DNA from: Branchiostoma floridae
Taxonomy: Eukaryota; Chordata; Leptocardii; Amphioxiformes; Branchiostomatidae
NCBI RefSeq assembly: GCF_000003815.2
Contig: NC_049988.1
Span: forward strand, 15,959,778-16,023,777
Direction: 5' to 3'
DNA length: 64,000 nt
This document shows positions 1-64,000 of this stretch, in pieces (position 1 is the stretch's first letter; every line of letters begins with the position of its first letter). Position numbers and translations under genes: made by a program. A model generated the notes under the pieces. It was not told the DNA's origin and ran no database searches. It saw only the letters and a list, made by a program, of their open reading frames with translations.

Positions 1-2935
1 GCATAGATGGGTATCACTTATACAGACAGGACAGGAATCGGTCTGGGGGAGGGGTCGCAATTTATGTGTCTGAAGCATATAGCCACACTGAGAGGACAGA
101 TATGACACAACCTGGATTAGAGGCACTTTTCTGCCAAATCCAGCTGCCCTTTACCAAACCTATTGTTGTTGGTTCTATCTACAGACCTCCAAATGCCACA
201 GTGGATTTCTACTCACTGCTAAGAGACAGTCTAGAGACCTGGAGCACCTGCACTCCAAACTCAGAACTGTTCCTGCTTGGGGACATGAACATTGACCTGA
301 GTAACACAGACACGTCAGGAGCCAGACACATCACAAACCTTAGCCAGGAATACCAGCTACAGCAGGTAATAGATAAGCCCACAAGAGTGCTCCAACATTC
401 GAGTACTATAATTGATCACATTTACTGTAGTGACTTACATCAGGTGTGTGAGCATGGTGTAGTGCACTCCACCCTTTCGGACCACTATGCAGTGTTCTGT
501 GTCAGGAAGGCAAAGCGACCTAAATCAGCACCTAGATATATCACCTCACGCAAGTTCTCCAACTTCGATGAGAACAATTTCCTGACCCATCTTAGAACAC
601 TAAGCTGGGACAGTGTCCTACAGTCCACCTGTGTAGAGGAAGCCTGGGGACTATTTAGGTCTCTCTTCATCACTGTTAGTGATTTACATGCCCCATTCAT
701 ATCAAAACGCACAAAGGCAAATCAGCCCAAATGGCTCACACCTGACCTTCAGCGATTGATGCATGACAGAGATAGCACTAAGGCGAAAGCCCGTAGGACA
801 GGTGCTACTGTAGACTGGGAAGGATATAAAGCCAAAAGAAACCATGTCAACAAATTGGTCAAACAGGCCAAAGCAATGTACTGTCAACAAAAACTAAAAG
901 AAAATATGTCAAACACAAGTAAGTTATGGGCAACAATAAAGGAAGTACTTCCAAACAAAAACCCTGTTGTTACCAAGTCACTTCATTGGGGAGGGCAGTT
1001 CTACAAGGACCCCTCTAGCATAGTCTCCTGTTTCAACAACTTCTTTGTTTCCATTGGAAACAAGTTAGCTGAGAAGTTCACGAAACAGACAGGTAACTTG
1101 GTTTGCCCAGATAAGTACAAGAAGCTAACATCCACTTTCGCCTTCAAGGAGGTAACAGAAGTTACTGTATACGACAAGCTCAGAGTCTTAGGGACTAACA
1201 AGGCCACAGGGTTGGACAAGATACACTCAAGACTGCTAAAAGCAGCTGCACCGTGTATATGCAAACCTATGACCCACATATTTAATCTGTCTCTCTCATC
1301 TGGTATCATTCCTAAGGAATGGAAGACAGCTAAGGTGACCCCAATACACAAAGGGGGGGAAAAAGAGGATCCAAATAATTATAGGCCTATATCTGTTCTT
1401 CCAGTCATCATGAAAGCCTTTGAAAAAGAGGTACATGGTCAGTTCCTGGAATATCTCCACCATCACAGCATTCTCTCTGAACAGCAGTCTGGGTTCCGGC
1501 CAGGTCATTCCACTACTACTACTTTACTGGATGTCACTGACCATGTGTATCAAAACATTGACAGTGGAAACCTAGTGGGGGCTGTGTTTTTAGACCTGAA
1601 AAAGGCTTTTGATACAGTAGATCATTGCCTGTTACTGAAGAAACTGTCCTGGATTGGGGTTAAAGATGTAGAACTCAAATGGTTCACAAATTACCTATTT
1701 GATAGAAAGCAGACAGTGTCTCTAGACGGTTGTGTATCTGATTATCTCCCAGTGACAGTAGGTGTGCCACAAGGGTCAATCCTTGGGCCATTGTTATTTA
1801 TTGTGTTTATAAATGATCTACCTGACTGTATCTCCAACAAAGTATGTCTCTATGCTGATGATACGGCAATTTTTTGCTCCAGTAATGACACTAGGTACAT
1901 TGAAGCCACTCTGAATTCAGAACTCTCCCACATAGCTACATGGTTCCAGTTAAACCATTTGACCCTAAATGCCTCAAAGACAAAGTGGATGCTCTTTGGG
2001 AGCAGTGGTAAGCTTAAGAAAGCACATACAGTGTCAATCAAAATTGGACTAGAGTCAATAGAAAGAGTGGTTTCATTTAAATACCTAGGGCTTATTCTTG
2101 ATGACAAATTGTTGTGGAATGAACATGTTGACAAACTCTGCTCAAAGGTAACCCAACGAGTAGGTTTACTCAGACGTCTTAGACCTTGCTTCACTGTAAA
2201 TATAGCTGACATGTTGTATAAAGCAATGGTACTCCCCCTTCTGGATTACTGTGACACCGTGTGGGATAGCTGCGGAGTGGGGAGACAACAACAACTCCAA
2301 GTGCTACAGAACCGGGCTGCCAGGGTAGTTCTGCAACTCAACCTACAGGCCAGCAGTGTCCTCAACCTTCATGAGAAGCTCAGCTGGCAGTACCTCGCAG
2401 GGAGAAGGCGGGATCATGTGTGCATTATGGTTTACAAGTGTATCAACGGGCTAGCACCAACATACCTATCATCCATCTTCTCTCACAACCACAGCTTACA
2501 CAATTACCAAACCAGACAGACATCACTCCTATACAAACCCTTTTTCAAGACCACAACAGGACAGCGTACATTTTCATACAGAGGTGCTAAACACTTTAAT
2601 TCACTTCCAGCCTACATTAAGCAAGTTCAAAGCCTAAATTCATTTAAGTCAGCTTTGAAAGACCTAACATAGTTTCAGTACTGAGTAGTGACCTCTGACC
2701 TCCCAAACTGTTGACCTTGGATCGGATTATGATTTTGATTTATCTATGTCTTTCATGTTTCAGTTGTATTTATATGTTTCCGACGTATTGTCTACTTTCT
2801 CTCTGTAAGTTGTTTTTATTTCCTTGTATGTATATGTGAATACTGGGCCCTATTGAAAACCAGTGTACTAGCACTGAATAGGCTACCCAGGTGTATGAAA
2901 ATAAACAAACAAACAAACAAACAAAACAAACAAAC
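1..2935 (+). mobile_element. CR1/L2-like non-LTR retrotransposon, left end outside window
   Basis: The element covers the ORF2 coding region, a ~220-bp 3' UTR and a terminal (AAAC)n tract at about 2899-2935. The short microsatellite-like tail instead of long poly(A) is typical of CR1/L2-type LINEs. The reading frame is already open at base 3, so the 5' part, including any ORF1, lies to the left of the window. No stop or frameshift was seen over 2.67 kb, suggesting a young copy. It lies in the direction in which the missing RACGAP1 exons should be found, so it probably sits inside a RACGAP1 intron. Confidence 0.85.
3..2672 (+). CDS. LINE ORF2 protein: endonuclease (C-terminal part) plus reverse transcriptase
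   Basis: The frame starts at the window edge with the end of an APE-type endonuclease: the DGYHLYRQDRNRSGGGVAIY region, then GSIYRPPN, LLGDMNID and the SDHYAVF block holding the catalytic Asp-His pair. A ~200-residue linker follows. The reverse transcriptase shows NNYRPISVLP, SGFRPGHSTTT, FLDLKKAFDTVDH, GVPQGSILGPLLF and the catalytic YADDT motif. The C-terminal part contains the GLAPTYLSS motif common in CR1/L2-like elements. The protein nicks target DNA and primes reverse transcription of the element RNA. There is no RNase H domain. The frame is open upstream of the first in-frame GTG at 66, so the true start is outside the window. The clade is inferred from motifs only. Confidence 0.88.
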   Translation: MDGYHLYRQDRNRSGGGVAIYVSEAYSHTERTDMTQPGLEALFCQIQLPFTKPIVVGSIYRPPNATVDFYSLLRDSLETWSTCTPNSELFLLGDMNIDLSNTDTSGARHITNLSQEYQLQQVIDKPTRVLQHSSTIIDHIYCSDLHQVCEHGVVHSTLSDHYAVFCVRKAKRPKSAPRYITSRKFSNFDENNFLTHLRTLSWDSVLQSTCVEEAWGLFRSLFITVSDLHAPFISKRTKANQPKWLTPDLQRLMHDRDSTKAKARRTGATVDWEGYKAKRNHVNKLVKQAKAMYCQQKLKENMSNTSKLWATIKEVLPNKNPVVTKSLHWGGQFYKDPSSIVSCFNNFFVSIGNKLAEKFTKQTGNLVCPDKYKKLTSTFAFKEVTEVTVYDKLRVLGTNKATGLDKIHSRLLKAAAPCICKPMTHIFNLSLSSGIIPKEWKTAKVTPIHKGGEKEDPNNYRPISVLPVIMKAFEKEVHGQFLEYLHHHSILSEQQSGFRPGHSTTTTLLDVTDHVYQNIDSGNLVGAVFLDLKKAFDTVDHCLLLKKLSWIGVKDVELKWFTNYLFDRKQTVSLDGCVSDYLPVTVGVPQGSILGPLLFIVFINDLPDCISNKVCLYADDTAIFCSSNDTRYIEATLNSELSHIATWFQLNHLTLNASKTKWMLFGSSGKLKKAHTVSIKIGLESIERVVSFKYLGLILDDKLLWNEHVDKLCSKVTQRVGLLRRLRPCFTVNIADMLYKAMVLPLLDYCDTVWDSCGVGRQQQLQVLQNRAARVVLQLNLQASSVLNLHEKLSWQYLAGRRRDHVCIMVYKCINGLAPTYLSSIFSHNHSLHNYQTRQTSLLYKPFFKTTTGQRTFSYRGAKHFNSLPAYIKQVQSLNSFKSALKDLT

Positions 2936-2948
2936 CCGAAATATTTTA

Positions 2949-4130
2949 AAGTCAAACTGCTGAAGAGAAGTAAGTGACTGCTACGATTATCGTAGATATG
3001 GCCCTAAAAAAACTGATAAAAGAAGCCTTCTCAATAGCCTAAAATGCAAGAGCTTCCGGGGGGGCTTCGCCCACCTGGGTCCCCCCCACAGTGGCCCTGC
3101 CCCTGGACCCCGCCAGGGACATTCGGCGGCCCCCGGACCCCTGTCCGACGCTTTGAAAAAATCCTGGCGAGAAGTCTGTACGGCCTGAGTCTTCAAGTTA
3201 ACGTATTGTGTGGTCCCGCTTATGAATATTAATTAGCCTTCGCTTTCCTCTTCGCTGATTGGCTGAACCATTAATTGAATTAACTCTTCCTGCCGGCTAG
3301 ACGCAGGTGCAGATGTCGGCTCTGTGGGGTGAACGTCCGAAAGGTCACGGCATGGAGAACGAAAGAAAACCAATTTCCCCTAAAAAAAGTGCTGTAATTA
3401 AGCCTTTTACAGTACTTTATGCCAAAAATTTTACTTGGATCATTTTACCAACTATATTATGCCTATCTATACCAAATGTTACTCATACCAGGGTACAGGG
3501 GTGAAAAATATACCGTTATAAGACCGTCAACAACAGTCGCACGGAGCTAACAGCGCAGCGAAAATACCATCGCTAGCGTTTCAACTTCGGATAACAAGTT
3601 ATAAGTACTGTTGAACTCAGTAACGTTAAAGTTTGTTTTTAGTTGCCTTTGACGGTTTGACCTGAAACAGTGTTACGCTAAACTCCTGAAGAGAAGTTAA
3701 GTGACTGCTGCGATTATCATAGATATGCCCCTAAGAACTGATACAATATAAAGCCTTCTGAATAGTCTAAAATGCGAGAGCCTTAGGCGGGCTTTGCTCC
3801 CCCTGGCGGGAACACTGCTATATACGGGATCATGAGGCCCCGCTTATGAATATTAATTAGCCTTTGGCCTCCTCTTCGCTGATTGGCTAGGTCTTTGATT
3901 CAATTAACTCTCCGGCTGACGCGCACAGGTGTGGCTCTGTGCGGGGTCACAGAAGGTCACGTCAGGAGGCCAAAAGAAAACAAATTTCCCCTCAGAAAAG
4001 TGCCAAAATTAATCATTTTAAAGTTGTTTATGTCAAAAATTTTACTTGAATCTTGTTACCAAGTATCTAATGCCTATCTATACCAAATTTCAGGTCATTT
4101 AATTGTAATACCAGGGTACAGGAGCCAAAA
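2949..4130. repeat. Two diverged direct copies of a ~500-bp repeat
   Basis: Copy 1 (about 2949-3510) and copy 2 (about 3674-4130) share, in the same order: CTGAAGAGAAGT, GTGACTGCT, CGATTATC-TAGATATG, AAGCCTTCT, CTTATGAATATTAATTAGCC, CTCTTCGCTGATTGGCT, TTTTACTT and TACCAGGGTACAGG. The offset is about 625-725 bp and changes along the copies, so several small indels separate them. Copy 1 carries a GC-rich insertion (3054-3150) that copy 2 mostly lacks. No coding function is apparent in the short ORFs here. Copy 2 runs directly into the 162-bp tandem array. Confidence 0.75.
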
Positions 4131-4660
4131 GTGTCCTTTTTTGGTCAAAATTGGCCAAAAATCGCAAAAATAAGCATTTTGTTGCACTGTACACCAAAAG
4201 TGTTATTGAATTTATATGAAGGGATTATCAAGGCACATCTGTGTCAAATTTCAGCTCATTCGGTTGCAATACCAAGGTACAGGAGCCAAAAGTGTCCTTT
4301 TTTGGTCAAAAATTGGTCAAAAAATCGCAAAAATAAGCATTTTGTTGTACTGTACACCAAAAGTGTTCTTAAATTTATATGGGGGCATTATCAAGGCACA
4401 TCTCTGTCAAATTTCAGCTCATTTGGTTGTAATACCAGGGTACAGGGGCCAAAAGTGTCCTTTTTTGGTCAAAAATTGGTCAAAAAATCGCAAAAATAAG
4501 CATTTTGCTGTACTGTACACCAAAACTGATATTGAATCTATATGGGGGACTTATCAAGGCACATCTGTGCCAAATTTCAGCTCATTCGGTTATAATACCA
4601 GGGTACAGGGGGCCCAAATATACAGTTTTGGTCTTAAGATGACCAAAAAACCTTAATAAA
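4081..4660. repeat. Tandem repeat, unit ~162 bp, about 3.5 copies
   Basis: The block beginning GTGTCCTTTTTTGGTCAAAA recurs at 4131, 4292 and 4455 (periods 161 and 163). Each unit continues with ATCGCAAAAATAAGCATTTT, a CTGTACACCAAAA segment, TATCAAGGCACATCT and TTTCAGCTCATT. A partial last unit ends near 4660. The short open frames on the plus strand come from the repeat and are not taken as genes. Confidence 0.85.
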
Positions 4661-5083
4661 ATCATTTAAGAGACAGATATGGAAAAAATGAAAAAAACGC
4701 CCGAGGGTATTGGCCCACTCTACCCTTGTGCCAAATTTCAAGTCATTCGGTTGAGGAACAACGGAGATACCGTGTTCTGAAGATTTGACAGGAGAAAGAA
4801 ACATTACGAATACAATATATTTCACCATACCTATGGTATGGCTGAAATATAACTATCAACTTGTCTTACTTTACTTTATTCAAATTGTGACAAGAACAAT
4901 ACATTGTGGACACAAGGTAGCAGGTTGATATTGTGACCAATAAAACATATACTATCATTCTTCAATACATTGTATTTTCATTTTAATGTTAGATATAGTC
5001 ATAAAATTTTTAAATGTCATCTAGCTATTTGTACAATCTTCTGACATGAAGACAAGTATATCTTATGTGGAAAGTGTACCAAC
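4661..5083. other. AT-rich non-coding stretch, probably RACGAP1 intron
   Basis: No exon, repeat unit or RNA gene was recognised. If RACGAP1 continues to the left, this is intron following its last exon visible in the window. Confidence 0.4.
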
Positions 5084-8000
5084 CTTTTTGCCTCCATGTG
5101 AATGTCTCTTCCATTCTGTTCCATCTCTCAACATTGAAATATCCTGAGGAAACAATTATGATTTGCAACACATTAAATACTACATAGATAGATACAACAT
5201 AGGAGAAAGCCATCTTGTGGAGATCTAAATACATTGTACAAAACATAAAAATGACAGAGGAAGGAATATGTCCAAAATGTCGTATTCAGACAGGAACTTA
5301 CATTACAAAAATATACAAGACTGTCTATATCCTCTTCACTGTTTGATGATATGTTAAGTTTATTAGGGAAGAAGACCTAACTACTTACAGCATCCAAGTC
5401 ATCATCTGTGCGATCATAGCTGATGTCAGATGCAGAGAGAATCGAACCGTTGGATTCATCTATTGCCGACAATCTGAAGTGATAAAACAAAAACACATTA
5501 TGCATTTAAATTTTAACGTCAAAAGATCAACCTGCATGATCTAATAATCACCAAGCAGATCCTACAGTGGCATAAGATAGTACCAAACTGGCCAAGGAGT
5601 GTAGTCAGCCAAGAGGTGTCCATTTGCCATGTAGGGAAACACACTCCTAAGCCAGCTTCACTCCTCTGCCAGCTTTTGATACTATCTTATGCTACCGTAG
5701 GATCTGCTTGGAGATTATGATCTAACTCCATCAATATTATTCTACTATTTCTATACAGTAAATAACAGAACACAATAAAAACTATAATGGTTTTGAAATG
5801 AACAAAAAACAAACCTTTTAGCAGGGGACTTGAGGTTTGTAGCGCTGGCCAGAGCAGCGAGACTCTCCCTGCCTTTCTCGTCCAGCATGCTGCGCTGTTT
5901 GTCGTCCAACAATTCTCGCACAAGGGCTACTTGTCGTTCCTAGGAAGGCCAAAGTGGATAGTTTTAAAGAACACTTGCAGATAGATGACAAAAGTTATGT
6001 GTGATGGGTCATTCAGTGTAATATAACCAGCTGCTGCAGCGCCGCATGCCTGCGAAGCTGGTGTGTTATGCCGAACGGCGGTTATACCGGCTATATAGAT
6101 ACAGAGATATACAGAGAGTAAACAACACATGTTTTTGACACGTCCTTCAAAAGTTGGTGACAAAAGGTATCAATGTGGTGCCACTGTTATGGTAGAAATA
6201 CTTTGTTCTTACTCAGATATAAGATAACTACAAACTGCAAATATAATAACAAGTTGCAGGAAAAGAACAAAAAATAGTGACACGTCTATAAAGGTTAGAC
6301 ATCCTGGTAAACAATATTACAATTCAATCTCTACAACTGGAAAAAGAACGCCTTAGAACGGAGATGTACTTCCAGACACCCACCACTCTTCTCCTGCGTC
6401 ACTAGAAAGAATGAACTGGTAGGACAATCCATACAAGTACATGTACATCTAACTGGAAAAACAGGTTGGACACACCAAGTCACTAACTTATAAGGATCAT
6501 ATGCAAATGTCACTCATATGTAAAACATGTTGGTATAGTTCCTTTGGTTAGACAATGCCATGAACAAAGAGTGACCTACCAAAGTGTCCTTCTCACCCTC
6601 AGCTTTCATGCGTCGTTTCATCTCTACGTCCACCTGGTTCCTGATTAACATATTCAAGAACAAACAGTCAGATCAAGTCTCAATTGCTCACAGCATCTTC
6701 TAATCAACGCAACTCTTGCCATCATTCAATATCTTTGACTTGGTCTACAATGTAACATTTTTTATCTGTGGAAAGCATTCCAAATACAGTCATACAAGTC
6801 TTACACAACTGGTAGCCACTAACTTTTTGGTCTTGTTTTACAACTATTATAATGTGTGCATATCTACATGGGCAATGAGACATTGCAAAGAAAAAACTGC
6901 TAAGAAACGAGTTAAAAACAAGGTTCAGCAAAGAAAGGTAAGACAAAAGTGAGAAGGCTGGGAGTAACTGCTGACCTGGCATGCTTCAGTTTGGTCTCCA
7001 GAGCGTCCTTTTCTGCCTGCAGTTTTATCAGCCTCTCTCTCATCCCACCGGACTCCATTTCCGCCGTGAGCCATCGCTGGCGACACTGCTCCTGGTTCCT
7101 CACAAACTGCAGGAACTCTGTGGAAGTTTGTGGGAAACAGTTATTTCTTTAAAGCATTTCTGTATACTTATTTTATGTGCATAATGCTTTTTAATGCTGT
7201 CATCATGTTATACATTCAGCCTGGGTGCCAACCTTTTCAGCTATTAGTATACTCTCTGACAGAAGTATGCTCTCTGACAGAAACTAAAAAAAGCTAGCAT
7301 CCGGGTTATGAATATGAATATAATGCAAGGACTTTGTGTTTACCAAAGACCAACAAACCACACAATGCTCTGGGTCTGAAAGCTAACTACTTTTCAATCT
7401 TGCATCGTGAACAGAATATCTTTACTCAACTTCTATTTTTCTTACATGGCAAAAGATTTGATGTGGTTTTAATTGTGATTTAGGCATTTATTGATAGCTG
7501 AGAACTTCAAATCTACTCACTGGAACTGGTACAGTTCAAATTTGGGCAAAAATAGTAAATATTCATATAAGTTCACCAAAACAACAACATGACGGGTGTT
7601 AGACTGTTAGCAGGTGTGTTATTCTCCCCATTGTCCACTGTGAGCACACGACGCTTACGTTGATTGTCTTACCTGATTCACAGCCTTGTGTGAGCACATT
7701 GGTGCATCGCACAAGATCATCGAAAGCGGCAACAAGTGACATCTTTGACAACCTGTAACAAATACAAGGCGGAGTCGTGACTTGTGAGTTGACTTAACAT
7801 GATATGATAACAACACTCATATTGTCATGTACAAATTATGAGTGGCAACACAGAGGATTTATAATTTTAGCCATCCCCATACCATAGTTTTTGTTTTTTT
7901 TTGCAGATGGTCTAGGGGACGAAAAGACTAGTAACCATAAATTGCTACCCTTTCTGTCAATTTGAATTCAAATAGTTTACAACAGCTTCTGTTAAAAGAT

Positions 8001-8841
8001 TCTTATTTTCTGATATTTTTGGTATGGTGCCGTGGTTTAGCTTTCTTGCACCCATGGAGGTACCACAACTCTCACTGAATTCATATCATTTATGAGACCA
8101 CTAGTACAATTTGAGTGCACAGGGTGAAAAAATAAACACAGTCAGTAGCTACTTAGAAATAGTGGCAAAATCGGATGCACAGGAGCCAAATATTTTTGTA
8201 ACGCCTTGTGCAGTGGCTTTGAAAATAATTTGAACCCCTAGAGCTCTGAGAGTCTATCTTCGGAGTTCCGCACATTTTCGTTGCCGAATCATGTCAAAAT
8301 CCATTCATATATCTTGCTTAATATATGAGGAATTGCTTGTGATACAAACTCTCATGCAAAAGATCTAGCGATGTCCGTGGCATATTATTCTGATTGAGTA
8401 TCTACAGGGTTGAAAGATATATGACATGATTGACGTGATGTTGCAACTGACATCCTGGTTCAGACAAAATGCCCCCCTCCCACACTCAAAAATGCGCTGC
8501 AAACTTCAACATTTTGGAAGGATACCCTAGACTTTCCGAACCTGAAAATACACAATCTTGTGAACAAAAGTATCAGTAACTATTTCTTTGGGTAATATAC
8601 GACTAAAAACCAACAAAGAGGCACAAATACTTACTTTTTCTGGAAAAACAACTTGAAGATGGCGCTTGGACGCCCTCCGCCGGTTAGCGCCGTGAATTCA
8701 AAAATGGCAGCCAATCAACGGGCTGCGTTCCACCGGAAGAATTTCCGAAGATTCCCGAACAGCCGATCACGTACGAAGATGACGTAGAGGGTCAAAGTTG
8801 AGAAACGATCACCGACCGCCATCTGCTCCGTCCCGTGACAT
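5084..8841 (-). CDS. RACGAP1: Rac GTPase-activating protein 1 (centralspindlin subunit), 5' half only
   Basis: Six coding exons read on the minus strand: 7742-7673 (ATG at 7742), 7117-6976, 6640-6580, 5939-5815, 5473-5389 and 5143-5084. All junctions have AG/GT sites and compatible phases. The spliced protein begins MSLVAAFDDLVRC and includes EFLQFVRNQEQCRQRW, KLKHARNQVDVEMKRR, LERQVALVRELLDD and KRLSAIDESNGSILS. These match the order and spacing of human RACGAP1 (KLKHARNQVDVEIKRR, RLSTIDESGSILSDISF). This part is the N-terminal coiled coil that binds the MKLP1 kinesin, plus the Ser-rich linker. The C1 and RhoGAP domains must lie beyond the left edge, past the LINE and satellite. The last exon (5143-5084) fits in phase but is weakly conserved. 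A non-coding first exon probably ends at 8635, before GTAAGT (8634-8629). Confidence 0.88.
5537..5724. mobile_element. Inverted-repeat MITE (family A) in RACGAP1 intron
   Basis: Terminal inverted repeats of about 55 bp are visible: CCAAGCAGATCCTACAGTGG on the left, and on the right a sequence whose reverse complement is CCAAGCAGATCCTACGGTAG, followed inward by CATAAGATAGTA. A related copy lies at 21222-21362. There is no coding capacity. Confidence 0.75.
6294..6560. repeat. Possible small repeat in RACGAP1 intron
   Basis: GGTTAGACATCCTGGTAAAC at 6294 recurs as GGTTAGACATCCAGGTAAAC at 16741. The segment AGTCACTAACTTATAA with ATATGCAAATGT (about 6479-6510) recurs in the hairpin at 11503-11588. 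These are scattered pieces of one interspersed family; exact limits were not resolved. Confidence 0.4.
7118..7672. other. RACGAP1 intron, nothing recognised
   Basis: AT-rich intron between the first two coding exons. A short imperfect repeat, ACTCTCTGACAGAA then GCTCTCTGACAGAA, occurs near 7251-7282. No RNA gene or element was recognised. Confidence 0.5.
8635..8841 (-). promoter_or_regulatory. Presumed RACGAP1 first exon and promoter
   Basis: On the minus strand a GC-rich stretch ends in a strong donor (GTAAGT at 8634-8629), as expected for a non-coding first exon. Just upstream are TTTGAA (8702-8697, the CHR consensus of G2/M genes) and a CCAAT box (plus-strand CCAAT at 8711-8715). An AAGATGGCGCT motif at 8656 resembles a YY1 site. 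Human RACGAP1 is a mitotic gene, so CHR and CCAAT elements would be expected, but the spacing here is shorter than the usual CCAAT-CHR arrangement. The transcription start is not determined. Confidence 0.4.
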
Positions 8842-8941
8842 NNNNNNNNNNNNNNNNNNNNNNNNNNNNNNNNNNNNNNNNNNNNNNNNNNNNNNNNNNN
8901 NNNNNNNNNNNNNNNNNNNNNNNNNNNNNNNNNNNNNNNNN
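8842..8941. other. Assembly gap (100 N)
   Basis: A run of exactly 100 N, the conventional placeholder for a gap of unknown size. It lies in the promoter region between RACGAP1 and ATP5PF. Confidence 0.99.
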
Positions 8942-9339
8942 CCGAAGCACGCGGCGCGGGCTATTAATCCTTTAATCGTACAACTGGTATTGACTACCTT
9001 AGAAATCTTACACAAGAAGTATTATGTTTAGCCAGAATGGTGTTGAGTGGATAAGTGGTGCTAAAATTGTATTTTTTTCATGAAAATTTGACCAGACCGA
9101 CAGCGTCATGGGTGACCGTAAAATAATGATTTGCCCTGATTTTAGAGGACTAAAACTAGTAAAAGAGCAATGTAAAAATATTCATTTTACCATACAGTTC
9201 TACATGTTAATAGGGATAGGAGTAGTTATGTCAACCTTCTGCTGGTACTAACATTGTTTTGCACGATCACGAAAGGTGTAACACTAAAAACATGCTGATA
9301 TAGCTTACCTGATCACGGGCATACTTACCTCATAGGCCC

Positions 9340-9620
9340 TGTCAGAAGTTGGTGGGGTCACGTGGTCTTTTGGTTACGTGTGCAACGCATGCCGAGTGCG
9401 TGCCCTCAGTCGGTTTTTGTCGCAAAATCGCACTTCGGGTACCTTCCGCATCCGTCGGAAATCACCGTCGGAACTTTCCGCTCTCACTCGGGTTCTTCGG
9501 GTCACGCACGGAACACCGACCCGGGCGCTTCAGCACAGGCGATCCGACAACAATACCTTCGCCTACCGCCGAGGGGCTGACCGCACTCTCGGACCTCTCT
9601 CTCATTTAACAAAAGTGGTG
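9340..9620. promoter_or_regulatory. CpG-rich segment between RACGAP1 and ATP5PF
   Basis: This stretch is clearly richer in CG dinucleotides than its surroundings and is open in all three plus-strand frames for 70-90 codons without recognisable protein similarity. A consensus donor, GAGGTAAGTATG, is visible on the minus strand around 9320-9331. It could be a further 5' exon of RACGAP1 or of another minus-strand transcript, or the ATP5PF promoter. Its function is not settled. Confidence 0.3.
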
Positions 9621-9733
9621 TCGACGTGCGGTTTTCGGCATCATATTCGTCACTAATCTACCTACCCGGGATATTACTGTGATTTTGGACACCGCTTTGG
9701 TTTTTTTTTTCTATATCATCTCAAAGTTGGGAC

Positions 9734-10009
9734 ATGCAAACATGGCGAACGTACCTTGAAAGTGACCTTCTTTCAGCGAAATTTCTAGAAACCACACCGA
9801 CTGACAAAGATGGCGCCTTCCTTTTACGCCCCTCTAACGTTTCCGCATGGAAAACAATTTACGGCGCATGTTTGGACATGTCTGAGAGGCAAAGTTTCGC
9901 CGAAATTTTGAATCGGCAAATCGACCCGCCATTTTTCCAAATGCCGCACATGAGGCGTTTTGTCGTAAATGGACCAGACCAAATTCTGACAGGTGTGTGC
10001 CCGTGCTGA
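9734..10009 (+). CDS. Unassigned 91-codon ORF, possible first exon
   Basis: I do not recognise this product. The ORF starts MQTWRTYLESDLLSAKFLE, is not low-complexity, and contains KDGAFLLRPSNVSAWK and FRRF-like basic residues near the end. A usable donor (GACAG then GTGTGTGCC) lies at about 9992, 18 nt before the stop, so it could be a coding first exon whose continuation is masked by the downstream element and gap. GAFLLRPS looks superficially like the FLVR region of SH2 domains, but the flanking SH2 pattern is absent. It may be chance. Confidence 0.2.
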   Translation: MQTWRTYLESDLLSAKFLETTPTDKDGAFLLRPSNVSAWKTIYGACLDMSERQSFAEILNRQIDPPFFQMPHMRRFVVNGPDQILTGVCPC

Positions 10010-10340
10010 TGAAACCTTGGCATGTAAAGCAGACTCTATTCTTCTTCAAAGACGATTAGATCAGTGCAAAGAGAGCATGATCTCGTCGTGAATGTTACTT
10101 TATACATCTTTATACATGTTGCTGTACGTAAAACTTGCGGAAATACGCTGCCATCTAGATCATCCGCAGGGACCGGGGCTCAAGGCTTGCTGTAGTGGTT
10201 TGTTGCTTTTGACCTGCTTGTGTTCACTGGCACATGCAACTGTGGGGAGATTTGACTGACAGAAGACGGCAAACCATGTTCATACGCTTTAAATGCTTGA
10301 AAACGAATCAATTTCATTTGAATGCGATTCATGTGAAGAC

Positions 10341-12133
10341 ATATGTCACAGGGGAGATTGGAATCCAGGGGGATTCGGAATCCTCCTAGGGGAGATTGGA
10401 ATTCCAATCTCCCCTAGGAGGATTCTGAATCCCCCTAGGGGAGATTGGAATTCTAATCTCCCCTAGGGGAGATCGGAATTCCAATCTCCCCTAGGAGGAT
10501 TCTGAATCCCCCTAGGGGAGATTGGAATTCTAATTTCCCATAGGGGAACCCCGATCCAATCTCAAATCATGCTAAGATGTAGGAAACAGCAATACTTTTT
10601 TGATAAACAATTGATTTTATTTAGCATTAATGCAAACCTTCTAACTCAAGCCTACTTGTGTCACTTCTACAATGTTAACTTCACCGAAGACTACCACACT
10701 AGAGTCACTTCTGCAACTTTACTCAATGCAGGTCTACTCAATTATCTGCTCTATCACACTGCATACCGGATTGAATGAGATGGAGATTGGTAAAGTTTAA
10801 TCGTGTTCTCACAACATTGAAAACCACATTGAAGCTATAGTAGAGTTTTTCTGATGACCTGACGAACGCAGCNNNNNNNNNNNNNNNNNNNNNNNNNNNN
10901 NNNNNNNNNNNNNNNNNNNNNNNNNNNNNNNNNNNNNNNNNNNNNNNNNNNNNNNNNNNNNNNNNNNNNNNNNNNNNNNNNNNNNNNNNNNNNNNNNNNN
11001 NNNNNNNNNNNNNNNNNNNNNNNNNNNNNNNNNNNNNNNNNNNNNNNNNNNNNNNNNNNNNNNNNNNNNNNNNNNNNNNNNNNNNNNNNNNNNNNNNNNN
11101 NNNNNNNNNNNNNNNNNNNNNNNNNNNNNNNNNNNNNNNNNNNNNNNNNNNNNNTCTTTCCTAGAACTATACTCAAGGATGTTACACTATTGTCACTTTT
11201 ACAATTATACTGAAGGATACCAAACTTGAGTCACTTCTACAACGTTAACTACACTAAAGTCTGACTAGTGAAATGTACTGATCTGAATAGGTGTGAAACT
11301 GTAACATCTTGAAACTGTGATTGATATTTTGGCACTTTGATCACTTTTCAGTTGTTATTGTTCTTCCAAATTTGCGAAATGATTCTATGTCAATGTTAAC
11401 TACACTGAAGTCTGACTGTTGAAATGTACTCACTAGCTGTTAATTTTGCCAAATTTTGAACTGCAGGCTTTGATTGGAAAATGACCTTTAAGTATGGAGT
11501 CACTAACTTATAATGGCATATGCAAATGTGCTAATTTATATATTGGTGACATTTGCATACCATTATATGATTATGAGTTAGTGACTCAAATGATTCAGTC
11601 TACTTTCCAAAACAATTTCATCCATTCTGATTATTGGTAACATCAAAGATTGTCCTGGTAGAATTCTGGATTCTCCTCTATTACTAAATGTTTGAAAATA
11701 TGATGTTTAATGAGCTATAGTATAGGATAAGGTGCTATTGTACACTATAGAGAAGTATTCTTAACCTTAAATTGTCAGCAAAAATGATAAGTGTTAGATA
11801 TAAATTATAAAGCATAAGATATAATTATTTATTCTTAGAAATGATTATAAATCCTTTGTTGCATTGTTTGAAACTTTGAATCCACTCATGGTAGATTCAA
11901 AGATTATCCTGGTAGAATTCCAATCTCTCCTAGGAGAGATTGGAATTCCAGTAGAACTCCAGAAGAATTCGAATCTCCCCTAGGGGAGATTGGAATTCCA
12001 ATCTCCCCTAGGAGGATTCCAGATTCTCCTAGGGGAGATTGGAATTCTGATCTCCCCTAGGGGAGATTGGAATTCCAATCTCCCCTAGGAGGATTCCGAA
12101 TCCCCCTGGATTCCAATCTCCCCTGTGACATAT
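10341..12133. mobile_element. 1.8-kb element with ~200-bp terminal repeats made of iterated palindromes
   Basis: The left arm (10341-10555) begins ATATGTCACAGGGGAGATTG. The right arm (about 11915-12133) is its reverse complement for more than 60 bp, ending at CTCCCCTGTGACATAT. Each arm is built from repeats of a perfect 34-bp palindrome starting CCTAGGGGAGATTGGAA, separated by AGGATTCNGAATCCCC spacers. The interior (10556-11914) has short repeats of GTCACTTCTACAATGTTAAC type, a hairpin at 11503-11588 and an N gap. No transposase frame is visible. It is most likely a non-autonomous DNA transposon; the superfamily is not assigned. Confidence 0.7.
10873..11154. other. Assembly gap (282 N)
   Basis: A run of 282 N inside the palindrome-armed element. 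It may be an estimated-size gap where hairpin arrays blocked sequencing. Confidence 0.99.
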
Positions 12134-12198
12134 ACAAATAACATGATACGTGAACGTCTGTTCAATGCCCCATTTGGAATAACAGCTATCCATTGCTA

Positions 12199-12665
12199 TA
12201 GGGCTGGGTACTGGTATGGTGTACCGGTACAAAACCGGTTTTTCTCATTGACTTTGGACCGGCCCAGAAAAAACGGACCTGAAAAAAATCGGTGGACTGG
12301 ATTTTGGTCCGATACTCCGATTGGAAAATGAACTGATTATTTGATAAGGCATTCACACGTTTTCGGGGTTATCGGTCGACAAATAACAAGAGCGAAGCAG
12401 AGTAGACTCTATAGTAATTTCACAAATTTTTACAGTCAATCGTACAGAGGTAGGTAGCCTTTTAGGATTTTCAAAACGCCAGTGGGAGTCAAATATTACA
12501 CAATACAGATGTCTTTATTGCAAAATGGACCATTGTTTTGAGTATCATCCATTCACAAGTTTTCATATACTGAATCAGGTCCAGCTTCCAGTCCGGACCT
12601 GGACCTAATCTTCTGGACCAAAACCGGACCTGGACCTGAATTTTCTGTACCGGTACCCAACCCTA
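12199..12665. mobile_element. hAT-type MITE with 8-bp target duplication
   Basis: The termini are TAGGGCTGGGTAC... and ...GTACCCAACCCTA, imperfect inverted repeats. They are flanked by the perfect 8-bp direct repeat CATTGCTA (12191-12198 and 12666-12673), the hallmark size for hAT insertions. Inside are GGTACCGGTAC and repeated CCGGACCTGGACCT motifs. A terminal fragment of the same family lies at 57058-57120. No transposase is encoded. Confidence 0.8.
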
Positions 12666-12774
12666 CATTGCTATCATCTGTAAGTTATAACATGTACATA
12701 CTGTATTCATATTTATAAACTTGTTTGCTTGGTTTCTCACTCCCACCTTTTGTACTTCCCCCACAGCAGGCAAC

Positions 12775-15700
12775 ATGTTGGCGAACACACTCCGACAGTC
12801 GCTGTGCAGATGTCGACCTGCAGCGTATGCCCAGGTCCTCAGACCTCTCAGCACAGGTAAAGTAACACAGGCAGAGCAGCCAGCATAGAGCTGAAGATTT
12901 GTTTCTAAAGGCTTAAAGCAGGGCTCGAAATGCCTTTTTGGAAATAGGTGCACTGGTGCACAGCACATAACCTCAAAGGCTTTCTGTTTAGGCACACAAC
13001 ATTGAGCACAAAGTAAGCAAAATCTTATTACAAAGCTTACCAGTCCTCTCCATTCTTACACATTGGTACACATTTATCCATAACATAAAGCTAAAACTTT
13101 GTGAAGATTGGTCATTTAACCTTCTGACATGGAAACATTTAACACTGTACACAAAGAAAGTTCGGTCCATTTCCAGTACTTACAACTAGCTTACACTAAC
13201 TTAAATTAAATAATTGAATGATGATAGATATTTGATTTGAATGGTAACCTTTCCATTCTTCATTCACACACAGGAACCTAATCATGCTTTCTTGCCTTGG
13301 TGTGAAGAAGCAGCTATGAAGTGACTGCAGCATGCTTGCTTACTTTTTTATCATTTTTTATTATTTTAAGCTTGTGTTGACACCCTTGCTTCCATGCTCT
13401 AAGCCTAAGCTTGCTTTATCCCTTTGCAAAGCAGGTACAGAAAATACTCTTTGTCTAGAGTTGAGTGCTTTTGAAAATGGTCAAAAGATACCACTACCAA
13501 TAGTCGTGCAAGATGTTCACAATAGTAGATCGTCACAGGTGCATGGTTAACAAACTGTCATGCAATTCTGTGTCTGATGAACTCTGTATCTTTCCCATTA
13601 CTATCAGCAAGGAGTTTCAAACCCTAACCTATTAGTCAACTTTGGTTGTTCTTGTACTGAGACGAGTAGCAGGAAGATAGCCAGCGGTGTTTTATGATGA
13701 ATGACAGGCTAAATCTACAACAAGTAGTGGAGTTCTTTGAAGTGATTTGTTGCATCTAGCTTTGACTTCAGTTTTTGAGGACCAAGGAAATGCCTGTTCT
13801 GTTCTTTCTAGTCAGTATTCTGTCACACTCACGTTACAATGGATTGAAATGAAATCTGTTGATCAGCTGCAAACGGGGGAGGGAGAGGCACGGTCGATGT
13901 TGGAAAAGACGCAGACGTAGCCCAGCCGTTGTCACATGCACCAAAGGATTCGACAAGTCCACCTGGATGGAAAGCTGCTGCAGTACAGTCGCTGTTTACC
14001 GACGGAGTCATGAGTGACAGAGCTGCCATGGAGGCCACTGTGAAGGAGACCAAACCAGCAGAAGTGGTCACCGGAGATGCTGCAGCATCCATGGCCATTC
14101 CTGAAGTTCCAGCCTCAGATGTGCTGAGTTCAGAGGCAGTTATCGAGGAGGCTGTAGTAGCAGAAGTAGTGGCTCAAGATGCAGCAGCTCTGGAGGGAGT
14201 TGTAGGAGAGGTAGAGGCTGCTAAGGAAGATGGAGCTACTGAAGCAGCTGCACCGGAGGCTGTCGTGAAGAAGTTGTTGTGGAGGTCAGTGCTATAGAGC
14301 CAGTTCCAGAAGAAGTGGTGGCAGAGGAAGTGGTGGCTGCTGTTGAAACAGTCACTGCAGAAGCTGTAGCAGAACCAGCAGTTGTGGAGGAGGTTGTTGA
14401 GGAAGTTGTGGTTTCTGGGGTTACTGCAGAAGAGGCTGTTGCCACAGAAGCTGCAGCTGAAGGTGTCATTGCAGAAGAGATGGTAGCTGCTGAGGAAGTT
14501 GCAGCAGAAGATGTAGCAGTGGCTCCAGAGGAGACGGTTCTTGAAGTGGCGGCCAAAGAGGAGACAGTTGCTGCAGAAGCTGTGGCAGAAGAAGTGATGG
14601 TTGAAGAGATAGCTGCTGGGGGAGCTGTAGCAGAAGAAGTAGCAGCAGCTGAGGGAGTCGCAGCAGAAGAAGCAGCCATTCAAGGAGTTGCAACAGAAGA
14701 AGTAACAGCTGCTCAAGGAGTTGCAGCAGAAGAGGTGATAGCTACAGAGGAGACAGTTGCAGTAGATGCTGTGTCCCAAGACATCACTGTAGATGCTGCT
14801 GCTGCTGAAGAAGAGGTCATGGCTTCAGAAGAGACAGCTGCTGAAGAAGTGGTGCTTGGAGAGGACACAGCTACAGCAGGGGCTGTTGTGGAAGAGGTGG
14901 TCTCCGAAGAGGTGGTGACTTCAGAAGGAGCTACAGAAGAAGTGCTTGGTGGAGAGGAAACAGTTGTGGCAAAGGTAGTTGCTGGAGAGATAACTGAGGA
15001 AGTAGAAGCAGTAGAAGCTGCTGAGGAGACACAGGTGGTGGCACCTGAAGATGTAGCTGAGGCTTTAGATGCTACAGCTGAAGAGGGAGTCACTCAAATG
15101 ATAACAGAGGAAGCTGATGCTCCAGTAGAAGCTTCTGAGGAGATACCGGTTGTGGAAGTGGCACCTGAAGTTGTTGCTGAGGCTTTAGATACGCCAGCTG
15201 AAGAGGTGGTTGCTGAGGTGGTAACAGAGGAAACTCCTTTGGAAGCCAAGACAGCACCTGAGGTGATACCAGTTGTTGAAGCTACCCCTGAAGTTGAAGC
15301 TGATGCTGTAGCTGAAGAGGCAGTACCAGAGGAAGAGGAGATCCCAGCTGTTGAAGTAGCCCAAATGGTGGGGACACCTGTCGAGCCACCAGCATCTGGA
15401 GATGATGTTGCAGCTCTACCTACGGCAGGGGATGAAGATGACCCTGCAGGTGAGGAGCAGGGTATCTCTCCTAAAATCATCATATTTAGACATGGACAGC
15501 CCCATCACTGACAACTCCCATGGAAACCCCTATCCTACCCTACCCTTCTTTCCTGCCATGAATGGAGCATCAAGGTCACTAGTAGTAATAGTACCTACTG
15601 TGTCTTACAAGTTATCAGGCATGCCAAGTAAAGGATCCTTTTTACCAACCCCTTTGACATCTGCCTTGTTACGTCTGCCTTGATAGCTTCCCATTGAGAG

Positions 15701-18155
15701 AGAGTAATTGACCCTGCTCTTTCCTGCATGAGTTCTTAGCCTACCCTTCTTTTAAAAATATCTTCTTTTTAAATCTTAAAACAGAGACATGGACAATGAT
15801 GCTCATATCCTTGACTACACCACAGACAGTGCAACTATTTTGCAGCTGCAAAATGCACAATTTGCCACTGGAAATAAGGAGACTTTTTGACATGTTTGGA
15901 CTCAACATGACTCAATCTTACAGCAGTTTACTATGATGTATGTTTTGTACAAGGACGACACACATATTGAAAACTTCAATATTGTTGACATATAGCTAGA
16001 GATCACAATCTCACAAGACGTTTGAACATGATGTTAGACTAAGCAATTTTTGCAACCTTCTTCAACTGAGATAGTTTGTAGACACTAACTAGAAGACACT
16101 GATAATGTGGCCTGACGAATACAACTTACTACATGTATACAAACTCTGCCATGTCTTATATCTCACTGTCTGGATAAAGGAGAATGCTGTAAAACTATCA
16201 GTAGTATAACATTGTATGGAAGGTATGACTCATGCAAAAGCATGCTTGTGAAATAAAGGAATTAGCCACTATCTAACTGCATCTATTTTTCCTTTCCTTG
16301 TGTCATCTCACTGTCTCTTTCATTGTTTTGTACCATTTCATCAAGTTGCCCTCTTTCACATAGTTCTCATTGAGTCCACTTTTCCAGCCATAACATTAAT
16401 GTTGTCCTCATTGATGATACTCATGTTTTCATGAACAGGCAAGGCACAGTAAGCAAACACATTCAGTACAACAAGAAATGTGTAAATCCACATGATTTCA
16501 TGTGGTTGCACTGATAAGAACCAGGGCTCGAAATACCACATGCATATGCAAGTTTGTGCAAGTAAAATTGGTGTGGTGCAAGTAAGTTTAGACCAAACTT
16601 GCACCAGTGCAAGTTACTTTTGTCCTCTAATACCTGACATTAGAAAAAGCTTACACACACCAAGAATATTGTCTGTCATTGAAAGGTAAAAGAAAATAAC
16701 ACTGAATAAAAAAAAGCCTAAATTTGTTATTTCTAAATTTGGTTAGACATCCAGGTAAACTATTTTTTTTAGACAAATCCATCCCTACAATGCTAATGAT
16801 TCCTATGGTGCTGTCTTACCTTGATTTGCATATGAGTTACATTTGCATACTAATTAGTGACTTTAATATGTTCAACTGGTTTTTCCAGTTATATGTATTG
16901 TATTGAGTTGTTCTACCACTTCATTCTGGAGATGCTTAAGAATAGTTACTGTGATGGATGTCACTCGAAGAGTCCAGAAGAAATCTATTGATCTTATCGA
17001 GTTGTAGACATTGAATTGTCTTTAATTGAGCCTAAATGCACAGTTTTTATGAAACAGTTTGTACAGTTTCAAACCAAAAATAAAATACGCTACGGAAAAA
17101 CAAATATCCAAACATGTGCTCTTTACCGGTATGTATCCCCATTTACTCACGTACATTTGCAAATTTTCAGAAGAGGAGATAAGGGGTTAACATTTCACTA
17201 TTTTAGGTTGTGCAAGTAAGTTTCTTTTGGTGCAAGTTACCTTTGGCTTAACTTGCACAGATGCAAGTTGACTGAAAAGTGTATTTCGAGCCCTGAGAAC
17301 AAAGTGCCAATTAGACTTAATGATTATAATCAGATACTTTACAGTTTTGGTAAACCACAATGGATAGGATACAAAAGAATCTGCAAACATGCTTGCTTTG
17401 CTTGCTCAGCTTAGTGTAGTCTGATGGCTTTTCTGCTCTGTGTAAGGCTGCGCTTGAGTGTTGCATAACATTAGGAGCTTTCACTAAGTTGCTTGCTTAC
17501 ACTCAGCCCTTTTTTCTGCAAAATTACTATGTCATCTATTGCAAGCTGCTCTGCGTATAACATAGGTGCTCAATAGTGCTCAGCACTGCTCTGCAAACTA
17601 CAGGTTGCAATGTTGAAACATGCTCTACCTCTGCTGGTCCGGAGATTCTTGTTGCATTTCCTTGCGTTTTATGCTACTATTTTATAGTTTGCTGGTGTTG
17701 TGATGATTTTGCTTGTGGTTTGTGAATGCTGCAATTCATTCAACCACCCGACACACACATGACCTCTTCTTGGATACCCTTAGTTTAATCATTTGATTGG
17801 TGTAGTTTTGTACAGTAGTAGCCTCAGCTTCACACGTTGACTATCTATGGATTACTCTACAAACAGACTTCACAAAGATGCACAATTTGCTAACATTCCC
17901 CAAACGCATACATTCAGCTTAGTTGTATCAACCTCAATGCTATGAAGACAAACAGAAGTGAATAGTTGCTAAAGTGATGTTTTGTGTGCCCCCCCTCCCC
18001 AGGAGCTGCTGTCCAGGCTGCAGAGGCTGCTGACCCCATCCAGAAGCTGTTCCTGGATAACATCAGGACTTACTCTAACAAGAGCAAGTAAGTAAACCTC
18101 ACAGCGAGCAGAATGTAATTCCTTACCAAGGCAGCATAATTTCTGCCATGTCCTC

Positions 18156-18206
<51 letters not shown>

Positions 18207-19175
18207 CACACTTGTTAGCATTTAGATAGAATTTACAGTATTAGCATTGTTAAATGGCTCCTTTTTGTACCTTTTTTCAAACACAAAGTACAAAACAGTT
18301 GTTCTGTTATCTAATGCTACAGCTGGTAGACTACTGGTTTTGTAGCAGTGAATGGCTTGTCACAGTTTAATACTGCATACAACTCAAATCCCACCATTAT
18401 CTTTTGATCATGTGGCACTACATGACAAGAAGTTTCTGTCCATTGTATTTTTAGCATTGAACAGCTTTTAAAACATATCTGTACTGCATTTCCACTCCAG
18501 GGCAGCAGGGGGCGCTCCTGTGGATGCTGGTAAGGAGTTTGATGCTAAGATGAAGGCAGAGATCGACAAACTGACCAAGCAGTACAGCACCACCACAAAG
18601 GGAGACCTCACCAAGTTCCCTGAGTTCAAGTTTGAGGGTAAGCTTAGATGACAGTACTCAACGAGCAGAGGTGCTGTTCTGGATGTACAAATGTATTTGA
18701 CATGTTTTGAACATTTTTGTTGGGTTATTTTGTACGTTTTTCTTCATGTTTGGCCAGCGGACATAAAATAAATGCTCAGAAATAGGAAGTCCAAGAAAAA
18801 TGCCTAAAACAGGTCAAAAATAGCTGGAGCCAAATCTCTGCATGGAGAGTAAGTAAGTAGAGAAATACCCTTTACTATTACCTCAACTTTTATTGTTATC
18901 AGTGCAAGTGCAAGGATGGATGGATAGAGGGAACGATGGACAAAGGAATACTTGAAGGAACAATTTAGCAAGTGGCAAAATTGACTTGAAATAATACACT
19001 GTTGTATCTCTTATCAGCTGAAATGAGTTAGAAGAATTAAAAACAAGACCTAGGAATGAAAGTAAGGTGTTATGTAAATATCTACATTACAAATAAAATT
19101 AACTATTGTTGTTCTAAAATGCTGCAAATGTCAAGTAATATTTTCTTTGTTTCAGATCCAAAACTTCAGGTCTAA
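12775..19175 (+). CDS. ATP5PF: Mitochondrial ATP synthase coupling factor 6
   Basis: Four coding exons: 12775-12856, 18003-18087, 18501-18637 and 19156-19175. All have GT-AG junctions and phases 1, 2, 1, giving 107 residues (human about 108). Exon 1 encodes a Cys/Arg-rich amphipathic transit peptide (MLANTLRQSLCRCRP...). Exon 2 holds the family core ADPIQKLFLDNIRTY, matching human DPIQKLFVDKIREY. Exon 3 includes GGAPVDAGKEF and ends in FPEFKFE, and the last exon supplies DPKLQV, like human FPTFKFEDPKFEV. The protein is a peripheral-stalk subunit linking F1 to Fo of complex V in the matrix. Exon 1 probably begins at 12767 after CCACAG, so an upstream non-coding exon is expected. Intron 1 (5.1 kb) contains a large in-phase candidate exon, described separately. 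Confidence 0.93.
12919..13190. mobile_element. hAT-like MITE fragment (CAGGGCTCGAAAT family)
   Basis: It starts with CAGGGCTCGAAATG and GGTGCACTGGTGCAC, as in the complete copies at 16522-17295 and 42394-42749. The internal segment with TTACAAAGCTTAC also resembles the 42.4-kb copy. No matching right terminus was found, so the copy is truncated and its right limit is approximate. Confidence 0.55.
13867..15449 (+). CDS. Candidate cassette or alternative last exon of ATP5PF, Ala/Val/Glu-rich
   Basis: The block is open from an acceptor (GTTGATCAG at 13858-13866) with an in-frame stop just before it (13860-13862). Its first bases complete the phase-1 codon left by ATP5PF exon 1. It ends at a consensus donor (CTGCAG then GTGAGG at 15450), again phase 1, so joining to exon 2 (18003) keeps frame. 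The length is 1583 nt; one apparent missing base between 14243 and 14294 makes it 1584, i.e. 528 codons. The product is very acidic, built of AEEV/VAEE-like repeats, with no known domain. If the donor is skipped the frame stops at 15511 (GQPHH end) and an AATAAA follows at 16252, making an alternative last exon. The polypyrimidine tract is weak. No transcript evidence is available here. Confidence 0.6.
15512..16521. other. Intron 1 of ATP5PF or alternative 3' UTR
   Basis: Immediately after the alternative stop codon. It holds AATAAA at 16252-16257, which could terminate a short ATP5PF transcript ending in the Ala/Val/Glu-rich exon. Otherwise AT-rich with no gene recognised. Confidence 0.4.
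16522..17295. mobile_element. hAT-like MITE with 5-bp target duplication
   Basis: It begins CAGGGCTCGAAATACC and ends TATTTCGAGCCCTG. It is flanked by the perfect 5-bp direct repeat AGAAC (16517-16521 and 17296-17300). GTGCAAGT/ACTTGCAC motifs occur near both ends. A smaller repeat with GGTTAGACATCCAGGTAAAC (16741) is nested inside. Same family as 42394-42749. There is no transposase. Confidence 0.85.
17301..18002. other. ATP5PF intron 1, nothing recognised
   Basis: Stretch with frequent TTGCTTGCT and CTCTGC words. No exon or element was resolved. The polypyrimidine tract CCCCCCCTCCCCAG at its end is the acceptor of ATP5PF exon 2. Confidence 0.5.
18158..18205. repeat. (CA)24 microsatellite
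   Basis: An uninterrupted run of 24 CA dinucleotides in ATP5PF intron 2, 70 bp downstream of the donor. The long minus-strand Cys-Val ORF over it is a repeat artefact. Confidence 0.98.
18725..18860. repeat. MITE fragment (CTCCAAGCAGAGG family)
   Basis: Contains TTTGGCCAGCGGACATAAA and an end of the form AGCTGGAGCCAAATCTCTGC, matching the right half of the element at 20312-20493. The left terminus is lacking. Confidence 0.5.
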
Positions 19176-19325
19176 GAGAGCCAACTTACAGATGAAGACT
19201 ACCATCATAGAAGAGTGAAATATGGAATATACATTGAATGAGCTACAAGAAATAAGCTTGGAATATCACTTCATTGTTTGCCATTTTACCTCCAACTTGT
19301 AGTAATTGAACGTACACAGGAAATG

Positions 19326-19331
19326 AATAAA
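19326..19331 (+). terminator. Polyadenylation signal of ATP5PF
   Basis: AATAAA 151 nt after the stop codon, followed by GTGGTACTGACTTTTGTGTC, a suitable GU-rich downstream element. Confidence 0.75.
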
Positions 19332-19345
19332 GTGGTACTGACTTT

Positions 19346-20311
19346 TGTGTCAATCTTGTGTGAGACTTCTCTGGACTGTGTTTTCAAAGGGTATAGTTGT
19401 AAACATCATAACAAGGGTTGGACAAGTCTATTGGCCTGAATGCCTGGGGAATTAAAATTTTCATGGGACAAGTCCTATTATATTTGCCTGATCATTGTTC
19501 CATGGGAGCTACTTTTCCATGTATAGATGTGGGTAGATATCGTTTCTTCAGCCTGGTAACTAAACAAATAAATGTTGACAAATAAGCATTGTCACCTGCC
19601 ATTTTTTACTATTTGAAAGATAAAAAGACTACCTCAATGCAAGTAAAATGCATAGAGATATGTCATTCAAATTTTTGAAAAAGTGAAAACTTGGTTTGGA
19701 ACATTTGATTTTTTATGTACTTGCCCTATATGGTCAGTGAGCTTTTAAAAACTTCTACAAATGACTAGTCCCTCTCTGGTAACACATTAGGTAACTTGAT
19801 GATTTCCTATGACTAGACTATGGCTTTTGTGTTTGGAGAAAAATTCCAGGACTGTAGCATGTATGTTGGTTAGAACATCAAAGTAGCTTTAGTACAAGGA
19901 CAAGATGGAGTAAAGCATCTGCATATGAAAGTCGTAGAAAAGCACCACATTGAAGTTAGACTGTAAATTACGAATACAACAGTTGATTTGTGGTGTCATG
20001 TGCAACCCCTCTCTGATTTCTGCTAAACTGCAAATGGGCACGAGTTACTGATAGAATGCTTCCAACACCTTTTGTAATTGTGCCCATATCCGTTTCAATA
20101 ACCACTTTGCCACAGATGGATGCACGTCTGCAAGCTATCCTCTTTACATGTAAATATACTGGAAATAGGGTAGGGTAGTTCTGTTCTTGCATGGTTGTGA
20201 GGATGTACCATGTAACCCTTTCCAGTAAGGATTACTTACTGTAACATGTAAGTCAGGTGAGCAACAGCAGATAAGTGTTGGAAATCCTTGCACTTTGGCC
20301 AGTAGCCACTT
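19346..20311. other. Intergenic, no gene recognised
   Basis: AT-rich sequence downstream of ATP5PF. The 74-codon minus-strand frame at 19968-20192 has no recognisable similarity and no gene context. Confidence 0.4.
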
Positions 20312-20493
20312 CTCTCCAAGCAGAGGTTTGGCTATAGGTGGATGTTGACATGTTTTAGGCGTTTTTTGTTAGGCTTTCTATCGCCTGTTTGGCCGACAGA
20401 CATAAAGAAGGGACAAAATAGAAAGCCCGTACGTCGTCAAAAACGCTTAACAGGTCAAAAACCAGCCGGAGCCGAACCTCTGCTTTGAGAGTA
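20312..20493. mobile_element. Inverted-repeat MITE (CTCCAAGCAGAGG family)
   Basis: The left end TCTCCAAGCAGAGGTTTGGC matches the reverse complement of the right end (ACTCTCAAAGCAGAGGTTCG). The inverted repeats continue inward with GGCGTTTTT and CTTTCTAT/AGAAAG. Related copies: 18725-18860, 20602-20740, 26067-26243 and 30207-30430. The minus-strand ORF here is not a gene. Confidence 0.75.
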
Positions 20494-20601
20494 AAGAAGC
20501 TACATATATCATGCATGAAAAAGCAGTGTAAAGGAGTAAAAAGATCTGAACGGTAGCTTTTTTGCACTTTTAAAGTACTTCTCAAGTGGAAGGAATACAT
20601 A

Positions 20602-20740
20602 GGTACGGCTCTAGGTGGATGTAGACGTGTTTTCAGGCGTTTCAGGCTATCACTTGTTTGGTCGAAGCACGTGAAGACAACGGCACAAAAGTGAACCCCT
20701 CCCGCGGGAGTAAAAACGCACTCAGACAGTAGTTTTTGCA
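20602..20740. repeat. Diverged fragment of the same MITE family
   Basis: Contains GGCTCTAGGTGGATGTAGACG and GTTTTCAGGCGTTTCAGGC, resembling the left half of the neighbouring element at 20312 (CTATAGGTGGATGTTGACA). The two may be a tandem pair. Confidence 0.5.
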
Positions 20741-21221
20741 CCTTTTAAGTACTTCTTAAGTGGAAAGAACACAACAAACACTCGTTACAAATGACGTGAA
20801 GGACTCGTCTAGTCAAATTTGACTGGTAAAACAATTAGGTCAGATAAACGACACTGGCGCCAAGGCGGCATCTCCAGCTCGTCTGCCGTCGTGGGAAGGA
20901 CGATAATCAGTCTTTGGTACTCTTCAAATGTTTGTTACTAGATAAAATATGTTTATAACACTTTAAACCAAATGTTTGTTACTAGATAATGCGTTTAAAC
21001 TAAGATATCGCACCACATGTCCGACTGAAAGTTGAAATCTTCAAAAGACAACATAATGATAGAACTACTTCCAATGTCCTAGCGTACGTGTTGGCTTTGA
21101 ATTCTTTTGCTCATCCATCTCTAGCGTTTTGCCTCCGTTCAACATTGGAAGACTCTGCAAACAGACGAACAAAAGAGCCGAAGCTATGTTGAACATCTGC
21201 TTGGAGTAGTCTCCACTCGGC

Positions 21222-21362
21222 AGATCCTACAGTTCCATAAGATAGTATCAAAGCTGGCAAAGGAGTATAGCTGGCCAAATGGAGTCAGACGGGACCGGAG
21301 CTTACACACTCCTAGGCCGACTTCACTCCTCTGCCAGCTTTTGATACAATCTTATGTCACAG
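21222..21362. mobile_element. Inverted-repeat MITE (family A), second copy
   Basis: GGCAGATCCTACAGTTCCATAAGATAGTATCAAAGCTGG on the left pairs with the right end, which reads GCCAGCTTTTGATACAATC then TTATG. The internal CACACTCCTAGGCC and CTTCACTCCTCTGCCAGC segments match the copy at 5537-5724. Confidence 0.75.
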
Positions 21363-23860
21363 AACGTTTGTTCACTCCGGATCTTGTACCCAGATATCGC
21401 ACCACATGTCCGACCTTACACGAAGGGCCGTGTGTCCGGGCAACCAAACATGCGCCACCACACACGGACCCGAGATAAGTTCAAGTGGTTTGAAGTAACC
21501 GTTGGACAAACCGTGTCTATGGAAACGAAGCCGCCGCAAATTAAAACGTATTTAGTTGTGTTAGATAGCACCTCAAGTTATACTAACACGGAGCAGATGC
21601 ATTCTACATCAATCTTTGCCTAACTTCATAACCTTTTTTCAACTTCAGAATCTTATAACACGTAAAGAACAACGATTTTCCTACAAAACTGGGAATGATG
21701 TCTTTTAATTAAACCGTAATGTTGCTGTGATGATGTTATGATAATTTTAGTAATAACTTTTTTTTCTGTTTAAAAGTACTGTGTATGGCAGCTCTTTGAA
21801 GTACATGTATGGTTCACGTTTGCGAAGGCGTGAAATCGGTTTTGGGTCGTGACACAGATCTGTTAAACTCGATACTTTTCGAATCTTTGAGAGTTATCAA
21901 ACTTAATCAATTCAATTTATCAAAAGCAGAAATCACACAAGGTTTTTCGCCATTTCTATTTGAATACCCGCACCGTCCTCCCTCGGAGTTTGACTCGTTG
22001 GAAGCCAGTTACATGCACGGAATTTCAAAATATAACTTTGCACCACCCCGATAAATGCATGAAATACACTGGCAAATAGAGTGTGCAATTAAACGGCTTC
22101 TACTGTATATGTATTTTCCAGCAGTTTAGAGCGTATTCAATCCGTTGCCGCATTGCTGAGCAGCTAAATGGTTGGCCAACATTAAGAAAACAACAGCAGG
22201 CAAATACGTTGTTTTGTCTGATCCACTGAAAGTTTCTCTGACCAGTCACATCTGGAGAACATTTTGCGAAAGAAGCCTGGCTGCAACAGAAAGGTTTGAT
22301 TTGTATGTTTTTCTACTTTGATATATATGTTGAACATGTAACCAAACAGAACAGAAAAGTACCTTAACATCTGCAAGGCCCGAAGAAAACAGGCGAAAAT
22401 ATTCCATGCAGATACCACTATGATAGTGAAAGTTGGTTAGGTTAAGGCTAACGATTTTATATTAACCTGATCAATTTAAGGTGCCAAGCTAAGGCCACTG
22501 ACAAATACATCTTACGACAGAATGCTACACGAAGCCGTGGGTGTAACTTACAAAGTTTAATTGTCAACGGCCGTTTCGGCGTGAAAGCCTCGCTGTCAGT
22601 CCTAGATACATGCCCGGACTTACCTACATGTACGAGAATGTATCAATTAGTCACAATGAAATGACCTGCACAACTCAAATTTTGGGGCATAATTATATAG
22701 TATGGGATCTTTGCTCAATATCCACCAAATTTTAAACAATTGTGGTTGATACTTTTCAGTCGATGTCCTTTCGAAAATCAGTTGGTAAGTAGCAAGAAAA
22801 ACCAAGGATGAACTGTGATCGATATATATCAGAGCTGTGTGAGTCGGTTCTTCTTGCCATGAAATTTAAGAAGACATTGTTAAAATAGATATTGATGTTT
22901 GTTGAAGTTTCCCTTCGTAATTCAACTAAAAGAAGTGGGTGTCTGACTTTCAGCAGAGTAAGTTGCTCCACACATCTTAGGTCGCCTGCAAAGTAACGAT
23001 CATTATGATTTGTATTCTGGAAGACGTTCATACGATAAAAGGCTTTACACTTAATAGTTATGCCACGGAATTTGAGTTGCGCAACTTATATCTAAGAACT
23101 TGTTTAGTACTCATTGTATACTCCTACATTCTATGAGGACTTAAGGTTGGGTAATACAAAAGAAAATTGCGTCAATACAGCCTTAAAGTGTGGGAGTATG
23201 GTGGTGTGAGTGTAAGAAGTACAAACAAAGGAGCGTCAGGTGAGGCATTCTTACAATTCCTGGAAACGCCAGTACAAGAATATAGTATCCAAGCACCTGT
23301 TTGGCTAACGCCTGGATCTTTTTTTGTACAGCCACTCTTTGTCCGTTTTGTAGTTCGATTATTTTTCTAATCGTCCTACCATATAATGAGCGGTACAAAC
23401 CGAGAAGAGAACAACTCACAGACAACGTTGCCGAAACGATTCATCTACTGGGAGATTGGTAATCCAGATCTATAGTTCGATAGGTCAAGTTCGGTATTCA
23501 AACTTATCTTTGCCCCGATCTCTGACGATGTTAAACAATATTTGTTCCTTCGTCTATACACGTCCGACAGCATTATACTTTATCCTAGAAATAAAACTGT
23601 AAAAATATATATAACAGAAATATGTATAGTACCTTTGCATGAAAAAGCACAGGTAATTAGTGAATCGCGCTTTTCCTTCCTGTTCTCGAAATGTTCTTCC
23701 TATCGAATTACAGAACAAACAAGGGTGTATTTCTTCGGGTGATTTTTTTAACCTCCTTGGTTCAACTCTAAAACGTTGACGTCAAACGCAGATCAAAGTC
23801 AAACATATACTTGACGATTAGGTTATGTTACATGGTACACCTCAGTGACCGGTCACATTC
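21363..23860. other. Intergenic, no gene recognised
   Basis: Several short ORFs (for example 21809-22054 plus, 22756-23031 minus) have no recognisable domains, codon bias or splice context. No RNA gene was recognised. Confidence 0.4.
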
Positions 23861-23864
23861 CATT

Positions 23865-24032
23865 TCTCGTACGATATATATAGTTTTACATACTGTATAC
23901 ATGTACTTTTGTTGACTTTATGTTATTTGATTGTTTTAATTTGTAATGTTGATGGACGACTCCAGGAAGAATAGAGTTATGATAATAATTGTAACTCTAA
24001 TTCGAGATCAAAATAAACAAACAAACAAACAA
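23865..24032 (+). mobile_element. 5'-truncated LINE 3' end with (AAAC)n tail
   Basis: A segment ending AAAATAAACAAACAAACAAAC (24009-24032) has the same kind of tail as the LINE at 1-2935. It is preceded by CTCCAGGAAGAATAGAG and AATTGTAACTCTAATTCGAG, typical of LINE 3' UTR termini. The left limit is approximate. Confidence 0.5.
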
Positions 24033-25380
24033 ACAACACGCAGTTGAGAGCATTTATAGAGTCTAATACCTACAAATCCAGATACCTACAAATGTTGTTA
24101 TGATATCAATACCGTTACTGTACACTGTACTGTACATTAGCGTTTCATTTATATCACCTTTGTAATACATACTTATAATGACGATTCCCGTACCCTTGTG
24201 TATGTTATTGACTGTATTTTGTTAGTGGTGCCGCTAACATAAGCTCTTAGCTTGAGTACGGCATCACTGTGTATGTATTTCGTATTATATTTGGGTTAAA
24301 AAAATCGAGAAAATAAAGACACCGCAAGAACTTACTGAGCTTACTTGGGCAGACCTCAAAGATAGAGAGGACTAGGACCGGTGCGATTAGACTAAAGAAC
24401 ACTACGGGAGCTGAGAAAAAGCGCGATGAACAGGACAATTAGTGGAGAGAGTTGATGAAACACCGATTGCAGCTGCAGGGTGTTTAGGTACTGTAGCGGC
24501 AGAACACTGTGGACTTTTTCTGCTAATTGAGAGCATCCTTGGAACAATCTTAAATGTGCCGTACAACTCGAATTCACCTGTCTTGTGACGAAAGAATGTC
24601 GTTGATCATTCTTAACGTACGGTCGGTTCTGCCAGAGCTTTGCTTAACATCCAAGAAGAAAAAATGTTACGACGCAAATAATGTGGTAGCGCCCTAACTT
24701 CATGAAGCTTTATTGAAATTGATGAAGATGGCCGTACTACTTAGAGTTACTTGAGCGACATAGAGTTACTCCCCAAGTTAGTTAAAACATTAGACGCAAG
24801 GACGAATTTTTCAACGCTTGATTCTGCTTTGATACAACTGAAAACTGTAGTGGTGGCCAAACATGGATGCCACGTGCCACGGTTGTCCTGGTGACGAACA
24901 CGTCTGAACTTTCCTCTGACCGGCTAATCGCCATGTCACCATCACGCCACCTTTCGTCAGAGGAGGGGGCAGACGAGAAAGCTTAACACTCCTTAAGTTT
25001 AGAATTACGACGCATTTCCTTCTTATACTGTGATTCAACCTGAGCGAAGGGAAGTTGTAAAAGCTTTGTTTATTCTGTTGGTGAGATCATTTTTGTTATA
25101 TATTCTTTGCCCTATTTGAGCGATCAAAAGAGTAACAAAGAGACCTCCAAGCCGGCGATCTCCCTACGGATCCTAGGTTTTCTTATCAAATCTACAGGTG
25201 GTTGAACTTAAAGAAGACTGACATCAATCTAGATCGGCGACTTTCTGCTGATTCTGTCTGCTACTAACAGCTAGCGGCAGAACAACCAGGTGAGCTTTTT
25301 CGTTTCCTTCTTTTGCGTTTCGATTCCTTTTGAAAATATTAGAATTACCGTACGTAGATGTACGGTTTGGTTTGTTCCGT
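24033..25380. other. Intergenic, possible non-coding exon end at ~25289
   Basis: Mostly featureless. GCAGAACAACCAG followed by GTGAGC (about 25277-25295) is a good donor and could end an untranslated first exon of a plus-strand transcript such as the ABCB gene, but nothing else supports it. Confidence 0.2.
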
Positions 25381-25661
25381 TAAGGTGGGTTCACACTTGC
25401 GTACATATCCAAGTCCGTATGAGGTCCGTTTGGAGGTCTCAGCCTCTACATGGCTCCACAGGTCGGTGTAAAAAAAATAGAAATTTGACAAGTATAGCCA
25501 GATAACATGCCAGTGGAGTTAGCTGGTCGAAAACCATACTGCTTGGACAGCTAACTCCTCTGGCATGTTATGTGTCTATATCATTCCAATTTCCACTAAT
25601 GCACTATTCCATACGGACCACAAACGGACTTGATATGTATGCACGTGTGAACCTAGCTTTA
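25381..25661. mobile_element. MITE with nested internal hairpin
   Basis: The outer inverted repeats are about 48 bp: TAAGGTGGGTTCACACTTGC at the left, against the reverse complement of the right end, TAAAGCTAGGTTCACACGTG. Both continue inward with ACATATC, AAGTCCGT and GGTCCG. At the centre is a second hairpin (25502-25571) with 24-bp arms starting ATAACATGCCAG and one mismatch around a 22-nt loop. Confidence 0.8.
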
Positions 25662-26066
25662 GAGCTTTTACTTGAATGTAACTAACATACATAGACCAGC
25701 TTGCTCGTGATGTGGGGTTGCGGGTTGAGGACTTAGAGAACGCCATGGGGGTCAGAGACGTTTGGAAAGAGAGAGTGGACCTGGTCCGGGCAAGTAGCCT
25801 GCGACGATGATGATGATGAATGTAAGTTCATCTGTGACGGTAGTTAACATAATGAAACAATTTTAAGACCTTATATCCGTACACAAAATAAAGCGCTTAC
25901 CAACAAGCTTTTGATCAGCCCTCTGATCCTTCTCAAGTTGTAATGACCCAAAACCTAAATCACACTTTAGAGCTTTTATCCAGCCTATCACCCGGACCGG
26001 TTTCATTGTGTACATACAAGTTGTTCGGTAGCTAGTGGCACACGTACATGAAGTTCATACTCATTA

Positions 26067-26243
26067 CTCTCCAAGCAGAGGTTAGGCTCCGGCTGTTTTT
26101 AGGCGTTTTTATCGGGCTTTCAACGTTGTACCGCTTTCTTGATGTTAGGCCATGAGACATCAAGAGATGGTACAAAATAGAAAGCAAGATGACACCTAAA
26201 AACGTTTTAAAAAAGCAGCCGGAGCCTACCCTATGCTTGCTAT
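26067..26243. mobile_element. MITE (CTCCAAGCAGAGG family)
   Basis: Left end ACTCTCCAAGCAGAGGTTAG, GGCTCCGGCTG and AGGCGTTTTTATC. The right half carries the complementary GAAAGCAAG, CCTAAAAACG and CAGCCGGAGCC. The right terminus is diverged. Confidence 0.65.
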
Positions 26244-26790
26244 CATGCGAATCAACAATCTTATTACGTATCTGCATTTTGGTATAATTAGAACTAGAAG
26301 GCGGGACCAAAATTGTGTTGTTGCTAGGTTGCTGAACAAAAGACTTCCAGAATGAGTCAACTTTGGCTGAAGTTTAATGGGCAGATGGCTATGTTGCATG
26401 GTAGATTACCGCTATGCCACCTGAACTTTTGTGTAAAGTTTAGGGGAAATCCTTCATTAAAGAAAAGTAAGTTTCCCCGACGCCACCGACTTATGAGTTA
26501 AGAAAGGTGCTGTGGGCAGATCATGCGAGTCGGTATGTATGTCTACTAATAGGTACTATTTTTAATCTGGGTACATGCATCTTGCCCACCTGCCTTTTCG
26601 AAGTTTGACGCCTTTTGATAAGAGTTTTGCCTTCTTGTGTGCGGAGTTTGCTACTGTACGGCTTTGTATTTTTTAAGTTTACAAGTAAATATCTTAAGTC
26701 AAGGACCTGGCAGAAAAAAAATCAAAAGTCATTGAATTGTTCTGCTAGTTTATTCTAGAAACGTTGAAGAAGAGAGATACTTAAAAAAGA

Positions 26791-26792
<2 letters not shown>

Positions 26793-26833
<41 letters not shown>

Positions 26834-26880
26834 ATCTCTCTCTCTCTCTCTGTATATATATATATATAGAGAGAGAGAGT
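26793..26880. repeat. Compound microsatellite (TA)n(TC)n(TA)n(GA)n
   Basis: Order: TA repeats to ~26830, TC repeats ~26834-26851, TA repeats ~26853-26868, GA repeats to ~26879. The TC and GA blocks are complementary, so the tract can fold into a hairpin. Confidence 0.95.
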
Positions 26881-29289
26881 AGAGTGGACTCGCTCCTCAG
26901 CTAACCGACATCTATCGCACCCCAGTCAATCTCTCATCCCTCAATGAGACATCTGGAGCCGATCTATTCGCCCTCTTGTACAAATGTCAAGGACTATTTT
27001 AGTCCGACATTTGTTACAAGATTCCCGCCTATCCCCCAAAGTCTGGCGCCAGTACCGTTATGTTTGGTCACGTGATCCTCCGTGACCGGACAGCTGAACG
27101 TGAGGTCGTTCACCCCGTACCCCCATCACGTGACCCGCCTTATATGGATGTACTACTGGTCCCTCCCACCACGTTCTCACGTGTCCAGGGACAATTTATG
27201 GACCCTTTGGTTGAGAAGGACCAGAGACGGACGTTTATAGCAGGCCGCGGAGAACTCGAGACGACTGATTGCCCTATTTTTGCCACTTACAACAGCAACT
27301 TTGGCAACAATATTATTCCAAGAGTTGCAAATCAACCGACAAGGCAAGGCTGTACGGTAAGAGTGTGTTGTGATGTTGCGAATTCTCTCCGTTTTCAGCG
27401 CTAGAGTTCATAGATCTTCATCTGAGTTTGGGCGTTATCTCGGAGCGGCATGTTGGCGGTGAATGTACTGTAGATCACTTATTGATTTCGTATGGAAGTA
27501 ATCAGTTGTTTCCAGGGAATGTACCGGCCTTATTGCTGGTGTCTAGCTGGTATAGCTTTAATTGAAAACATCAGGGATGTGAACTAAACCAAGGCTAGAT
27601 TTGGGATGGGAAAGTATTACGTTATCATGCAAAAGCCGGAAAGATACCAACCGTGAAACGTGTACATTAATGAATTCTTTCGTTATCCCTATAAATGGCG
27701 CCGAAAATCCATAAATTGCCGTAAAAAGTTTATTACCTCAGTTGTCATCAATAAGTGTAGAAATTAGTATAGATATCCACGAAATGCCGTTCTCAATTTG
27801 GCAATGAGGGTGAATGACAGTGGGATAGAGAGCCTGAGAGAACGAGAGAGGAAGAGAGAGAGATAGGGGGAGAGGAAGAGAGGGAGAGAGATGCAAAGAG
27901 AAAGAGAGAGTGAGAGAGAGGAATGGCTAGTCTTGACCTTCTTTTAGTTTGTTCCAAAGTTCTGGCAAATCATTCACCCAGTTTGGCCAAGTTTTGCTAT
28001 TCTTAGTCACCAGAGGACTTTGGTAAAGACCTCTGAATGAATGAAGTGATTTATCTTTTTGATTGTTAGATCTAGGGTGTCGTTGCTGGGTTGCAATGAG
28101 GTAGGATGATGCAATATAAGTTCAAAACAAGAGTATGACTAGAGATTAGGATAGGAAAAGTTTAGTTTAGCAGGGAGACCCTAACGAAGGTATGATCCTC
28201 ATTCTAAACTTGCTCAGTTTTCATCACCAAAGAAAATATTGAAAAAAATGTATTGCTGATGTGCAATAAAAATATGAACATTGATCATATAAAAACTATG
28301 GATATGTATGGGCCAAAACCTCTTTCAAACATCTAGTTACTTAACCTTAGTCTATTCTGAAATGTTAAATATTTAACATTTGTATCCTGTGCTCCATAAC
28401 TTTCCAGTAAAGCTTTTTTTCCATTATATAATTTATAATATGGTCCCCTGTACTTTCCTAGTACAAATGTAGAACTTAGCTTAGCATCTACATCTTGAAT
28501 TGATTCTTTTGTAAGATATAGCCCAACTTACACTGCTAAATGACCTTGCCCTGTATGTAATGTTAGCTACCACCCTCTTCATCACTCCCCAAATGTGCCT
28601 GTTGTCAGCTGGACCAAATGATGTGGCAAGATTCCAAAACTGGGACAGTCCAAAACAATTAGGAGGGGGTAGTAGCATTGTAAGGTGAAGAGGAATGGGT
28701 TCCTGAAACCACCATCTTCCATTACAAAGAGACATTTATGCATTGCAGTCACATATTTTAGTGAATTTTGTGGGATACTGTCTTATTGGAAATATTTGTT
28801 TTGGTCAGTTATTTTTTGCATTACCCCCACCCAGAATTTCTTGGTACAGTCCTGTGTTGCTATGACGACAACTTACCTTAAGATAAGTTAAAACATAATG
28901 GGGTTTTGTTGGAAGAAAAATATTGACACTTCTATCAACAGATCAATGTTAACAGAGATAAAGTACAAGAGTTTGCTGGCTGTAGTGTATTTATCTAACC
29001 CATGAGACATCTGGTAAATACATTCAAAGTGGACTGGAAGACATAAGAATGGTTGGTTAGTCTATTGTTCAGATAGTTGGTCGATCTATTCATTTATTGG
29101 TTGGTTGTTCCTTGGTTGGTTGGTCAGCAAATCACCATGACCATTATGCATGTGACATAACATTGTTCAAGTGTTGTTTCTGTCACAGCCTTTTGTAACA
29201 TACAAATGATAACTAAGCAAAATAGACAAAAAAATGAAGTCATACATATGTTTGGACATATGTATGTAAGTTGAAGTTTGCTGTGCATC
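26881..29289. other. Intergenic, no gene recognised
   Basis: It includes a 114-codon plus ORF at 27060-27404 without recognisable domains and a purine-rich GA tract at about 27836-27925. The rest is AT-rich without structure I could identify. Confidence 0.4.
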
Positions 29290-29452
29290 TGTGCAGATGC
29301 TTAGCGGTTGCGACCATCTCCATTTCTGTAGCCCTTGGGCCACACATTTGTGCAAGTCACTACAGCAGGGGGCTGGTCCGCTGGAAGTGATGTGTGTTTA
29401 CTCCCATACTCTTTCCGAATTGCTAAGTGCTAAGCAGAGAAAGCAACATGGA
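29290..29452 (-). mobile_element. 5'-truncated tRNA-derived SINE (same family as 40419-40690)
   Basis: The reverse complement matches the body of the SINE at 40512-40670: GCTTTCTCTGCTTAGCAC, AAACACACATCACT, CAGCGGACCAGCCCCCTGCT and GGCCCAAGGGCTACAGAAAT. The tRNA-like head is missing, so this is a truncated copy. Confidence 0.85.
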
Positions 29453-30206
29453 CAAAAGAGATGGATCATGGCAAATTCAAGAATCCAGATGGCATCTGGT
29501 AAAGACAACTTCTCTTTCCATGAAGAGAGTTTCCTTGTCTGAGTTTGGCTGACTTAAAGAGCCCCCTGTTGACATGGACTTGACAATCTTGACTCCTCAC
29601 AACAGAAAAGCAGATGGAAAACACTAATATTGCTTAGGTTGGCTTTAACCCTTGAACTAAATTTTAGTTTAGCTCTACAGGAAGTTATTCAGTAACAAGA
29701 AGGCAAGCTAGGTACAAAACAAAATCCTAGGATTCAAACACTGAACATTAAGGTTCGGAGATAGTGTCCTTTGCAATAGGTCATTGTTTTATACAATTTG
29801 GATGCAATTTGGAAGTCTTTAAAACTTTTTGACCGTAAAATTCTGGCTTTTTGTTTGAGTCTTGGGTGGACAGAGGTCATGTTGGTTCAACCTTGCACTT
29901 CGCCCTTTCTTCAACACAATCCACATTTTCAAATCTCTTAGTTTTTGGCCTGACAGTTCACAAAGGAAGTGCCACTGACACTAAGTAGCCAAATAGTGCC
30001 AAGTTTTTTGGTACAAATATTGTTTTCCCCAATATTTGGTCCCCTGCCATCATATCTTGCTCTCTGGTTCGGATATTTGGTTGGGATAAACCGTTTCCCC
30101 GGTGACAGTTCTGGGAGAAAACAGAACCCATGTCTGACAGGCTGACCGGTCAAATGAACTACTCCTACCAGTAACACTTGGGGCAGGGCTGGAAACTAAC
30201 CTTCGC
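29453..30206. other. Intergenic, nothing recognised
   Basis: No exon, RNA or repeat structure was recognised on either strand. Confidence 0.4.
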
Positions 30207-30430
30207 TACTCTCCAAGCAGAGGTAAGGCTCTGCTTTTTGAGGTTAGACTCTGGCTGGTTTGTGATGTCTTGTTCTGTGTTTTTGCCAAGCTTTCTATTT
30301 TGTCAGATTTTTGTTTTGTCCACCAGTCACATCTGCTGTCATGTTTGGCTGGCAGACAAGAAGAAAGACTGACAAAACAGAAATCTCCGAAAAAAAGAAA
30401 GAGCTACGAAAATGTAAAAAAAAAGATATC
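30207..30430. mobile_element. MITE (CTCCAAGCAGAGG family)
   Basis: Starts ACTCTCCAAGCAGAGGTAAG. CTTTCTATTTTGTC on the left is answered by GACAAAACAGAAATC on the right, and GGCTGGCAGACAAGAAG matches the centre of the copy at 20312. The right terminus is degraded. Confidence 0.6.
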
Positions 30431-31740
30431 TGGAGCTATAATACCTTCACATGCAGTAGCCTTCAATGTCACACCAACGCTCAGATGGATGGATTACATG
30501 TTGTTAAATGATCTATGCTGAGAAGATTTTTGTTAATGATGTCTTGGTTTCTGACTAAGATGGTAACTCTAATGTTAGGAATGTAATTTATGATTTCATG
30601 TCTGTGCCTAAATTTTTAATTCAGTTTGGAAAACTAATTTGTATAGATTCCTGTCTACTTAATATTCTAAGGATGCAGATAGACTGGTGCCAAGGTATAC
30701 AATAACCATGTTTCCACTTGCTTTCATTACAAGCTCTAAGGAATTAGCTTCTGTTCACTCAATCAGTCAATGACACCCAAATGACACGGTAATTTCTAGC
30801 CCAGCCGTGCCCCATTTGTAATGTTACACCAACTTTTGATATCAGTTCAGTCTGGTGTTTTGACATGGCATTTCTTATATACCTTAAGTTCATTTGCTCC
30901 CAGTTACTGTCCCAGTATCTATTAGGAGCACAATTTTGTGGAGAAAAGCAGGGGATACAAGGAGGGACTTGTTGTTGAAAGGTAAGACTGCATAAGTCAA
31001 ATATTGGTATGTTTTGTTGATAACATGCATGCAGACTATTTTGACATTGGCTACAGCTTCTGATGATCTGCATCTGCCTCAAGACTTAAGAACTTGGGTC
31101 AAGGACATTCAGATTTTCTTAAAGTTTAAACAACAAGTTTTAGTCTTTTAAAGAGAGAGGGGGGATAACAAATTAATGTGACAAAACATTGTATGAGATT
31201 AAGAATTTGTTTGGCAGGCTAGACATTAGTTTTTGTAATGTACTTCTCAGAATGTGTGTTCCGACTATGAGTGTGTTTTTAAAATGTCACAACAAAGTCG
31301 CCGGTCGTTGAAACCTTAACAGTGATTATATTTGCAGTAGAATGTCAAATTTACCCTCCTGACACAGAGAATTACTTACATGTACATCAGTCATACATTT
31401 ATTTGTTCCTTCACTTCATTAAACAAATCATACAATTACATGTGTAACAAAATTGTTTTATTAGCCAGCGATTGATATATGATTTCTTTCTTAATTGCTA
31501 AGCACTATAAGTATACTACAAATTCCTGGAAAACTGTCATTCCTAGATGATTATTGAAACCCTTAGAATCCCCTTTTTGAGGTTTACAACCAACACAATC
31601 CTAATCTGTTTACACAGTGAGTTGGTTTATGTGACTTAGAATAAACAGTTTTGGTCAGTTTTGTCATGGATCATTACCCCCCACCACCATGCCATGTGTC
31701 TAGCATCAAACACTATAACCCGACAAAGCTTTGTGAACAG
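30431..31740. other. Intergenic, nothing recognised
   Basis: AT-rich sequence with only short ORFs. No structured element was recognised. Confidence 0.4.
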
Positions 31741-32720
31741 TGTCAGACACTTAAGGGTTTATTTAATTAGCCTCCACTTGAATTCTAATTGTCTGTAGAA
31801 AACATTCTGGGTAAAGAAATGAAGTTCAAATCCAGACAAAGAAGACTTGATTAAAAGTTGTTTTTTGTGCACTGGTCGGACACTTAAGGGTTTATTTAGC
31901 CTCCAATAGGCTGCGGAAAAAATTTTGGGTCAACATATGAGGTTCAAAGCCAGACAAAGAAGACTTGATTCAACTTTTCTTTTTTTTTAGCCTGAGAGAG
32001 GTTTTGCAATAGCTGTTTTCCTTCCTGGGACTGGCTTTATCATTTGCAATATTAAATAAGAGTACCCCCTTGTAACGAAGGCTATCACACTTTTAATTAG
32101 CCTCCACTAGATTTCTATGTCTGCGGTGAACATTCTGGGTCAAGAAATTAAGTTCACAGGCAGACAAAGAACTTTTATTTTCAACCCGAGAGAGGTTTGC
32201 ACTGCTGTTTTCATGACTGGCTTTATCATTTGCATTATCAAATACCGGTACTCCCTTGTAACTCCCTTGTAACAAAGGCTATCACACTTAAGACATCTGG
32301 TTAGCCTCCACTAGACTTCTATGTCTGCAGAAAACATGCTGGGTAAAGAAATTAAGTTCAAAGCCAGACAGAGAAAAGTTGATTATATTTCAATGCATAC
32401 ATGGAAAAACAATCTTCTTTGATTATATTCCATTCATACAAGGAAAATAGTTCTTTGATGACAGAGAAAAGTTTATTACATTTCAATCTAGGTATGATAC
32501 ATAGAAAAACTTGTTTGACCGTTATTAATTCAATGAGCAGCCTGGTTAAAGTTTACAGACTGTAAAACAAAAGTTGTGCACAGTGTCAAACTTTGAGAGA
32601 CAATTTCTCTACAATTTTTTTTTCATCCTGTCAGAAAGAGGTTTTGCAATCACATTGTTTTCCTTTCTGGGACTCAGCTATATCATTTGAGATATCAAAT
32701 ACTCCCTTCTAAAGCGCATG
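31741..32720. repeat. Irregular tandem repeat, about four units of 130-210 bp
   Basis: The segment CACTTAAGGGTTTATTTA..AGCCTCCA...CATTCTGGGT...AAGTTC...CAGACAAAGAA recurs starting near 31747, 31880, 32088 and 32285. Units 2, 3 and a later remnant (~32630) also carry GAGAGGTTTTGCAAT...TGGCTTTATCATTTGCAAT. The units differ by indels, so this is an old array. Confidence 0.75.
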
Positions 32721-34017
32721 GAGATTCACTCAGTTGTTGAAAAACATCTGATTCAACTTTGTGCACAGTCACTACACCCTTTTAAAGAACAATAGTACAT
32801 AGTTCTCACAATTGGGGGACAGTGTAAAAGTGGTGCCAAAAATAGCCACTTCTTTTTTTGGCTCTGAGTACAGGTGAGAAGGAACCACATAGTTTTTGCA
32901 CCAAGTTACCAAGTTCAAGACTTGATACACAAGGTGTTCTTTTATGCACTGGTTCCCAACACATTTCTTCTCCTTATCCAGATTTCTAAGACTTTGTGTA
33001 TTCAGTGGCAAGTGTAAAACTTTTTGTGATATTTGCAACTTTTCAAAGCTATAGACTCTGACAGCCACACGCTAGACAATAGTGAGACAATACTTTTTTT
33101 TAGATAATGGGTGGTTGTTAAGGGCATTTTTCCTTATACAAGTACCGCACACATCTGTTTCATACTGTCAAATATTAACTTGAGTATATTCATGACGCAT
33201 CAGCAATGTTTGCCCAGCTAACAGTCCAGATAATGCACTAATGTAGCAATCCTGGGTGGCTAGGTAAACCGTAGGTAATTCTTGTCAAACGACAGAACCG
33301 CTCAGGTCACACAGCTCCGTTCGTAGAGGAACTGAAGACTTCTTTGTGGACTTCTCTTCCTGTGACTGTGACACAGTTCAGTCTGCCTGTGACTTAGAGT
33401 CTTCAATTTTGAAACAAGGTATTTGGCTCATAAATGTATCTCGTTTAGCTTATAATTTTTTAAATCGGTAATCTGCGTTTCAGCAGTTAACACACCAATC
33501 TTGCTGTGCAGGTGACAGATGATTATGTTACATGTACGTACATTGAATTGCTTGTTATATTGTGAAGTATCAATATAAGGCTGCGACAATTTTTTTAAAC
33601 GTTATGTTCAGTTTGAAACGTGAAAGATATGAATGAACAGATTTTTGCGACCTAATAATATGTGAGTTTGAAATAATGTTAAGGTCTATTAGAACATTAT
33701 AGGACTTGCACAATTTTTGAAACTTGTTTTAATGGAACCTAGATTATCGATTTGTCATGTGTTTTGACTTTTATCTTGGGCTTTTTTGTTTGCACCTCAG
33801 TTATGAGATAACGAAGTTCTATCCATTCATTGGATAGAAACAAAACTCTGGTCATAGGTGACCACTGGGTAATCACACAGATAAAGACTTTAAATAGTGC
33901 CATTACATAGCCGGCTACAGTCACGTATTCACTCATCAACCACTCAGAAGTTTGGAAGGTACAGTTATCTCCTCTCAAGGATCGTAAATGTAAAGCATGT
34001 TAATGAGTTTGCAGAAG
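32721..34017. other. Intergenic, possible promoter region near 33300-33420
   Basis: No coding exon was recognised. A segment ending GAAACAAG then GTATTTGG (~33420) could be an untranslated exon of the downstream ABCB gene; this is speculative. Confidence 0.25.
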
Positions 34018-34228
34018 TAACGCTAATTCACCTTTTTCCGCGGGGTAATATCCGTTGTTTTCACAAACAGGATTTTTGGGGATATCAAGTCAACGGACAG
34101 TGGTTTCAAGTTTAAAATATTGCATATATTTTCAAAATATTACACCCTTTGTCGACTTGATATCCCTAAATACCTTGTTTGTGAAAACAACGAATATAGC
34201 TCCCGCGAATAAAGGTGACCTAGCGTTA
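34018..34228. mobile_element. MITE (AACGCT..TTCACC family)
   Basis: The termini TAACGCTAATTCACCTTTTTCCGCGG and its imperfect complement ending GGTGACCTAGCGTTA enclose an inverted repeat. Inside are ATATCCGTTGTTTTCACAAA and GGATATCAAGTC, both answered on the other arm. Sister copy at 36815-37032. Confidence 0.8.
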
Positions 34229-35225
34229 ATGTTATTATCTTCATCAGGTTAAATTTTTGGTGCTGTTTATCCGTCCGTCTGTGTGTGTGTGTCTCAGTTG
34301 CCACTGCCAGTATTCCTCGAGAAGCCATAAATGGATCCTTACGATATTGAATGGTACATGGGTATACTAGTATTAGGAGTTAGGAAAACGAAGATCAACA
34401 GCAGCTGGTGGTTCACAAATTAACAGGCATGGTGTGCTGAAGGGACTGATGAAACATCTGTATGAGTTGATTAAATACTAATAGTTACAGAAATACAGAC
34501 TGTCAGACAATCCTAAGGTTTCCTGAAAAATCTGATGAGTCGGAAATGTACACCTAAGGTTGTGTGCAACTAAACCGACACCTGTAAATGAAAAACATCC
34601 TGTTGACAAAACTAAGATACTTTTTGATACAGTGTGTTTGTCAGGTATTCAACTGCAAACAACAGTTACTATACTCTACTTGTCATACCAATAATCATTC
34701 TGTGTTTGTATTCATTTTATCAGTAATTTGAATAGAAGTCTCAAAGTCGTTGATTTAAGTTATTTTTCAAGATCTTTTTGCTAAAGGTTGGGTGCCAAAT
34801 TCTTCCATCAGCAAGAAAACTTACTGCCCACTGTTTGCTGAGTAGGCTAGCACACCATTATCTAACTGATACGTGTCAATGAGTAGATACATGTACCTTT
34901 AGATATTTGACACCATTTGCCTTACAACTCATATGAGAAAAGACAAAATAAGTTCTCAAGGCCGTCCCATTTTGGCAAGGTCAGAGCAGTCTGAGTCACA
35001 AAGTGTTGTTTTTTTGGAATTGTTACAGTAACAGGTTATGTAGACCTGGCCCAGAGGTTATCACGACCTCACCCCACAGGTCCAAAGTCTCAGGGCTGTT
35101 ATCTGAGTTTTTCTTTGTCACCCAGACTGCCCATGTTAATGTATTATGCAGATGTGGAGGTGGACTTTATAACCCTTGTTTCAAGGCCTTATGGGGCCAC
35201 AGTAAGCTTTTGAAAATTAAAATAA
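34229..35225. other. Intergenic, nothing recognised
   Basis: Contains only short ORFs and a short (TG)n tract near 34279. No element was recognised. Confidence 0.4.
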
Positions 35226-35436
35226 TACTGTAATTCCTGATTTTTTCACTGTAATGTTATGTTCACGGTTTTCACGGTCACGACTGTAGCGTGAACTTAT
35301 CATTACCGATGAAAAATAATTCACAGACTTTTTTCATGCGCACTTGCCTCAACAGTGAACATTTAGTTCCGAGAACAAGTTCAATTTTCTCAGACCGTGA
35401 AAATTTGGTACCGTGAAGATAAAGTGAATTACAGTA
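35226..35436. mobile_element. MITE with TACTGTAATTC termini
   Basis: It starts TACTGTAATTCCTGATTTTT and ends AAAGTGAATTACAGTA. Several internal CACGGT/ACCGTGA segments pair across the element. There is no coding capacity. Confidence 0.75.
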
Positions 35437-35463
35437 GTGAGTTGGGAGATCAATGAGGAAAAA

Positions 35464-35667
35464 TACTGTAAATGCATCTTATTTGTAAGTTCGCGGGGAT
35501 TTAAATTCGCGGTAGCGGGAAATGGGACTTTTTGCGGCGGTTTTAAGTTCGCAGTAACACCATAGACTGCAGCCTAAATTTTAGCGGTGGTTTTAAGTTC
35601 GGGGTGAAGTGGCCACTGCGAAAACCGCGAACATTAATCCACCGCGAACATTTCTGCATTTACAGTA
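35464..35667. mobile_element. MITE with TACTGTAAATGCA termini
   Basis: It starts TACTGTAAATGCATCTTATT and ends TTCTGCATTTACAGTA. Internal TTCGCGG/CCGCGAA and GGTTTTAAGTTCG motifs repeat in both orientations. It lies 27 bp after the previous MITE. Confidence 0.85.
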
Positions 35668-35770
35668 CTCAGAGAGTATGGGAAAAATTTGTACTGTTTC
35701 AGGGCCTATTGACTTGTAGCTTGTAAGTTTTCCACCCAGCCCACTGTCACCTATGTCTCATCTCTGCATC

Positions 35771-35995
35771 NNNNNNNNNNNNNNNNNNNNNNNNNNNNNN
35801 NNNNNNNNNNNNNNNNNNNNNNNNNNNNNNNNNNNNNNNNNNNNNNNNNNNNNNNNNNNNNNNNNNNNNNNNNNNNNNNNNNNNNNNNNNNNNNNNNNNN
35901 NNNNNNNNNNNNNNNNNNNNNNNNNNNNNNNNNNNNNNNNNNNNNNNNNNNNNNNNNNNNNNNNNNNNNNNNNNNNNNNNNNNNNNNNNNNNNNN
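35771..35995. other. Assembly gap (225 N)
   Basis: A run of 225 N about 150 bp upstream of the first coding exon of the ABCB gene. The promoter or a 5' UTR exon could be partly missing. Confidence 0.99.
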
Positions 35996-36145
35996 TGCAC
36001 ATGGTGCATAGAGCCGACTGAATGTACCAGGATTTCTCCCCGTTGAAGCTGCTTGCTGCGCCTGTGGAGGGTTATATCACTGTATCTGACACACTTGTAT
36101 CTGCTTTGTCCAAACCCTGCAGGTTGACGGAGACATCCAGGGGCC

Positions 36146-61391
<25,246 letters not shown>

Positions 61392-63010
61392 GTGCCTGAC
61401 GAAACTTGCATGACACTGTCTGTTATTAGCCAGATATAGGTGCCTGATGAAGAGTACATTGCTGCCCATTAAACAGTGAAAGTCAATTAGGTTCCTGACA
61501 AAACTTGCATGATGCTGTCGGTTATTACAGATATTAGTGCCTGATGAAGAGTACATTGCTGCCTATAAAAACAGTGAATACTCTTTGTGAAACACTCTCA
61601 GATAGAAACAGTGCTGTCTCCAGCTTAAATTTTTTTCCGTCCCACTCATTTTTTGGGAGCCCATGTTGTTGATTATACTGGTTATGTCAGTCTAAGCTCA
61701 TAAAAGTACATTTTCAACTGTTTCATGTCATTTTTTGGACCGATGGGGTAAAATTATTTTTCAACAAGCAAATTTCCGTCAAGGGATGGAAGGACGGGTC
61801 CTAGAGACATTCTTTATTAGAAAGGAAAGATCAGCTTGTTTTGCGATGATCAAATCCCTGGCACTTATGTCTTCACCTTAAAATATAGTTATGAAATAGA
61901 CTGACACCTTTCTACTAGTAGGTACCTTTTGGAAATCTGAAAGAGTTCTATACTAAAAGAAATTCGGAACTCTAAAAGGAATTATTCTTTGATATTGGTG
62001 CTGTATGATATGCCATGCAATATATAAGCTTTACGCTAGCAGCTGTTATGTTATTGTCAAATATCAAGATGTAAAAAACATTATGATATTACCTAATATT
62101 GATGTACATAGTTGAACTGAAATTGCCAATAGTAAATTTAAAGAATTGATTGTCTTCATGATTTTTGCTATTGAGATGTGGAAAATAACTTAGTTGCTAT
62201 GAACTATGAATACTACATTTTGTAATATTGTTTCTGAACTGCAATATTTTATCAAAAGGCTGCAAGTGGTTTGAAAAAAAAGGTTTTCTTTATGGTTTGG
62301 CTGGAATAAACACATTCACAGCTAAGGTTGCCTGACTAGCAAGTAGGTTTCATCAAAAGCTAACCTGGAAAAAAGTTAGCTGTTGTTTAAACTAATCTTA
62401 CAACTAGCGACAAATGACAGTTCAAATAGTGTTAATGTTATTATATAGATCCTGTCTTTTGCCTATTTTGTACATATTATCATTATTGTCTGTACCAAAT
62501 TGTGCCAATGTTTGATGTTGTTGCATAATGGGAAATTGCGTATCTGTGCAAGCAATACAATCAATCAATTCTCATGTAGAAGATTGAATGACTAACTTTG
62601 TGGAAACATTTCATTTCTTTGATTAATATCTTTATAAAATGTGGAATCATATTTTACCTATAGAGATATCTAATCTAAAAACAGGCAGCCACATTATGTT
62701 TTAGCAAAGTCATGTAGGCTTTTAGTTTTAGTTAGAATTTAGATTTAGTATTATAGAGACAGAAGACATAGAAAGAAATAAAACTGGTCAAGAATTGTTT
62801 GCAATATAAGACAGTAATTTTGATACAAAATAACAGACATTGTGAATTTCATGTCCAAATTAAGTTGTGCCAAGAGGCATTGTAATTATCTGATACCTAT
62901 TGGTGTATTATAAATTGTTATTCAGAAGCTACACACCAAATAAGATATATATGAAAAGCATATATAATGGAATTTGGAGATCCATTTAATAAATGTTCTG
63001 TCAAAGATTT
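61392..63010 (+). other. Presumed 3' UTR of the ABCB gene
   Basis: Candidate AATAAA signals at 62305, 62777 and 62988; the last is followed by a GU-rich stretch and is a likely end. The first 170 nt contain two degenerate copies of the terminal coding sequence. No other gene was recognised. Confidence 0.55.
61416..61560 (+). repeat. Repeats of the ABCB stop-codon region in its 3' UTR
   Basis: The segment CTGTCCGTCATCAGCCAGAG (61368, containing the end LSVISQR) recurs as CTGTCTGTTATTAGCCAGAT (61416) and CTGTCGGTTATTACAGATAT (61515). Each is followed by TAGTGCCTGA-type sequence. AAACTTGCATGA and GAAGAGTACATTGCTGCC are also duplicated. Confidence 0.9.
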
Positions 63011-63601
63011 TTGTGCTGTCTTTTTTGGAAGGGCTTGTTATGTTGATGTACATTATGAATCATATCACTACATGTACATGACTTAATCTTTCTCTTTGAC
63101 TAAGTACAGAAGAATTTTCCCCTCTTCTTTAATGCTGATGTTCAAAATTACTTCTATAATACTTATTAGTAATTTAAAAATGAGATGGGTTCCTGGCTCA
63201 AAAATTACTCAAATGAAACATTTCCACCTTCTATTTGGTGTAGCAAGGACTTTAACTTTAAACTGTACTACGAAAGATGATATCAAATTGAAGAAAAAAG
63301 CCTTTGAAATAAGTTACTGGAAGGAGCAGTCTGTAAATAATAACACACTGGCCCGGATCGAAATTTTCTGTGACATTTAATGTTAACTTTACATTGTTCA
63401 CATTTCTCTGCTTACAGTTCTTCAGATCAAATTTCGTGACAAGAAGTTACTTGACGCTCAAGTCTGATATTTACTTTGTTGTACGATATCTGTTGTTGTT
63501 GTTTTAGAGCAACAGTACAGAATAGGCTCTAATAGTGAAGGTACAAGTATAGGGACGTTTACTAATATTTTTTTGCATTAAGGGATTAAGAGCAGCATGT
63601 T
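63011..63601. other. Between convergent ABCB and VPS41 genes
   Basis: AT-rich. It probably holds the minus-strand 3' UTR of VPS41. The 94-codon plus ORF at 63096-63380 has no recognisable similarity. Confidence 0.4.
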
Positions 63602-63967
63602 TATTTTCGGAAGATTCCAGCGCTGCCAGGCCGTCTCCGTTGGGCATTACACAGGGTACAGGTTTCCTGTGGAGGGAATAACTAGCATGTAAACTCATTT
63701 TTCATTTTTTATATCATCTATTTTATTTCACCAGGGTAAAAATCACACTTAAACTCATTGGTGTTCAGAAACAAACGTTTACAAGACCAACTTTACAGTC
63801 AACTCTGGCCTGCAAACCATCTGATTGTTGTTTTAGTAATCTTTTTGTAACCTTGTAGTACACTGTATAAGAATGGAATTGTTGACTCACAGTGTTGTAT
63901 GGCAGGCAGTCCTGGTGGAACACATGGTGGCAGTAGAACACAGAGATGTTGCTGGCAGAACGAGAGT
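63602..63967 (-). CDS. VPS41: VPS41, HOPS complex subunit, last two exons
   Basis: Minus-strand exons 63967-63891 and 63666-63602 (stop TAA), joined in phase 0 with AG/GT sites. They encode SNISVFYCHHVFHQDCLP, then ETCTLCNAQRRRPGSAGIFR plus Lys and stop. This matches the C-terminal RING-H2 zinc finger of VPS41 (human VFHCRHMFHKECLP...FCNICSAKNRGPGSA). The Cys/His ligands are visible in order: C-x-H-x3-H-x2-C, then C-x2-C. VPS41 tethers late endosomes and AP-3 vesicles to lysosomes. The rest of the gene lies beyond the right edge. Tail-to-tail with the ABCB gene. Confidence 0.85.
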
Positions 63968-64000
63968 CTGAGGGGAAAACAAACAACATGACATTCACTT

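Follow-up and report, generated by a model that had tools for sequence, protein, structure and literature searches.

An exon-like but frame-broken A/V/E-rich block in intron 1 of amphioxus ATP5PF as a candidate source of a long coupling factor 6

A small subunit of a respiratory complex can be enlarged by one long exon, and the best parallel to the locus described here is NDUFV3 of mammalian complex I. Exons 1 and 4 of NDUFV3 are common to its two forms, whereas exon 3 is present in the long form only, and the two products have been proposed to compete for one site on complex I (PMC5293009). A large share of the protein, 40-90% depending on the program, is predicted to be disordered loops, and the long form, NDUFV3L, is supported by peptides and by blue-native gels (PMC5293009). 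The amphioxus locus resembles NDUFV3 in combining a small nuclear-coded subunit, shared N- and C-terminal parts and a large insertion that would come from a single long-form exon. It differs in the complex and the gene concerned, in that the ATP5PF long form is a candidate predicted from sequence and its frame is broken in the assembly, and in the nature of the insert, which is A/V/E-rich and acidic in the ATP5PF block, whereas NDUFV3L has a serine run. Among the papers searched, none dealt with coupling factor 6 (F6) in amphioxus and none with ATP5PF isoforms together with a transit peptide, and a RefSeq model of the exon may exist; the splice variant described in PMC2713978 belongs to another gene, PREPL.

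We analysed a window of 64,000 nucleotides from Branchiostoma floridae, by which we mean the whole stretch of DNA studied. It contains a genuine and intact ATP5PF gene, encoding F6, with four coding exons.

12775 to 12856, plus strand: ATP5PF coding exon 1, 82 nt, 27 residues plus one base, with the phase 1 donor CAG/GTAAAG
18003 to 18087, plus strand: ATP5PF coding exon 2, which begins the mature F6 region; acceptor CCCCCCCTCCCCAG
18501 to 18637, plus strand: ATP5PF coding exon 3
19156 to 19175, plus strand: ATP5PF last coding exon, to TAA

These exons amount to 324 nt and encode 107 residues ending in FEDPKLQV. The product matched the Pfam family PF05511 (ATP-synt_F6) with E=4e-24 and 85.3 bits against a curated cutoff of 27.9, and it matched 10 distinct PDB F6 sequences with E values from 1.3e-19 to 8.2e-11; these 10 chains are 66-108 residues long and none has a large insert. 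We know of no F6 that carries one. The N-terminal sequence encoded by exon 1, MLANTLRQSLCRCRPAAYAQVLRPLST, is by eye basic and acid-free over its first 27 residues and is a candidate mitochondrial presequence. Residue 4 of PDB chain 1vzs, which we take to be bovine mature F6, aligns at residue 37 of the query; therefore, the junction of exons 1 and 2 (codon 28) lies just N-terminal of the mature part. Because an acceptor-like site, CCCCCACAG, stands directly 5' of the ATP5PF ATG, the gene probably has a noncoding first exon upstream of the ATG exon. This site scored 6.8; this and all other splice scores given here derive from a vertebrate consensus matrix.

Intron 1, which separates the targeting exon from the mature region, contains a block characterized by its open reading frames, length, periodicity and change points.

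13867 to 15449, plus strand: candidate large coding exon (the block), 1583 nt, A/V/E-rich
13863 to 14297, plus strand: open frame covering the 5' part of the block, from one stop to the next, with TAG at 14295
14243 to 15511, plus strand: open frame covering the 3' part of the block, A/V/E-rich, with a degenerate repeat of about five residues, continuing beyond the block donor to TGA at 15509

Among 1574 segments of 351 nt taken from the 64 kb, the 38 with the strongest 3-base periodicity all overlapped the block (starts 13807-15250); their values ran from 45.3 down to 8.0, against 7.5 for the best segment elsewhere, and the maximum among 72 segments of the same length from the intron flanks was 2.8. 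The height of these values owes much to low complexity, and the part that is not A/V/E-repetitive, 13867-14007, was therefore scored separately. Its periodicity of 3.2, with neighbouring segments at 2.0-3.0, was reached by 0.09% of 1072 intron-flank segments and by 2.9% of 8649 segments elsewhere in the 64 kb. With the 90-nt bin containing the switch set aside, the frequency of G at codon position 1 was 0.50-0.87 for the 5' frame and 0.57-0.93 for the 3' frame; in the five bins outside the block it was 0.10-0.30 in each position class. GC content rose from 38% to 57% at 13867.

The open length of the block counts for little by itself, because G-first composition readily keeps frames open: about 3.0 stops would be expected by composition in 413 of its codons, with a probability of 0.05 that there are none. 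The internal repeats were also compared. In 22 selected pairs of similar 45-nt sequences within 14321-15400, differences at codon positions 1, 2 and 3 were 0.21, 0.28 and 0.33; the third-position value barely exceeds the second, and the repeats therefore give no clear sign of protein-level selection. All 22 pairs were in phase, a result that the G-first composition partly imposes, and a tandem-repeat search of the block yielded short arrays alone, of which the longest spans 14621-14733. Taken with the donor described below, composition and periodicity support well a large A/V/E-rich coding exon in intron 1 of ATP5PF, and we think that the block is coding; its coding character exceeds what chance would give.

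The block is not, however, read in a single frame. Its length of 1583 nt, not 1584, equals 2 modulo 3, and its two frames meet at a one-base shift near 14265.

14262 to 14269, plus strand: likeliest site of the one-base phase shift, with maximum likelihood at 14265-14266

Under a position-specific model, the two-frame reading scored 751 bits, whereas the 3' frame by itself gave 303 and the 5' frame by itself -651; training on 14321-15400 inflates the size of these scores, but the location of the shift is clear. As sequenced, a reading that begins in exon 1 and enters the block terminates at the TAG at 14295 after 170 codons, on inclusion and on read-through alike. An NDUFV3L-like cassette exon would be expected to have a length that is a multiple of three and to be open throughout; in the given assembly the block is neither. 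The preliminary description had presented it as one open in-phase exon of 528 codons, yielding 635 residues on inclusion and about 575 on read-through; all of these figures would require a block one base longer than the sequence provides. The agreement of splice phases at both ends survives to the extent that each phase is locally right for its own frame, but the two ends share no common frame. Likewise, the suggested novel isoform keeps a well-supported A/V/E-rich coding exon but loses the argument from one frame. The block is very exon-like and of real surprise value, but "clean in-phase exon" is the wrong description.

Several ways of reconciling the two frames were considered. Among all GT-AG pairs with a donor at 14000-14295 and a length of 50-599, the best in-block intron that would join them scored -3.5, against 9.0-10.8 for the ATP5PF introns. 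A fair donor exists at 14285; none of the 175 AGs at 14330-15449 lies in the phase it needs, and the A/V/E-like character of the 3' frame already begins at about 14267, before this donor. An intron within the block is therefore rejected. Programmed frameshifting is not favoured, since inspection revealed no slippery run at CTGTCGTGAAGAAG. DNA and peptide searches of the animal's own genome (513,431,437 bases in 431 contigs) found no second copy or other haplotype covering the break. The published chromosome assembly of B. floridae, from which the window probably comes, was built from about tenfold Sanger reads of one diploid animal, whose two highly divergent haplotypes were assembled separately and merged afterwards (PMC7269912). 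Because of this merging and this coverage, it is plausible that the frame break is a one-base consensus error or a minor allele, and a consensus error or a disabling allele seems the likeliest account of it. Against this, two other open reading frames in the window, of 742 and 1249 codons, are unbroken, so that base errors are not rife in it, and the break lies outside a homopolymer.

The landmarks of the preliminary description at the edges of the block proved correct: exon 1 (82 nt) ends in phase 1, an in-frame stop (TGA, 13860-13862) stands 4 bp ahead of 13867, the block ends as CAG/GTGAGG at 15449/15450, the frame at its 3' end stops at 15509-15511, and an AATAAA lies at 16252. The ATG that it placed at 13929 is absent; ATGs within 13861-14100 are at 13897, 13936, 13967, 14010, 14028, 14077 and 14091, and the 5' frame contains those at 14010, 14028 and 14091. 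Change points fell near both proposed ends, at 13864 (GC) and 13875 (G alone) for 13867, and at 15463 (G and purine both) for 15449.

15450 to 15455, plus strand: block donor GTGAGG after CAG, first in rank among the 320 GTs scored in intron 1

With 7.9 bits under the vertebrate matrix, this donor exceeds those of ATP5PF at 12857 (3.5), 18088 (4.8, by difference) and 18638 (5.3). When the intron was resampled 300 times under an order-1 Markov model, a donor as good appeared in 56 of the sequences (0.21 per sequence); chance would be much less likely to place one so close to the coding edge and in phase 1. The acceptor at 13867, by contrast, is poor: it scored -6.4 bits under the same matrix and ranked 198 of 456, whereas the ATP5PF acceptors scored had 4.2-7.3, and paired with the donor at 12857 it reached -2.9, compared with 9.0-10.8 in the three F6 introns. 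The better acceptors at 13812 and 13816 run into stops at 13850 and 13845, respectively. We infer that the block is spliced to exon 1, and this junction is the least secure step because the acceptor is weak.

On these sequence features, we consider it slightly more probable than an even chance that 13867-15449 is a real, probably alternative and lineage-specific cassette exon of amphioxus ATP5PF. The block is likely to represent a lineage-specific long form of F6, to which decay of the exon and an alternative first exon are serious alternatives. A weak acceptor suits a cassette exon that is mostly skipped, whereas an absent one suits an alternative first exon, and the latter, which we regard as unlikely, deserves to be treated first. 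A promoter in intron 1 would then drive a transcript starting translation at the ATG at 14010 (MSDRAAMEATVKETK...), which is in frame and has G at -3, and splicing from 15450 to exon 2 would yield a product with no presequence. Such a transcript needs no acceptor, in keeping with the top-ranked donor and the poor acceptor, and the 143 nt of 13867-14009 contain 10 CpG, compared with 1 in the preceding 147 nt. However, 13867-14007 is itself 3-periodic, with its G peak in the class of the 5' frame; the out-of-frame ATGs at 13897, 13936 and 13967 precede 14010; and an unbroken frame is needed just as for a cassette exon. We prefer the cassette exon because the coding signal extends to the AG, past the ATG at 14010.

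The block may instead be a decayed exon, or one dead in some alleles, that formerly coded and now carries a real frameshift; this too we judge unlikely, and place behind the alternative first exon. The break is present in the reference and does not lie at a homopolymer, and the acceptor is weak, as decay would have it. Against this, the 1583 nt contain a single phase break, with none over the approximately 1180 nt that follow it, and the donor is strong.

We find it improbable that the block belongs to a nested short transcript, which would borrow the presequence exon, read through 15450, stop at 15509 and be polyadenylated after 16252.

16252 to 16257, plus strand: AATAAA, possible poly(A) signal for the read-through form

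The frame is indeed open to 15511 and this signal follows, but AATAAA is common in intron 1 (16252, 16705 and 17079), and such a transcript would bypass the best-scoring donor of the intron and would also need an unbroken frame. In addition, the A/V/E-type coding score drops by about 32 bits over 15461-15508, as it would for a non-repeat tail as well.

That the block is a non-coding, low-complexity GNN repeat of merely coding appearance is very improbable: G-first composition alone would hold the frame open, the internal repeats have no clear third-position excess of differences and antisense frames are also partly open, but the block edges lie close to an AG and to the best GT, the first 140 nt are periodic though not A/V/E-repetitive, and the 3-base phase is held for about 1180 nt with only short tandem arrays.

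If the block is a cassette exon, skipping it would give the ordinary F6 of 107 aa, and an unbroken block, if included, would separate the mitochondrial presequence from the F6 domain by about 528 acidic, A/V/E-rich residues. The long product would presumably be imported by the same presequence as the short form, and could occupy the single F6 place in the peripheral stalk of ATP synthase at low stoichiometry; by analogy with NDUFV3, the F6 domain would anchor it there, and the acidic tract might act as a flexible extension of the stalk. This whole scheme, in which one amphioxus gene makes two forms of a stalk subunit and the longer form, with its acidic extension of about 528 residues, is imported by way of the F6 presequence, we put forward tentatively, as somewhat less probable than an even chance. 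If expressed, the long form would be a second case, after NDUFV3 and in another respiratory complex, of a tiny subunit joined to a giant low-complexity segment, and if the scheme is true the gain was made through one alternative exon between a presequence and an anchor domain, independently of NDUFV3. Expression would further suggest a repeatable route to regulation for small respiratory subunits and would make amphioxus an accessible animal for studying the effect of a long tail on the peripheral stalk. Should the frameshift prove real and fixed, the exon is dying and of lesser interest.

The encoded segment was characterized from the 526 codons counted on either side of the break (133 + 393). 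A, V and E account for 119, 104 and 113 of them, respectively; the net charge is -127 and cysteine is absent. In the 3' frame, each of E, V and A returns with a period of about five residues. Pfam gave no family for the 5' frame and none above the cutoff for the 3' frame, for which the only hit, HC2, had an E value of 0.28 and 11.7 bits, the cutoff being 40; the 3' frame, the only one compared with PDB sequences, had no match at E up to 1, and the block had none in a phage collection searched in distant mode. A/E/V-rich proteins annotated as fibrous sheath CABYR-binding-like may resemble the block, in composition only. Within the amphioxus genome, DNA 14430-15511 matched only itself in a search that passes over simple repeats and very frequent words, the 3' peptide had no match other than itself at E up to 0.001 (with 35 candidates scored), and the 91-aa 5' peptide matched itself and one further place at chance level (E 4.9; 4 candidates scored). 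An F6 56-mer found two places in the same genome, only within the ATP5PF gene. In mammals, GABPA is the head-to-head neighbour of ATP5PF; no such neighbour was seen here by eye, and the minus-strand gene upstream of ATP5PF presumably resembles RACGAP1.

In the first intron of ATP5PF, the gene for coupling factor 6, CAGGGCTCGAAATAC was noticed by eye at ~16522, and ...GTATTTCGAGCCCTG ends at 17295. These two stretches appear to be the termini of a ~770-bp mobile element spanning 16522-17295, and an additional copy of the end of this putative element was found at 12919-12939. Other repeats and open reading frames in the window were as follows.

Repeats and open reading frames elsewhere in the window
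4084-4609: 163-bp unit repeated in tandem (3.2 copies with 91% matches)
10349-10547 and 11914-12125: near-palindromic units resembling CCTAGGGGAGATTGGAATTCCAATCTCC, grouped in two clusters
36128-37671, + strand: ORFs, putative exons
44383-50533, + strand: two long ORFs in succession, of 742 and 1249 codons

The two CCTAGGGGAGATTGGAATTCCAATCTCC-like clusters flank an assembly gap (10873-11154), one on either side, and are perhaps the ends of one element.

Upstream of ATP5PF, a head-to-head gene was recognized by eye on the minus strand at 5800-7750. One of its exons reads TEFLQFVRNQEQCRQRWLTAEMESGGMRERLIKLQAEKDALETKLKHA, which we take to resemble the N-terminus of RACGAP1. A PDB search with the 5800-7750 stretch returned only six saxiphilin sequences, at chance level (E 0.06-0.07). 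The mammalian gene has GABPA/NRF-2 as its head-to-head partner (PMC2713978).

The ORFs at 36128-37671 resemble exons of an ABCB-type transporter, and the 742- and 1249-codon ORFs appear to come from a LINE, as its ORF1 and its endonuclease/reverse transcriptase ORF, respectively. Additional stretches resembling reverse transcriptase occur at 54941-55948 and about 1-2680.
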